From Caldifarciminota bacterium (GTDB taxonomy: Bacteria; Hydrothermota; UBA3072), in contig JAGLZA010000023.1 in the NCBI GenBank assembly GCA_023131835.1, positions 1 through 54,271 of the forward strand: 54,271 nt of DNA, given 5' to 3'. Shown here piece after piece: positions 1 to 54,271 of this stretch. A program made the position numbers and the translations under genes. Within the stretch, counting starts at the first letter, position 1. Every line of letters begins with the position of its first letter. The notes beneath the pieces are model-generated. The model saw nothing but the letters and a program-made list of their open reading frames with translations, ran no database searches and was not told the DNA's origin.

Positions 1-1226
1 ACAGAGTCGACAAAATCAAGCCAACTGAGAATGTTGTCAGGGCCTTCTTGACTTACATGAAAACTTTCAAAAAGAAACAGGCCTTGGATGAAATAGTACC
101 GCTGATTGACATATACGCCCATTCGCTTACACCGAAGGGACTGACCAAAAAAGGCCTATTCTTAGATGCCAACTTGATCAAATTTACCAGGGAATGGCTT
201 AATACACAGAAGGGCAGGCACATAACTCTGATTGCAAAACAGAATGGGAAAATAGATGCGACATTGAGAGCGATCAAGATGTTCACATCTTTAAGAGATT
301 TGGGTCTGAACATTCCTGTTTCAATTGCTACGGAGGTCGGAGAACAGATAACTACGTATCAATTACTTGGCAAAAAGAGTTTTGCGCTTGGTAAAATAAG
401 GCAGAACACTAGGCAAGGTAAGGCCATTGTTGAAAAATATCGTAGTTTGATCGGTAAAAATCCCTGGACAGAATTGGTCGAACCATCAAAAGAAATCGGC
501 GATAGATTAATGGAGGGAATATTTATACTATTCTGTGACGCCTCCGTGAGAGCCAACAAAACCTTCTTACTCGGTTCATTGTCTAAGGAAGAGTTTGAGG
601 CCGGCGAGATAAGCCCTGAGAGGCTTGCTGCTTTGAGGACAGAGCTTGGTAGGTATAGAATGGTCCAAGGAATGACATCTATCATAGGCGCGACTCCTGA
701 AGGGAAATCTTATACTCAGTACAAAAGATGGGCCATTCCTATCCTGAGAACAACTATTAAGAATCTTGGCAATCTTGGGAAAAAGATGGTGGGCATGAAG
801 ACAGGTTCAGGGGAATTCAAAAAATCAGCACTAGAATTATACAGATTGGTTGAGGTTACGGCTTTTGTCATGTTGATGTTCGGCATGGTAAGAGATGAGG
901 ATGATAAGAGTTTCACGGGTAAAATAATGAATAAGGCATATCGGGAGGCAACGACCTTAATTCAGGCATTACAGCCAAAAATGTTTATGGCTGCTGGCCG
1001 GACCGCTTCTTTCATTGAGGAACTGGGCGTTAATTTGACCTTGCTTTTGAAAGGTGAAGAGTACAAAATTTCCGGCAAGCTCAAGGGAGTTGAGAAACTT
1101 AAAAGGCAAGTTACCCCTGTTGCCATAAGTCAATTCAAGAAAAAAAAGAAGCCGGAACCTAAAAAGAAAAAAGGTCGCTTGGCCGGGGGCCTTACAGGTG
1201 GCGGGTTAAAAAGTGGATTGAAGTAA
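1..1226 (+). CDS. C-terminal part of a giant virion/polyvalent protein (5' end outside window)
   Basis: The frame is open from the first bases (codons from position 3), so the ATG at 48 is internal and the gene starts outside the window. The visible ~408 residues are helical, with a hydrophobic stretch near residue 280 (AFVMLMFGMV) and a Lys/Gly-rich tail after KKKKKPEPKKKK. This resembles the C-terminal region of phage large polyvalent proteins (LPD38-like end), which are packaged in the virion and enter the host with the DNA. It probably continues the reading frame that runs off the right end of the window, although the two ends do not join in frame directly. The domain name is an inference. 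Confidence 0.6.
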   Translation, partial: RVDKIKPTENVVRAFLTYMKTFKKKQALDEIVPLIDIYAHSLTPKGLTKKGLFLDANLIKFTREWLNTQKGRHITLIAKQNGKIDATLRAIKMFTSLRDLGLNIPVSIATEVGEQITTYQLLGKKSFALGKIRQNTRQGKAIVEKYRSLIGKNPWTELVEPSKEIGDRLMEGIFILFCDASVRANKTFLLGSLSKEEFEAGEISPERLAALRTELGRYRMVQGMTSIIGATPEGKSYTQYKRWAIPILRTTIKNLGNLGKKMVGMKTGSGEFKKSALELYRLVEVTAFVMLMFGMVRDEDDKSFTGKIMNKAYREATTLIQALQPKMFMAAGRTASFIEELGVNLTLLLKGEEYKISGKLKGVEKLKRQVTPVAISQFKKKKKPEPKKKKGRLAGGLTGGGLKSGLK

Positions 1227-1269
1227 AATACAAAAGGTCAACATTTGACTTTTTTGGATTGGAGGAATC

Positions 1270-1494
1270 ATGCAAGGATTAACTAAAGAAACATTCCTGA
1301 AGGCTGAAGATCCAAGAAACAGAGATGCTATGCTTTATGATATGCTGAGCCATATCAATGGTAAGATAGATGGGGTTATAAAATTGAAAAAGGATGTAGA
1401 TAGCTTTAAAGCTCAAGTATCATTTATTAAAAAATTGTTTGTTGGTGCAATGGCTATCTTTACTGCTGTCTCGATTTGGCTAACTAAGAGTTAG
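1270..1494 (+). CDS. XhlA-like small membrane protein (holin accessory)
   Basis: A 74-residue protein with a predicted N-terminal helical or coiled region followed by one C-terminal membrane segment (LFVGAMAIFTAVSIWL). This layout is typical of XhlA/hemolysin-type phage proteins encoded next to lysis genes, which help the holin and endolysin. It has a strong ribosome site (GGAGG) and lies upstream of a decayed holin start and an endolysin, which supports a lysis role. Sequence identity to XhlA was not tested. Confidence 0.55.
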   Translation: MQGLTKETFLKAEDPRNRDAMLYDMLSHINGKIDGVIKLKKDVDSFKAQVSFIKKLFVGAMAIFTAVSIWLTKS

Positions 1495-1523
1495 TAATTT
1501 TCGACTTGAAAAGGAGGTTTAAG

Positions 1524-1556
1524 ATGAAAACTGGATACAAATCCACAGAATGTTGA
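1524..1556 (+). pseudogene. Remnant of a holin-type gene (10-codon start)
   Basis: A perfect AAGGAGG site 5 nt upstream leads to an ATG, the codons MKTGYKSTEC and a TGA stop. Phage holin-like proteins commonly start MKTGYKSTEFW, so TGTTGA here looks like a mutated TTTTGG (Phe-Trp). Only about 3 further matching codons (VSI) follow, so the rest of the gene is gone. A 10-residue peptide may still be made. Confidence 0.4.
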
Positions 1557-1612
1557 GTTTCTATCTTTGGGACCACATATAAGTACAAAAAAGAAAAACC
1601 GGAGAGTGTAAA

Positions 1613-2065
1613 ATGAAAAAATTATTCTTAATTCTTGTTTTGGCTGTATTTTTGGTTTCTTCTGTGTCGGCATTTGGGCAAGAATGGCACACGGTAAATC
1701 AGGCAACGATTACATGGAGTCCAGTGACAGGTGCAGAAGGTGGGACTCCATTCCCAGAAACCGATGTCATTGAATATCGAGTATGGTTATCCAATGCTGT
1801 TACTGATCCTGATAAGACAAACCCGGTAGAAGTCGGCATTACCGAAGAAACTATGTTTGTTGTTACATTAAATGTGGAGGGCCGATATTTTGTTGGTCTG
1901 CAAACTATGCGAAGTATATTAATGGGACCAGATGACGAGAAAAAGCTTGTAGGTGAATCCCGTATCGGATGGTCAGATGAGCCCGAGATTGCGCTTGATG
2001 GTAACATATTTGGGTTGCAACATTATCTGCCACCGCTCCCGCCGTATGGAATAGGCCTGCTTTAA
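1613..2065 (+). CDS. Exported fibronectin type III-like protein
   Basis: A 150-residue protein with a clear signal peptide (MKKLFLILVLAVFLVSSVSA, cleavage near residue 20-22). The mature part looks like one FN3-type beta-sandwich: ATITWSPVTG near the start, IEYRVWLS in the middle and GRYFVGLQT near the end. It ends in a Pro-rich tail. It is likely exported to the periplasm or cell surface during infection. Next to lysis genes it could act in lysis, adhesion or exclusion of other phages; function unknown. Confidence 0.65.
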   Translation: MKKLFLILVLAVFLVSSVSAFGQEWHTVNQATITWSPVTGAEGGTPFPETDVIEYRVWLSNAVTDPDKTNPVEVGITEETMFVVTLNVEGRYFVGLQTMRSILMGPDDEKKLVGESRIGWSDEPEIALDGNIFGLQHYLPPLPPYGIGLL

Positions 2066-2117
2066 AATTATAATGTTTCAGGATTGCTCAAGGGATAGAG
2101 AATAGCAAGGAGACGTT

Positions 2118-2501
2118 ATGGTAGCGAGGTCTGTAGTTTTTCTGCTTGGGGTTTTGTTGTGTGTATCTCTCGCTTTTGGTGCGGAGGTAACTTTTCAGTG
2201 GGGGATGTCTTCGGGCCAAGTTGACGGATATCGGGTTTACTTTGGGGATTCCCGGGGGGGGCCATACCCCGAACAACTTTGCGAGGTTAATGGCACAACG
2301 CTTAATTGTGTGGCCTCCTTGAACGACACAATAGAGTATTGTCTGATTTGCAGGGCCTTCAATGCCTACGGTGAAAGCGGTAACTCAAACGAGCTTCGCT
2401 GGTCTTCTGCTGTGCCTGGGACTCCCGGGAATCTTCATTGGATACTTAAATCAGGACGAGTAAAATATCAATATCCAATTTATTCTGGATTGAAGAACTA
2501 G
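2118..2501 (+). CDS. Second exported fibronectin type III-like protein
   Basis: A 127-residue protein with a signal peptide (cleavage near LAFG-A, residue 21-22) and an FN3-like fold: VTFQWGMSSGQVDGYRVYFG, then IEYCLICRAFNAYGESGNSNE. Three cysteines in the mature part could form disulfides in the periplasm. It parallels the gene just upstream in position and fold but is not a close copy. Function unknown. Confidence 0.65.
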   Translation: MVARSVVFLLGVLLCVSLAFGAEVTFQWGMSSGQVDGYRVYFGDSRGGPYPEQLCEVNGTTLNCVASLNDTIEYCLICRAFNAYGESGNSNELRWSSAVPGTPGNLHWILKSGRVKYQYPIYSGLKN

Positions 2502-2528
2502 AAGAAATTGTATGGGGGAGGATCTAAA

Positions 2529-2681
2529 ATGAAAATAGCATTAATAATTAAGATAGCTGGGTTGCTTTATAATCATGGATTGCGAGATCTTCTTATCAAA
2601 TATATTGATGATCCGGAGAATGAATGGGATGAGAAACTAATCATAGCACTGGACAGTTTTTTTAGATCCGGGGAGGCGTAA
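2529..2681 (+). CDS. Small hypothetical protein (50 aa)
   Basis: An intact short frame starting MKIALIIKIAGLLYNHGLRD with GGAGG 10 nt upstream, followed by an acidic C-terminal half (DDPENEWDEK). It is predicted to be an amphipathic helix pair. It lies between the exported proteins and a terminator. Function not recognised. Confidence 0.5.
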   Translation: MKIALIIKIAGLLYNHGLRDLLIKYIDDPENEWDEKLIIALDSFFRSGEA

Positions 2682-2700
2682 TTCCTCTCCTTGGGGCCGG

Positions 2701-2755
2701 GAGCACCTGCCGATAGCTCACAAGGGTGGCTATTGGCATGGCGCTCTTTTTTTTT
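2701..2755 (+). terminator. Intrinsic terminator hairpin before the endolysin
   Basis: GAGC (2701-2704) pairs with GCTC (2743-2746), and inside it TGCCGATAGC (2708-2717) pairs with GCTATTGGCA (2729-2738) with one G-U pair. Nine T residues follow. The endolysin ATG is only 12 nt beyond, so this may work as an attenuator of endolysin expression. Confidence 0.7.
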
Positions 2756-2766
2756 AGGATAAAGCA

Positions 2767-3243
2767 ATGGCTTTCGACAGAGATCAATTCAAAGATTTAA
2801 TTATCAGGGTAACTACGGCACAAAAGTTGTGTTCTGAGGTCTCTACAAATTTGATTTTGGGGACCTATGCAAAAGAATCAGCTTTCGGAACTTATTTGAG
2901 GCAATTAAATGGTGGACCGGCTCTCGGCGGCCTACAGATGGAACCTGATACAGAAAAAGATACCTGGGTAAACTATCTTTACTTGGGTAGGGCAGCTAAA
3001 AGGAAGGCAATATATGATATCAGCGGTGTCCGTTCCTATAACAACAGTGGGGCTTTGGAGTGGAATATAGCCTACGGAATCTGTATGTGTCGTTTGCACT
3101 ATCGACGTATTGCCGATCCATTCCCGGCTGCGGATGATATAGAGGGGCTTGGCTGGTACTGGGACACTCATTATAACCGGAATCCGTTAAAAGGGACTGT
3201 CGCACAATTTGTAAAAGCTTATAAGAAATATGTTATTTTTTAA
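2767..3243 (+). CDS. Endolysin, lysozyme/transglycosylase-like
   Basis: A 158-residue protein of a phage peptidoglycan-hydrolase type. The segment AKESAFGTYLRQLNGGPALG carries the likely catalytic Glu37, followed by GGLQMEPDTEKDTW, a pattern of phage muramidase/transglycosylase-like proteins that cleave cell-wall glycan. There is no signal peptide, so it would need a holin. It is the last + strand gene before the convergent leftward operon. Confidence 0.65.
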   Translation: MAFDRDQFKDLIIRVTTAQKLCSEVSTNLILGTYAKESAFGTYLRQLNGGPALGGLQMEPDTEKDTWVNYLYLGRAAKRKAIYDISGVRSYNNSGALEWNIAYGICMCRLHYRRIADPFPAADDIEGLGWYWDTHYNRNPLKGTVAQFVKAYKKYVIF

Positions 3244-3256
3244 CTTAAATATCTCC

Positions 3257-3313
3257 AAGAAGGCGGCATACGTTGCTAATCCCGGGGTATGCCGGCGCCG
3301 GGTTAAGGAGACA
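3257..3313. other. H-type pseudoknot RNA element, copy 1
   Basis: On the + strand GGCATAC pairs with GTATGCC. The loop holds CTAATCCCGG, whose CCCGG can pair with CCGGG downstream, and TTAAGGAGACA follows. A second copy at 15306-15352 keeps both helices with different bases in the first (GGCCTGC/GCAGGCC), which is covariation. Both copies lie just past the stop of the last leftward gene of an operon, so the - strand transcript (a 3' UTR containing TCTCCTTAA) is the likely form; orientation is unsettled. Confidence 0.55.
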
Positions 3314-3314
3314 C

Positions 3315-3551
3315 TTATAGCAAATCTGTAGCAGGTTCTAATATTAGTGATTTCTCTTTTTCGGAAATTGGCCGATATGCTTCCTCAAAGACTTCTTTGG
3401 GAGACCAACTGACATAGCCGTCAGGGTACACAACCCTGTATCCTTGTCTTGTTGCACGACCAAAACAATCTTGCCCTTTCACTTTTTCCAAAAAAGCGCA
3501 CTCATCCTCTGAGTCTGCCTGAATAATTTTACATCCGATGTAGCTTTGCAT
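3315..3551 (-). CDS. Small conserved phage protein with YIG...SWSPK motif
   Basis: The start is set at MQSYIGCKII because AAAGAGG lies just upstream; a longer frame would overlap the preceding nuclease gene. The N-terminal YIGCKIIQA and C-terminal GYRVVYPDGYVSWSPKEVFE are typical of a widespread family of ~80-residue phage proteins of unknown function. It is the last gene of the leftward early operon. Confidence 0.6.
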   Translation of the reverse strand: MQSYIGCKIIQADSEDECAFLEKVKGQDCFGRATRQGYRVVYPDGYVSWSPKEVFEEAYRPISEKEKSLILEPATDLL

Positions 3552-3568
3552 GTCATACCTCTTTTGAG

Positions 3569-4054
3569 TTAAGTTCCAAATTCTAATCGTCGGAATGTCC
3601 AACCTTTAACAGATTTGCATCCATATCTTTCACATAAACAGTTTGAAATATTACTATTATTCAATTTGTGTTGCCTCGCAAATTCATGTTGATTGTTTGA
3701 AATGATCTGCTTACCATTTGGGCCGAATGCCTGGAACCAGCGCTGCTTATGAGGGCCGCAAGATGCTGGACGAGTATTAGAATTTTGTTCATGACGTGTT
3801 GCCCAGCGAAAATTGTCAGGCTCGTAATCTCCGTCGTTATTAGGCCAACGGTCTATACTCATCCCTTCAGGTGGATCTCCCACATCAGCATAAAAGTTCT
3901 CAAATGAGTGCCAGCGTTTACAAACTTTGATTCCACGTCCACCATAGTTTTTAAAATTTTTGTCTTTAGGGTTTTCACATCTTTGGATTATGTGTTTCCA
4001 GCAACTATAAATTGGAGTTTTAGACATCCCGTGTGTTGGTGCATATTTTCCCAT
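3569..4054 (-). CDS. YGGRG-family HNH-like putative homing endonuclease, copy 1
   Basis: The start is placed at MGKYAPTHGMSK because its ATG overlaps the rusA stop (TAATG), giving translational coupling. Family pattern in order: HGMSKTPIYxxW; [13 protein letters not shown]; a D-R-W...DYEPDNFRWAT..EQ block matching the HNH core layout; a C-terminal helix-turn-helix-like NxxNISNCL...KGWTF. It probably cleaves DNA and copies itself into neighbouring phage genomes. The catalytic His expected after the Asp is Arg here. Confidence 0.65.
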   Translation of the reverse strand: MGKYAPTHGMSKTPIYSCWKHIIQRCENPKDKNFKNYGGRGIKVCKRWHSFENFYADVGDPPEGMSIDRWPNNDGDYEPDNFRWATRHEQNSNTRPASCGPHKQRWFQAFGPNGKQIISNNQHEFARQHKLNNSNISNCLCERYGCKSVKGWTFRRLEFGT

Positions 4055-4479
4055 TATTCGTTTTTCTCTGTCGTCCATATTTTGATTTCAGTTCTAGGCT
4101 TATCAGAATAAAGTTTTTTAGCTATACTTTCAACAATTTGACTATCATCTTTCCAGACAACATGATTTAAGCAATCATACACAAATTTTTCTAAATTATC
4201 CAAATCAGACTTTTTTGTATGAAGCGCCGGGGCATTTAATTTTAATTTGCCTGCATTTTTACCAGTCCCATAATGGCTTTTGGGCCGTGGCATATAAAAA
4301 ATGCAGCTAATTTTGATAGGTCCTTTGATCGGAGATCGTTTTATTTGTTGTTTTATTTCCCACAGGAAGCGTCCCTCTTCGGTCTCTTGATCATTGTAGG
4401 TTGTTACAAATTTACCTCGCCGAGCAAATCGTGGCCTTTTTTTTGCTATTGGATTACCTGGAATTATAAATTGTTGCAT
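4054..4479 (-). CDS. rusA: RusA-like Holliday junction resolvase
   Basis: A 141-residue protein with the RusA layout: IPGNPIAKKRPRF near the start (basic, DNA binding), the metal-binding SDLDNLEKFVYDCLN in the middle, and VVWKDDSQIVE near the end. RusA dimers cut four-way DNA junctions, resolving recombination or replication intermediates before packaging. It fits with the SMC-like, RecE-like and SSB genes in this phage. It couples directly to the nuclease gene downstream. Confidence 0.85.
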   Translation of the reverse strand: MQQFIIPGNPIAKKRPRFARRGKFVTTYNDQETEEGRFLWEIKQQIKRSPIKGPIKISCIFYMPRPKSHYGTGKNAGKLKLNAPALHTKKSDLDNLEKFVYDCLNHVVWKDDSQIVESIAKKLYSDKPRTEIKIWTTEKNE

Positions 4480-4509
4480 AATTTATTGCTTATCCAGTTT
4501 CTTAAAAAA

Positions 4510-4570
4510 TTCTTGCTACGCCTTACTACTGTCCGCACTTTCGTCCCAGGTTAGCTTAGCGCAGCAAGAA
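4510..4570 (-). other. Large-loop stem element upstream of rusA
   Basis: TTCTTGCT (4510-4517) and AGCAAGAA (4563-4570) form a perfect 8-bp stem around a 45-nt loop. Read on the - strand the stem is followed by TTTTTT, so it can act as a terminator or attenuator 30 nt before the rusA start. The loop contains GCTAACCTGGG, similar to segments in the elements at 21094 and 3257. Confidence 0.5.
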
Positions 4571-4608
4571 AATATATCAATTGTTACTTTTTGGCTTTTA
4601 AGCTTTAA

Positions 4609-5394
4609 TCAAATCTCACCATGCAAGATCATGTGATCAGGCAGAGCCTTTCTTAAATCCGCGATTAACTTGGTTACGTTGTCGGTTAACAACCTTCTCT
4701 CTCGGATGATCTCAACGGTGAAGAGTGGCCTGGAATCTGGGGTTTTGGGCGGAGGTACGCTCAAGCGCATAGGTATCTCCTGCGGAGCATCATTGGCAAA
4801 AAACGGGACCTTGATGATAAATTCCTTCGGTATTTTGCTGCACCCCTTCCCTTCTTTTTCTTCGTAGATGAATCCGTAATTTCTGTCGTCGTCGAAGTCC
4901 GACTGAAAAGTAATGCTGGTATTCATCTTGAGAGTTGCCAGTGCTTGGAAAATTGTCGTATCAACCAATTCGTCTAATCGTTCTTCCAGAAATTTTCGGA
5001 ATAGTCTGTGAGAATGATTTATCACATTTTTCCATGCCATGAGTTCAGGGGAGAACTTGAAGTCATAGCGAATCCGGTTTCCTGTTGGCTGCATACGACT
5101 GTGAAGACCAATAAGGCCGATGTCGGTATAAAGAATTATGCCGACATTTTCATCAATATCGTTTTCGCAATATGCAGCGAAGCTGGCGATGTCTTCAAAA
5201 TTGTACCGGAGTGATGGCTCTTTGTGAATCGTGTATTCGTCGTGATATATTGAGGTTTCTCCGGCCTGGGGTGTAATGTCCGCTTGCCCGGCGGGTAGTG
5301 CTCTTTCTTTGGAGTTGAGATGTAACTGATTTATAAAATCGGAAGATTCTGTGGACCTTTGAGAGAAACCAGTGTCGATTATTCCTTTATCCAT
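4609..5394 (-). CDS. DUF2303 family protein (YfdQ-like)
   Basis: A 261-residue phage protein with the general layout of the DUF2303 family: an N-terminal region ending in the HDEYTIHKEPSLRYNF segment, a central mixed alpha/beta part, and a C-terminal segment ending FTVEIIRERRLLTDNV. Function is unknown; the family is common in early operons with recombination genes. The start overlaps the upstream gene by 8 nt. Confidence 0.7.
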   Translation of the reverse strand: MDKGIIDTGFSQRSTESSDFINQLHLNSKERALPAGQADITPQAGETSIYHDEYTIHKEPSLRYNFEDIASFAAYCENDIDENVGIILYTDIGLIGLHSRMQPTGNRIRYDFKFSPELMAWKNVINHSHRLFRKFLEERLDELVDTTIFQALATLKMNTSITFQSDFDDDRNYGFIYEEKEGKGCSKIPKEFIIKVPFFANDAPQEIPMRLSVPPPKTPDSRPLFTVEIIRERRLLTDNVTKLIADLRKALPDHMILHGEI

Positions 5395-5731
5395 TGTTTT
5401 CTTGTGCCTCCTCTTGATTCACGGCGCTGCGCGGAGCGGCAGCGGATGGCGCCTCTCGAATATTATCGAAAAGCGGCAGTTGTTTAACCAGTATGGTTCC
5501 GTCCATAAAGGCGATAGTCCTGACCGGTGCGTCTGGTGGCTCAAGACCCACTATTTGATAGTCAACTGCGACGTAGGACTCAGCAGGCACCAAGCCAATT
5601 TTAATAGTTACTACTCGCTTAGATGTAACCTCCGGTCGGTTGGCGATATCCTTGCCTAGTTTTTGTAATGCTTTGTCGATTTTGGTAATAAAGTTTCCAT
5701 CGTCAAGAGTTACAATCTTAACTTGCTGCAT
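5387..5731 (-). CDS. Hypothetical early protein (114 aa)
   Basis: The start MQQVKIVTLDDGNF follows an AAGGAGG site that lies inside the 3' end of the upstream nuclease gene; the two genes overlap by 14 nt. It has no recognised domain, and a low-complexity C-terminus (APSAAAPRSAVNQEEAQENNG). It overlaps the DUF2303 gene downstream by 8 nt, so the pair are probably made together. Confidence 0.6.
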   Translation of the reverse strand: MQQVKIVTLDDGNFITKIDKALQKLGKDIANRPEVTSKRVVTIKIGLVPAESYVAVDYQIVGLEPPDAPVRTIAFMDGTILVKQLPLFDNIREAPSAAAPRSAVNQEEAQENNG

Positions 5732-6215
5732 TTATTGCCTCCTTTTGGTTTAATATTGGTTGAAATATCCAACCTTTGTGAGTTTTCAATCTATTGCAAA
5801 GACAACCTGAAATATGACCTTGATTAAGATTCCTTTTGCGAGCAAATGCTTTTTGATTATTATCTTCGTCCCACTCACCGGTATTGAGGTTGAATGCAAA
5901 AAACCAGCGTTGCTTGAGAGGGCCACAAGATGCGGGTCGGCTATTAAATTTTTGCTGGCTTGAAGTTGCCCATCTCCAATTCCCCTGTTCATAGTTTCCG
6001 TCATTGTTTGGCCAACGATCTAGGGTCATGCCTTTTGGTCGATCTCCGACATCAGCGTAGAAAAGGTGGATGTTATGCCAGCGGTTGCACACCTCAATAC
6101 CGCGACCACCATAATCTTTATAGCGAGGATGATTCGGATTTTCACATCTAGCCAACATGTTGCGCCAAATATTATAAATTGTAGTTCCTTCCATTCCGTG
6201 TTTGATTTTACTCAT
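5718..6215 (-). CDS. YGGRG-family HNH-like putative homing endonuclease, copy 2
   Basis: A 165-residue protein with the family order: HGMEGTTIYNIWRNM, DYGGRGIEVCNRW, LDRWPNNDGNYEQGNWRWAT, then QRWFFAFNLNTGEW and a helix-turn-helix-like HISGCL...KGWIF. Its C-terminus is extended by about 10 residues so that the frame runs over the ribosome site and start of the next gene. The insertion leaves both neighbours intact. Confidence 0.65.
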   Translation of the reverse strand: MSKIKHGMEGTTIYNIWRNMLARCENPNHPRYKDYGGRGIEVCNRWHNIHLFYADVGDRPKGMTLDRWPNNDGNYEQGNWRWATSSQQKFNSRPASCGPLKQRWFFAFNLNTGEWDEDNNQKAFARKRNLNQGHISGCLCNRLKTHKGWIFQPILNQKEAINAAS

Positions 6216-6257
6216 TATAACCTCGTCATTCCTTATTGTCGTAGATTTCTATTTTCA

Positions 6258-8129
6258 TTAGAGCCTCTTTATGTGTCCACTCTCAACCCAAAACATACGA
6301 ACTGGTGCATTTTTTGGTACGTTGGGAGGCCCCGGGGCGTTTGTGGCGGCTGCAGCGATGATTTGAACGCCCTCTTCAGCTATTTCCGTAAGCCAAACAC
6401 GGACACTGGCAGCATCTGAGGCGACCGATATGTTAAGCTCATCAAGTAATACCAAACCCACTCCCGTACAATGTGATATAGCCTCCGCAACTGCCATCCT
6501 TACACGTGAGGTTTCAGCACCTCCGAGTGTCCAAAGCTGTTTTTTATTTGTTTGTACAAGACTAAGATCATCCAAAAATTGAATTGAGACGCCCATCATT
6601 TCAGAATGTTTTTTCAATCGGGTATTCAAGGTCCCAAGCTTTTCTGCCACAAGCTCACCGGGAATGCCGTCAGGGGCAAGCAGCGTACATAATTTGTCAT
6701 AATGTTCGCGCTCTGCCTCTGCTTCATCAATCTTTGTCCGGGTTGCATCCAGGGTTTCTTGGGTTGCCTGATTCCAGATAATCGCTGATTGCGCGACCTT
6801 GAGATGCTCTACCTTTTCTTCAAGAGCTTCAATTGAAATTTCAAGAGCTTCTTTTTTCTCACCTGCTTCAGGCGCGGTATTTTCCAGCTTTTTCTCAAGC
6901 TCTTTGATGTCCCTTTCCAGTATTTCCATGTGAGCAAATCTGTCTTTGCACTCAGTAGCTTTTCCTGAAAGGTCGTCCCATGCTTTTTGTTCAGGGAAGT
7001 TTCTTTCTTCGACTGCCATGATTCTTGCTACTACTCCGTCAACCTCTTCTTGCTGTTGGGACCAGTCCGGTTCAATCGCTGGGCACATTGCATGGCCAGA
7101 TTCTTTGTATATCGGACATTTTAGATCGCTTACCCAGTTTTCTTTGTTCTTTGCCAAAAGATCTTCCGTGGTTTCGGCCAGATTTTCGAGAGTGGCAATA
7201 TCTTCTTTCATTTTGGTCTTGAACTCGTCCCTCGCCTTTTTTAGTTTGGTAGCCGTGGCGGTATCTGTTTTTGTCCATTTTACCTTTTTTGCAATAAGTT
7301 CAGCCTTCTCCGTCTGATATTTTGACAGTTGTTCCTCGGCTTCTTTTTTGTCTGCTTCTGACAGGGCCTTAATTCCTCCCAATTCCTTGTAAAGTTGTTT
7401 GAGCCTTGTCTGGTGCGCCCCTTCTTGTTTTTCGAGAGGTTTTTTCTTATGGGTTGCCATAATAGCATCCATGAGGATTTGCCTGTTTCCCATGGCAACT
7501 TGAGTAATCAATTTGGGCCTATCACCTTCCAGGATCTTGATTTTTTGTCCTGCTTCCCGGCGTAAACTATAAGCTGCGTTGTAGCCAGCATCCCATCCGA
7601 GATGATCAATTTCATTAATGATTTTTTCATTCCAAAATTCTTCACAAACGTTTGACGCATAACCTTTTTCGTGGAGAGTAATAAAAGCGTCTCTCAGGGT
7701 AGGTTTCAGGCCCAATGCCTTAATGATGAGCTTTTTCTGATATGCGGGATCAAGGTCAAAGTAATAATTGGCGTTAAGACATGCCGACAAGATATGCGGA
7801 TCAACGCCCAACTGAGCCCCAACCTGGACAGGGGAGGGCCCGGATCTATTTGTTTTGGCCAGCGTCCTTTTGATGTTAAAAGGGGAATCCCCTGCTTGCC
7901 CGGTGATGACCACTGAGGCGGTCTTACACTGGTCGTTGATCGCCTCGATGAAAGCTCCTTTGGGTTGGCCTTGGATGCTGTCTGTTAAGACATAAATTGT
8001 CGCGTCTAACATGGAAGACTTACCTTCTTCGTTATGACCTAAAAATAAATTAGCGCCAGGGGATAGTTCAATTTCAGCCTTTTTTATCCTTTTGAAACCC
8101 TTGATTGTTAATTCTTTAATGCGAATCAT
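6258..8129 (-). CDS. SMC/Rad50-like ATPase
   Basis: A 623-residue protein. Walker A is GHNEEGKSS (residues 31-39). Long coiled coils flank a CPIYKESGHAMCP segment near the middle that looks like a Rad50-type zinc hook. The C-terminal lobe has the signature-like LGGAETSRVRMAVAEAI and Walker B GLVLLDEL. It is shorter than cellular Rad50. Phage relatives work with a nuclease on DNA ends; no SbcD-like partner is visible here, so the RecE-like protein may be its partner (inference). Confidence 0.85.
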   Translation of the reverse strand: MIRIKELTIKGFKRIKKAEIELSPGANLFLGHNEEGKSSMLDATIYVLTDSIQGQPKGAFIEAINDQCKTASVVITGQAGDSPFNIKRTLAKTNRSGPSPVQVGAQLGVDPHILSACLNANYYFDLDPAYQKKLIIKALGLKPTLRDAFITLHEKGYASNVCEEFWNEKIINEIDHLGWDAGYNAAYSLRREAGQKIKILEGDRPKLITQVAMGNRQILMDAIMATHKKKPLEKQEGAHQTRLKQLYKELGGIKALSEADKKEAEEQLSKYQTEKAELIAKKVKWTKTDTATATKLKKARDEFKTKMKEDIATLENLAETTEDLLAKNKENWVSDLKCPIYKESGHAMCPAIEPDWSQQQEEVDGVVARIMAVEERNFPEQKAWDDLSGKATECKDRFAHMEILERDIKELEKKLENTAPEAGEKKEALEISIEALEEKVEHLKVAQSAIIWNQATQETLDATRTKIDEAEAEREHYDKLCTLLAPDGIPGELVAEKLGTLNTRLKKHSEMMGVSIQFLDDLSLVQTNKKQLWTLGGAETSRVRMAVAEAISHCTGVGLVLLDELNISVASDAASVRVWLTEIAEEGVQIIAAAATNAPGPPNVPKNAPVRMFWVESGHIKRL

Positions 8130-8614
8130 ATTATTTTCTCCTCAATTCGTGTGAACGTCCAGCCAAGATGAATTTTACGGCAACTTCGAAGACAACTAGA
8201 AATATGGCTATGATTCAATCCATGTTCTCTTGCAAATTCGTGCTGGTTATTGGAATAAAATATTTTGCCATTAGGGCTTATGGCCTGAAACCAGCGCTGT
8301 TTAACACGACCAGAGGAATTTGGACGACGGTTATTATTTTGTTCTTTCCATGTAGTCCATTGGCAATTTCCGGGTTCATAGTTTCCATTGTTGTTTTTAC
8401 GTTCTAGTGTCAAACCTTCTGGCTTGTCTCCCATATCTTCGTAAAAGTTTTCAAATGAGTGCCAGCGCTCACAAATAGAAATGCCTCGTCCGCCATAATT
8501 TTCATAGCTAATATTATTCGAATTCTGGCACCTGGCTTTCATTTGTTCCCAGCAACGATATTCCGGCGATCTTTTGCCATTTTTAGTATGGCCATGTGTT
8601 ATTGGTCCACTCAT
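8126..8614 (-). CDS. YGGRG-family HNH-like putative homing endonuclease, copy 3
   Basis: A 162-residue protein: HGHTKNGKRSPEYRCWEQM, NYGGRGISICERW, LERKNNNGNYEPGNCQWTTWKEQ, and QRWFQAISPNGK followed by HISSCL...LGWTF. Its stop overlaps the SMC start in an ATGA, and the GAGGAG ribosome site for the SMC gene lies within its last codons. It therefore replaces the natural leader of the SMC gene without breaking it. Confidence 0.65.
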   Translation of the reverse strand: MSGPITHGHTKNGKRSPEYRCWEQMKARCQNSNNISYENYGGRGISICERWHSFENFYEDMGDKPEGLTLERKNNNGNYEPGNCQWTTWKEQNNNRRPNSSGRVKQRWFQAISPNGKIFYSNNQHEFAREHGLNHSHISSCLRSCRKIHLGWTFTRIEEKII

Positions 8615-8635
8615 CTTTATCCCTTTCTGACCACT

Positions 8636-9796
8636 TTACACCCACCCAAAATCCTCGGGGGGACCATCCAAAACCTCTCCATCTTCGATAGGGGGTTCTT
8701 CTCCGGAAGGAGATGTTTCTCCAGAAGTGTCCTCTGTTTTTTGTCCTTCGCTTGCGTCTTCGTTCGCGGCGGCGGCCTTGGCTTCTTCCTTTTCCTTTTT
8801 GATCCTGGCTTTCTCCTTTTTTGCGGCAGCGGCGGCCTTGACCTTCTCTTGTTTCTTTTTCAGTTTGTCGGCATCCGCCCTGGCTAGTTCCGCGGCTGTA
8901 GGTTCCTGTCCTTCAGTCTTTTGTTCTTCGGCAGGCTTCTTGGTCTCCTTTCTCGTCTCCCTGGTTTTCTCGGTTACGGCGGCGGCGTCGGCTTTAGCTC
9001 TTTCGGTTTCCGTTTCAGGTGGGTAGAACTCTTCTTGGATTTCGGCTTCCTCTTCGGTCTCTATTGTCTGGTCTGGAGCTATGCTTTCGACATGTTCGAG
9101 CATGAGACACTTTTTGGCTGTTTCGGCCAAAGCAAAGGGAGATCCTTGGTAGATGAGACTGGCGGTGTAAACTGTAGCCTGGCCGGTGGGGAGTTGCACA
9201 GTCTTGGGAAACAGTTTGAGCATTAAGGGGATACCCGAAAGGCGGCCTGCGATTTTTTGAATAAGCATAAGAGAACCAAGAATATCTTGAACAGAATTAA
9301 AACTGGTCGTGCGATATACCCAAGCACCTCCCACAATATTCATGTTTGCAAGAACAACTGAGAGCCGCCCATAGATTTTGCATTTTGCAGGTCCTTTGTA
9401 GTCCTGGTCGAGTCGAGGGCAAGGGCATTGAACCTGTTCCCCTGTTGTGAGGTCGGTCGCTATTACGCCATCTCCTGTGCAAATTCTTGTACGGCCTTTG
9501 TAACATGCATAAGTAGTGTAGATATTTTCTTCGATAGTGTTAAAAATGAGATATACTGGAAGTGTTACCAGATGATCCCAGGGCTCTCCGACTACTTCTG
9601 CAATTTGTTTCATGAGCTCAACATCGGGAGCAAAATTCCCGGTTTCGTCTCGCTGTGTTGAAGTTATTGTAAAATGGTCAGATTTGGTAGGGAGCCGGTA
9701 GGTACTTTTTCCGTCCTTGGTCCTGCGCTCTTGGCCAAGTTTTCCAGCTTTGATTTTCCCGATTTCTAGTAATTTTATTTTTAGGTTTTGAATCAA
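8636..9796 (-). CDS. Gp3/recombination-directionality-factor-like early protein
   Basis: A 386-residue protein starting at TTG (AAGGAGG 8 nt upstream). Residues 1-230 resemble the Gp3-like family: IGKIKAGKLGQ near the start, KSDHFTITSTQRDETG, and a cysteine cluster (CTGDG ... CPCPRLDQ ... AKC) likely to bind zinc. The last 150 residues are a highly charged Lys/Glu/Ala coiled tail. Some relatives direct phage integrase to excise; no integrase is seen here, so a DNA-metabolism role is as likely. Confidence 0.55.
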   Translation of the reverse strand: MIQNLKIKLLEIGKIKAGKLGQERRTKDGKSTYRLPTKSDHFTITSTQRDETGNFAPDVELMKQIAEVVGEPWDHLVTLPVYLIFNTIEENIYTTYACYKGRTRICTGDGVIATDLTTGEQVQCPCPRLDQDYKGPAKCKIYGRLSVVLANMNIVGGAWVYRTTSFNSVQDILGSLMLIQKIAGRLSGIPLMLKLFPKTVQLPTGQATVYTASLIYQGSPFALAETAKKCLMLEHVESIAPDQTIETEEEAEIQEEFYPPETETERAKADAAAVTEKTRETRKETKKPAEEQKTEGQEPTAAELARADADKLKKKQEKVKAAAAAKKEKARIKKEKEEAKAAAANEDASEGQKTEDTSGETSPSGEEPPIEDGEVLDGPPEDFGWV

Positions 9797-9817
9797 CTTG
9801 ATTTCCTCCTTCTTGCA

Positions 9818-10279
9818 TTAAGTTGAAAAACTAAATTCCCAATTTTTGTGTATTTTTCTTCGTTTGTGTAAACAACTGGATATATGGCACGGATTAAGTT
9901 CATGCCTTTTTGCAAATTCACTTCGTTTGTTATCTTCATCCCATTCGCCTGTAACTAAATTGAAGGCGAAAAACCAACGTTGTTTACAGGGACCACAAGA
10001 TACTGGCCTGCGATTTTGTGCTTGTATTGCTGGTGTGTTCCATTCACAATTAGAAAGTTCATAATCTTTTCCATTGTTGATACGGTCTATGGTTTTTCCT
10101 TTTGGCCGTATGCCCATATCTTCGTAGAAGTTTTCAAACGTATGCCAGCGCTCACAAACTGAAATTCCTCGACCGCCATAGTATTTATAGCTTGGATCGT
10201 TAGGATTCTCGCAACGCTGAATCATGCCTTGCCAGGTTTTATATTCTCTTGTTTTGGACATTCCATGCTTTATATACAT
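9818..10279 (-). CDS. YGGRG-family HNH-like putative homing endonuclease, copy 4
   Basis: A 153-residue protein: HGMSKTREYKTWQGM, YYGGRGISVCERW, IDRINNGKDYELSNCEWNT, QRWFFAFNLVTGEW, HISSCL. The ribosome site AAGGAG can fold into a small hairpin AGGA-GAAA-TCCT directly before the ATG. It lies between the small 72-residue gene and the Gp3-like gene, both intact. Confidence 0.65.
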   Translation of the reverse strand: MYIKHGMSKTREYKTWQGMIQRCENPNDPSYKYYGGRGISVCERWHTFENFYEDMGIRPKGKTIDRINNGKDYELSNCEWNTPAIQAQNRRPVSCGPCKQRWFFAFNLVTGEWDEDNKRSEFAKRHELNPCHISSCLHKRRKIHKNWEFSFST

Positions 10280-10299
10280 TCAGGATTTCTCCTTATTCT

Positions 10300-10518
10300 T
10301 CATAATCCTCTATCCCTTTTATTGTTCAAAGTTCTTTTTACTTGATCCATTGCCCAATCAAGTCGGTCGGGATCCATACCATCGACGATTTTGCTAAGAG
10401 GCATGTCCAGGTTATCATATGAGTACATTCGCTTAAACACTAATTGCTCACTATCGGAGCATTGGGCCAAGCCTTCCTTTAGGGTATTTCTTGCATAGGT
10501 CTCTAGTTGATCATTCAT
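10300..10518 (-). CDS. Small hypothetical phage protein (72 aa)
   Basis: The start is MNDQLETYARNTL because its ATG overlaps the upstream nuclease stop (ATGA) and AAGGAG precedes it. It is a helical, charged protein with a conserved-looking core (QLVFKRMYS...IVDGMDPDRLDWAMDQVKRTL). Similar short proteins are common in phage early operons; function unknown. Confidence 0.6.
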   Translation of the reverse strand: MNDQLETYARNTLKEGLAQCSDSEQLVFKRMYSYDNLDMPLSKIVDGMDPDRLDWAMDQVKRTLNNKRDRGL

Positions 10519-11012
10519 CGGGTTTCTCCTTTTTGTTTTGGTATCCATTGGAATCGCCATCCTTTATGATAGGCACACTTACCGCAAAGGCAGGTTGAAA
10601 TACTCGTGCGGTTTAATTTAAATATTCTTGCTACATGACTTTGATTATTTTCGATAATCATTTCACCGCTTGGTCCATGACCGTAAAACCAGCGCTGGTT
10701 ACAAAGTCCGTAAGACTTGGGCCGACTATTAATGCGTTGTTCCTGGGTCGTTGCCCATCTCCAATTCGTAGGCTCATAATCTCCATTTTTGTCAGGCCAA
10801 CGGTCTAAACTCATACCTTCTGGTTTATTCCCTACGTCAGCATAGAAAGCCTCAAACGAATTACGCCAACGCTCACAAACCTTTATCCCTCGGTCACCAT
10901 AATTTTTAAAATTCGGAACATTTGGATTTTCGCAACGGTTAATCATATTGCACCAAATACCATAAATCGAAGTTCTACACATTCCGTGCGTTGTAATGCC
11001 CATATTAATCAC
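10515..11012 (-). CDS. YGGRG-family HNH-like putative homing endonuclease, copy 5
   Basis: A 165-residue protein. A GTG at 11012 has AGGAG 8 nt upstream and is the preferred start; an ATG three codons later is possible. Motifs: HGMCRTSIYGIWCNM, NYGDRGIKVCERW (Gly to Asp in YGGRG), LDRWPDKNGDYEPTNWRWAT, SISTCL...KGWRF. Its AGGAG lies in the closing stem of the element at 11019-11082. Confidence 0.65.
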   Translation of the reverse strand: MINMGITTHGMCRTSIYGIWCNMINRCENPNVPNFKNYGDRGIKVCERWRNSFEAFYADVGNKPEGMSLDRWPDKNGDYEPTNWRWATTQEQRINSRPKSYGLCNQRWFYGHGPSGEMIIENNQSHVARIFKLNRTSISTCLCGKCAYHKGWRFQWIPKQKGETR

Positions 11013-11018
11013 GCGAAG

Positions 11019-11082
11019 AACTCCTGATGCTGCTTAGGACCTGCCGCGAGAGGAGGTTCCGGTTTCCCGGACATCAGGAGTT
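11019..11082 (-). promoter_or_regulatory. Large-loop stem sequestering a ribosome site (before nuclease copy 5)
   Basis: AACTCCTGATG and CATCAGGAGTT form an 11-bp perfect stem closing a 42-nt loop. On the - strand the loop starts with an inner hairpin TCCGG-GAAA-CCGGA followed by a pyrimidine-rich segment. The AGGAG of the downstream gene is in the 3' arm and is paired with CTCCT, so translation should be low when the stem forms. Confidence 0.6.
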
Positions 11083-11134
11083 CAAATTTTAGATTTCGGG
11101 GTTTCACGGTAAATCCTAAGCATATTTTTGTACT

Positions 11135-11157
11135 ACTAAATTTTAAAAAAAAGTCAA
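11135..11157 (-). promoter_or_regulatory. Possible promoter for nuclease copy 5
   Basis: The - strand carries TTGACT (11157-11152) followed by an AT-rich spacer and a weak -10 near 11135 (TAGTAC, 16-nt spacer). The TTGACTTTT core matches the better promoters at 12224, 12280 and 15292. The -10 is poor, so this is tentative. Confidence 0.3.
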
Positions 11158-11158
11158 G

Positions 11159-11968
11159 TTAATCATCCGCTCCAAGGATAACTATTTCATTCACATATCC
11201 CGGCCAAACGTTATTTTTTATACACTTAATATATTTTTCAAGATCAATGTCAATTTGTTGCCGTGCCGTTTCTATTATTTCATCAGAGAGCATATAAATC
11301 GCAGTTTCATAAGGACTGAAATTTTCCACAACTATAAAAATAAAAGCTTCCACACGTCTATTTACTCCAGCCGCTTGATACGCAGCATTTAATCCGCGTT
11401 CGTACCATGCTGCCTGCCTATCGTATCCCCAGCGACGGACTTCTCTCAAGAATCCTTGTGGACTGCCTGCCTGAGAACTTTTCAAATCAATCATAATATC
11501 ATCTGCTCGAAGATAATCAGGGCGCATCTTGCACACCAGGTGAGTCCCGGGGTCATCCCAAAAAATAGACATCTCGGGCGTTCCTCCGGCAAGCAAGTCT
11601 CTTGCCACAGAACAGGATGTATGCTCAAACGCTTGGCTCATGCCCTGGACGTTATCAAATTGTCGTGGTGTTAACGGTATGGCTTTCGGATTCGCTTTAT
11701 CCCACTTGATTCGACCAGCGGACCCCACGCGTGGAGCTGGGCCTTTGCCGAATTGATTTTCAAAAAGTTCTGGTTGTAGAATGGCACAATGGAGAGCACT
11801 TCCCTCAACTTGTGTTGGGGTCCCAGGCTTTTCATTGTCGCGCCAGTATGCAAATTTAGCAGGGGACTGGCTGAATATTTTGAGACCCGAATTATTTAAA
11901 GCTGAGTCCGCAAGATAGTCATGGAATGAAACATCTTGATAAAATCCTGGGATAAACACTTCAGGCAT
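11159..11968 (-). CDS. RecE/exonuclease VIII-like PD-(D/E)XK nuclease
   Basis: A 269-residue protein with the layout of the putative exodeoxyribonuclease VIII family. GSALHCAILQPELF near residue 56 is the conserved N-terminal helix. DDIMIDLKSSQAG supplies the D-x(n)-(D)LK catalytic core, and RRWGYDRQAAWYERG carries the following helix with its Gln and Tyr. It should degrade one strand of double-stranded DNA to allow phage recombination. No RecT-like annealing protein was recognised next to it. Confidence 0.8.
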   Translation of the reverse strand: MPEVFIPGFYQDVSFHDYLADSALNNSGLKIFSQSPAKFAYWRDNEKPGTPTQVEGSALHCAILQPELFENQFGKGPAPRVGSAGRIKWDKANPKAIPLTPRQFDNVQGMSQAFEHTSCSVARDLLAGGTPEMSIFWDDPGTHLVCKMRPDYLRADDIMIDLKSSQAGSPQGFLREVRRWGYDRQAAWYERGLNAAYQAAGVNRRVEAFIFIVVENFSPYETAIYMLSDEIIETARQQIDIDLEKYIKCIKNNVWPGYVNEIVILGADD

Positions 11969-12209
11969 TAGATAGCTCCATTTTCATTCGACCTTCTGTC
12001 AAATGGAAACTAATGGTGTCGTCTGGATGTGGGGATTCACGCTTTATGGTGACCAGTAAATCAGTTCCATGGTAGAAAGTAATAATAAATTCGTTGTTTT
12101 TTCTTTCTATTTGAAGGCCGGTGAAGATGATATGTGAATCGTGAATATATTTACTTGTGCTGGTCATTAAATTTGCTCTTGCTAGCTGAGATATTTCTAC
12201 GCTCTGCAT
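11961..12209 (-). CDS. Hypothetical first gene of leftward operon (82 aa)
   Basis: Starts MQSVEISQLARANL with a strong AAGGAGG 7 nt upstream, and overlaps the RecE-like gene by 8 nt. The middle (FIITFYHGTDLLVTIKRE) suggests beta strands; no domain is recognised. As the promoter-proximal gene of the operon it is expressed earliest. Confidence 0.6.
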   Translation of the reverse strand: MQSVEISQLARANLMTSTSKYIHDSHIIFTGLQIERKNNEFIITFYHGTDLLVTIKRESPHPDDTISFHLTEGRMKMELSNA

Positions 12210-12223
12210 CTGCTTTTTCCTCC

Positions 12224-12280
12224 TTGACTTTTGAGATAATGCAATATATTATTTATAATAATCCTTTATAAAAAAGTCAA
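12224..12280. promoter_or_regulatory. Overlapping divergent promoter switch
   Basis: Rightward: TTGACT (12224-12229), 17-nt spacer, TATTAT (12247-12252). Leftward: TTGACT (12280-12275), 17-nt spacer, TATAAA (12257-12252). The two -10 boxes share a base, and each -35 lies in the other's transcribed region, so polymerase can occupy only one at a time. TTGACTTTT and AAAAAGTCAA form an inverted repeat at the two edges that could bind a repressor such as the Cro/YdaS-like protein next door. Confidence 0.75.
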
Positions 12281-12307
12281 CAAAAATCTTAAAAAGGAAA
12301 ATCATTA

Positions 12308-12526
12308 ATGAAGCTTTCAAACTGGATTGAGAAACACTCAACGGAAGAGTTAAGAAAGCTGGCTAAGATGTGCGGCTGTGCCAGCAACTATCTATACCAG
12401 GTAGCAAATAATGGCTGTTCCGCAGGACTGGCCAAGAAAATCGAGAAATACACTACACAGATGAACCCTAAGCGGGCTGTACCTAAACATACCATACGGC
12501 CGGATATCTGGAAGAAGGGCGAATAG
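12308..12526 (+). CDS. Cro/YdaS-like DNA-binding regulator
   Basis: A 72-residue protein with a helix-turn-helix of the Cro/YdaS type: LRKLAKMCGCASNYLYQVA, then SAGLAKKIEKYT. Such proteins bind operators between divergent phage promoters. It is the first rightward gene from the 12.2 kb switch, 49 nt from its transcription start, and is well placed to control it. Confidence 0.75.
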   Translation: MKLSNWIEKHSTEELRKLAKMCGCASNYLYQVANNGCSAGLAKKIEKYTTQMNPKRAVPKHTIRPDIWKKGE

Positions 12527-12651
12527 TTCTTTACGTCCTACATCCACGCCTCGCCCTCGCCAAGGAGAGGACTGAGAATTTGGACCCTGCCTATCGTTGG
12601 TGGGTGATCACCGAAGATAAGATAGCGGCTGCTTGGAAGCACCGGCTATAA
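12508..12651 (+). other. Open frame without a standard start
   Basis: A frame overlapping the end of the Cro-like gene reads GRIVLYVLHPRLALAKERTE and ends WKHRL before TAA. Its composition looks coding, but no ATG, GTG or TTG is present after the stop at 12484. It could be reached by frameshifting from the Cro-like gene, start at a CTG (12508), or be a decayed fragment. Confidence 0.25.
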
Positions 12652-12684
12652 AAGGAGATGGGTGTGGGATGTATCTAGTTTCAC

Positions 12685-12852
12685 ATGAAAAAAATAGAGT
12701 ATCCAAAATTTTGTCTTTTAAATAAATGTCTGCCTACAAAACCGGAGATTTGCATTCATTGTCGAAGAAAATGTAAATTCTCAAAAAGAGGTAAAAAAAT
12801 CAATGTCACGAGTATGTACAAGATGCGAGGGTTCAGGATTTCTAAATATTGA
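12685..12852 (+). CDS. Cysteine-rich small protein (55 aa)
   Basis: Reads MKKIEYPKFCLLNKCLPTKP, then ICIHCRRKC, giving C-x4-C, C-x2-C and C-x3-C spacings suited to a zinc knuckle. The C-terminus overlaps the start of the next gene by 50 nt in another frame. There is no strong ribosome site next to the ATG. Function unknown. Confidence 0.45.
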   Translation: MKKIEYPKFCLLNKCLPTKPEICIHCRRKCKFSKRGKKINVTSMYKMRGFRISKY

Positions 12853-13078
12853 GCAAGTCATAAAAGATGATTGGGAGTTAGGGACATTGTCCTCGCCGGG
12901 AGATGCATCTATCTTAAAGTGGATTAAAACCCACGACAATCATGATGTACAGGTGTGTGATTGCTGCGGAGACGGAGTTGGGTGGCATGGAGTGCCTGGC
13001 GAACATTACAATGAGGACGATCCTTCTGGTCCAGGTGGTCCCTATGCGTACAACGGCGGATTATGCGAATGTAATTAG
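12803..13078 (+). CDS. DnaJ-type zinc-ribbon small protein (91 aa)
   Basis: Starts MSRVCTRCEGSGFL, a CxxCxGxG motif of the DnaJ zinc-finger type, and has a second CDCCGDGVGWHG half, so one two-strand zinc site is likely. The C-terminus is Gly/Pro-rich (DPSGPGGPYAYNGG). Such small proteins are common in phage early regions; function unknown. Confidence 0.6.
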   Translation: MSRVCTRCEGSGFLNIEQVIKDDWELGTLSSPGDASILKWIKTHDNHDVQVCDCCGDGVGWHGVPGEHYNEDDPSGPGGPYAYNGGLCECN

Positions 13079-13086
13079 ATAGTATG

Positions 13087-13147
13087 GTCGGTATCGCCCA
13101 GAGGTTGGGAGAAGTAGTTGACGGAGGTTCGAATCCTTCTGCCGGCC
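13087..13147 (+). tRNA. Degenerate tRNA-like remnant lacking the anticodon arm
   Basis: GTCGGTA (13087-13093) pairs with TGCCGGC (13140-13146). GGAGG-TTCGAAT-CCTTC is a canonical T-arm, and CCC-AGAGGTT-GGG looks like a D-arm with the GG pair. Only 11-12 nt remain where an anticodon arm and variable loop (22 nt) belong. It cannot decode as drawn. It may be a decayed tRNA, or an attP core made from a tRNA 3' half. Confidence 0.45.
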
Positions 13148-13233
13148 ACTTATAATGAAAAAAATCAATTATTTTGGTATAGGTGAGAAAAGTCTGAATC
13201 TAGTAGGCAAACAGAGGTAACCTCCTAAAAGAA

Positions 13234-13407
13234 ATGAGCAATCGAGCAGGGAAAAGAGAACGAGCGGCTAGAAACCGGCACAAGCGCGGCACTGCCAGCT
13301 TTATGGTGCATAAGCCAACCGGTCCGGAGTGGGTAACGGTGAAGCTCGGTCATAAGAAGCTGGTCTCTATGTTCAGGAGTTCATTTGGGCGTACTGGTGG
13401 CCGATAG
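13234..13407 (+). CDS. Small basic protein (57 aa)
   Basis: An intact short frame MSNRAGKRERAARNRHKRGT ... FMVHKPTGPEWVTVKLG ... FGRTGGR. It is strongly basic at both ends and could bind nucleic acid. The AGAGG ribosome site can pair with ACCTC just downstream. No family recognised. Confidence 0.5.
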   Translation: MSNRAGKRERAARNRHKRGTASFMVHKPTGPEWVTVKLGHKKLVSMFRSSFGRTGGR

Positions 13408-13467
13408 CTGAACGTCAGACCTGGGCAAAATTGTATGAGATCCCGTAAAAATAAAGTAAAATAAACA

Positions 13468-13499
13468 AAATGGTGTGAGAAATCAGTCCCACACCATTT
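13468..13499 (+). terminator. Hairpin before nuclease copy 6
   Basis: AAATGGTGTG and CACACCATTT form a 10-bp stem with a 12-nt loop. The downstream T-run is poor (TTTCTTG), so termination would be weak. It separates the small basic gene from the nuclease gene. Confidence 0.5.
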
Positions 13500-13511
13500 C
13501 TTGCCACAAAA

Positions 13512-13531
13512 CTTAATATGGGAGTATTAAG
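13512..13531 (+). promoter_or_regulatory. Ribosome-site hairpin of nuclease copy 6
   Basis: CTTAATA and TATTAAG form a perfect 7-bp stem whose 6-nt loop TGGGAG contains the GGGAG ribosome site. The ATG is 3 nt past the stem. Hairpins that cover the ribosome site are a known way to silence phage homing endonucleases early in infection (I-TevI of T4). Confidence 0.65.
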
Positions 13532-13534
13532 ATC

Positions 13535-14221
13535 ATGACTATAACCAAAATACCTAAATTATCGAAAAATTGCAAGGATATTACAGATCAGAGATTTGGA
13601 CGATTGGTAGCGATAAAACCAACTAATAAACGCTGCGGACGACACGTGATATGGCAATGTATTTGCGATTGTGGAAATGAATGTTTTGTGGCTTCACAAC
13701 GCCTACAAAACAAGCAAACCCAAAGTTGTGGATGTTTCAAAAAAGATCTTTTAACACAAAGGACTATAACACATAGAATGTCTAAAACTTTGATCTATAG
13801 TATTTGGAAAAGCATGATTCAGCGTTGTGAGAATCCAAAAGATCTTAGTTTTAAATGGTATGGTGGTCGAGGTATTTCTGTTTCAAAAGAATTTCATGAT
13901 TTTCAAACATGGTATGAGCACATAGGTCCTCGGCCTGGTCCTGAATATTCACAGGATAGAATTGAAAATGATGGCAATTATGAACGGGGGAATATTCGGT
14001 GGACCACTCAACAAAACCAGTGTGCTAACTCCAGACCGATTTCTTGCGGTCCTTTTAGACAGTTTTGGTTTCGAGCATGGCACAAAGATATGATGTGTCA
14101 GTTTATGAGTAATAGCCAAAGCAAATTTGCGAAAAAACATACATTACATGGGCCAAGTATTTCTGCTTGTCTCAATGGTAAGCAAAAAATTCATCGAGGC
14201 TGGATATTTTTAAAAATATAA
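13535..14221 (+). CDS. YGGRG-family putative homing endonuclease with N-terminal zinc domain, copy 6
   Basis: A 228-residue long-form member. Residues 1-75 carry TDQRFGRLVAIKP, a WQCICDCGNECFV cysteine cluster and SCGC, likely a zinc-binding DNA-recognition domain. Then come HRMSKTLIYSIWKSM, WYGGRGISVSKEF, a QDRIENDGNYERGNIRWTT core, and SISACL...RGWIF. It is encoded in the + direction and converges with the leftward operon at 14.25 kb. Confidence 0.65.
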   Translation: MTITKIPKLSKNCKDITDQRFGRLVAIKPTNKRCGRHVIWQCICDCGNECFVASQRLQNKQTQSCGCFKKDLLTQRTITHRMSKTLIYSIWKSMIQRCENPKDLSFKWYGGRGISVSKEFHDFQTWYEHIGPRPGPEYSQDRIENDGNYERGNIRWTTQQNQCANSRPISCGPFRQFWFRAWHKDMMCQFMSNSQSKFAKKHTLHGPSISACLNGKQKIHRGWIFLKI

Positions 14222-14227
14222 AAAAAA

Positions 14228-14260
14228 CTGCCGTCAACCTTAATTGACGGCAGAACACAA
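14228..14260 (-). terminator. Strong terminator between convergent genes
   Basis: CTGCCGTCAA (14228-14237) and TTGACGGCAG (14244-14253) form a 10-bp stem with a 6-nt loop. On the - strand seven Ts follow, an ideal intrinsic terminator for the leftward small-gene operon. Confidence 0.85.
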
Positions 14261-14274
14261 GGAGAAACGGAAAC

Positions 14275-14523
14275 TTATTTCTTTTTAATTAGTGAATATG
14301 TTTTCCCATCACGCTCAAAAACCCATTCTTCGCCTTCAGCCCAGATTACCTTCACGCCATGATAGTCCATAAAGTCCAGGGCCTCTTCTTTGGTCATGAC
14401 TGGAGCAGAGGTTCCCTGGACCTGGTGTTCCGGTATCCGGATTAGACAGAACCACCAAAATATAAGGGCCAAGGAAAAAGCGATTATCAGATTAAGAAAT
14501 ATTTTTCCTATTTTTTTTAGCAT
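14275..14523 (-). CDS. Small membrane protein (82 aa)
   Basis: The start is MLKKIGKIFLNLIIAFSLAL, whose ATG lies next to the stop of the upstream nuclease gene. One membrane segment (LIIAFSLALIFWWFCLI) is followed by a soluble tail with TKEEALDFMDYHGVKVIWAE. It is likely anchored in the inner membrane with the tail outside. No function recognised. Confidence 0.55.
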   Translation of the reverse strand: MLKKIGKIFLNLIIAFSLALIFWWFCLIRIPEHQVQGTSAPVMTKEEALDFMDYHGVKVIWAEGEEWVFERDGKTYSLIKKK

Positions 14524-14524
14524 T

Positions 14525-15190
14525 TTATATTCTTTGGAATTCCCAGCCTTTATGTTTTTTTCTCTTACCAAGAAGACAATCTGAAATATGCCCAGGAATT
14601 AGTTTCCACTTTTTTGCAAATATATGTTGATTTTTTGCTATTTCAATTTGATCATAAGGACCAAAAGCCAAAAATAATTTGAGTGCTTTAGTGTTATTGG
14701 CTTGTTCTATTTTTGTTGCCCATCGCCAATTCGCAGGTTCATAATCTCCATCATTATTAGGCCAACGATCTAGGCTTTTGCCTTTTGGCGGATCTCCGAC
14801 ATCCTCATAAAAATTCTCAAACGAGTGCCAACGCTCGCAGACCTTAATACCACGGCCTCCATAATATTTATAAGCTGTACTTTTTGGATTATTACAACGC
14901 TGGATCATCGCCTGCCAAATTTTATAAATTTTGGTTCTGGACATCCCATGTTTTGTTACAGCTTCTCTTACTGCATCCCGCTGTAAGCAACCACAACTTT
15001 GTACAGAACCATATCTCAAATCACCCGCTCTTTTAAAACACTCATTTCCACAATCACAAAGACAGCGCCAAACAATCCCCCCGCCATTGCTTCTTTTTTT
15101 AATTGGTTCTATAGCTATTAACCGCCCAAATTTTTGTCCAGTTAATTTCTTGGCCCAGGGGGGTAATTCTGATAGTATATTTTTAGTCAT
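14525..15190 (-). CDS. YGGRG-family putative homing endonuclease with N-terminal zinc domain, copy 7
   Basis: A 221-residue long form: LTGQKFGRLIAIEP, WRCLCDCGNECF and SQSCGC-type cysteines in the first 75 residues, then [48 protein letters not shown]. The stretch after NNTKA is shortened and the usual RPxSCG segment is missing. It ends HISDCL...KGWEF. It appears to have its own promoter and two leader hairpins. Confidence 0.65.
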   Translation of the reverse strand: MTKNILSELPPWAKKLTGQKFGRLIAIEPIKKRSNGGGIVWRCLCDCGNECFKRAGDLRYGSVQSCGCLQRDAVREAVTKHGMSRTKIYKIWQAMIQRCNNPKSTAYKYYGGRGIKVCERWHSFENFYEDVGDPPKGKSLDRWPNNDGDYEPANWRWATKIEQANNTKALKLFLAFGPYDQIEIAKNQHIFAKKWKLIPGHISDCLLGKRKKHKGWEFQRI

Positions 15191-15194
15191 GCAG

Positions 15195-15212
15195 TTACCT
15201 CCTATTAGGTAA
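15195..15212 (-). promoter_or_regulatory. Ribosome-site hairpin of nuclease copy 7
   Basis: On the - strand TTACCT-AATAGG-AGGTAA forms a 6-bp stem; the GGAGG ribosome site straddles loop and 3' arm, and the ATG is 4 nt further. An 8-bp AACCACCA/TGGTGGTT hairpin lies just upstream (about 15219-15250). Confidence 0.6.
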
Positions 15213-15263
15213 TGAATTGATTAGAACCACCAGGGCTACGCAAAGCTTTGGTGGTTTGTTTTT

Positions 15264-15292
15264 TATCTAATATATTTTTCTGGAAAAGTCAA
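15264..15292 (-). promoter_or_regulatory. Promoter for nuclease copy 7
   Basis: TTGACT (15292-15287), a 17-nt spacer and TAGATA (15269-15264) on the - strand. It lies between the upstream operon's last gene and the nuclease gene, so the nuclease can be transcribed on its own. Confidence 0.5.
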
Positions 15293-15305
15293 TTATTGTG
15301 AAGTG

Positions 15306-15352
15306 GCCTGCGGTTCTAATCCCGGTCAAGCAGGCCAATACCGGGTTTAAGG
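15306..15352. other. H-type pseudoknot RNA element, copy 2
   Basis: GGCCTGC pairs with GCAGGCC, and CCCGGT in the loop pairs with ACCGGG, followed by TTTAAGGAGACA (+ strand view). It shares CTAATCCCGG and TTAAGGAGACA with copy 1 at 3257, while the outer helix differs in sequence but keeps its pairing. GGTTCTAATC here can also pair with GATTAGAACC at 15211-15220. Confidence 0.55.
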
Positions 15353-15370
15353 AGACATGGAAAATTTTAA

Positions 15371-15592
15371 TCAATAATCATAATCTTTGCGCTCATATCG
15401 GTCCCTGATACGATCAAGTTCTCTTTGCTGTTCTATCATTAACAATTCTTCCTGGATAGCACGCATGTGATTTTGATAATTTTCTTTTTCAGCTTGCCGG
15501 ACATCTTCATTCCACTTGTCTGTGCAGTCATCCCAGGCAAAGACAGGACCAGACAAGATAAAGATAAGAATTGTGATTATTAGGGTTTTCAT
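15371..15592 (-). CDS. Exported coiled-coil small protein (73 aa)
   Basis: A signal peptide (MKTLIITILIFILSGPVFA) is followed by a charged helix (EDVRQAEKENYQNHMRAIQE...ERKDYDY). One cysteine sits near the mature N-terminus. It is likely periplasmic. It is the last gene before the second pseudoknot. Function unknown. Confidence 0.55.
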   Translation of the reverse strand: MKTLIITILIFILSGPVFAWDDCTDKWNEDVRQAEKENYQNHMRAIQEELLMIEQQRELDRIRDRYERKDYDY

Positions 15593-15594
15593 CG

Positions 15595-15774
15595 TTATCC
15601 TCCCAGGGCCTCCGCGATCCGTTCAAGGCCTGATAGACTACCCAGGATAACACTTACATCCGGCAGGCGTCCGGTGATATAGAATGTGATCGCGGCCAAG
15701 TAAAAGATGTCCACTCCAAGCCCTAACAGAATTGCAAGCGGAAGCAGAGCAAATGTTTTGTTGATGATGTTCAT
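15595..15774 (-). CDS. Small membrane protein (59 aa)
   Basis: The start MNIINKTFALLPLAIL overlaps the upstream stop (ATGA). One long or two short membrane segments (FALLPLAILLGLGVDIFYLAAITFYI) and a short C-terminal helix. It ends next to the exported coiled-coil gene. Function unknown. Confidence 0.5.
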   Translation of the reverse strand: MNIINKTFALLPLAILLGLGVDIFYLAAITFYITGRLPDVSVILGSLSGLERIAEALGG

Positions 15775-15905
15775 GGTTTTTTCTCCTTGGGTTTTTCTAA
15801 TACCCATTTTAATTTATTGTGTTTTTCGCACAAATCAAAACTAATGTTTTCGATTTTGACCAAATATTTAGCTAGTTCGGTGCAGCCTTTAACGTCGCAG
15901 AACAT
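15771..15905 (-). CDS. Small zinc-finger-like protein (44 aa)
   Basis: Reads MFCDVKGCTELAKYLVKIEN and LCEKHNKLKW, giving C-x4-C and C-x2-H ligands for one zinc. It ends EKKP and its TGA overlaps the next ATG. Such mini zinc proteins are frequent in phage; role unknown. Confidence 0.55.
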   Translation of the reverse strand: MFCDVKGCTELAKYLVKIENISFDLCEKHNKLKWVLEKPKEKKP

Positions 15906-15909
15906 ATTG

Positions 15910-16164
15910 CTACTCCAACAATTCTTTAATGGAAAAATCGGCTGTTTTCTGAAACCCCTCTTTATCTTCAAGGGTCAATGCTAATTTTTCAACTGTTCGC
16001 CTGTGGGCATCCCTTCCTTTCTCGACAATAGGAATAATGTCTTTTTTTAAGGTATCGGCAAGTCCTCCAATTAAGGTATCGTACCATCCTATACCGGGAA
16101 CAAATAATTCGCTGATTCCTACTATTTTATGATCAGGATAAATTCTTTCGACAACCCTAAACAT
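15910..16164 (-). CDS. Hypothetical protein (84 aa)
   Basis: The start is set at MFRVVERIYPDHKIVGISEL because AAGGAGATAGCC precedes it. An N-terminal mixed region (ELFVPGIGWYDTLIGGLADT) is followed by an amphipathic helix (EKGRDAHRRTVEKLALTLED). Between it and the upstream gene a 19-codon frame (MNITNLLEKRCLLQIGVDL) may be a leader or remnant. Confidence 0.5.
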   Translation of the reverse strand: MFRVVERIYPDHKIVGISELFVPGIGWYDTLIGGLADTLKKDIIPIVEKGRDAHRRTVEKLALTLEDKEGFQKTADFSIKELLE

Positions 16165-16230
16165 GGCTATCTCCTTATAGATCAACGCCAATTTGCAGTA
16201 AACACCTTTTCTCAAGTAAGTTTGTAATGT

Positions 16231-16425
16231 TCATGGTTTTTTTTCCAAAGTCTTAATAAAATCAAGTAAATACAGCTTAAAATCTTGAGAAATTTCAGGA
16301 TGAGCAATCAATCCCTGAGTAGAATTGAAAAGCCTTTCCTTGTAAGCGGTGAAAACTATTTCCGCTTTTTTAAAATTCTCATAATTTTTAAGCTGTAAGT
16401 CCAGAAAACGGCTAACATGGATCAT
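16231..16425 (-). CDS. Hypothetical protein (64 aa)
   Basis: Reads MIHVSRFLDLQLKNYENFKK and ends FIKTLEKKP. Mostly helical and charged. Its AGGAGG ribosome site lies in the last codons of the gene upstream. Function unknown. Confidence 0.5.
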   Translation of the reverse strand: MIHVSRFLDLQLKNYENFKKAEIVFTAYKERLFNSTQGLIAHPEISQDFKLYLLDFIKTLEKKP

Positions 16426-16429
16426 GGCC

Positions 16430-16606
16430 TTATGCCCTCCTGTTTCTCCGCTTTGACGCCTGAACCCTTTGTCGGCGCCTTTTTCTTTCAGGGGTGGTCG
16501 GTCTGGACTTTGGAAGATGATATTTTGCCTTTATTCCCCAGGACTTCGAAGCTGGCTTTGACTGAAATAGTGATTCAAGAAGAGTGGATAATCCGAGAAG
16601 TTTCAT
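16430..16606 (-). CDS. Small very basic protein (58 aa)
   Basis: A frame with an excellent AAAGGAG site: MKLLGLSTLLESLFQSKPAS followed by an Arg/Lys-rich C-terminus (ERKRRRQRVQASKRRNRRA). It is likely to bind DNA or RNA. An overlapping + strand frame was rejected because this one fits the operon and has the better ribosome site. Confidence 0.55.
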   Translation of the reverse strand: MKLLGLSTLLESLFQSKPASKSWGIKAKYHLPKSRPTTPERKRRRQRVQASKRRNRRA

Positions 16607-16653
16607 AGGTTCTCCTTTGGGCCTTTTTATATCATTGCCCAGGACACAAAAGA

Positions 16654-17127
16654 TTAAATTCTCCTAAATCTCCATCCACGATAATGGTGTCGAGTGCCCC
16701 ACAAACAACGAGAGATAGCCGATTGCCTTAATCCCCACTTTCTTGCAAACTTACATTGACTATTACTTAAATATTGAGCCATGCTATCCTTATGCCAAAC
16801 TCGAAACCAATGCTGCTTAACGCGGCCAGAAGAATTTGGCCGTCTATTGTTTTGTTGTTTTTCCCAGGTGGCATATTCGCAATTTTCAGGTTCATAATTG
16901 CCATTATTATCCATGCGTTCCAATGTCATACCGTCAGGTTTTGGCCCCATATCTTCATAGAAATTTTTAAAACTATTCCATCTCTCACAAACAGTAATAC
17001 CTCGGCCACCATAATATTCATAGGACGGGTGTTTTGGATAATTACAGCGTCTTTGCATATTGACCCAAACACGATATGTCGGTGTATTTGACATACCGTG
17101 TTTTTCGTTTTGTCGTTTTGGCTTCAC
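16654..17127 (-). CDS. YGGRG-family HNH-like putative homing endonuclease, copy 8
   Basis: A 157-residue member starting at GTG without a clear ribosome site: HGMSNTPTYRVWVNM, YYGGRGITVCERW, LERMDNNGNYEPENCEYAT, then QHWFRVWHKDS and AISRCL...RGWRF. It lies between two intact small genes, 13 nt after the stop of the gene upstream, so translation may depend on that gene. Confidence 0.6.
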   Translation of the reverse strand: MKPKRQNEKHGMSNTPTYRVWVNMQRRCNYPKHPSYEYYGGRGITVCERWNSFKNFYEDMGPKPDGMTLERMDNNGNYEPENCEYATWEKQQNNRRPNSSGRVKQHWFRVWHKDSMAQYLSNSQCKFARKWGLRQSAISRCLWGTRHHYRGWRFRRI

Positions 17128-17140
17128 TGTTGTTTACTGT

Positions 17141-17314
17141 CTAATTTTTTCGATAGACATTGAGGCCAAGGTAAATACCAGGGGCGATTTCCTTGTTGCC
17201 TCCGGTCGTAGCAATCACGGTGCTTTTACCGGACTTGCTGGGACCTTGGGACTTGGATAGGTCGATGGTTAATGTGAGCGTAGTTCCCTCTCTTTCAGTG
17301 TGGATGTTTTTCAT
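17141..17314 (-). CDS. Small conserved phage protein (57 aa)
   Basis: The start MKNIHTEREGTTLTLTIDLS follows AAGGAGAACAGCACC. The core SKSQGPSKSGKSTVIATT looks like a short conserved phage protein family found in early operons. It is rich in beta strands. Function unknown. Confidence 0.6.
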   Translation of the reverse strand: MKNIHTEREGTTLTLTIDLSKSQGPSKSGKSTVIATTGGNKEIAPGIYLGLNVYRKN

Positions 17315-17339
17315 GGTGCTGTTCTCCTTGCTTAGGTTT

Positions 17340-17558
17340 TTAGAACGCACTTCTTCTAATAATTAGACACAGACCAAGGAACAAGAGTGTAGAAATAACT
17401 GCAACTTGGGCCACTAAGTTAAAAATATTTTCGCTCCCGGGGGCAAAAAAGCAGATTCCTAAGGCAAAACCAATAAATAACCCGCCGAACAATGAGGATT
17501 CTCTTTTTGTTTTAGCGATTTTGTTTAGGAATTTAGTTATCAGGGTTTCGATGGTCAT
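17340..17558 (-). CDS. Two-segment membrane protein (72 aa)
   Basis: A basic N-terminus is followed by two membrane segments (GLFIGFALGICFFA and VAVISTLLFLGLCLII) and a short basic end. It has an AAGGAG ribosome site and is the first gene of the leftward operon. It could alter the host membrane early in infection; no family recognised. Confidence 0.55.
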   Translation of the reverse strand: MTIETLITKFLNKIAKTKRESSLFGGLFIGFALGICFFAPGSENIFNLVAQVAVISTLLFLGLCLIIRRSAF

Positions 17559-17598
17559 GGTTTATTCTCCTTGGTGTATTATTTTCAGACTTATTCTG

Positions 17599-17658
17599 AA
17601 TATAATGGGGGTTTGTCAAAATGTCAAGACTTGACAAATGTTTTTTTGACATTATTTT
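17599..17658. promoter_or_regulatory. Divergent promoters with a shared palindromic operator
   Basis: Leftward: TTGACA (17627-17622), 17-nt spacer, TATATT (17604-17599). Rightward: TTGACA (17631-17636), 16-nt spacer, TATTTT (17653-17658). The two -35 boxes form a perfect 15-bp dyad TGTCAAG-A-CTTGACA (17622-17636), and more TTGTCAA/TTGACA half-sites flank it at 17613 and 17646. A protein bound here would shut both promoters. Confidence 0.75.
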
Positions 17659-17678
17659 CCGGTAAGGGAGAACTGATT

Positions 17679-18215
17679 ATGCAAATAAATAATTTTATTG
17701 AACAAAACACAAAAAGAAAATTTATACAATTCAAAAAAAAGAAGGCTAGATATATTTATTTTATTTGTGAGGATGATGGTGAAATAATTTATATAGGAGC
17801 GACTAGTTATCTAGTTAGTAGAATAGCAAAACATGGTGTTTTCGGAGAATGTGGACGTTTTGCGAGAAAAAAAGTTTTTTATTTTATTGTTGAACATAAT
17901 GAAATGGCTTGTGATATAGAACGAATTTTTATCCAAACAATACGACCTAAACATAATGTACATGATAATCGTAGGGGGAAAATTAAGAAAAAAAAGGTTA
18001 AGAAAAAAAAGATAAAAATTCGCGTTACAAATAGTAAATGGGTAACGAAAGAAATAATTTATCTTTGTGGTGGTAGCCGCAAGCAGGCAGCTAAAGAAAT
18101 AGGTATATCTTTGAGTTATTTTTATAGAATAGAAAGAAAGTTGGAACCAAGTATCCGCCTTTATCAAAAACTCATACAAAAATTAAGTAAATTAATTACC
18201 TTAAATTTAAATTGA
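17679..18215 (+). CDS. GIY-YIG nuclease fused to a helix-turn-helix
   Basis: The start is MQINNFIEQNTK because AAGGGAG precedes it. Residues ~23-90 form a GIY-YIG nuclease: RYIYFICEDDGEIIYIGAT, an Arg and His after it, then the catalytic-type Glu in DIERIFIQTIRPKHN. A Lys-rich linker leads to a C-terminal HTH (GGSRKQAAKEIGISLSYFY). The gene is far more AT-rich than its neighbours, suggesting recent transfer. It sits directly behind the palindromic operator and may regulate itself. Confidence 0.7.
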   Translation: MQINNFIEQNTKRKFIQFKKKKARYIYFICEDDGEIIYIGATSYLVSRIAKHGVFGECGRFARKKVFYFIVEHNEMACDIERIFIQTIRPKHNVHDNRRGKIKKKKVKKKKIKIRVTNSKWVTKEIIYLCGGSRKQAAKEIGISLSYFYRIERKLEPSIRLYQKLIQKLSKLITLNLN

Positions 18216-18287
18216 CAAATTTTTAAAATCAGGATAAGAAAAACTATGTTGATAATCTATGATCTATTCCAATCAATAAAATAAATT

Positions 18288-18371
18288 TTACTCCTGGGAC
18301 GCCGGTTATCCGGCACAACCCCCACCTCCTGGTCGTGATTGTCAACAGTCTCGGGAGTAATTTCTTTTTTT
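18288..18371 (+). terminator. Large-loop stem with T-run before the primase gene
   Basis: TTACTCCTGGGAC and GTCTCGGGAGTAA form a 13-bp stem with two G-U pairs, closing a 47-nt loop that begins with GCCGG-TTAT-CCGGC and continues with a C-rich segment. TTTCTTTTTTT follows. It can terminate transcripts from the GIY-YIG gene or attenuate the primase gene. Confidence 0.65.
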
Positions 18372-18388
18372 GAAGATTAGGAAATCTT

Positions 18389-20140
18389 TTGCGCAATCTT
18401 TTTGAACGAATTTTTCAAGAACGAGAAGGACGAAGACAAGCTGACGGATCGTTTATGTGTCTTTGCCCAAGTCATGACGATCACGATCCATCATTACACG
18501 TTTCTTTAATCAACGATAAGATTCTTGTTCATTGTAAAGTTGGTTGTTCACAAAAGGACATAGTTACAGCTTTAAGAACTTTAAATCTTTGGACGTCCCT
18601 TGAGTCCCATATCGAACCAAAACTCCGTAGAACGAATCCTGCGCAAAGCACGGCCACAAAAAAACCTCTCCCAACAATTCCTCCCGGAATTTTCAAAACC
18701 AGAAAAGAGAAGACCTTATCTAATTTCTGGACCTATAAGGACCAGGCCGGCAAGGTCCTGGGTCACGTGGCCAGATATGACGGCAATGGTAAAAAAGAGA
18801 TAATTCCCTATTTTAATTACAAAAATAGTCAGTGGTCCCCGGGGGCGCCGCAGACCCCCAGACCTCTCTACGGTCTCAATCATATTACCCGGGCATCCAA
18901 GGACCTCACCATCTGGATAGTCGAGGGCGAGAAGTGTGCGGAGGCCTTACAGTCTCTTCCTCCAGGGGTCCGCAGGCTTGCCACTACATCGATGGGCGGG
19001 ACCAATGCAGCCAGGCTTACAGACTGGTCTCCGCTGGCTGGTCGCAATGTAAGGATCTGGCCGGACTATGATAAGGCCGGCAAGGTATATGCTGAAAATG
19101 TCAAGCTACAGCTTGAAGGTCTCATGCCTCCACCAACTATTGAAATGGTGAATGTGCCCAAGCTGGGCTTAAAAGAAAAAGAGGACGTGTTTGACTGGCT
19201 GCAGACACATAAGCCGGATGAACTGGACAAGATACCGATAGAGAACAAAAAAGGGTTAAAGAAAACCTGCATTAAGGGCTTACTGGAAACAGATTTTAAA
19301 CCGGAAGAGCTTATTCTTTCTCCATGGTTACCGACACAAGGGCTGGGTATGATTCATGCTCGGCCAGGCGTCGGCAAAACATTCCTGGCCATCGGAATCG
19401 CATTTGCAGTTGCAGCAGGCGGCAAGTTCTTAAAATGGGAAGCACCGCAAGCAAGGAGCGTACTTTATATCGACGGTGAAATGGCGGGGGACGATATCAA
19501 GAAACGATATGAGAAAATAGTCGTTGAACATGGTTTTGCCCTTCCAAGCAAGTCCCTGGAAATTATCACCCCTGATATTAACGAAGACATACTTCCTGAT
19601 ATTGGAACAAAGTCAGGCCAGAAAATAGTTGAGGGCCAGATAACTGACGAATGCGAATTGATAATCTTAGACAACTTATCTTGTCTGCAGCGTACAGGTA
19701 TCGAAAATGACGCAAGCGGCTGGACCGTGATGCAGGAATGGCTATTACATCTTAAATCTATGGGCAAGGCTGTGCTTCTAATCCATCATTCAGGAAAAGG
19801 TTTTGCTCAGAGAGGGACCAGTAAGCGAGAGGATTTTCTTAATACGATTTTGACTCTGAAACGTAATCCTTTATATGAATTCGAAGAAGGCGCTTGCTTT
19901 GAAGTGCATTATGAAAAAGCTCGGAGTGTTTATGGACCAGCAGCCAGACCATTTGAAGCCAAACTTGATATTGGTGAAGGTGTTTGGACAATAAGAGACT
20001 TGAAAATGGTAACTTATGACCAGGTAGTTAAAATGATGAGGGAAGATTACAAGCAGATCGAAATTGCTCAATCGTTAGGGAAAAGTAGGGCAGCGATTTC
20101 ACAGCATGTAAAAAGGGCGAAAGAAAAAGGGGATTTATAA
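18389..20140 (+). CDS. Primase-helicase (CHC2 zinc finger, TOPRIM, RepA-like ATPase)
   Basis: A 583-residue protein starting at TTG after AGGA. The N-terminal zinc finger is CPSH...C...C (C26, H29, C49, C53). A TOPRIM domain holds VEGEKCAEAL and the acidic WPDYDKAG. A RepA/DnaB-like ATPase has Walker A RPGVGKT near residue 330, Walker B ELIILDNLS and IHHSGKG. A short C-terminal HTH (QIEIAQSLGKSRAAISQHV) ends it. It should prime and unwind phage DNA; the origin lies directly downstream. Confidence 0.85.
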   Translation: MRNLFERIFQEREGRRQADGSFMCLCPSHDDHDPSLHVSLINDKILVHCKVGCSQKDIVTALRTLNLWTSLESHIEPKLRRTNPAQSTATKKPLPTIPPGIFKTRKEKTLSNFWTYKDQAGKVLGHVARYDGNGKKEIIPYFNYKNSQWSPGAPQTPRPLYGLNHITRASKDLTIWIVEGEKCAEALQSLPPGVRRLATTSMGGTNAARLTDWSPLAGRNVRIWPDYDKAGKVYAENVKLQLEGLMPPPTIEMVNVPKLGLKEKEDVFDWLQTHKPDELDKIPIENKKGLKKTCIKGLLETDFKPEELILSPWLPTQGLGMIHARPGVGKTFLAIGIAFAVAAGGKFLKWEAPQARSVLYIDGEMAGDDIKKRYEKIVVEHGFALPSKSLEIITPDINEDILPDIGTKSGQKIVEGQITDECELIILDNLSCLQRTGIENDASGWTVMQEWLLHLKSMGKAVLLIHHSGKGFAQRGTSKREDFLNTILTLKRNPLYEFEEGACFEVHYEKARSVYGPAARPFEAKLDIGEGVWTIRDLKMVTYDQVVKMMREDYKQIEIAQSLGKSRAAISQHVKRAKEKGDL

Positions 20141-20142
20141 TT

Positions 20143-20391
20143 ATGGGCAGAAACTGTGAAAGATATGGAAGTTATTATTTTTGTGTGAAAACTGATTTGT
20201 CGGAAGATGGAGATATCTATCTTTTTGCTGATGATGCCATAGTGGAAAATGGGGACCTGATTTTTATAAATTCAGAGGGGAACACAAATATGTGTTTTGC
20301 TCGTGATTCCTGGAAAGCTTTTTATGCAGCGTGTTGTATTGATGGTGGACCTGTAGCCGTGGAACATTGGAAAGGGGAAGTTCCTGAATGA
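20143..20391 (+). CDS. Hypothetical protein (82 aa)
   Basis: Reads MGRNCERYGSYYFCVKTDLS, acidic in the middle (SEDGDIYLFADDAIVENGDL). It begins 3 nt after the primase-helicase stop, so the two are probably co-translated. No family recognised. Confidence 0.5.
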   Translation: MGRNCERYGSYYFCVKTDLSEDGDIYLFADDAIVENGDLIFINSEGNTNMCFARDSWKAFYAACCIDGGPVAVEHWKGEVPE

Positions 20392-20468
20392 GAGCTTTAG
20401 AAAAAGGAGATTTGTGAGATGAAGGAATTGAAAGGCAAGAAATGAGATTGAAAATCTATAATAAAATA

Positions 20469-20728
20469 TTTGCCTCGCGCGTATACTTTTTTTGAACTTA
20501 ACATTTATATATATGTATGTGATATTATTATTATTATTTGTTAAGTTGGGTACTTAACATTAACTTAACATTCTAAACATTTGGAGGAAAACTTAACATG
20601 TTAACTTTTGGCTTCATATACCCCAATGTTAAGTGTTTGTTAACCCCCCACTTAACATTTTAGACTGGTTATCCATGCGGATTTTGGTAATTTTGTTAAG
20701 TAAACTAAACATATACGCGCGAGGCAAA
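20469..20728. other. Probable replication origin: iterons within a 17-bp inverted repeat
   Basis: TTTGCCTCGCGCGTATA (20469-20485) and its exact reverse complement (20712-20728) bound 226 bp of AT-rich DNA. Inside are about eight copies of ACTTAACATT in both orientations (near 20495, 20540, 20552, 20562, 20590, 20625, 20650, 20694) plus weaker ones, and one DnaA-box-like TTATCCATG at 20669. No gene is present between 20392 and 20759. Iterons, AT-rich DNA and position after the primase-helicase all fit an origin. Confidence 0.75.
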
Positions 20729-20759
20729 AGACGAAATTAGAGAAAACGGAGGTTTTGTG

Positions 20760-21032
20760 ATGATTCCATTATCAGGCAAACTCAAAGATGATTTACAGAA
20801 AAAGTACAGAAACTTCCAAAACTTGCCCATAATTGAGCAAAAAAAGCCAAGTTTGGCTGAGTGCCGTACCTGTAGCCAGTTTGAAGAGGGGCCGGATTCT
20901 GTTGGTAAAAATGTTAAAAAAATAAACTGGTGCGTGACTAAATATTTTGATAAGCGTCTCAGGCGGCCGGTGATTCATTATGCCAATATCGAATTGTTAT
21001 CTCAATGTCCTAAAAAAATTGACAGAAAATAG
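20760..21032 (+). CDS. Small cysteine-containing protein (90 aa)
   Basis: The start MIPLSGKLKDDLQ follows GGAGG. It contains ECRTCSQFEE, a later NWCV and QCPKK, enough ligands for one zinc. It lies immediately right of the iteron region, so an origin-related role is possible but unproven. Confidence 0.5.
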   Translation: MIPLSGKLKDDLQKKYRNFQNLPIIEQKKPSLAECRTCSQFEEGPDSVGKNVKKINWCVTKYFDKRLRRPVIHYANIELLSQCPKKIDRK

Positions 21033-21093
21033 ATCTTACTGTATATTCAAGATTGTCGTGTTATGCTCTGAATCCAATACAACCAAAGACTTT

Positions 21094-21167
21094 ATACGCC
21101 AAAGGCCGGCTAACCCCGGGTCCCTTTCTCTTCAGATCGTGACACGACACCTTTGGCGTATTTTTTT
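21094..21167 (+). terminator. Large-loop stem with T-run before nuclease copy 9
   Basis: ATACGCCAAAGG and CCTTTGGCGTAT form a perfect 12-bp stem around a 44-nt loop. The loop opens with CCGG-CTAACC-CCGG and a pyrimidine-rich segment. Seven Ts follow, then GTGGTGAA before the ATG. The layout matches the element at 22279 almost segment by segment. Confidence 0.7.
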
Positions 21168-21179
21168 GTGGTGAAATAA

Positions 21180-21632
21180 ATGAGTTACAACCTCAGAAAT
21201 TATAAGCACGGCAGACATAGCACTAAAGAATATCATGTTTGGAGTGATATGATTCAGCGTTGTTATAATCCAAGGGAGCCAGCTTATAAAAACTATGGTG
21301 GCCGTGGTATCAAGGTTTGTAAGCGTTGGCGCAAATTTGAAAATTTTTACGAGGATATGGGTGATTGTCCTGAAGGATTAACTCTTGAGCGTATTGACAA
21401 TGATGGGGACTATAAGCCTGATAACTGTAAATGGGCTACATGGGAAGAACAGGCTAATAATAGACGATGCCAGCGTTGTTTTTTAGCTTATAATTTTTTA
21501 ACTGGTGAATTGAGCAAAAACAGTAATCAACAAATATTTGCAAAACGTCATAAACTTTCTAGTAGTCGTGTTTCATATTGTTTGCGCAAAGGGAAAAAAT
21601 ATAAAAGTTGGTTTTTTCAATACTTGCCTTAA
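21180..21632 (+). CDS. YGGRG-family HNH-like putative homing endonuclease, copy 9
   Basis: A 150-residue member: [54 protein letters not shown]. The RPxSCG segment is shortened to RRCQRCF. It ends RVSYCL...KSWFF. The ribosome site is GTGGTGA directly after the T-run of the upstream hairpin. Confidence 0.65.
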
Positions 21633-21713
21633 ACAGATACAAAAAAAGCAATATAGGTAAATATCTTTAATATATTGGATAGTTAGACAACAAAAAATTG
21701 GAGGTTTAAAAAA

Positions 21714-22211
21714 ATGAGCAAAGGACTCAATTCAGTTTCAATTATCGGACGGCTCGGGGAAGATCCAACTCTCAAGTATTCGCAATCTGGAATGGCCGTG
21801 GTAAATCTTTCAGTTGCAACAAATTATAGTATTAAAAAAGACGGCGAATGGACAGAGGCCGTAGAGTGGGTACGCTGTACAGTATTTGGCAAAAAAGCCG
21901 AGGCTTGCGCTGAATTTTTGAGCAAAGGATCACAGATTTACCTTGAGGGCCGTTTGTCTACTCAGTCATGGCAGGATCAGGAAGGCGTCAAGCGCTGGTC
22001 AACCTCAGTAATTATTCGAGATGTGATTTTTTTAGATAGCAAAGGCCAGGGGCAGAAATCGGATCGGCCTCCATCGCCTCCTAATGAGGGCCAGGATCAA
22101 GGGCAGAGCGGCGGATCTGGAGACGGTGATCAAGCTGGTGGATACGATGCGAGCGAGGAATCTGGCGGTGATAAAGAGTTTAGTGGTATGGGCTCCGATA
22201 TTCCTTTTTGA
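21714..22211 (+). CDS. ssb: Single-stranded DNA-binding protein
   Basis: A 165-residue bacterial-type SSB: GLNSVSIIGRLGEDPTLKYS, VVNLSVATNY, EWVRCTVFGKKAEACAEFLS, YLEGRLSTQSWQD. The Gly/Asp-rich tail ends MGSDIPF, the acidic tip that recruits host and phage replication proteins. It has a strong ribosome site and lies between two nuclease genes. Confidence 0.95.
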   Translation: MSKGLNSVSIIGRLGEDPTLKYSQSGMAVVNLSVATNYSIKKDGEWTEAVEWVRCTVFGKKAEACAEFLSKGSQIYLEGRLSTQSWQDQEGVKRWSTSVIIRDVIFLDSKGQGQKSDRPPSPPNEGQDQGQSGGSGDGDQAGGYDASEESGGDKEFSGMGSDIPF

Positions 22212-22278
22212 CAATAGATGGTTTTTTTGTTATAAGAAAGGAGCTATGAATTTATTCAAACTTCCTCAATTAAAACTA

Positions 22279-22350
22279 AACGCACCTATGCCGGAGAGAT
22301 CCGGGTTTCTTCCTTTTGGATAGATTCATAGCACATGGGTGCGTTTTTTT
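22279..22350 (+). terminator. Large-loop stem with T-run after ssb
   Basis: AACGCACCTATG and CATGGGTGCGTT form a 12-bp stem (one G-U) around a 43-nt loop that opens with CCGG-AGAGAT-CCGG and a T/C-rich segment. Seven Ts, then CGTGGTGAA and the ATG of nuclease copy 10. It shares outer-stem core, inner hairpin, T-run and GTGGTGAA with the element at 21094. Confidence 0.7.
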
Positions 22351-22360
22351 CGTGGTGAAT

Positions 22361-23032
22361 ATGATGCATCATAGCGCTATTGATCTAACCGGACAGCGAT
22401 TTAATCGGTTGACTGTGATTGAGCCAACCGAAAAAAGAAGTAGTAAATGTGTTGTATGGCGATGTTTGTGTGATTGTGGTAACGAAGCTTTTGTAAATTC
22501 CAACAATCTAAAATCAGGTGGAGTTAAAAGTTGTGGATGTTTATCCCGGGAAACTAAAACAACGCATGGTATGTCCGGGACAAGGGAATACTGGACTTAT
22601 CGTTGTATGATTGACCGTTGTTATAATCCAAAAGCTCCAAATTACAAAGATTATGGAGATAGAGGTATAAAAGTTTGTGATCGTTGGAGAAATTCATTTG
22701 AAGCCTTTTATGAAGATATGGGACCACGACCAAAAGGCATGACTATAGATCGTATAGATAGCTATGGAAATTATAAGCTAAGTAATTGCCAGTGGGCCAC
22801 TGGGCATGAGCAACGGATGAATTGTAGGCCAAGGTCTTGTGGTCCAAATCGTCAGCGTTGGTTTATGGCTTTCAGTTTGAATACAGGTGAGTGGTTTGAA
22901 GATGACAATCAACAGAAATTTGCAAAACAACACAGGCTTCAATGCTCAAGTATATCGCGTTGTTTACACAAGAAACTAAAAACTACAGGAAATTGGATAT
23001 TTGAGTTTTTACCTTATCAGGATAATAAATGA
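22361..23032 (+). CDS. YGGRG-family putative homing endonuclease with N-terminal zinc domain, copy 10
   Basis: The start MMHHSAIDLTGQRFNRL follows GTGGTGA; the longer upstream frame runs through the terminator and is not real. Long form: WRCLCDCGNEAFV and SCGC in the first 70 residues, HGMSGTREYWTYRCM, DYGDRGIKVCDRW, IDRIDSYGNYKLSNCQWAT, SISRCL. Its stop overlaps the helicase start (ATGA), so helicase translation is coupled to it. Confidence 0.65.
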   Translation: MMHHSAIDLTGQRFNRLTVIEPTEKRSSKCVVWRCLCDCGNEAFVNSNNLKSGGVKSCGCLSRETKTTHGMSGTREYWTYRCMIDRCYNPKAPNYKDYGDRGIKVCDRWRNSFEAFYEDMGPRPKGMTIDRIDSYGNYKLSNCQWATGHEQRMNCRPRSCGPNRQRWFMAFSLNTGEWFEDDNQQKFAKQHRLQCSSISRCLHKKLKTTGNWIFEFLPYQDNK

Positions 23033-24348
23033 TTCTTACGCTTAATAAAGAAATTATTCTTACAGGTGCAAGTCTTGAAATTAAAAATCAACTCAAAAAA
23101 GCTCTTTCATTTCCGAATCCAGCGTACTTGGAAGCAAAAAGGCACAAACGCTATACCGGGAATATAGAAAAAACCCTTTGTTTTCTTGAAAAAGATCAAG
23201 ATAGCATTAGACTCCCTCGCGGGTTTATCCGGCAAGCTTTAGAGATTGTCGGAAAAGAGTTTATTTTTCAAGACCATCGGCAAATCCTACCAGTGATTGA
23301 TTTGCAGTTTTCCGGCAAACTAAGACCATATCAAGAAAAAGCTGTGCAGGCGATTATAAAAAAAGATTTTGGTGTGCTCTCTGCTCTTACGGGATCAGGA
23401 AAAACAATTTGTGCTTTAGCCATTATCGCCATAAGGCGTCAACCAGTATTGATTTTGGTTCATTCAAAGCTTTTATTGTATCAGTGGAGAGATATGATCG
23501 CTAAGTTTTTGGGAACCACTGCTGGTCTGATCGGAGATAATAAGTTTGATGTCCAGCCTGTCACAGTAGGGATTATCAATTCAGTCAGAAAGCATCTAAA
23601 AGAACTGCCCCGGCATTTTGGCCAAATTATATTTGACGAAACTCACAAAATTCCTGCAATGATGAGTTGTGAAATCGTCCGGGCCTTTGACTGTAAATTT
23701 GCGCTAGGATGTTCGGCCACACCATATAGGAGAGATCAGCTGACTAGACTGATTCACTGGTTTATCGGTCCTATGGTTCACAGGATTGATTCCAAAGAGC
23801 TGGAGGACTTGGGGGCCGTTTTGATTCCTGAGATACAGACTAGGGAGACTGGATTCAACTATCAAAAGCTCTTGTCGTTGATTGTGGTGGATGAAGACCG
23901 TAATGACATGATAGTCCAGGATGTTCTTTTTGAGACCAGACATTATTCAGGGACCGTATTGGTTGTTTCAGACAGGGTTGAGCACTGTGAAATACTCGCT
24001 AAGGCCCTGGCCATTAATAGGAGTTTGAGGGTAGAAATATTGACAGGTCAACTTAAATCCAAAGAGCGTATGTCCATCGTCGAAGATATCCGGGCAGGCA
24101 AAGTTGATGTCGTGATAGCCACCGTGCAGCTAATTGGAGAGGGGGTAGATTTTCCTTGTTTGTCTTCACTTTTTTTAGCGACACCGATAAAATTTTCAGC
24201 TAGATTAATACAAGTTATTGGCCGGATCTTGCGGCCAGTAGATGGAAAAAAACCGCACGTGTACGATTATTGTGATCCCGTAGGTCCTCTGTATGCTTCA
24301 GCTAAGGCCCGAGCCAAGACGTACCGTGACATGGGGTGGTTGAAATGA
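23029..24348 (+). CDS. SF2 DNA helicase (UvsW/RAD25-like)
   Basis: A 439-residue helicase. Residues 96-110 (KLRPYQEKAVQAIIK) are the Q-like region; Walker A is LTGSGKT, motif II is DETH, motif III CSATPYR, and motif VI QVIGRILR. These match the UvsW/XPB group that remodels forks and recombination intermediates. It lacks a long accessory domain. It is flanked by nuclease copies 10 and 11 and overlaps both by one codon. Confidence 0.85.
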   Translation: MILTLNKEIILTGASLEIKNQLKKALSFPNPAYLEAKRHKRYTGNIEKTLCFLEKDQDSIRLPRGFIRQALEIVGKEFIFQDHRQILPVIDLQFSGKLRPYQEKAVQAIIKKDFGVLSALTGSGKTICALAIIAIRRQPVLILVHSKLLLYQWRDMIAKFLGTTAGLIGDNKFDVQPVTVGIINSVRKHLKELPRHFGQIIFDETHKIPAMMSCEIVRAFDCKFALGCSATPYRRDQLTRLIHWFIGPMVHRIDSKELEDLGAVLIPEIQTRETGFNYQKLLSLIVVDEDRNDMIVQDVLFETRHYSGTVLVVSDRVEHCEILAKALAINRSLRVEILTGQLKSKERMSIVEDIRAGKVDVVIATVQLIGEGVDFPCLSSLFLATPIKFSARLIQVIGRILRPVDGKKPHVYDYCDPVGPLYASAKARAKTYRDMGWLK

Positions 24349-24827
24349 AAACGCATAAAATGAGTTAAACATTAATTTATTTGATTTGGAAAAGTATGCT
24401 TGCACGATGTAGAAATCCAAAAAACAAGGATTATAAGTGGTATGGTGGACGTGGCATTTCAGTTTGTGAACGTTGGCATTCATTCGAGAATTTTTATGCT
24501 GATGTAGGAGATCCACACGAAGGAATGACTTTGGATAGATGGCCGGATAACGATGGTGACTACGGACCTGATAATTGGCGGTGGGCAACTTCCCATCAAC
24601 AAGCAAATAATCGTAGATCCAGATCTTGTGGCCCTACAAAACAATGCTGGTTTTTCGCTTTTAATTTAGATACCGGAGAATGGTTTGAGGAGAATAACCA
24701 GCGGGCTTTTGCAAGAAAACATGGGCTTTGTCAAGCGAATATTTCAGCTTGTTTGCTTAAAACACAGAAAATCCACAAGGATTGGACATTTGAGTTTTTA
24801 CCATATCAAAGAGATGGGGTGGATTGA
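24345..24827 (+). pseudogene. YGGRG-family nuclease, copy 11, broken by a stop codon
   Basis: The ATG at 24345 overlaps the helicase stop (ATGA). The frame reads MKTHKMS, then TAA (24366-24368), then TLIYLIWKSMLARCRNPK. Copy 6 has MSKTLIYSIWKSM at this place, so one AAA to TAA change at the Lys codon explains it. The rest is intact: WYGGRGISVCERW, LDRWPDNDGDYGPDNWRWAT, NISACL. Restart at a TTG (24381) could still give a protein lacking the N-terminus. Confidence 0.7.
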
Positions 24828-24829
24828 AG

Positions 24830-25102
24830 ATGAAGAAAAACAAGGAAAGGAGTCTAGTCAAACAACAAAAAACCGAACAACTCCTGGATTATTTGGGTAA
24901 GGTCATTCAAGATGTATTAAATAAATTCTTCCCGGGTTGGGGTTTTACCCTTGTAATTTTCAAGTTTAATGAGAAGGGTGTCAGTAGTTATGTGACAAGC
25001 GCTGAGCGTGAAACAATGATTAAATCCCTTAAAGAAATGGTTGAACAGCTTGAAAAAAACCAGGATTTTCCTACTAGTGGTCCTTCTGGGCTTGTTCATT
25101 AG
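24830..25102 (+). CDS. Small conserved phage protein (90 aa)
   Basis: The ATG follows the nuclease stop by 2 nt. A basic N-terminus, then LLDYLGKVIQDVLNKFFPGW, GFTLVIFKFNE and SYVTSAERETMIKSLKEMVE, a pattern seen in many phage small proteins of unknown function. It is the last gene before the late promoter. Confidence 0.55.
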   Translation: MKKNKERSLVKQQKTEQLLDYLGKVIQDVLNKFFPGWGFTLVIFKFNEKGVSSYVTSAERETMIKSLKEMVEQLEKNQDFPTSGPSGLVH

Positions 25103-25108
25103 GAATGC

Positions 25109-25137
25109 TTGACAAATAATCACTTTTCAGGTATGGA
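25109..25137 (+). promoter_or_regulatory. Possible late-operon promoter
   Basis: TTGACA, a 17-nt spacer and TATGGA. It lies in the only sizeable gap before the terminase genes. The -10 is imperfect, as expected for a regulated promoter. ATGGAA/TTCCAT can form a hairpin in the leader. Confidence 0.45.
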
Positions 25138-25168
25138 AAATTAATTCCTTCCATGAAAGGACAAAAAA

Positions 25169-25426
25169 ATGGCAGAGACCTCAAAAGTAACTCGTATGTC
25201 CGACCATGCCGATAACTGTCTGTTTATTAGTCCAGAACAAGCAATCTCCGACCTTCAAAAATTCCTTAAAGAAAATCCGGATTTTGACAAAGTATTCCTG
25301 ATAGCTGTGAGTACAAAAAACCAGGAGTTTGATTATTATTGGTTGAAGGGTCGAATACTTTCTTCCGAGGCTATTGCGGCTATGCATTTTTCTTCGGACG
25401 ATCTGACGCGGGCGATTAAGGGGTGA
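25169..25426 (+). CDS. Hypothetical protein upstream of terminase (85 aa)
   Basis: Reads MAETSKVTRMSDHADNCLFI, then ISDLQKFLKENPDFDKVFLI. Mixed alpha/beta and acidic. It overlaps the next gene's possible GTG start. No family recognised. Confidence 0.55.
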   Translation: MAETSKVTRMSDHADNCLFISPEQAISDLQKFLKENPDFDKVFLIAVSTKNQEFDYYWLKGRILSSEAIAAMHFSSDDLTRAIKG

Positions 25427-25431
25427 TAGTT

Positions 25432-25635
25432 ATGGTATCTAAAGAAAATACCTACCAACTAAAAGAAAATGACTGGATCGGCACTAGTATGCTGGTCGTT
25501 GATGGAGTTCATTTTGCGATTTGTGGGTTTGACGATACCGCAGGATATAGCGAAGAGGATTTGCGAAATGGACTTCAGGAACGGATACACAAAGCTATTT
25601 TAAAAGCAGCGGAAGCTTTGCAAATAGAAGATTAG
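25432..25635 (+). CDS. Hypothetical protein (67 aa)
   Basis: MVSKENTYQLKENDWIGTSM, a beta-rich start and a helical end (GLQERIHKAILKAAEALQI). A GTG at 25423 could also start it. Located directly before the small terminase. Function unknown. Confidence 0.5.
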   Translation: MVSKENTYQLKENDWIGTSMLVVDGVHFAICGFDDTAGYSEEDLRNGLQERIHKAILKAAEALQIED

Positions 25636-25637
25636 TT

Positions 25638-26135
25638 ATGTCCAAAACCACCAAATACAAGGAAGATTATCTGCGAATAGCTGAGGTCGTCTGCGAAGAG
25701 GGCGGGCTTTCTTTGCGTCAATTAGGTAAGGCCCTGGGTGTTTGTGCTGCGACTATAATTAAGTGGAAGAAAAAGTACCCTGAGTTCGGAGATGCTGTAG
25801 ACCGGGGCTGCCAGGCTTATGACAAGTCAACTGCTAAAGATTCTCTTCAAAAGCGCCTAGAGGGCTATTTTTACAATGAGACCACCTCTACCTTGGTAAC
25901 AAATCCAGTAACAGGTACTACCAAAATGCAGATAAGTAGAATCGTTAAGAAGCACATGCCTGCCGACGTTCATGCCTTGACTCTTTTCTTGCTTAATAGA
26001 GATTCCGAAAACTGGAAATATCGTCAAGTCGTGGACATTAATGTACTGCAAAAACTTTCCGATAAAGAAATTGATAAGCGCATTTCCTTAATTGTGGATA
26101 ACACCAAAAAGAGGAAGAAACGTGCAACGGGCTGA
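25638..26135 (+). CDS. terS: Terminase small subunit
   Basis: A 165-residue protein with an N-terminal HTH (LSLRQLGKALGVCAATIIKW KKK region), a central helical part, and a basic C-terminus (NTKKRKKRATG). This is the usual layout of TerS, which recognises the packaging site. It lies directly upstream of and overlaps the TerL gene. Confidence 0.75.
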   Translation: MSKTTKYKEDYLRIAEVVCEEGGLSLRQLGKALGVCAATIIKWKKKYPEFGDAVDRGCQAYDKSTAKDSLQKRLEGYFYNETTSTLVTNPVTGTTKMQISRIVKKHMPADVHALTLFLLNRDSENWKYRQVVDINVLQKLSDKEIDKRISLIVDNTKKRKKRATG

Positions 26136-27603
26136 CAGCACAGCTTTAGACCTGGATTACGGCCAGTACTCCCGCGTCCAAAAAGAGAACCTTTTGGCAC
26201 TTTTCCAAGAGAAGGAGCGGCGTGTTAATTCAAGACAAATTCTGTCACTGTATCCCGACCGTGGACCGTTAAGGCGTGAGCTATATGTCCCGCACTGCAA
26301 ATTCTTTAAAGCCGGTGCGAAACATAAAGAGCGCTGCATGATGGCCGCGAACAGAATTGGGAAAACCTATGGCGTCGGCGGTTATGAATTAACCTTACAT
26401 CTTACGGGTCAATATCCGCCGTGGTGGGAAGGTAGAAAATTCGATAGGCCGGTGAGGACTTGGGCGTGTGGAACAACAGGTCAAACAGTTCGAGACATTA
26501 TCCAGCGTAAGCTTCTTGGGCCGATAAACGACCTGGGAACAGGCTTAATCCCTGGTGAATACATAGTCGAGACCAAAAAAAAGGCCGGCAACGTACCGGA
26601 TACAATAGAAACCGTCTATGTGAAACACATAACCGGTGGAATCTCAACGATGGGCCTCAAGTCTTATGAGCAAGGACGTAAAGCATTTGAGGGTGATGAA
26701 CAAGATGTTGTTCTCCTCGACGAAGAGCCTCCAATCGGTATCTACACTGAGTGTCTAACGAGAACTATGACCACTCAGGGAATCGTGATGCTTCTTTTTA
26801 CTCCCCTGCAGGGCCTGTCTGACACCGTTCTCCTTTTTATGCCTGGTGGCCAGATACCGGCAGAGACGGGTAGACGTTTTGTGGTCCAAGCTACATGGGA
26901 TGACGCTCCGCACCTCACGGAACAAGACAAGCAAGATATTATTGACTCTTACCTTCCTCACGAACGTGATGCCAGGTCAAAAGGTATTCCCCAGCTTGGA
27001 TCTGGACGAATTTATCCAATTCCCGAAGAGGACCTACTTGTTGATGATTTTGCAGTTCCTAAACATTGGATTCAGGCATATGGGTTTGATGTCGGTTGGA
27101 AAGCGACGGCGGCAACGTGGGGAGCGCTAAACCGTGAATCCGATGTGCTTTATCTTCATTCGTGTTACAAGAAGGGAGAAGAAAAGCCAATAATACATGC
27201 TGAGGCTGTTAAAGCTCACGGGGAATGGGTACCGGGGTTATCCGATCCGGCGGCTCTTGGAAGAGGCCAAAAAGACGGAACACAGCTCATGCTTGAATAT
27301 AATGACCTGGGCCTTAAATTGGTTCCGGCTGAAAATCCTGTTGAGGCCGGAATCTTGAAACTCTACAAGCGGATGACCACGGGACGGCTTAAAGTATTTA
27401 AGTCAATGGTTCAGTGGCTTGAAGAGTTCAGAATATATCGGAGAGACGACAAGGGTAGAGTAGTCAAGGACTTTGATCATCTTATGGATACAACCCGGTA
27501 TCTCAATAATTCGATAGTGTCTGTGGGGATAGTTCGACCAGAAAGCAAGGAGATTCATATTCCTGGTTCAAGTAGTAGCTTGACTTCGGGGTGGGCAAGA
27601 TAA
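26122..27603 (+). CDS. terL: Terminase large subunit
   Basis: The start is a GTG at 26122 (GAGGAAGAAAC before it); the longer frame lies within terS. A 493-residue packaging motor: ATPase Walker A-like AANRIGKT near residue 76-82, PPWWEGRKFDRPVRTWACG typical of the podovirus/Bcep22-like TerL group, Walker B VVLLDEEPP near residue 200, and an RNase H-like nuclease half starting YGFDVGWKATAATW with a late Asp-rich DFDHLMD. Confidence 0.9.
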   Translation: MQRADSTALDLDYGQYSRVQKENLLALFQEKERRVNSRQILSLYPDRGPLRRELYVPHCKFFKAGAKHKERCMMAANRIGKTYGVGGYELTLHLTGQYPPWWEGRKFDRPVRTWACGTTGQTVRDIIQRKLLGPINDLGTGLIPGEYIVETKKKAGNVPDTIETVYVKHITGGISTMGLKSYEQGRKAFEGDEQDVVLLDEEPPIGIYTECLTRTMTTQGIVMLLFTPLQGLSDTVLLFMPGGQIPAETGRRFVVQATWDDAPHLTEQDKQDIIDSYLPHERDARSKGIPQLGSGRIYPIPEEDLLVDDFAVPKHWIQAYGFDVGWKATAATWGALNRESDVLYLHSCYKKGEEKPIIHAEAVKAHGEWVPGLSDPAALGRGQKDGTQLMLEYNDLGLKLVPAENPVEAGILKLYKRMTTGRLKVFKSMVQWLEEFRIYRRDDKGRVVKDFDHLMDTTRYLNNSIVSVGIVRPESKEIHIPGSSSSLTSGWAR

Positions 27604-27842
27604 TGCCGGCACGATATCATGAGGGCGCTCGTAAGGCTTATAATACTGGAAGGAAGCGGATATATTCGGACACAGAACCAGTGTCCGCTCAAAAAGAAAA
27701 AGAGCGCATGATCCGTGAACAAATTAAGCGCAAGAAAGGATCGAGACCGCGCAAGCTTCCGGCGAACTGGACCAGGTTTGAACGGATGGCAAAGGCAGGA
27801 AAGCATAAGTTGACCAATGTTGGAAGTATTCTCCGTGGATAA
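27603..27842 (+). CDS. Small basic protein after terminase (79 aa)
   Basis: The ATG overlaps the TerL stop (TAATG). MPARYHEGARKAYNTGRKRI and RPRKLPANWTRFERMAKAGK are strongly basic. It could bind DNA during packaging. It ends shortly before the first structural-type gene. Function unknown. Confidence 0.5.
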   Translation: MPARYHEGARKAYNTGRKRIYSDTEPVSAQKEKERMIREQIKRKKGSRPRKLPANWTRFERMAKAGKHKLTNVGSILRG

Positions 27843-27857
27843 AGTGAGGAAAAAATT

Positions 27858-28217
27858 ATGATAAGCAATAAAATTTTTGATGCAATAACCATAGCCGCCA
27901 GTGGCGTTGCGAATTCGGTCCCTATAGACATTCCTCATCATGTTGAGGGATTTTTCTCATTACAGATTGAGGTAACTGGGAGCGGAACGGCAAAGTTTGA
28001 ATATGAGAACTCCAACGATGGTGAGACATACGTCTTGCAGACAGCGGATATTATAGTTTCAGGCTTTACGGCAACTTCCGGGCCAGGAGCGGACGGAAAA
28101 GACCTTATCGGCAGCAGCGACTTTGATCCGGAGCCTTGCACGAAACTGAAAATAAAATGTACCGAGACTGGCGGCGCTGATTCCATAACCGTTATTGCGA
28201 CAATACTGATAAGGTAG
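27858..28217 (+). CDS. Putative virion protein (119 aa)
   Basis: A beta-rich protein: FFSLQIEVTGSGTAKFEYEN and a TSGPGADGKDLIG turn, ending LKIKCTETGGADSITVIATI. It resembles small decoration-type proteins encoded in phage head regions. The assignment is from pattern only. Confidence 0.45.
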   Translation: MISNKIFDAITIAASGVANSVPIDIPHHVEGFFSLQIEVTGSGTAKFEYENSNDGETYVLQTADIIVSGFTATSGPGADGKDLIGSSDFDPEPCTKLKIKCTETGGADSITVIATILIR

Positions 28218-28226
28218 GAGGCTGTT

Positions 28227-29051
28227 ATGGCATGGAAACATTGGGATGAGAGAAAATTTATCACCCTGCTCCTTAAAACAGGCCAGACCACGAGCTACCA
28301 GACAGGTGATGACGGGGATTTAGAACTTGGTGTAGCTCACGACTTTGCCGTTCTCACTACTGGGCGATATTCTGGGACTATAAATATTACAATCAATGGC
28401 AAAACACATGCGACTAATAATGCCTGTGTTAAAGATAATAACACAGGTAAAATGTGGCATAGAGAGGTTATCCAAGCTGATATAGGGCCTACTGCAAATG
28501 GTACATTATTCTGGGGACAATATACCCTCGGCCCTAAAATCGACATCACATTTACTGCAGCTACTAAGATAATACATAGTGTGGCCGGTGATTTTAGTAC
28601 CGGAGCTTGCTGTGTGGGAAGAAAAATTACGGTCTCTGGAGCTGCACAAGCTGGCAACAATCAGGATGTGACCGTTGCGGCAATCACAGCCAATGATATG
28701 ACTGTAAATGAAGTCCTTGTTAATGAGGGAGCGGGAGCTTCGGTTTCATTTGCTTCAGTAGATGACCTAATTTGGGATTTAAAGGATCAGGCTAATGCGA
28801 ATAGTTTGGCTGGGTACACTGATTGGCGAATTCCGAATCGAAGGGAGTTGGAGAGTATTGTTGATTTAGGGCAAAACAACCCATCAATAGACGAGATAAC
28901 TTTTCCGTCAACGCCGGCTACCTATCAGTGGACGTCATCCACGAATTTGAACCCTAGCTCCGATGCTTGGGTCGTGATCTTCACCAAGGGCGTCGTGTAT
29001 AACAACAAGAAGATTACACTTAAAATGCATGTCCGCCTAGTCAGAAATTAG
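28227..29051 (+). CDS. Protein with C-terminal Lcl/DUF1566 (C-type-lectin-like) domain
   Basis: A 274-residue protein. The last ~75 residues match the Lcl/DUF1566 pattern: YTDWRIPNRRELESIVDLG, YQWTSS, WVVIFTKGVV and MHVRLVR. This fold often binds ligands or surfaces. The first 200 residues are beta-rich and unassigned. It sits between terminase and portal, so it may be a virion or adhesion accessory protein. Confidence 0.65.
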   Translation: MAWKHWDERKFITLLLKTGQTTSYQTGDDGDLELGVAHDFAVLTTGRYSGTINITINGKTHATNNACVKDNNTGKMWHREVIQADIGPTANGTLFWGQYTLGPKIDITFTAATKIIHSVAGDFSTGACCVGRKITVSGAAQAGNNQDVTVAAITANDMTVNEVLVNEGAGASVSFASVDDLIWDLKDQANANSLAGYTDWRIPNRRELESIVDLGQNNPSIDEITFPSTPATYQWTSSTNLNPSSDAWVVIFTKGVVYNNKKITLKMHVRLVRN

Positions 29052-29060
29052 GAATTCAAA

Positions 29061-29252
29061 ATGAAAATACTAATCTCAATATTCATTATCTTTCTATTTT
29101 GTGCAACTTCCTGGGCCAGTGATTTATCGATTGCAAATCTAAAACAACTTGTTAGTAAACGTCCTGACTTAGTGGAAGATATAAAAACTGGCAAGGATGA
29201 AGGGACTGCGGCTGTATCTGTTGTGAAAGATGCCAAGGGGCGAGGGGGGTAA
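29061..29252 (+). CDS. Exported small protein (63 aa)
   Basis: A signal peptide (MKILISIFIIFLFCATSWA) is followed by 44 mature residues (LKQLVSKRPDLVEDIKTGKD...). It is an unusual cargo among head genes. It ends just before the next ATG. Function unknown. Confidence 0.5.
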   Translation: MKILISIFIIFLFCATSWASDLSIANLKQLVSKRPDLVEDIKTGKDEGTAAVSVVKDAKGRGG

Positions 29253-29253
29253 T

Positions 29254-29616
29254 ATGGCAATTACAACAACAGAAGGACTGAAAACGGCCTATCCTACTTT
29301 GTGCGAGCGGCTTGAAAAAGAAGTACGTGGAGAGACGACTGTTTCAACTGTGACCATTGTAAAAGACGGCCAGGGACGGATAAGCACCTGGACTGAAGAG
29401 ACCAGGGATCTTGATAAGGTTGTGATTGGTAAGAGAGTAGATAAATATACTTATTATTCGATTGGCGAGATCAATACTATCACAATGAAAAAATATGATA
29501 GTGATGATGTGCTGACAAGCAAAAAAGTGTTAAAACATTACAAGGATGGCACACAGCCTAACTTGACGGTCGTGGATGTTCAGCCTCCAATAGGGCCACA
29601 ACAATGTCACAAGTAG
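29254..29616 (+). CDS. Hypothetical protein (120 aa)
   Basis: The start MAITTTEGLKTAYPTL is preferred over an upstream frame. The second half has strand-turn repeats (DKYTYYSIGEINTITMKKYD) like YD-type sequence. It overlaps the portal start by 13 nt. Confidence 0.5.
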   Translation: MAITTTEGLKTAYPTLCERLEKEVRGETTVSTVTIVKDGQGRISTWTEETRDLDKVVIGKRVDKYTYYSIGEINTITMKKYDSDDVLTSKKVLKHYKDGTQPNLTVVDVQPPIGPQQCHK

Positions 29617-31658
29617 ACAATCCAGATAAAGTCAGCACATCAGTCGAAAAGCTTTCCGCCGATGACACTTTTTTAGAGACCATGCGAAAGCGCCTGGACC
29701 GATCTGTCTCAAACGAATCCGCCGAACGCAAGAAGGGTCAGGATGACGTCAAGTTCATTAATGGTGAACAATGGGACGAAACTGTAAAAACTCAGCGCGG
29801 TAAAGGGCGGTTGTGTTTGACGATTAACAAAATGCCTACCTTTCTTGATCAGATTGATGGAGATATTCGTTTAAATACTCCGGGTGTCAAAATCAAGGCC
29901 GTTGATAATGACGCTGATCCCGAGACAGCGGATGTAATTGAGGGATTGGTCCGATATGTTCAGCGTAACAGTGCTGCAACCAAAGTTCACTCTTATGCCG
30001 GTGTTCATCTGGCTGCTGGTGGTCGAGGCGCATGGAGAGTTCTGACGGATTACCTCGATGATAATGGTTTTGATCAAGATATTCGGATTGCTCGAATTAT
30101 TAATGCCTATTCGGTTTATTATGATCCTGCCGCGGAGCAAGATGACAAGCAAGATGGGATGTATATGTTTCTTGTGACTGATATGTCCCGTGAAGAGTAC
30201 AAAGATCAGTATAATCAAGAGCCTGTTGATTTTTCTGTAGACGGTTCGGAGTTGAGTAATTGGCAGACGGAATCAACTGTTCGAGTTGCTGAGTATTTTT
30301 ATAAAGAGAAGGTTGAGGACAGGACACTTTACCTTCTTTCGGATGGTAATGTTGTTACTGAAAAACCGGAAAAGGGAACAGTGGAACGAACTCGCAAGGT
30401 CCCGATCTACAAAATTAAGTGGGCCAAGGTAGACGGTAAGCGAACTCTGGAGACCGGGGATATTCCGGGGAAGATGTTTCCGATAGTTCTTGTGTGGGGA
30501 AAACAGCTTTGCGTTAATGGTAAAATTGAGGTGCGTGGGATTGCACGTCATGCTAAAGATGCTCAGATGCTTTACAATTATTTTAGGACCAATGATGCAG
30601 AGGCTGCAGCCTTACAGCCTAAGCAGCCTTACATGATGCCGGATGTTTGTCTTACTGATGGCTATCGAGAAATATGGGATAAAGCAAATGACGAAAACTA
30701 TCCCTACTTGCCTTATCATGTAGACCCTTCTTATCCTAATCATAAACCTTTTCGAGAGGCGCCGGCTATGGCCTCTTCCGCAAATCAAGCTCAAATTCAG
30801 ATAGCTGACAGCGAAATGAGAGATACCGTTGGTATCCAAAAGGCCGCGCTGGGTCAAGAAAGCAACGAAACGTCCGGGGTGGCGATTACAAAGCGCAAAC
30901 AGGAGTCAGACACCGGCCAATATGCTTTTCTGGACAACTTGGCTGATGGAGTACGTACTGAGGGCAAAATTATTGTCGGCATGATTCCAGAGATTTACGA
31001 TACTGAAAAACAAATTCAGATCCTCGGAAAAGACATGAAGGAAAAAATTGTCAATATCAATGATGGTGCCGGTATTGATTTGACTGTTGGCCTGTACGAT
31101 GTTGATATTGACGTAGAAGGCTCTTATTCTACTCAACGTGAGGAATTTCAAGAAAAAATTGCTATTCTTATTCCGAATTTAACACCTGAACAAATGGCCA
31201 TAATAGCGGATATCCTTTTCAGTATGCAGGACTTTCCGAGGGCTGACGATATTGCCGAACGATTAAAGAAACTTATCCCACCTGAGATCTTGGCCGGAGA
31301 TGAGCAGGGGCGAACCATGGAACCCGGTGAAGGCGGCATACCGGGCATGGAAGGCATGGGAGGCATGGAAGGTGGCATGCCAATGGAAGAGTCTCCGCCT
31401 GATCCGGCTATGGTTGCTGAAATGCAGCGTATAGAAACCGAAGGCCAAGTTCAGCAAGTTAAACTTGAGGAAGAGCAAGTAAAGTTGGAAATTACTCAAG
31501 TCAAGCTGGAACAAGAACAAGTCCGGCTTGATGGCATGAGGCTTAAAAATGCTCTCGAAGTTAAGGTGGGCAAAGAGGATATTACAGCCTTAGTGCAGGA
31601 AATGTTTTCCGAGCAGAGTGAGGCGGGTACATCTACAGTCAGGGAAGGAAATTACTAA
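29604..31658 (+). CDS. Portal protein (P22-like)
   Basis: A 684-residue protein of the P22 portal family: an N-terminal helical wing (KKGQDDVKFINGEQWD), NKMPTFLDQIDGDIRLN, INAYSVYYDPAAEQDDKQDG, and RGIARHAKDAQMLYNYFRT. A Met/Gly-rich linker and a long Glu/Gln coiled tail follow, which may form the barrel. The portal is the ring through which DNA enters the head. Confidence 0.9.
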   Translation: MSQVDNPDKVSTSVEKLSADDTFLETMRKRLDRSVSNESAERKKGQDDVKFINGEQWDETVKTQRGKGRLCLTINKMPTFLDQIDGDIRLNTPGVKIKAVDNDADPETADVIEGLVRYVQRNSAATKVHSYAGVHLAAGGRGAWRVLTDYLDDNGFDQDIRIARIINAYSVYYDPAAEQDDKQDGMYMFLVTDMSREEYKDQYNQEPVDFSVDGSELSNWQTESTVRVAEYFYKEKVEDRTLYLLSDGNVVTEKPEKGTVERTRKVPIYKIKWAKVDGKRTLETGDIPGKMFPIVLVWGKQLCVNGKIEVRGIARHAKDAQMLYNYFRTNDAEAAALQPKQPYMMPDVCLTDGYREIWDKANDENYPYLPYHVDPSYPNHKPFREAPAMASSANQAQIQIADSEMRDTVGIQKAALGQESNETSGVAITKRKQESDTGQYAFLDNLADGVRTEGKIIVGMIPEIYDTEKQIQILGKDMKEKIVNINDGAGIDLTVGLYDVDIDVEGSYSTQREEFQEKIAILIPNLTPEQMAIIADILFSMQDFPRADDIAERLKKLIPPEILAGDEQGRTMEPGEGGIPGMEGMGGMEGGMPMEESPPDPAMVAEMQRIETEGQVQQVKLEEEQVKLEITQVKLEQEQVRLDGMRLKNALEVKVGKEDITALVQEMFSEQSEAGTSTVREGNY

Positions 31659-31967
31659 ATGGCATCGGGACGAATCGCAGCAGTAGACATGGAGGCTGGC
31701 GTAAATACAGTACTTTATAAAATGCCTACTGGTCAGATTCAAGTACTTAACATTGGTATTTCCAACCGGAATGATGAAGATGTAAAAATTCGCTTGGCTC
31801 TTGTAAATGGGGGTTTGAGCGATTTAGCTAATTCAGACTATCTTGAATTTGACACAATAATTCGTGCAACTGGTGTGCTTGAGCGAACAGGTATCGCGCT
31901 GGCTGGGGAGCAATCACTTATCGGGCACTCAGACACAGGAAATGTCAGTTTTACAATTTGGGGATAA
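31659..31967 (+). CDS. Putative virion protein (102 aa)
   Basis: MASGRIAAVDMEAGVNTVLY and IQVLNIGISNRNDEDVKIRL, a beta-sandwich pattern found in small phage structural proteins. It follows the portal gene directly. Role unknown. Confidence 0.5.
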   Translation: MASGRIAAVDMEAGVNTVLYKMPTGQIQVLNIGISNRNDEDVKIRLALVNGGLSDLANSDYLEFDTIIRATGVLERTGIALAGEQSLIGHSDTGNVSFTIWG

Positions 31968-31970
31968 ATA

Positions 31971-32159
31971 ATGCCTCGCTATCAACATCCACTTGAGCTT
32001 CACGGCTTTGACAAGATGGTCGAAGACGGCCTGGATGTTAAAGACTTTGAAATAAAAGATTTACTACTTTTCATATTGGCAGAACTTAAAACTATAAATG
32101 AACATCTGACCATAGTGTCAGATGAAGAAATAGACGTAGACGACGAACTGGAGGTATAA
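31971..32159 (+). CDS. Small acidic hypothetical protein (62 aa)
   Basis: MPRYQHPLELHGFDKMVEDG, then a helical region and an acidic tail (SDEEIDVDDELEV). It starts 4 nt after the previous gene. Function unknown. Confidence 0.5.
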   Translation: MPRYQHPLELHGFDKMVEDGLDVKDFEIKDLLLFILAELKTINEHLTIVSDEEIDVDDELEV

Positions 32160-32163
32160 GACA

Positions 32164-32715
32164 TTGATTTTACGTGATCCAAAAACAGGGATAGGACAAT
32201 CAGTTACCAAAGGCGGCATGGCTGTAAGCAAGGCTATATGTCAGTCAATAACTGAACACTCCAACCAACACGAAGAAGAATCTTACAGCGCGGTAATTTC
32301 TGTGACACCTACCGGGGCCGGAGACTGCTTTTTCTATATTACTAACGATAGCGACATAGAGGCAGTGGTTACGTCCTTGAAATTACAATCGGCGGCGGCA
32401 GAGACTATACAGGTCAAAATCAGAGACACCGGAACTGTAGGCGGTACTCATGCTGAATTGACGCCGGTAAACCGGAATGCCGGTAGTGGAAAAATAGCAG
32501 ACGTTACTTGTGAAAGCGGCGTTGACATCACTGGTCTTTCAGGTGGAGACATCGTGGATGAGCTTGTAGCTGGTGCTGATATGTATAGATGGAAATGGCA
32601 AAGCGGCTTGATAATCCCTAAAAATCGCACGGTTTCCCTGTATGCAGTAACAGGAGCCATAGCGATTAAAGCCACTCTCGGTTTCTGTTTTCTATGTTCT
32701 TGCCTGGAGCCATAA
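32164..32715 (+). CDS. Putative virion protein (183 aa)
   Basis: Starts at TTG after GGAGG. A beta-rich protein with repeating Thr/Gly/Asp strands (AVISVTPTGAGDCFFYITND; DITGLSGGDIVDELVAGADM). It is paired with the next gene, which has a similar strand pattern. Likely head-associated. Confidence 0.45.
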   Translation: MILRDPKTGIGQSVTKGGMAVSKAICQSITEHSNQHEEESYSAVISVTPTGAGDCFFYITNDSDIEAVVTSLKLQSAAAETIQVKIRDTGTVGGTHAELTPVNRNAGSGKIADVTCESGVDITGLSGGDIVDELVAGADMYRWKWQSGLIIPKNRTVSLYAVTGAIAIKATLGFCFLCSCLEP

Positions 32716-33186
32716 ATGTCAATTAAGGTTTTTTTAGCTAATCCTCAAGATAACCAGACACTTGATTGTAGACCTGGTTTTACAGGGGTCTGTACTCTTG
32801 TTGCAGAAAGCCTTGCACGGCTAAATGCTAGATGGCGATCTGGTATTAATGATGCGGCAGAGACTATTGATGTTGTATCTCCAGATACCAATGGATCAAT
32901 ATTTATTACTGATTTAATACTGACATCATCCAGAAAGGTAGCCAATTCAACAATTATCTTGCAGTTCTATGATGGCACAAACACTGAAAAGATCATGGAA
33001 ATCGAAGGGGAAACTGCCCCAGTTGAATTTTCTCATGCTTTTGCAGGTGGTCTCCCCGGGTGGGAAAATGCTGCTTTGCAAGTCATTACTGATCAGGCGG
33101 CTATGTATGTAGTAACTTTGGTAAGCTATATTATGGTTTCCGAAGATTTAACAAAAACCTATTCAAGGTGGAGCGCGGATCGATGA
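32716..33186 (+). CDS. Putative virion protein (156 aa)
   Basis: MSIKVFLANPQDNQTLDCRP and IIDLILTSSRK-type strands, with a NSTIILQFYDG central strand. It resembles the preceding protein in predicted fold. Its stop overlaps the next ATG (ATGA). Confidence 0.45.
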   Translation: MSIKVFLANPQDNQTLDCRPGFTGVCTLVAESLARLNARWRSGINDAAETIDVVSPDTNGSIFITDLILTSSRKVANSTIILQFYDGTNTEKIMEIEGETAPVEFSHAFAGGLPGWENAALQVITDQAAMYVVTLVSYIMVSEDLTKTYSRWSADR

Positions 33187-33542
33187 AATTAATTGATGTA
33201 AAATTACCCAAAAAGACTAAAGCGGAACTGAAATCAGACTGCCAGCCTATTGGATATGGGGATGAAGACCGTTGGCCGTATGGTTTACGAATTAGCTTTG
33301 AAAAAGAACAAATTGCCAAAATGCCGGAAGTGGGCAAGCTGAAGGTGGGCGATAGGGTGAGCGTATCCGGAATGGGCAAGGTGACTTTGGTCAGGATGTC
33401 GGAACGACGTGGCGGTGAGGATGAGCATAATGTTGAGATCCAGATTGAGCGAGTTGCTGTTTCTTCAAGCTCAAGCAAGAAGCTCGGCGAGATGAATATG
33501 ACTGAGTACAACCGGGCCCGGAATGAGGGGCAGGGGAAATAA
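33183..33542 (+). CDS. Putative capsid-staple-like protein (119 aa)
   Basis: Contains YGLRISFEKEQIAKMPEVGK and VGDRVSVSGMGKVTLVRMSE, the layout of small phage head proteins described as capsid staples, with a helical C-terminus. It lies between portal and coat genes. The family name is tentative. Confidence 0.45.
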   Translation: MKLIDVKLPKKTKAELKSDCQPIGYGDEDRWPYGLRISFEKEQIAKMPEVGKLKVGDRVSVSGMGKVTLVRMSERRGGEDEHNVEIQIERVAVSSSSSKKLGEMNMTEYNRARNEGQGK

Positions 33543-34145
<603 letters not shown>

Positions 34146-34149
34146 AAAA

Positions 34150-35058
34150 ATGGCAAAAGAACAACAGCCAGCAGAGCCCTTGGAAAGTGTTTCGCAGGAA
34201 ATTGCCGGAGTAATAGATACGGGAGCGGATTCGTTTACCGTTGACAATACTCCTACGCCTGTAGAAGGGAAAACAGGAGATTCGCTTGCGGAAGAGAAGC
34301 CAGGGGAAGAGCCGGAAGAAAAACCAGGAGAAACATCTACGGAGACACCGGGAGAGAAACCAGTAAGCGACGAAGACCTCCCGAAGGGGGTCCAGAAACG
34401 GCTTGCTACTGTCACTCGCAAAAGACGTGACGCTGAACGTACAGCAGCAACTCTTCAGGCACAGAATCAAGAACTTTTTGCCAGAATTGAAGCCCTTGAG
34501 CATCCGGAAAGAGAATCTGGAGAAGCGCCACAAGTTGATGATTTTGACACTGAAGAGGAATACTTGGAGGCTGTAAGTGATTATAAGGCAGATCAAAAGA
34601 TTGCCGAACGTGAAGCGAATCAAGAAGCTAATCAAGCGGAAGAGATCAGGAAAGGACAGGAAGCAGAGGCCGCGGCGCGTCAAGATGCATTGAGGAAAAA
34701 TTTACAAAAAGGTGTTGAGAAATTCAAAGATTTTGAAGACGTGATTGAGGATTTGAATATAACCGGGGATATGATTAATATTCTTGAGACCCTTCCCAAT
34801 ATTCCCGAGGTAGCTTATACGTTAGGTAGTAATCCGGATACGGTAGAGGAACTTGTTGGCCTACCCTATCTTCAGGCAGCTTACAGAATGAAAGAGATTT
34901 CTGACGGGTTGTCGAAAAAGAAAAAAACCAAAGCCCCGAATCCAATTACTCCAGTGAGTACTACAGGGGGAATGGTAAAAAGCCTTGAGCAAATGACGCA
35001 GGCCGAGTACAACGCTCATATGAACGCCCGTGACAAGGAAAGGCGAGGATTAATCTAA
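34150..35058 (+). CDS. Scaffolding protein
   Basis: A 302-residue acidic protein immediately upstream of the coat gene. The N-terminus is Glu/Pro-rich (EEKPGEEPEEKPGETSTETP); the middle is a long coiled coil (VTRKRRDAERTAATLQAQNQ); the end is basic (KKKKTKAPN), a likely coat-binding tip. This is the usual scaffold layout in P22-like heads. Confidence 0.7.
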   Translation: MAKEQQPAEPLESVSQEIAGVIDTGADSFTVDNTPTPVEGKTGDSLAEEKPGEEPEEKPGETSTETPGEKPVSDEDLPKGVQKRLATVTRKRRDAERTAATLQAQNQELFARIEALEHPERESGEAPQVDDFDTEEEYLEAVSDYKADQKIAEREANQEANQAEEIRKGQEAEAAARQDALRKNLQKGVEKFKDFEDVIEDLNITGDMINILETLPNIPEVAYTLGSNPDTVEELVGLPYLQAAYRMKEISDGLSKKKKTKAPNPITPVSTTGGMVKSLEQMTQAEYNAHMNARDKERRGLI

Positions 35059-35065
35059 GATTTTG

Positions 35066-35127
35066 AATGTGGGAAATAGGCAGGGCTCGCCGATAAGTTG
35101 ATTACCTCAATCAATTTTTCCCACATT
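35066..35127 (+). other. Large-loop stem before HNH-AP2 nuclease 1
   Basis: AATGTGGGAAA (35066-35076) and TTTCCCACATT (35117-35127) form a perfect 11-bp stem around a 40-nt loop with an inner TTGATT/AATCAA hairpin. No T-run follows. It lies 27 nt before the nuclease ATG. Confidence 0.6.
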
Positions 35128-35154
35128 AGTTTTGAGGGCCATACTGGAGGTGGT

Positions 35155-35628
35155 ATGAAGGAAATACCTTTAACACAAGGAAAAGTAGCGATTGTTGATG
35201 ATGAGGTTTATATAGATATAGGCCATTTTAAATGGCAGTTGCGAAAAGGCAAAAATACCTATTATGTGTTTCGGCATTCGCCCATAGTTAATGGTGAACG
35301 ACATACAATTTATATGCATTGGGAAGTGATTGGAAAGCCACCAAAAGGATTTGTAAATGATCACAGAGACGGCAACGGTTTGAACAACTTGAGAGAAAAT
35401 TTACGGCATGTAACAATACGACAAAATGGGCAAAACCTTAAACATGGTAAAAGATATTCTCAATATCCAGGAGTCTCTTGGCATGCAAGGGACAAAAAAT
35501 GGGTAGCAATGATTAGAATCAATGGGCCACAAAAATGGCTCGGAACTTTTGATACAGAACTTGAAGCTTTTGAGGCTTATCGTCAAGCTGTTAATGAAAT
35601 TGGCGAGACAGTAATAAATACTAAGTAA
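35155..35628 (+). CDS. HNH homing endonuclease with AP2 domain, 1
   Basis: The start MKEIPLTQGKVAIVDDE follows CTGGAGG; the longer frame passes through the stem upstream. A classic HNH core is visible: NDHRDGNGLNNLRENLRHVT with the catalytic-type His, then an AP2 DNA-binding domain (YPGVSWHARDKKWVAMIRIN, LGTFDTELEAFEAY). It is inserted between scaffold and coat genes. Confidence 0.85.
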   Translation: MKEIPLTQGKVAIVDDEVYIDIGHFKWQLRKGKNTYYVFRHSPIVNGERHTIYMHWEVIGKPPKGFVNDHRDGNGLNNLRENLRHVTIRQNGQNLKHGKRYSQYPGVSWHARDKKWVAMIRINGPQKWLGTFDTELEAFEAYRQAVNEIGETVINTK

Positions 35629-35654
35629 AACACGCGATAATTCGCGGCTACAGC

Positions 35655-35760
35655 ATTACTCCTTATATCCGGGAGTTTTCATTTCAAAGGGTAGCAGTCT
35701 AAAACCTGAAATCGAAAACTTTTGACGTTTGCCATTAGGCAGACACGAATAAGGAGTAAT
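35655..35760 (+). promoter_or_regulatory. Stem sequestering the coat-gene ribosome site
   Basis: ATTACTCCTTAT (35655-35666) and ATAAGGAGTAAT (35749-35760) form a perfect 12-bp stem with an 82-nt loop. The 3' arm is the AAGGAG ribosome site of the major coat gene, whose ATG is 3 nt beyond. A CGCG-ATAATT-CGCG hairpin sits just upstream. Confidence 0.7.
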
Positions 35761-35763
35761 ACA

Positions 35764-36957
35764 ATGAGCTTTGCATCTAATGTTCTCGTTTCAAGCACTA
35801 TCATAGCTAAAGAATCTCTCCGGCAGTTGGAGAATAATTTAGGTATGTCCAAAATGTGCTATCGCGACTGGGAAAACAAATTCGGCAAGGACGGTGATAC
35901 TCTCGGTATCCGGAAGCCGAACCAATTCAGGGCCACCAAAGCCAGGGCTAGAACTAACAGCACTCTCGCTGAAAGCAACATAACCTTAACGGTTGCCACT
36001 CAAGCGCACGTTTCTTTCGAGTGGTCAACCAAAGAAATGACTGATACGATTGATCGTATCAGTGAGCGATACATCAAGCCCGCCATGTCCGCCCTGGCTA
36101 ATACCATGGACGTGGACATATACGACCTGCACGACAATATTTACAACCAGGTCGGCACTCCCGGTACAGCTCCTTCAGATTATGATGTTTATGCGGATGC
36201 TAGGCGCCGGCTGAATGAAGAAGCTATTCCCCTGGAAAATCGTTTCGTCTGCCTCAACCCAAAGGGTGAAGCTGAGACCATGAAGGGCCTCAAGGGCCTC
36301 TTCAACGAAAAGATGATCAACGATATTATCGCTAAGGGCGCCTTGGGGTCACTGGCCGGATTTGATACTTACATGGCTCAGAACGTCCAGACCCATACTA
36401 CAGGGGCTTTCACTACCAGTTCAACGCCTTTGGTCGATGGGGCTTCCCAGACCGGAGATACCTTACTAAGTAAGGGCTGGAATTCCGGCGCGGCTACCCT
36501 GAAAAAGGGTGATGTTTTTACCGTGGCTGGTGTGTATGCAGTCAATCCAAAGACAGGGGCCTCTACTGCTGAGTTGAGGCAGTTTGTTGTAACCGCTGAC
36601 ATTACTGCTTCTGGTACAGCGATTGATATTCCGATTTCTCCGAGTATTGTTACTTCGGGAGCTTACCAGACCGTTACAGTTTCGCCAGGCAATGATGCCG
36701 TCATAACCATGGTTGGAACCGAATCAACTGGATATCCGATCAACATAGCCTTCCACAAGGAGGCTTTCACTTTGGCGGTCAGGCCACTTGAGATTCCAGG
36801 AAGCTGCGTGTACGGCGCGAGGGAATCTTACAACGGGCTATCCGTAAGGGTTATCAAAGCTTACGATGTCGATGAAGACAAAGAAGTTTTGAGATTCGAC
36901 ATCTTGTACGGCGCGCTCTGCCAAAGGCCCGAGATGAGCTGTAGAATAATTGGCTAG
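35764..36957 (+). CDS. Major capsid protein (P22 coat-like)
   Basis: The start MSFASNVLVSSTIIAKESLR follows AAGGAG. A 397-residue coat of the P22 gp5 family: NNLGMSKMCYRDWENKFGKD, GDTLGIRKPNQFRA, YIKPAMSALANTMDVDIYD and a C-terminal LSVRVIKAYDVDEDKEVLRFDI. An Ig-like inserted segment (AVNPKTGAS...) lies in the middle, as in P22. It forms the capsid shell. Confidence 0.9.
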   Translation: MSFASNVLVSSTIIAKESLRQLENNLGMSKMCYRDWENKFGKDGDTLGIRKPNQFRATKARARTNSTLAESNITLTVATQAHVSFEWSTKEMTDTIDRISERYIKPAMSALANTMDVDIYDLHDNIYNQVGTPGTAPSDYDVYADARRRLNEEAIPLENRFVCLNPKGEAETMKGLKGLFNEKMINDIIAKGALGSLAGFDTYMAQNVQTHTTGAFTTSSTPLVDGASQTGDTLLSKGWNSGAATLKKGDVFTVAGVYAVNPKTGASTAELRQFVVTADITASGTAIDIPISPSIVTSGAYQTVTVSPGNDAVITMVGTESTGYPINIAFHKEAFTLAVRPLEIPGSCVYGARESYNGLSVRVIKAYDVDEDKEVLRFDILYGALCQRPEMSCRIIG

Positions 36958-36978
36958 TTTAATGGACAATAAATAAAT

Positions 36979-37015
36979 GGACCCGGGCAGTTGCCATGCC
37001 TGCCTGCCCGGGTCC
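36979..37015 (+). terminator. Terminator-like hairpin after the coat gene
   Basis: GGACCCGGGCAG and CTGCCCGGGTCC form a perfect 12-bp GC-rich stem with a 13-nt loop. GGATTTTTAG follows, so termination would be partial. It may raise coat mRNA stability relative to downstream genes. Confidence 0.65.
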
Positions 37016-37038
37016 GGATTTTTAGAGAGGTAAGCAAA

Positions 37039-38034
37039 ATGTCTATAAATGATAGATTCGCAACTTTGGATCTAAACGATATTACTGTTACTGCGGCACA
37101 GCTAAATACAGCCGGCGGTGGTGCTGCGGGGGGCGCAGCCGGAGTGGCCACTGCTTCCAAGGCTACAGTTTTGGATGCCAACAAGGCTATCGATGAGGTA
37201 AATACAGCCAAACTGAGTATTGGGGCATCTGGCAGTGAAGCAGAGGTTACAGCGACTCCAGCAGAACTCAATCTTATCGATGGTTCGATTGCAGGGACTG
37301 CCGTAGCCTCAAAAGCGGCTGTCTTGGATGCCAATAAGGCCCTGGATGAGATCAATACTGCAAAACTTAGTATCGGTGCTACTGGCTCTGAGACAGAAGT
37401 CACAGCTACTGGGGCAGAGTTAAACCTTATCGATGGTTCTACGGCTGGAACGGTTGTGGCTTCCAAAGCCTTAGTGGTTGATGCCAACAAGGCTCTGGAT
37501 GAGGTAAATACAGCCAAGTTAAGCATCGGGGCCACAGGATCAGAGGTTGAAGTCACAGCAACCCCCGCGGAAATCAACCGAATTAACGATAAGTCAGCCA
37601 GCGTAGTAACTGGTGGCGGATCCACGCTGACCATAACTGAAGTCTTGCATGGAGACCGTATAATCGTTATCGGGAAAACGGACGGTGAAATAGTAATCTT
37701 GCCCGCAGCTACCGGCACGGGCAGTAAGTACACCTTCATTATCGGAGTTGCAGCCTCATCAAATGCCAATATTATCAAAGTAGCTAATGCAACGGACGTT
37801 TTCGACGGCAGCCAAGCAGTCGGGCGGGATGCCGACGCCGAAGGTGCAACCGGTTATGTGTGGGGGGCTGAAACTGGCGATGACACTCTTACCATGAGCG
37901 GAACTGCTACTGGTGGCAAGGTAGGAGACCGGATAGAGGTCATTGACTACAAGGCCGGCTTCTTTTCAGTAATAGCTCACCTGAATCAAAGTGGTGGATC
38001 TGAAGTAACGCCATTTAGTGCTACCGTAGCATAG
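37039..38034 (+). CDS. Repeat-containing head fibre/decoration-like protein
   Basis: The start MSINDRFATLDLNDITVTAA follows GAGAGG. About three near-identical 51-residue repeats (ASKA.VLDANKALDEVNTAKL ... ELNLIDGS) fill residues ~35-185, then a beta-rich C-terminal domain. ELNLIDG repeats are common in phage head fibres and decoration proteins. The DNA repeat unit is 153 bp and may expand or contract. Confidence 0.6.
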   Translation: MSINDRFATLDLNDITVTAAQLNTAGGGAAGGAAGVATASKATVLDANKAIDEVNTAKLSIGASGSEAEVTATPAELNLIDGSIAGTAVASKAAVLDANKALDEINTAKLSIGATGSETEVTATGAELNLIDGSTAGTVVASKALVVDANKALDEVNTAKLSIGATGSEVEVTATPAEINRINDKSASVVTGGGSTLTITEVLHGDRIIVIGKTDGEIVILPAATGTGSKYTFIIGVAASSNANIIKVANATDVFDGSQAVGRDADAEGATGYVWGAETGDDTLTMSGTATGGKVGDRIEVIDYKAGFFSVIAHLNQSGGSEVTPFSATVA

Positions 38035-38041
38035 GAACGAT

Positions 38042-38092
38042 ATGGGAATAGGATAACTCCGAGGGCCGGTAAGTCCTGCCGGCCACTCCCAT
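38042..38092 (+). other. Large-loop stem in structural operon
   Basis: ATGGGA (38042-38047) and TCCCAT (38087-38092) close a 39-nt loop that contains a GGCCGG/CCGGCC inner hairpin (38064-38084). Same size class as the elements near nuclease genes. Lies 34 nt before the next ATG. Confidence 0.45.
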
Positions 38093-38126
38093 TTATTAAT
38101 ATGGACAATAGAGAGGCCTTGAAACG

Positions 38127-38543
38127 ATGGAGCTTAAAACTTACCCTAAGTACCTTTATCACAGAGATCACGACGAGCCCGTTAGGGTTGATTCCAAGGC
38201 TGAGCAAACAGATAAAGAAAACCTAGGCTGGACCACTATGCGCCTTTTCAAGGAATACCCAAAGTGGATAGGTGATAAACTTGTCCAATCGAAGGCTGAG
38301 GAAGAGCGGCTGCTTGCCGAGAGCGAATCACTTCTTGACGTAACGCTGGATGCCATAGAGCAAGGTCCGGCAAATGTCGAAGAGACTCCTTCTCCGATTG
38401 ATAGTCTGTTTGCCGAAGGAGGCGTATCTGCGACCTCGCAAGACTTTGACCCTGGAGTAGTAAAGGAAGTTCAGGTCGAGGGACAAGATACAGCGGTGAT
38501 CGAGAAACTAAAGAAAAATGTTGGACGGCCCAAAAAGAAATAA
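38127..38543 (+). CDS. Hypothetical late protein (138 aa)
   Basis: MELKTYPKYLYHRDHDEPVR, a short folded N-terminus, then an acidic, low-complexity part and a basic end (KKNVGRPKKK). It sits between the fibre-like protein and gp4-like gene. Function unknown. Confidence 0.55.
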   Translation: MELKTYPKYLYHRDHDEPVRVDSKAEQTDKENLGWTTMRLFKEYPKWIGDKLVQSKAEEERLLAESESLLDVTLDAIEQGPANVEETPSPIDSLFAEGGVSATSQDFDPGVVKEVQVEGQDTAVIEKLKKNVGRPKKK

Positions 38544-38557
38544 TGGAGTAAAGTCCA

Positions 38558-39256
38558 ATGACCGGCACCGAAGTTATAGTAGCGGCATTCCAGGAGCTTG
38601 GCATAATTGTGTCGGGCGGGACTCCAAGCGACAACGATTTAACTTGGGGTCTTGGTAAGCTCAATCGTATGCTCAAGTCCTGGTCCGCCGATGGATTGAA
38701 TCTTCACTATCGTGTTGAGGAATTTTTTTCCCTTGTATCCGGTACGACTTCTTACACGATTGGTTCAGGTGCGAATTTTGACACGGTTCGTCCAAAGGTA
38801 ATAGAACAAGCCTTCATTCGGGACAGTGGCCACGATTACCCTGTTGGCATTCGTCCTGCTGCTGAATATTGGACCCTCCGCGAAAAAACTACTGAAGATC
38901 GGCCACTCAAACTGTACTACGATCCTACGTATCCCAATGGCACCATTTACCTGTATTACACGCCCAATAGTGTCTATTCCCTTCATATCGTAAGCCAAAA
39001 ACCACTGCTGACTTATGTTAGTGCGGGAACAGAAATCATACTTCCTGGGGAGTATGAGGATTGTCTGGTTCTCAATCTGGCAATTCGTTTTGCAAGCAGG
39101 TATGGAAAAGTTGTTTCCGGGGAGTTGCGGCTTGATGCTCAAAAGGCCCTTAGCGGCGTAAGGGGTTTGAATCTAAGTGGTCAAATGCAAGGTATCGAAC
39201 TTGGTATTCCTGGGGGGCGGCAGGGGTCGATCTATAACATAGATTCAGACTATTAA
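38558..39256 (+). CDS. P22 gp4-like head completion/tail accessory protein
   Basis: A 232-residue protein of the gp4 family: TGTEVIVAAFQELGIIVSGG, LGKLNRMLKSWSADGLNLHY, and a middle beta region with YPVGIRPAAEYWTLREK. The C-terminal helix LNLAIRFASRYGK fits the family. It plugs the portal after packaging and links it to the tail. Confidence 0.8.
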   Translation: MTGTEVIVAAFQELGIIVSGGTPSDNDLTWGLGKLNRMLKSWSADGLNLHYRVEEFFSLVSGTTSYTIGSGANFDTVRPKVIEQAFIRDSGHDYPVGIRPAAEYWTLREKTTEDRPLKLYYDPTYPNGTIYLYYTPNSVYSLHIVSQKPLLTYVSAGTEIILPGEYEDCLVLNLAIRFASRYGKVVSGELRLDAQKALSGVRGLNLSGQMQGIELGIPGGRQGSIYNIDSDY

Positions 39257-39268
39257 GGAGGTAACAGA

Positions 39269-39451
39269 ATGCCCCTGAAATCTGGGAAAAGTAAGAAGGT
39301 TTTGACGTACAATATCCGGGAGATGATGCGATCCGAAAGTTTTGCTCAGGATAAAAGTCCTGCGAAGAAAAGAGCGATGGCGACAGCAGCCGCATATTCT
39401 TCTGCAAGAAAGGCTGGAGGCAAATTTTCCAAGAAAAGAAAAAAGAGATGA
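39269..39451 (+). CDS. Small basic late protein (60 aa)
   Basis: MPLKSGKSKKVLTYNIREMM, MATAAAYSSARKAGGKFSKK. Lys-rich throughout; similar small basic proteins are found in many phage tail regions. GGAGG lies upstream. Function unknown. Confidence 0.6.
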   Translation: MPLKSGKSKKVLTYNIREMMRSESFAQDKSPAKKRAMATAAAYSSARKAGGKFSKKRKKR

Positions 39452-40114
39452 TTAATGTTTATCTTTTTTGTTCCATTTTTTATAAGGTTTATAAGGTTTA
39501 TGTTGTCTAATAGATTGAAGAACGGCTTTTTCGGGAGACCATCCTGCATTAATGCGTTGGCAAATTGTTGTTTGATTTATTCCAAGTTTTTGAGCCCATT
39601 GGCAAAGATTGAGAGTAAGTTTCCCAATAGTGATAGGATGATTGGTTCTCGTATTATTGGCTTGTTCTGTTTGTGTGGCCCATGTCACATTGCCAGGGAA
39701 GTAGCCTTTGTCATTGTCAATTCTTTCAATCGTATGTTTTGGAGTTGGTCGAGGTCCGACATAATCAAAAAAAGCTTGGAAAGATTTTATCCATTTAGGA
39801 TAAACTTTAATGCCTCGTCCACCGTAATATTTATAATCTTTACTTTTAGGGTTGTTGCAACGATTCTTTATTTTACTCCATACGTTATATTCTGGTGTAT
39901 GTCTCATGCCATGAATATGATTTCCCTCTTTGCATCCACACGATTTTGTTCCTTTATTTTTTCTAAGAGAGCAACCACTTACGATAGTATATTTTCCACA
40001 TTCACAGCGGCATTTCCAGCATATTTCTCCGTTTTTATTTTTTCCTATAGGTTTAAGGGCAACAAGAAGACCAAATTTTTGTCCAGTGATATTAATGAAT
40101 TTGCCACTCGACAT
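39452..40114 (-). CDS. YGGRG-family putative homing endonuclease with zinc domain, copy 12 (antisense)
   Basis: The start MSSGKFINITGQKFGLLVAL follows GGAGG. Long form: WKCRCECGKYTIV and [51 protein letters not shown], and a different C-terminus (LCQWAQKLGINQTTICQRIN). It is the only late-region gene on the - strand and would be transcribed against the tail operon. Confidence 0.65.
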   Translation of the reverse strand: MSSGKFINITGQKFGLLVALKPIGKNKNGEICWKCRCECGKYTIVSGCSLRKNKGTKSCGCKEGNHIHGMRHTPEYNVWSKIKNRCNNPKSKDYKYYGGRGIKVYPKWIKSFQAFFDYVGPRPTPKHTIERIDNDKGYFPGNVTWATQTEQANNTRTNHPITIGKLTLNLCQWAQKLGINQTTICQRINAGWSPEKAVLQSIRQHKPYKPYKKWNKKDKH

Positions 40115-40120
40115 TACGAT

Positions 40121-40138
40121 AACCTCCAAGCTAAGGTT
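40121..40138 (-). promoter_or_regulatory. Ribosome-site hairpin of nuclease copy 12
   Basis: On the - strand AACCT-TAGCTTGG-AGGTT forms a 5-bp stem, with GGAGG across loop and 3' arm, 6 nt before the ATG. It mirrors the layout at 15195. A CAAGCA/TGCTTG stem (40140-40174) lies just upstream. Confidence 0.5.
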
Positions 40139-40199
40139 GCAAGCATTTTAGGAATGCGGCAGGCCGGGTGCTTGAGTCCTGGCTTTTCGGGGGCTACCC

Positions 40200-40215
40200 T
40201 ATCCGCAAAAGGATA
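40200..40215 (+). promoter_or_regulatory. Ribosome-site hairpin before 40227 gene
   Basis: TATCC-GCAAAA-GGATA: the AAAGGA ribosome site of the gene at 40227 lies in the loop and 3' arm. Confidence 0.4.
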
Positions 40216-40226
40216 ATACTAAATCC

Positions 40227-40616
40227 ATGGAAGAAATCAATAAAAATGTAGTATCAAAAGAAGAAAGGGAAGGCATTATTCTTGAGGCTGTGGAACGTGT
40301 CCTACTTATTACACCCGAGGTCATTGGAAATCTTATAACAGACCACGTGGCCATGGCTAAAATCAACGCAGATTTCTACAAAAACCACCCGGAATTTCGA
40401 AATCATAAAGAGTCCGTGGCCTCAGTTGTCGAGAAAATCAACGGGGAAAATCCGCTTTTGAACCATAAAGATCTTCTTGGCAAAGCAATTCCTGAGATCC
40501 AGGAAAGAATAAAAACTGTAGGGTCTTTGGATATGACCAATGTTTCATCGAGCCCGAACCGGGCCTATGAGTCTTTATCTGTCCCGAAAATTGACAATCC
40601 GCACGGGGAACTATAA
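40227..40616 (+). CDS. Hypothetical late protein (129 aa)
   Basis: MEEINKNVVSKEEREGIILE, mainly helical with NADFYKNHPEFRNHKESVAS. Its stop overlaps the next start (TAATG). Similar helical proteins accompany gp10-like genes. Function unknown. Confidence 0.55.
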   Translation: MEEINKNVVSKEEREGIILEAVERVLLITPEVIGNLITDHVAMAKINADFYKNHPEFRNHKESVASVVEKINGENPLLNHKDLLGKAIPEIQERIKTVGSLDMTNVSSSPNRAYESLSVPKIDNPHGEL

Positions 40617-41158
40617 TGGCGTTCTCTATAACGATTGACACCAGCAAACTTTCAAAAGGCCTTCGTCCTTCAAAGCGAATGCCAAGGAACAGCGGTTTTC
40701 TTGTCGAGTGTAAGGGTGCGGTTGGCCGAGACGGTGTTCTCCAGACCCTTGAAGAACTCACCAGGATAGCCACGGTCACTATTACCGACGTGTTTCCATA
40801 TCCTCAGATTTTTGTATTTACAAATTTGATCATAGTTTGCTCAAGCACCAAAATATATGAACTGGTCGGCGGCTCCTTGGTTGAAAAATTGACGGTGACA
40901 GCGGGAAGTACATGGACCGCCGTAGATTTTTTCGACTATGTGTATATGTCCAATGGAGCAGTGGCTGTAATCCGTAATGCAGGGAGCAAGACGTACAGTA
41001 TTACTACGGATCAACCAAAAGCTATGGCAATATGCAATTTTCAGGGTCAAGTATTGATAGGAGCATCAGACATAGAGGGAACTTATCCCGGGGCGTCCTT
41101 AACTATAAAAGCTGATTCCATTGATCTGGTTGTATCACAACATGGCGGATATGCTTAA
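40616..41158 (+). CDS. gp10-like tail protein, N-terminal half
   Basis: A 180-residue protein matching the first part of gp10-like tail stabilisation proteins: KGLRPSKRMPRNSGFLVECK, GAVGRDGVLQTLEELT, FVFTNLIIVC and AICNFQGQVLIGASD. It stops at ADSIDLVVSQHGGYA where the family normally continues. The missing half seems to be at 44110-45405. A nuclease gene begins right after it. Confidence 0.6.
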   Translation: MAFSITIDTSKLSKGLRPSKRMPRNSGFLVECKGAVGRDGVLQTLEELTRIATVTITDVFPYPQIFVFTNLIIVCSSTKIYELVGGSLVEKLTVTAGSTWTAVDFFDYVYMSNGAVAVIRNAGSKTYSITTDQPKAMAICNFQGQVLIGASDIEGTYPGASLTIKADSIDLVVSQHGGYA

Positions 41159-41170
41159 TGAATACAAAAT

Positions 41171-41223
41171 TTGATGGATAGGGTCATTCCCGAAAAGTCG
41201 GTACCTGACCGACCTTCCATCAA
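41171..41223 (+). other. Large-loop stem before HNH-AP2 nuclease 2
   Basis: TTGATGGA (41171-41178) and TCCATCAA (41216-41223) form a perfect 8-bp stem with a 37-nt loop containing an inner GGTCA/TGACC helix. Confidence 0.55.
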
Positions 41224-41235
41224 TAATTTTCAGGG

Positions 41236-41254
41236 GATATCGGCAGGAGATATC
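41236..41254 (+). promoter_or_regulatory. Ribosome-site hairpin of HNH-AP2 nuclease 2
   Basis: GATATC-GGCAGGA-GATATC: a perfect 6-bp stem with the AGGAG ribosome site in and at the edge of the loop, directly abutting the ATG at 41255. Confidence 0.6.
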
Positions 41255-41734
41255 ATGAAAGAGATTCAGTTGACACAAGGTAAGATAGCATTAGTGGATG
41301 ACTTAGATTTTGAAATACTTAATCAATTTAAATGGTATGCGAATAAAATGGGAAATGTTTATTACGCAATAAGAGCATTGTCCTGGGAAGACGGAAAAAG
41401 GCAGATGCTTAGAATGCATCATGCAGTAATAGGATATCCTTCCATGGGAAGTTATGTTGATCATGAGAATGGCAATGGTCTTCATAATTATAAGAGCAAT
41501 TTGAGATTTGTTACAAGACGACAAAATTTACAAAACAGAATACATGGAAAGACAAAAATATCTAAATATCCAGGGATTACATGGTTTCCAGAATGCAAAA
41601 AATGGAGAGCAAGAATTCAAAAAAATGGCAAAAGAATGCATTTAGGACTTTTTAATTCCGAGCTTGATGCTTTCAATGCCTATTGCGATGCAGTACATGT
41701 TTTTGGTGAAACGATGATCGGAAGTTGGGTCTAA
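41255..41734 (+). CDS. HNH homing endonuclease with AP2 domain, 2
   Basis: The start is MKEIQLTQGKIALVDDLD. HNH core VDHENGNGLHNYKSNLRFVT with the catalytic-type His, then AP2 domain (YPGITWFPECKKWRARIQKN, LGLFNSELDAFNAY). A clear relative of the nuclease at 35155. Its stop overlaps the next ATG (TAATG). Confidence 0.85.
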   Translation: MKEIQLTQGKIALVDDLDFEILNQFKWYANKMGNVYYAIRALSWEDGKRQMLRMHHAVIGYPSMGSYVDHENGNGLHNYKSNLRFVTRRQNLQNRIHGKTKISKYPGITWFPECKKWRARIQKNGKRMHLGLFNSELDAFNAYCDAVHVFGETMIGSWV

Positions 41735-43158
41735 TGTCTTGGATAGACAAAAATAAGGGCGCTGGACCTTGGGATTTTACCGAGCGAGGGGATGTGTTCG
41801 GTTACTTAAATAATGCTCGTTGGTCCAGCCAACAAGATGCCATTGACTTTTGCGAAGCAAGGGGTCTCCCTCTTGATCTTCCTAACCAACATCACCCCTG
41901 TTCACATTGGCATAAAGAAAAAACATCAGAAGAAATTTTCCCTGCTGGCAAATGGGTGGCGGCCATGCAGCAGCCTGGTACTCCCTATATCTATGTGTAT
42001 GACATTCTTCAAAAAGCAGTAATCAGAGTTGATACCTCAGAAATACCCGTCTTTGTCTCTGGCAGGCTTGAACTCGATTCTGCGTATGCCCTGGATTATG
42101 ATATGGGTTACGGTAATCCTGGTGCTCAGCGTGGCGGGTATTGCATGAACAAAGATGCTACACGGATATGGTATCTTTTTACGAAGTCAGACGGGGATCG
42201 TTCGGATGCTGAACTTATTGAAGTAGATATTTCCAAAACGGTTATGAGAAAAGTCGAATCTACTCTTTTTCCTAATTTAGTACCTTCAGATGCTTGGCCT
42301 TCAAGTAATAACGAAAGAATAAATGATGGTTGTTCTGATGATACACATACTTATTGGTGTACTAGTTTGGTGGCTGGAAGGGTCATAAAAATAAGGAATA
42401 GCGATCATTCTATTGCCGATGATCATACTTTTAATTATCCGATTGAGTGTGGACCTTCTTCTTTTAATGAACCTATAACGACAATAGATTTTGACAAAAA
42501 TACAGGGAAATTATTTTGGACTTATATCCGTGACTATATATGCTGTGATCCGGTTTATAATGCTTGTAGCCATCTTATTCGAGCAAATACTGATTTTGCA
42601 GCAGATATTGATGAAGTAGTTTGCGGAAGTGGATTTAATACTCCGGCATGGCAAAATATGATTAGGATTTATTCTAACCATGTACTACACCATAGAGCAT
42701 ATCATCCTTTTTTTGGATATTTTAGGAGACGAACACTGGATCTTTCCGGAGTAGACATACATACAATTAATCAAAATCATCTTCAAAATATTTTTGGTGT
42801 TAAAGATGGAAATGTTTTTACTTTAATGCATGGAAGTAATTTATATAGTGAAGGTTTTTTATATTGTATCAATTTTTCCGATATGACTGAAATTTCAAAT
42901 TTAGATATAAGTTATTATACTGGTCGAAGATATCCTATTGGATATGATTGGGACTGGACCTCAGTTTCAGCCATGAATCAACAAACAGGTGTGATAGCGA
43001 TATTCAGATACCATAATATAGAAAAAAGAAATTATGCAGGATGTTTTAGCGCGAGTTCAGGTTTAGAGCTTCTTTGTGATGTACCATTGCATGTTATGAG
43101 ACATACAAACGTACCAGTATTACTCAGTGAACCTCAAATTTGGACTATGCCGGGATAA
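41734..43158 (+). CDS. Putative beta-propeller tail protein (474 aa)
   Basis: MSWIDKNKGAGPWDFTERGD, followed by repeating strand blocks with Trp/Tyr/Asp (KDATRIWYLFTKSDGDRSDA; DTHTYWCTSLVAGRVIKI), suggesting a beta-propeller. Many Cys. It lies between the two halves of the gp10-like protein; probably a virion or receptor-interacting protein, unproven. Confidence 0.5.
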   Translation: MSWIDKNKGAGPWDFTERGDVFGYLNNARWSSQQDAIDFCEARGLPLDLPNQHHPCSHWHKEKTSEEIFPAGKWVAAMQQPGTPYIYVYDILQKAVIRVDTSEIPVFVSGRLELDSAYALDYDMGYGNPGAQRGGYCMNKDATRIWYLFTKSDGDRSDAELIEVDISKTVMRKVESTLFPNLVPSDAWPSSNNERINDGCSDDTHTYWCTSLVAGRVIKIRNSDHSIADDHTFNYPIECGPSSFNEPITTIDFDKNTGKLFWTYIRDYICCDPVYNACSHLIRANTDFAADIDEVVCGSGFNTPAWQNMIRIYSNHVLHHRAYHPFFGYFRRRTLDLSGVDIHTINQNHLQNIFGVKDGNVFTLMHGSNLYSEGFLYCINFSDMTEISNLDISYYTGRRYPIGYDWDWTSVSAMNQQTGVIAIFRYHNIEKRNYAGCFSASSGLELLCDVPLHVMRHTNVPVLLSEPQIWTMPG

Positions 43159-43200
43159 TAAAAGTCAAACAAAATAAAATTTTAATGGAGGTATAAAACA

Positions 43201-43635
43201 ATGGCCACGGAAGCTGCAAACAAATTAAAGTACGCTCTCGCGACAAAACAAATCGACTTTGCTAATGACACTTTCAAGATCATTCTCATGGCAACCGGGT
43301 TCACTTTCAACAAGGATACCCATCATGGCTATGCGGATGTGTCAGCGAGTGAACTGGCAAACGGCAATGGGTATAGCACAGGCGGGAATACCTTGGCCGG
43401 AGTGGCCGTGACGGAAGACGACACCGATGATTGGACGGAAGTAACTTGGGATAATACATCCTGGACTGCTTCAGGCGGCGCAATAGGACCGAGCCCGGGA
43501 GCGATTATATACGACGACACCCCAACCTCGCCCCAAGCTGATCCTATTATTGGGTACATCGACTTTGGTGGTGATCAAACACAGGCCGATGGCGGGGTTG
43601 CGAGTATTGCTAATATAGAAGTCCGTATAGCGTAA
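43201..43635 (+). CDS. Phage structural protein (144 aa)
   Basis: MATEAANKLKYALATKQIDF, FKIILMATGFTFNKDTHHGY, ANGNGYSTGGNTLAGVAVTE and IIGYIDFGGDQ. This pattern is shared by a family of small tail-associated phage proteins. It has GGAGG upstream. Confidence 0.6.
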   Translation: MATEAANKLKYALATKQIDFANDTFKIILMATGFTFNKDTHHGYADVSASELANGNGYSTGGNTLAGVAVTEDDTDDWTEVTWDNTSWTASGGAIGPSPGAIIYDDTPTSPQADPIIGYIDFGGDQTQADGGVASIANIEVRIA

Positions 43636-43657
43636 ACACAGAACAAAGGAGCATATC

Positions 43658-44092
43658 ATGATAGTAAGTTTAGGTGTCCGAACAGTGGATGGAACCGCGG
43701 CAAAAGCAGGGTGGGAAATCAGGACCGGTGCAACTCCGGGTCGTGCAAAGTTACTGGAAATAGGATTCTTCCTTGTAGCTGCCACAGCCAGTCAAATCGG
43801 ACTCGGTAGACCGCAAGCTATTGGGATCACGCCGACAACGCCTGTCAACTTTTTGCCTGAAGATCCTAATGACGTGATTGCATCCGGAGTGGTTCAATCA
43901 TCTCTGGCGTGGGCAACGGGGCCGACAGTTCCGACAGCTTATCTCCGTAGAATCAGCTTGCCAGCGACTGTGGGGGTAGGGGTTATTTGGACCTTCCCTC
44001 GGGGAATTACCATTCCAGTTTCAAGTAGTCTCATTCTATGGAATGTAGGAACGAACTCGCTGCTTGATTGTTATGCAGTAGTTGAAATATAG
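43658..44092 (+). CDS. Phage structural protein (144 aa)
   Basis: MIVSLGVRTVDGTAAKAGWE, LLEIGFFLVAATASQIGLGR, GITIPVSSSLILWNVG. A beta-sandwich-like protein seen near tail genes in other phages. Role unknown. Confidence 0.5.
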   Translation: MIVSLGVRTVDGTAAKAGWEIRTGATPGRAKLLEIGFFLVAATASQIGLGRPQAIGITPTTPVNFLPEDPNDVIASGVVQSSLAWATGPTVPTAYLRRISLPATVGVGVIWTFPRGITIPVSSSLILWNVGTNSLLDCYAVVEI

Positions 44093-44109
44093 GACAACAG
44101 TAAGTCCTC

Positions 44110-45405
44110 ATGGCCATTTTTCGCTCAGACAACACAAGATCAACATTGCCGGGCGGCTCTACGTCTCAGCAATTTACCAATGTTGACTTTCGGGAAAAGG
44201 CTGATCCTTCGTTAAGCAGACCCTACAAAAGGTCTGAGATCGTTTACAACGGGATCAACATTACCGTTTTCGCTGATCCTATCGAGATCGCAGTCACTCA
44301 GCACGGTATCCTTTCTTTATGGCCTGCCCGGGAGAGAGACCCCGCCCTTGACCAAACATTTGATTGCCGCGGAACCGATAGATTCGGCAACTGGGACCAG
44401 GGAATACCTGTATTTACCGTCAGTCTGGAAGGGACTTGGTTAAACAAGACCATTTCTGCCGACCCCATTGAAGTAACTCTATCCCAACTTGGTAGCTGGA
44501 TTACGGGTATCCTTGTTACTGCTGATCCCATAACGGTAACCATTAACTTTGTACCGGTTTCCGTATCTTTTCCTGTTATCATACTAGAACATGCAAGAAC
44601 CAACTGGCTCAAGTGGGCAGATATCGGCTATCTTGACTTCACAATAAGCAAGACCAATGTGGCCGGGGAGCGACCTCTTGATTGGAAAGGCTGGATCTAT
44701 GCTACCAGGAAACTTGGATCCAAGGTTGTCGTCTATGGAGAAAACGGGGTTTCTGTTCTTACTCCTGCCGGTAATACTTATGGCCTACAGACCATTTACA
44801 GAATAGGGCTGAAAGGCAAAGGCGCTGTATCCGGAGATGATTCTGTTCATTACTTCGTGGATAACCTGGGACAGCTCTGGCGATTCAGCGAGGGCCTGGA
44901 AAAACTCGATTACTCTGAATACCTCTTCGGCATGATCGATAGTGTTGTTCTTTCCTGGGATGCGGCGAATAAGCTTCTTTATATTTGCGACGGATCTCAG
45001 GGGTACATTTTTTCGCAGGACTCGGGGAGCCTGGGGGCTGGGCCTGTTAATGTAACAGGGATTGGTTCACAGGGCGGGGTTCTTTATGTGGTTTCGCCTG
45101 CTACTATTGCTACACCGACGTTTGAACTATGTACGGATATTTATGATCTGGGAACGAGAAAGGGAAAAAATATCCATTCTCTTGAAATCGGAACTGATCT
45201 GACAGAGACGTTGGGGGCGGCCATTGACTACCGTCAGGACAAGGCGGCTGCATTTGCTACTACAGATTGGCATGTTGTCGATCCGAGAGGAATGGCGTAT
45301 ATCCCGGTACATGGGTGGGAATTTCGTTTTAAGCTCAAGTGTGACGCATTGGAGTATTTTGAAATAGATTCGATAATTGTAAACGGTGAGGTATGCAGCC
45401 ATTGA
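44110..45405 (+). CDS. gp10-like tail protein, C-terminal half with ADPIE repeats
   Basis: A 431-residue protein. Residues ~1-150 carry three ADPI-E/T-V repeats (FADPIEIAVTQHG, SADPIEVTLSQLG, TADPITVTINF). Residues ~165-431 match the second half of gp10-like proteins: TNWLKWADIGYLDFTIS, KLGSKVVVYGENGVSVLTPA, YFVDNLGQLWRF. The 40616 protein ends with a related ADSIDLVVSQHGG. It should close the portal-tail channel. Confidence 0.6.
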   Translation: MAIFRSDNTRSTLPGGSTSQQFTNVDFREKADPSLSRPYKRSEIVYNGINITVFADPIEIAVTQHGILSLWPARERDPALDQTFDCRGTDRFGNWDQGIPVFTVSLEGTWLNKTISADPIEVTLSQLGSWITGILVTADPITVTINFVPVSVSFPVIILEHARTNWLKWADIGYLDFTISKTNVAGERPLDWKGWIYATRKLGSKVVVYGENGVSVLTPAGNTYGLQTIYRIGLKGKGAVSGDDSVHYFVDNLGQLWRFSEGLEKLDYSEYLFGMIDSVVLSWDAANKLLYICDGSQGYIFSQDSGSLGAGPVNVTGIGSQGGVLYVVSPATIATPTFELCTDIYDLGTRKGKNIHSLEIGTDLTETLGAAIDYRQDKAAAFATTDWHVVDPRGMAYIPVHGWEFRFKLKCDALEYFEIDSIIVNGEVCSH

Positions 45406-45839
45406 ATAGCAGAATAAAGCTTCTCCCGGCGCAGGTTCCGCAACAATGGGAACTTATCAAGTACATTACCGTAAAGGTAGATGATGTTGACGATAAAAAT
45501 TTACAGCCATATCTCAACGAGCTTTTACACGCTCTGCTTAATGGAAAAGCTCAGTGTTTTTTAGAGTTAAACCAAAACAGGAGTGTCGTCGGTGTTTGCA
45601 TTACACGCTTAGCGGTGGACAAGATTACCGGAGAAAAACATCTTTTAGTACAGAATGTTTATGCTTTTGAGGTTGCCAATGGCGAAACCAGAAAACAAAG
45701 CTTTGATTTTCTCAAAGAATTCGCACGAAAAGAACAGTGTTCGTATATGTCTTTCAAGTCACGTAACAAAAGAATTTGGGAACTTGGTATATCAAATGGT
45801 TTTAAAGAAAAAAATAGAACTTTTGAGTTTTATTTATAA
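45393..45839 (+). CDS. GNAT-like putative acetyltransferase (148 aa)
   Basis: Contains GVCITRLAVDKITGEKHLLV, a helix with RKQSFDFLKEFARK, and IWELGISNGFKEKNRTFEFY, a layout of small GNAT-fold proteins found in podovirus tail regions. It overlaps the previous gene by 13 nt. Substrate unknown. Confidence 0.5.
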   Translation: MQPLNSRIKLLPAQVPQQWELIKYITVKVDDVDDKNLQPYLNELLHALLNGKAQCFLELNQNRSVVGVCITRLAVDKITGEKHLLVQNVYAFEVANGETRKQSFDFLKEFARKEQCSYMSFKSRNKRIWELGISNGFKEKNRTFEFYL

Positions 45840-45868
45840 AGAACTTTTGGGCGAGGAGTGAAGGAAAA

Positions 45869-46747
45869 ATGACAAAAATATATTCCAAAATTGTCATTGA
45901 TATGGCGTCAGGCAAAACGCTTGAAGAGCAAAGTTTTGATTACAGTGGCAGTATTGCTCTGTGTGGTAGTAGCGGCGGCGGTGATACCAAAACTGAGATT
46001 AGATATGCTGGCTACATAGAAGATAAACACAAAGATTTTCTTAATACCGTTGCAGCTCAAAGAAAAAGCGATATAGACAATTCTCCTTTTGCAGATTATG
46101 AGGAAATCCCTGTTGATGTAGCTTTTTTTGGAACTGGATATCTCATAAGCAGTTTTCCTTCGCTTTATGATATGTATGGCAAATTCATGGCCGGGCTTGA
46201 TATTGATACGTTATATAGCCAGATATTTGAAGATACCGTAAACGCACCGGAGATAAACAATCTTGTGGCGGCTGAAGCGGTCATGATGGACGACGATATT
46301 GATATGAATGTCCTACCTCGTTTTCAAGTCGGAATGCGGGATATAAATTCTGTCATGAGTAGCTCTTACGTATGTGGCCGGGCGGCGATAGAGGATGCGC
46401 GGGTTAAAGCCTTGTCCAGATTCAGCGCCGAATTAAAATATCGCATGATTCCGGTCGTTACTGACAGGTGGAGAACACACCTTGACTGGAATAGACACAC
46501 CGTGATGCTGTATGCTGAAATAATGAGGACATACTATCAAGTCAAAACAAATGTTGAAGAGCATTTTTACAATTTAAAAGAGCTTGACGCTAAATGGCCA
46601 TGGACTGTTCTTGGTCAGGAAAGGGCTGGCCTTGGTGCATTGCAGGGAGCGAAGACTTCGGATTCCGAATATAGGAAAAAGATGGGTTGGCAAGAAACCG
46701 TGGGCACGATTGCTGCAGTTGTGGGCATGGCCGCGATGTTTTTATAG
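45869..46747 (+). CDS. Putative internal virion protein (292 aa)
   Basis: MTKIYSKIVIDMASGKTLEE, a short loop CGSSGGG, long helices (FSAELKYRMIPVVTDRWRTH), and a C-terminal membrane-like helix (VGTIAAVVGMAAMFL). Suggests an ejected or membrane-interacting virion protein. The family is conserved in podovirus-like tail regions in my reading; role inferred. Confidence 0.5.
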   Translation: MTKIYSKIVIDMASGKTLEEQSFDYSGSIALCGSSGGGDTKTEIRYAGYIEDKHKDFLNTVAAQRKSDIDNSPFADYEEIPVDVAFFGTGYLISSFPSLYDMYGKFMAGLDIDTLYSQIFEDTVNAPEINNLVAAEAVMMDDDIDMNVLPRFQVGMRDINSVMSSSYVCGRAAIEDARVKALSRFSAELKYRMIPVVTDRWRTHLDWNRHTVMLYAEIMRTYYQVKTNVEEHFYNLKELDAKWPWTVLGQERAGLGALQGAKTSDSEYRKKMGWQETVGTIAAVVGMAAMFL

Positions 46748-46759
46748 GAGAGCGAGACG

Positions 46760-47965
46760 ATGGCAAATAGCCTGTCAACAAGTCCAGTGAGTATCGCAAA
46801 AAAAGGCGGAGGGAAGTCTACCGGCCCGGGTCGGAGTGGAGGTAAGCGTCGAATGCCTGTCCGCTCTGTGCCGGAGAAAGGCAGAGCGAATCTTACCAAT
46901 GTGGGTCAAATGCTTGCTCCTCCTCCGATGCAGGTTTCGCAGCAGGGGGTTCCTTACAAATATATTGTCCCGCCTGCCGATCCTGGAGAAGATCCCGGAT
47001 ATTTACGTCCGCCCACTCAGCAAGATATAGATTATGGGGAGAGATTGCAAAGGGCGATGGCACAAAAAGAAACCGGTCTATATCCTACAGGGATGGATCC
47101 TGTTTTAGCAGAGCAAAGAATTACCGCAGCGGAGCGGCAACCACATGGGCCGGGATGGAAAGAAGACATTATCGATCCTTTAAGAAGAGAACAGTATGGA
47201 GCAAGTGCGACACAAAATGTAGGAGATTTTCTCAAAGAAGGTTATCAAGATACGTTAGGTAAAATGGTTCCTTTTGCTCATTTGCCTGGAGGCGGTATTT
47301 GGAAATCTAAGTGGTCTAATCGTCCGAATGAAGCTCTTCCTATGCGAAGGGCAAATATATTAAGAGGTGAAGGAACTATCGCTGATAAATCAAGAGCATT
47401 CGATAGACGAGAGGCTGAATACAGACATAAATATTATGGTGCTCCAGAGCCAGGGCCAAGAAAATCGAATGTTTATGATGAGCTTGGAATGCCACAACCT
47501 GGACCAGATGTCTCCGATTATGATGTTGGGCAGAGAGACGTTCCTCCATACCTTAGAGAGATGGGTCTGAAGGCAGAACAAGAACTTGGTCCTTATAAAG
47601 TCCCGCCTCCTGGATCGGAACTAGGTTTACCTGCTGGGGCGTTGATCACGAGAGGTTTATCAACAGCTCCTTATCTGGATAAAGAAACACGAGATTTAAT
47701 CAAGGGCGGTTTTCCTGTTCAAGATTTGCCACCTGGGGTTCAGCGTTTTATTAAGAATACAATGGAAAAGCCATCAAGTTTTATTGATCTCAGCGGCGGC
47801 AGGGACAGAGAGGGTAAGGAAGAAAAGAGTGAGGAGAAAGAAACCTTTAATTTACTCAAGTTTCTTATGGGATTGCTCGGCTTAACACCGCAGGAAGAAA
47901 AAAAAGAAGTGGGTAAATCTTATCAGCCACAACGTCAGCGGGCATTGATGCAGACAAAAAAATAG
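46760..47965 (+). CDS. Pro/Gly-rich virion-associated protein (401 aa)
   Basis: Low-complexity: basic KGGGKSTGPGRSGGKRRMPV start, many Pro and Gln, and LLKFLMGLLGLTPQEEKKEV near the end. It starts 13 nt after the previous gene. Such disordered proteins are typical of the ejectosome region. Function unknown. Confidence 0.5.
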   Translation: MANSLSTSPVSIAKKGGGKSTGPGRSGGKRRMPVRSVPEKGRANLTNVGQMLAPPPMQVSQQGVPYKYIVPPADPGEDPGYLRPPTQQDIDYGERLQRAMAQKETGLYPTGMDPVLAEQRITAAERQPHGPGWKEDIIDPLRREQYGASATQNVGDFLKEGYQDTLGKMVPFAHLPGGGIWKSKWSNRPNEALPMRRANILRGEGTIADKSRAFDRREAEYRHKYYGAPEPGPRKSNVYDELGMPQPGPDVSDYDVGQRDVPPYLREMGLKAEQELGPYKVPPPGSELGLPAGALITRGLSTAPYLDKETRDLIKGGFPVQDLPPGVQRFIKNTMEKPSSFIDLSGGRDREGKEEKSEEKETFNLLKFLMGLLGLTPQEEKKEVGKSYQPQRQRALMQTKK

Positions 47966-47976
47966 AGGTAAACATA

Positions 47977-48888
47977 ATGGCAATACAAGAAGAAGGAGTT
48001 TGTGGACCAGGAGAGAGATTGATTGGTAATAAGTGTGTTCCGTTCAATGCACCGGCGGGTCAAGCTGATACTCAATACTACAAACAATATCTACAAGATT
48101 TACCAGGATATCAAACTCCTGGGCAAGGTACTTATACCGGTATGGGAACCGCAGGCTTTCATCCAAACTATGGAGTACCTGGAAAATCACAGAGCGCAAG
48201 AGTTTTATCAACTCCATTACAGACAGATTTTTCCAATCTCAATCTTACCGGAGTTCCTGAATATGCTGGCGGGCCTTCCGGGCTTTCAGAAGGAGTTTCT
48301 GGATATGCTGGCGGACGTTCAGGCTATGATGCTGGTGATGTTGCAAGTGGTTACAGGGTCAGGGAAACTCCTAAAAGAATGGATGCGCCTTTTAGTATGG
48401 GTGATCCTTATGCTCAGGGCGGTAGTCTGTGGAATGTAGGAAGGTTGATGGAAAATAGAGTAGATCCTTATGGTGGAATTGATCCGACACTACTCTATGA
48501 TTTGAGACGTAATGCGGCTGGCGGGGCAGACTTGCCGCCAGGATATACTGCTGGTTTAGGAAGGACAGCGCCCTCTGAAGGATACACGAGTGTGAAGGAT
48601 TTACTTGGTGCTTCCGGCATGGGCGGTGCTCCCGGCGGCGGTATTCCCGGTAAGGGCGGGGGAGAATTGCTCAATTTAGGAGGTTTACTCGGCGGCGGTG
48701 CTCCTGTTACTGGCGGTGCTCCCGGCGGCGGTCTTGCTGGCGGTACCAGTAAAGGTGCTGTGGGTGGAGCTAAAAAAGGCGGTGGTGGAGCTAAAAAAGG
48801 CGGTAGAAGTTCTTCGGGTAGAGCTAAAAAACCCGGGAGTGGTCTTGGCATCGGTGCCGGTGGGGGTTCTGCCGGTGGGGGTTCTTAG
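47977..48888 (+). CDS. Gly-rich virion-associated protein (303 aa)
   Basis: Starts EEGVCGPGERLIGNKCVPF, a cysteine-bearing motif, then long Gly/Pro/Tyr-rich segments with YAGG..G repeats and a C-terminal GGAKKGG run. Likely disordered. Part of the same block of probable internal proteins. Function unknown. Confidence 0.5.
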   Translation: MAIQEEGVCGPGERLIGNKCVPFNAPAGQADTQYYKQYLQDLPGYQTPGQGTYTGMGTAGFHPNYGVPGKSQSARVLSTPLQTDFSNLNLTGVPEYAGGPSGLSEGVSGYAGGRSGYDAGDVASGYRVRETPKRMDAPFSMGDPYAQGGSLWNVGRLMENRVDPYGGIDPTLLYDLRRNAAGGADLPPGYTAGLGRTAPSEGYTSVKDLLGASGMGGAPGGGIPGKGGGELLNLGGLLGGGAPVTGGAPGGGLAGGTSKGAVGGAKKGGGGAKKGGRSSSGRAKKPGSGLGIGAGGGSAGGGS

Positions 48889-48899
48889 AGGATAAAATA

Positions 48900-49955
48900 A
48901 TGAATGGTAACAATAGTTGGCAACGCATGGGTCAATTTGCAAGACCTCCTAGACATGATTTAGGTCCTGTGTCTCAACCTCCGGCAGGAAAACTTTTTCC
49001 TGTAGGAGAGTTGATGGAGGACGGTGGTATCCCTGCGCCTGCCATGATGCCGCGACAACAAATACCGCAACAATATGACGAAGGCCAACCACAAGGTAAA
49101 AAGATACTTGGTATGCCAAAAGATCAGTTCATTGCCTTGATGGGGACGATTGCTCAAGCATTCGGGGGTGATTCACCTAGTGGTAGGATGGGCGCGGGCC
49201 TGATCAACATGGCAGGCATGTTGCGTCAGGAGAGGATGGGCCAGGCTGAAGCGAAGGCTGCTGAAGCGAAGGCAAAGCGTGAAGCGGCGGCTGGAACTGC
49301 AAAAGAAAAACGTGAATCAGCGGCCAAAAAGCGTGAAAGATTAGAAAAGAAAAAAGGGAAGGCTCCCACAGTTAGAACATTCAGAGTGGGGGATATGGAC
49401 GTCCAGCATACCTACGATTATGATACCGGTGAATGGAAACCTATCCCTGGCATGAAGGGCAAAAAAGTAAAAGAGATAGAAGGAAAAGAGAAGCCCCCCA
49501 CAATTAGGACGTTCAGGGTAGGAGATAGAGACGTCCAGCATGCATGGGAGACTGATACTGGAAAGTGGAAACCTGTTCCCGGTATGCCTGGTAAAAAGGT
49601 CACGCCTCCTGCTGGTGAAAAGCCACCGACCCATGCTGAAAAGCGAGCAGGGGCAAAAGAATTGAGAAATGCTGAAATTTCTATACTCAATCCCGAGAAT
49701 TTAGAGAATCCCGCGATTCAAACGAATATTGATTTTTTCAATGAAAAGACTGATAAGCCTTATGTGTATCAACGGACGCCGGGAACACCGGCTGTAGAAA
49801 CTGGCTATTTTGATCTTAAACGAGACGTTCCTGCAGTTCCGTCAGTCATTGAAAAGGTGGATGCTTCAACGATTGAGAAAGTAATGAACTCAAATTTACC
49901 GGATGATATGAAGCGCAAATTATTGTTAAAAAGATTTCCTGAAAAGTTTGAGTAA
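48900..49955 (+). CDS. Repeat-bearing virion-associated protein (351 aa)
   Basis: A Lys/Ala coiled region is followed by two copies of a ~40-residue unit (VRTFRVGDMDVQHTYDYDTG...KPIPG and IRTFRVGDRDVQHAWETDTG...KPVPG) at roughly residues 157-235. A helical C-terminus follows. The duplication looks recent. Function unknown. Confidence 0.5.
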   Translation: MNGNNSWQRMGQFARPPRHDLGPVSQPPAGKLFPVGELMEDGGIPAPAMMPRQQIPQQYDEGQPQGKKILGMPKDQFIALMGTIAQAFGGDSPSGRMGAGLINMAGMLRQERMGQAEAKAAEAKAKREAAAGTAKEKRESAAKKRERLEKKKGKAPTVRTFRVGDMDVQHTYDYDTGEWKPIPGMKGKKVKEIEGKEKPPTIRTFRVGDRDVQHAWETDTGKWKPVPGMPGKKVTPPAGEKPPTHAEKRAGAKELRNAEISILNPENLENPAIQTNIDFFNEKTDKPYVYQRTPGTPAVETGYFDLKRDVPAVPSVIEKVDASTIEKVMNSNLPDDMKRKLLLKRFPEKFE

Positions 49956-49960
49956 ATAAA

Positions 49961-52900
49961 ATGGACGGTCAAGCTGCTAAAATTTCTGTTGATGAGTTCA
50001 TGGCTAACTACAAGGCCGGAACAGGAGTTCCGCCTGAAAAGGCTCCGCCGGTCTCAGGGAAAATGTCTGTTGATGAGTTCATGGCTGGATATAAAACCGG
50101 TGTGCCATCTATCGAGAAGCCTGCTGAAAAACCGGCAGCCGTCCCGGGAGCGCCTACCATGTTGGAGCGTGGCAAGGAAGCGGTCGCAGATTTCTTCCGT
50201 CCGTCTTTTGCGCCTGAACCTACTGTTCCTGCTGGCATGGAAAGAATGCCGGAGTCTGCTATTCCTACTGGCATGTCAATGGATATTCCTACCCGTAGGG
50301 GTGAAATTAGTGGAAGACTCGGCCAAATCGATACTGAATTAGCGGAATCGGCGAAAGCTTTTGAGACAACAAAAGCATTGCCTGAAAATTTCAAGGCTGC
50401 ATCGGACAATATAGAAAATTTGAAAACTCAACTTGAGGGAATAACCTCTCAGGCGGTCAACGACTCATTGCCTCCCGATCTATACGAACAATATACCGCA
50501 CTTCGTCCACAATACGAAAAAGCTATTGAAGATTACAATGCTTCGATAAATGACTTTAACCTTGTCGCTCAGAGTGGAGTTGATGCTCACAATGCCAAAA
50601 TAGCAGAAGCTCAGGAGCTGATGGGCGAATGGGAAGACCTGGAGCAACAAGAATACGGGGCGGAAATGATGCGTCCCGTATCAACTATTACTGGCGAGCA
50701 TGTTCCTACTTTTGAAGAGAAGGCCGCAGGCGGTAGGGCGGCTATGGCCATAGTTCCCTATGGTTTTGCATCGGTGGTCCGCGGAATGATTCCTGGAGCA
50801 CTTGAACGTGCTGTTATGGATCCGATAACTAAAGCAGTTGTCGGCAAAGAATATGTCTCCCCTATCGACGAGGCCCTGAAGATAGGAAAATATTTACCTG
50901 AAGCAGGCCAAGTGGCGATAGGTGCTCCCGCCCACATGGCAGGTATGATTGCTCCCCTGAGAGCATCATCCCAATTAGCGGGTGCGTTAATGGAGGCCGT
51001 AGGTCTTCCGCTTAACTTGGTATTGAGAACTGGTCCCGTAATGGATCGAATAACAGGACATATTATTCATGGTGGTCTTACGGGTGCTGCTTACGGTGCT
51101 CTTGAGGCCGGAACTCCAAAAGGCATGGCTGAAGACGCTGCTTTTTTTTGTGCGCTTGAAGGTGGTCTCGGGGCTGTTGGCGGAATATTCAGGAAAATAT
51201 TTTCCGCTAATTGGTATAGAAGTTTAGAAGTCAAAGAACGCGGTCTTGTTGTTCAATCTCTTGATGACATGCTTGACAGGGGATATTCCGAGGGAGAAAT
51301 TTTAAAACAATGGAATAATCCGATGTGGCGAGGGGAAGCTTTGGCGAGAAGGGCTGTAAGGGAGCCTCCACTTGAACCTGCGGCGCCTGGCTTATCTGAA
51401 ACACAAAGGGATCTTGCTAAAGAGGTTATTCGTGAAAAAATGGCAGAACAGCCTCTTGTTCCTGCCATACCCGAAGAGCCAATTCCAGTTGTTTCCCCAA
51501 TGGAAATAGTTCCCGGCGTCCCGCCGGTGATGCCGGAACCAATGCCTGAACTTCCACCAGGCCAAGGATTTGAACTTGTCGAGCCTGAACCTGAAACAAG
51601 GCTACGTCCGGGTCCCGAAAAAATAATAGGGCCTGAGTATCCTGAAGGTGCTGAATATGTGGCCGAAAGGCCTGCACCGGAAGAACTTGTCGTTGAACAT
51701 AAACCTGTCCTGGGCTCACATGGTTTACCATGGAAAAGGGAAAGCAATGCCTTAAAGGCCTTTGAATCCAAAAGATTGAAGGATATGGGGATTACCGAAG
51801 AAACACATGAAGTTGTACCGGTTAAGAATGGATTTGGAATTGCAAGGAAAACTGAAGAGGTTATTGAACCTGAAGTTGTGCCAGAGATTGAGACTAAACC
51901 TGAAGTTGCCATGCCTGAAGAAGTCCCAACCGAACTTGAAAAAATGTCTCTTCCGGAACTTCTTTCTGCTCATGAAAAAGGTGGTGCATTCAATTTAGAA
52001 AATAAAGAACCTGAAACGACATGGGGAGAACCTTGCAGAGCAAAGTTCGAAGAACTGACAGGAGAAAAATGGAGTCCTGAGACAACCAGGAAAGCCAAAA
52101 AAGGAATTGTACCAGAAGTTGAAAAACCTGAAAAACCAATAGTCGAAGCTTTTCCGGTTACTGAAGTTCCTGCCGCCAAAAAACCTGCCGAAGTCCCCAT
52201 GTCTTCAGAGTTAAGGGAATTGCACGATCATAAAGCAAGAGCTTTGGGATTTGAGAAAGCCGGGGGGAGTTTTGTTGAAGGATATCTGAAGAAATTGGCA
52301 AAGGTCGCAGAGAAAACGGATATGTCTGCGGCCATGGCGGCCTATGAAGCATTAAGTGAATACAAGAAAGGAAATATAAATCAAGCGTCGCTAGAAGCTG
52401 AGAAGATTTTGGGGAAATTGCATAAGGCAGAGGTTGCATTGAGAGTTGAGAAAGAACCTGTTGCTGAGGTTCTGGCGAAAGAACCTTGGGGGATGACAAG
52501 GGATGAATGGGTTGATGGACACATTAAATCCCCTGCAATGCACAGAGAGCATGTCCTGAGAGCCCTTAAATCCGGCAAACTCACTTCCGAGAAATATGCA
52601 GAACTTCACGAAAAGGACTATGGGCCTCTCCCGGAATTTATGCCCGAAGCTAAAAAAGTAGCTGAACTCGACAAGGTAACTGGTCTTGATCCTGATGGAT
52701 TGCGTCAGAAAATTTATGATATGCTCAACACTGAATTAGCTGACCTTGAAGCCAAGGGCATCTCAAAGGGAATATCTGCAAGAATTACTCAAGCAAATGC
52801 CGTTGAGTCCTTAAAAATGGATGGCATTATTTTAAAATACCCTGGAGTTGTTAAAAGGGCTTTAGGCTATCTACCAGAAATATCTACAGAAGCGCGGCGG

Positions 52901-54271
52901 GCAGAATTAATTTCAAAATATCTCAAGGATGGTATTTCGAGGGAAGAAGCTGGGGAAAAAGCAGATGTTGAGTTGGCTAAAAAACCCAAGCCCGAAGTCG
53001 TGCCAGAAGTTGAGAAAGAGCCAGTTGCTGAGATTTCTGAGAAGCTTCTATCGTTTGATGATTGGGCGGCTAATCAACCTGCGGGAGAAAGGAATCAATG
53101 GATTAGAACCCGACTTAATGAGCAGGACATACCATTAAAGCCCACTTCGGTAAGAGGAAAGAGTAACTACCAGAATGCCGCAAGGAAAGCCGCAAAAGAA
53201 TTTGATGAAATTTTTAAGAAAAGATATCAAGTTTATCTTGAAAAAATCAAACTCAAAGCTGTACCGAAAATTGAGAAAGAACTTCCTTCGGTCTATCGTC
53301 CTCGTGGCCTCAAAGATGCTATAGAGCTTCGGAAAGAAACTGGTAGCCTTGAAACTTATGATTTGCAAAGTCAAGCCGAATGGCTGGGAGATAAGCATCC
53401 GCCGAAAGATGGTAAATTAACCCTTTATAGAGCTACGCCAACCGGCGAGGAAATTAAACCTGGAGATTATGTCACAAACGATCTTGCCTATGCCAAATTA
53501 CACATAAAAGCCAATTTGGGTGGTAAGGGAAAGATTGCAAAAATTGAGGCTATTCTCGATGATATTTTTCCTGCGGATGCTTCTAAAGAATTCTGGTATG
53601 CACCGAAGTCAATAGAAAAAGAACCCATCTCAGAAACCAAATCCCGCCTCCTCGAAAACATCAAATCCGAAAAAGGATCATCCGAACTCATAAATGATCT
53701 GTCTCGCCTCGGGGCCGATATAATGAAACGCGGCCATACGACCTACAAAGCTTTTACGGCAGAGATGAAAACTGAACTGAGTAGTGTCTGGGAAAAAATC
53801 AAATCCTTGATACGCAAAGCTTATTTTGCGGCTAAGAAGATTATCGCCACAGTTAAAAGATGGAATGAAAAGCCGGATACATGGGAAGTCTACGATAAAG
53901 AAAATGGTGAAATTGTTGACGTATTTAAACCCGGAGAAAACAAAATAGACCATGCTGATATTGATATACTTTTAGGAATTGATAAACGGTGGGGAATAAG
54001 AAAAGCTAAAAAAATTCCAGTTGAAATGCTTCCAAGAATAATCAAGAGTGAGCGGGGTGCTGTCGAAATTGGTAAACCCAAACCCAAACCAAAACCTGAA
54101 GTTGGTCGGGAAGTCATAAGCAAGGATGGGACTACTGTTGATTGGGATAAGTCAAAAGTCATTACAAAAGAAAAGGTGACTCGTACTTGTTATGCGACTT
54201 ACAACAAAGACGGCTCTTTTAAAAAATGGAGAACCAGAGAGGCGATAAACAAGATCAAGGTACTCAAAAAA
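49961..54271 (+). CDS. Giant polyvalent virion protein, open at window end
   Basis: An uninterrupted frame of 1437 codons starting MDGQAAKISVDEFMANYKAG. A tandem SVDEFMA-x-YK motif begins it; a membrane-like central region (GGLTGAAYGALEAG) follows. Long Pro/Glu linkers (EKPV/EPE) separate modules. Near the end LTLYRATPTGEEIKPGDYVT resembles an ADP-ribosyltransferase-type start and a YKAFTAEMKTEL helical region follows. Probably ejected with DNA and continues as the C-terminal part at 1-1226. Confidence 0.65.
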   Translation, partial: MDGQAAKISVDEFMANYKAGTGVPPEKAPPVSGKMSVDEFMAGYKTGVPSIEKPAEKPAAVPGAPTMLERGKEAVADFFRPSFAPEPTVPAGMERMPESAIPTGMSMDIPTRRGEISGRLGQIDTELAESAKAFETTKALPENFKAASDNIENLKTQLEGITSQAVNDSLPPDLYEQYTALRPQYEKAIEDYNASINDFNLVAQSGVDAHNAKIAEAQELMGEWEDLEQQEYGAEMMRPVSTITGEHVPTFEEKAAGGRAAMAIVPYGFASVVRGMIPGALERAVMDPITKAVVGKEYVSPIDEALKIGKYLPEAGQVAIGAPAHMAGMIAPLRASSQLAGALMEAVGLPLNLVLRTGPVMDRITGHIIHGGLTGAAYGALEAGTPKGMAEDAAFFCALEGGLGAVGGIFRKIFSANWYRSLEVKERGLVVQSLDDMLDRGYSEGEILKQWNNPMWRGEALARRAVREPPLEPAAPGLSETQRDLAKEVIREKMAEQPLVPAIPEEPIPVVSPMEIVPGVPPVMPEPMPELPPGQGFELVEPEPETRLRPGPEKIIGPEYPEGAEYVAERPAPEELVVEHKPVLGSHGLPWKRESNALKAFESKRLKDMGITEETHEVVPVKNGFGIARKTEEVIEPEVVPEIETKPEVAMPEEVPTELEKMSLPELLSAHEKGGAFNLENKEPETTWGEPCRAKFEELTGEKWSPETTRKAKKGIVPEVEKPEKPIVEAFPVTEVPAAKKPAEVPMSSELRELHDHKARALGFEKAGGSFVEGYLKKLAKVAEKTDMSAAMAAYEALSEYKKGNINQASLEAEKILGKLHKAEVALRVEKEPVAEVLAKEPWGMTRDEWVDGHIKSPAMHREHVLRALKSGKLTSEKYAELHEKDYGPLPEFMPEAKKVAELDKVTGLDPDGLRQKIYDMLNTELADLEAKGISKGISARITQANAVESLKMDGIILKYPGVVKRALGYLPEISTEARRAELISKYLKDGISREEAGEKADVELAKKPKPEVVPEVEKEPVAEISEKLLSFDDWAANQPAGERNQWIRTRLNEQDIPLKPTSVRGKSNYQNAARKAAKEFDEIFKKRYQVYLEKIKLKAVPKIEKELPSVYRPRGLKDAIELRKETGSLETYDLQSQAEWLGDKHPPKDGKLTLYRATPTGEEIKPGDYVTNDLAYAKLHIKANLGGKGKIAKIEAILDDIFPADASKEFWYAPKSIEKEPISETKSRLLENIKSEKGSSELINDLSRLGADIMKRGHTTYKAFTAEMKTELSSVWEKIKSLIRKAYFAAKKIIATVKRWNEKPDTWEVYDKENGEIVDVFKPGENKIDHADIDILLGIDKRWGIRKAKKIPVEMLPRIIKSERGAVEIGKPKPKPKPEVGREVISKDGTTVDWDKSKVITKEKVTRTCYATYNKDGSFKKWRTREAINKIKVLKK

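Follow-up and report, generated by a model that had tools for sequence, protein, structure and literature searches.

A probable homing-type GIY-YIG endonuclease gene between shared divergent promoters of a phage from a Caldifarciminota assembly

The first rightward gene in the divergent control region of this phage is probably a free-standing homing-type endonuclease gene similar to the T4 Seg and I-TevI genes, and it appears to be transcribed from its own promoter. The window (the whole stretch of DNA that was analyzed, 54,271 nt) is one contig of a metagenome-type assembly of 537 contigs. A terminal repeat was sought on this contig and not found. Thus, the contig may not cover the whole phage, and further genes, another repressor included, may lie beyond its ends. 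The control region contains the following features.

17584..17600, no strand: second dyad TTCAGACTTATTCTGAA beside the leftward -10 box; near-identical TTAAGACTTATTCTGAA in the related phage (L007/L121; L121 5684-5700)
17599..17627, minus strand: leftward promoter, TTGACA-17-TATATT
17614..17651, no strand: cluster of four TTGACA/TGTCAA hexamers (17614-17619, 17622-17627, 17631-17636, 17646-17651)
17622..17636, no strand: perfect 15-bp dyad TGTCAAGACTTGACA, built from both divergent -35 boxes
17631..17658, plus strand: rightward promoter of the GIY-YIG gene, TTGACA-16-TATTTT (promoter scan)
17664..17671, plus strand: ribosome-binding site, AAGGGAG region before ATG 17679 (direct sequence reading)
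17679..18215, plus strand: GIY-YIG endonuclease gene, 178 aa (GIY-YIG domain 25-90, Lys-rich linker ~98-115, putative helix-turn-helix [HTH] 131-169)
18212..18248, plus strand: older rightward promoter, TTGACA-17-TAAGAAAAACTATG (TTGACA-17-TAAGAA...ACTATG), common to the window and L007
18291..18360, plus strand: structured leader RNA followed by a terminator-like U-run; counterpart at L007 2426-2487

The GIY-YIG gene and its product

The preliminary description saw in the first rightward gene an AT-rich GIY-YIG gene with a C-terminal HTH, and this was borne out, the HTH as a weakly scoring match. The catalytic domain matches PF01541 above the Pfam cut-off (E=2.9e-6; 27.9 bits, cut-off 22.6), and the C-terminal part matches HTH_3 below its cut-off (E=0.0013; 19.1 bits, cut-off 23). 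The GC content of the ORF is 27.2%, compared to 43.1% for the window, and is the window minimum for stretches that long. A longer reading from TTG 17571 (214 aa) was dismissed, since this ORF would cross the promoters and ATG 17679 has a ribosome-binding site.

When searched against PHROGs, the protein was assigned to phrog_16880, annotated as "endonuclease" (E=5.5e-8). It was aligned with five annotated phrog_16880 phage proteins and one bacterial protein. Residues Y27, Y38, G40, R48, H52, E81, and N93 are all present and are invariant across the seven members. All invariant columns of the alignment (9/9) are filled in the protein, indicating that the nuclease looks intact. A profile of the seven-member family matches structures of UvrC, T4 endonuclease II, Eco29kI, and I-TevI. 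The protein is strongly basic (pI ~10.2). A single-sequence structure prediction (mean pLDDT 44) was confident for the C-terminal helices only. Pfam detected HTH families only and no NUMOD-type domain in the C-terminal part; "unorthodox" GIY-YIG homing endonucleases without NUMODs have also been described (PMC1564403). Searches of IMG/VR, GTDB contigs, plasmids, annotated phages, and 147 genomes from the phylum revealed no close relatives; since the pattern-based scans among them detect close relatives only, distant relatives may exist.

Comparison with a related phage

A related phage, IMGVR_UViG_3300033141_003149, was found by a TerL search (TerL 83% identical); its parts are referred to here as L007, L085, and L121. 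On either side of the control region, it is collinear with the window. The left block, with 83% DNA identity, reaches window position 17604. Homology breaks at 17605 and resumes at 20701. The leftward promoter is kept in register in L007 (TTGACT-17-TATTTT), and the older rightward promoter matches L007 2346-2382 with a score that was equalled in 0/3000 shuffles. The distance between these two -35 boxes is 39 nt in L007 and 584 nt in the window. The GIY-YIG gene, the TGTCAAGACTTGACA dyad, and the TTGACA cluster are all absent from the L007 control region, and no counterpart of the GIY-YIG gene's own promoter was found when it was sought in L007. Since L007 has both promoters without the GIY-YIG gene, this gene lies between two shared promoters. 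It is thus an extra intergenic gene, with flanks conserved in one related genome that is without it.

The GIY-YIG gene ends with a stop codon (TGA, 18213-18215) that is part of the older rightward promoter's -35 box. A target-site duplication was also considered, and the occurrence of TTGACAAAT at both ends (17631 and 18212) is within chance (P about 0.03-0.2). With one related genome compared, the low GC content argues for a gain of the gene here; in this single comparison, the gene may instead have been lost in L007.

The leader RNA downstream of the older rightward promoter has a 10-bp stem, in which three pairs are altered on both sides between the window phage and L007. Its fold z-scores are -4.7 (window) and -4.3 (L007), and a search of Rfam returned no family. 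This RNA might act in attenuation or antitermination. A model of the leader based on a MAFFT alignment was set aside because its main stem was one base out of register. Beyond the leader, the window carries a primase-helicase gene, and L007 carries an unrelated phrog_945-type endonuclease gene and replication-initiator/loader-like genes. The replication modules between the collinear arms thus differ (window 17605-20700, L007 2280-4500). The GIY-YIG gene marks one edge of a swapped replication module. The first leftward gene (17340-17558, minus strand), which encodes 72 aa with a membrane-spanning look, has no L007 counterpart, indicating a gene gain or loss on the leftward side as well.

The early regions of the phage contain about eleven dispersed HNH endonuclease genes, which form one family (phrog_374/3377/2081). 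Seven were confirmed by PHROGs, and the others were recognized by a weak NUMOD-like match or a common GGRGI motif.

3569-4078, 5718-6215, 8126-8614, 9818-10279, 10515-11012, 14525-15190, 16654-17127, minus strand: HNH endonuclease genes
13535-14221, 21180-21632, 22316-23032, 24381-24827, plus strand: HNH endonuclease genes

Several of them show a weak C-terminal match of the I-HmuI/NUMOD type. In this company, the C-terminal HTH of the GIY-YIG protein is most simply a targeting domain, which is the role of the C-terminal HTH in such nucleases. Copies related to these HNH genes are also present in L121. The large terminase ORF of L007 (10001-12472, 823 aa) appears to hold an intein with an overlapping HNH-like ORF (11692-12306), which is absent from the window terminase (26092-27603, 503 aa).

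Dyads and the TTGACA cluster at the divergent promoters

In the promoter scan, the leftward promoter (-35 at 17627-17622, 17-bp spacer, -10 ending at 17599) has 11/12 consensus matches, and the GIY-YIG promoter (-35 at 17631-17636, 16-bp spacer, -10 ending at 17658) has 10/12. Their -35 boxes form a perfect dyad with further half-sites, exactly as had been described from the sequence. The outer hexamers, TGTCAA at 17614-17619 and TTGACA at 17646-17651, are placed asymmetrically relative to the TGTCAAGACTTGACA dyad. Neither is part of a good promoter, and neither has a fitting -10 box.

The dyad by itself is not rare and is ordinary for the window, in which four perfect 7-1-7 dyads were observed and 4.5 were found in shuffles. 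Such a dyad occurs within the 120-bp intergenic region in 1.2% of shuffles. The clustering of TTGACA hexamers, four within 38 bp, is non-random: four hexamers in the intergenic region were obtained in 0/20,000 region shuffles, and four inside 45 bp in 0/300 window shuffles. The TGTCAAGACTTGACA string was not found elsewhere when it was searched for in viral contigs.

It is a serious possibility that the dyad is not an operator and consists of back-to-back consensus -35 boxes, the extra TTGACA motifs being remnants of promoters or alternative promoter elements. With a distance of 3 bp, two TTGACA boxes already set 12 of the 14 paired positions, so that most of the palindrome follows from the way the promoters are arranged, and the number of 7-1-7 dyads in the window is as expected by chance. 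In addition, 16-mers resembling the left half of the cluster at the ends of host-assembly repeats can also be read as tandem TTGACA. However, the outer two hexamers do not have -10 boxes that would make them promoters, and at least two hexamers were found in the intergenic region in just 0.7% of shuffles.

A repeat whose ends resemble TTGTCAAAATGTCAAGCACCGACCC is abundant in the host assembly, and some copies lie around transposase-like genes; repeat-bearing contigs are C256, C139, C497, and C527 of assembly G000 (L116, L104, L100, and L098, respectively). The 16-mer TTGTCAAAATGTCAAG, which is identical to the left half of the phage cluster, recurs at the ends of the host repeat/transposase-like elements. 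A link between the cluster and these repeats was dropped, since the E value of the 16-mer is only 0.4 and the match may be due to chance. One-mismatch dyads in the host assembly (TGTCAAGACCTGACA) were assigned to another repeat family.

The preliminary description further proposed that a homing-type nuclease may have been recruited as the repressor of the operon or may target the operator. The homing-type nuclease is supported; against recruitment as a repressor, L007 uses the same promoters without gene, dyad, or cluster. The protein also does not belong to the phage repressor/Cro family: it is mainly a nuclease, and L007 has neither the gene nor the dyad. A dual nuclease-repressor is rather unlikely. 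Its HTH would bind the cluster at 17614-17651 and shut off its own promoter and the leftward operon, and its nuclease would cut elsewhere. There is a precedent in I-TevI, a GIY-YIG enzyme with a C-terminal HTH and a proven autorepressor; its operator lies over the I-TevI promoter and is bound but poorly cut (PMC2988022). Four hexamers in so short a stretch are far above chance, the outer two are left unexplained by the promoters, and the phage without the GIY-YIG gene is also without cluster and dyad. In contrast, the -35 boxes alone account for half of the sites and for the dyad, and the outer half-sites are not symmetric about it. Moreover, the gene is present in just one genome; the related phage lacks it, yet its leftward and older rightward promoters work; and nucleases of this kind find their targets with a C-terminal HTH. 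The similarity between the cluster region and the empty site in L007 is no better than chance (P 0.16-0.36). We consider it unlikely that a homing nuclease inserted in a master divergent promoter region represses both operons by HTH binding to the cluster.

There is little probability that another regulator, either the Cro-like protein or a host protein, binds the cluster and that the nuclease gene merely adjoins it. The region is a divergent switch between leftward and rightward operons, where phages usually put operators, and the Cro-like protein (gene 12308-12526) is assigned to the repressor family phrog_35 (E=1.9e-5). However, binding of the dyad by this protein, which the preliminary description had named as a counter-result, is not supported. 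The related phage has a counterpart of the Cro-like gene (64% identity in L121) without the dyad and the cluster. Furthermore, the gene's own divergent overlapping promoters in both phages (window ~12210-12307; L121 ~820-890) carry a different dyad, ATTATTTATAATAAT, with one copy in the window and two of an overlapping type in L121. The two Cro-like proteins have different residues in the recognition helix, and their specificity may therefore have changed. The dyad conserved in the control region is TTCAGACTTATTCTGAA, not TGTCAAGACTTGACA; from its sequence conservation, TTCAGACTTATTCTGAA is likely the better candidate for the older operator of the phage.

Homing, known systems, and implications

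The claim that the protein is a homing-type nuclease was strengthened by the intact GIY-YIG residues, the HTH-type C terminus, and the foreign composition, as well as by its absence from a syntenic phage, its location at the edge of a swapped module, and the many HNH endonucleases of the phage. A free-standing homing endonuclease gene would fit this whole set of features: the gene is additional, its composition is foreign, its nuclease looks intact, its flanks are conserved, and it lies at a module border. It is very unlikely that the protein is instead an early nuclease against host or rival DNA: although the gene comes first in the rightward operon, which points to early expression, and the family profile also matches T4 endonuclease II, the putative C-terminal HTH fits targeting, and homing agrees better with the composition, the insertion between two conserved promoters, and the many HNH endonucleases.

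According to the homing model, the gene would have inserted into the central divergent control region, with the leftward early promoter on one side and the older rightward one on the other. The -35 box of its own promoter would thereby have come to abut the leftward -35 box, giving rise to the dyad. Since the stop codon overlaps the older -35 box, sloppy deletion of the gene would harm replication-gene expression. We infer that the nuclease would target and cleave the equivalent control region of co-infecting phages without the gene (L007-type alleles), and that it would home by repair from the carrier genome, which would spread the gene together with its flanks. Such a spread fits the location at the edge of the swapped replication module.

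Free-standing GIY-YIG genes in phage intergenic regions, in which promoters of the downstream genes are embedded, have been described (PMC2988022). Among them, the T4 seg endonuclease genes (SegA-SegG) resemble the present gene in that they are free-standing, intergenic, and oriented as the downstream genes, whose promoter overlaps the gene end (PMC2988022). Unlike the seg genes, the gene described here is located between divergent early promoters, has its own sigma-70-type promoter, and has a predicted activity and target; closeness in sequence is limited to the catalytic domain. I-TevI, the T4 intron-encoded endonuclease and autorepressor, has the same order of an N-terminal GIY-YIG domain, a linker, and a C-terminal DNA-binding part ending in an HTH (putative in the present protein), and in both cases the operator or candidate operator is promoter-proximal. 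However, no intron was seen here, a zinc finger was not identified in the GIY-YIG protein, and the candidate site is a hexamer cluster, not a near-copy of a known homing site.

The phrog_16880 endonucleases, such as gp59 of Mycobacterium phage Yoshi and Orf7 of Nocardia phage NBR1, belong to the same catalytic family and share the invariant residues. The members examined differ in that a Pfam scan detected no C-terminal HTH in them, and their identity to the GIY-YIG protein is just 19-27%. Yoshi gp59 is comparable in its location: in this unrelated phage, the immunity region has a small HTH gene that is immediately followed by the gene of the same PHROG (gp58-gp59, L140 1196-1896). Nuclease genes may repeatedly land in phage switches.

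Nuclease genes have also been found at boundaries of exchange, where they are interchangeable between families (PMC10448857). The arrangement here is similar to these "HEG islands" (PMC10448857): the GIY-YIG gene separates a conserved arm from a swapped replication module, and L007 has another endonuclease close to this border. Two genomes were compared here; the far border is at ~20700, and an HNH gene lies at 21180.

If the insertion reading is true, the two phages would clearly show the main early switch of a phage before and after the arrival of a nuclease gene, the promoters on both sides having been kept. It would also add a case of a nuclease gene marking the border of a swapped replication module. 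If repression via the TTGACA cluster were true, the control of phage genes would be tied to a selfish element. The insertion reading, if true, also opens a question to direct testing: does a free-standing homing nuclease, like the intron-encoded I-TevI, regulate the promoter beside its landing site?
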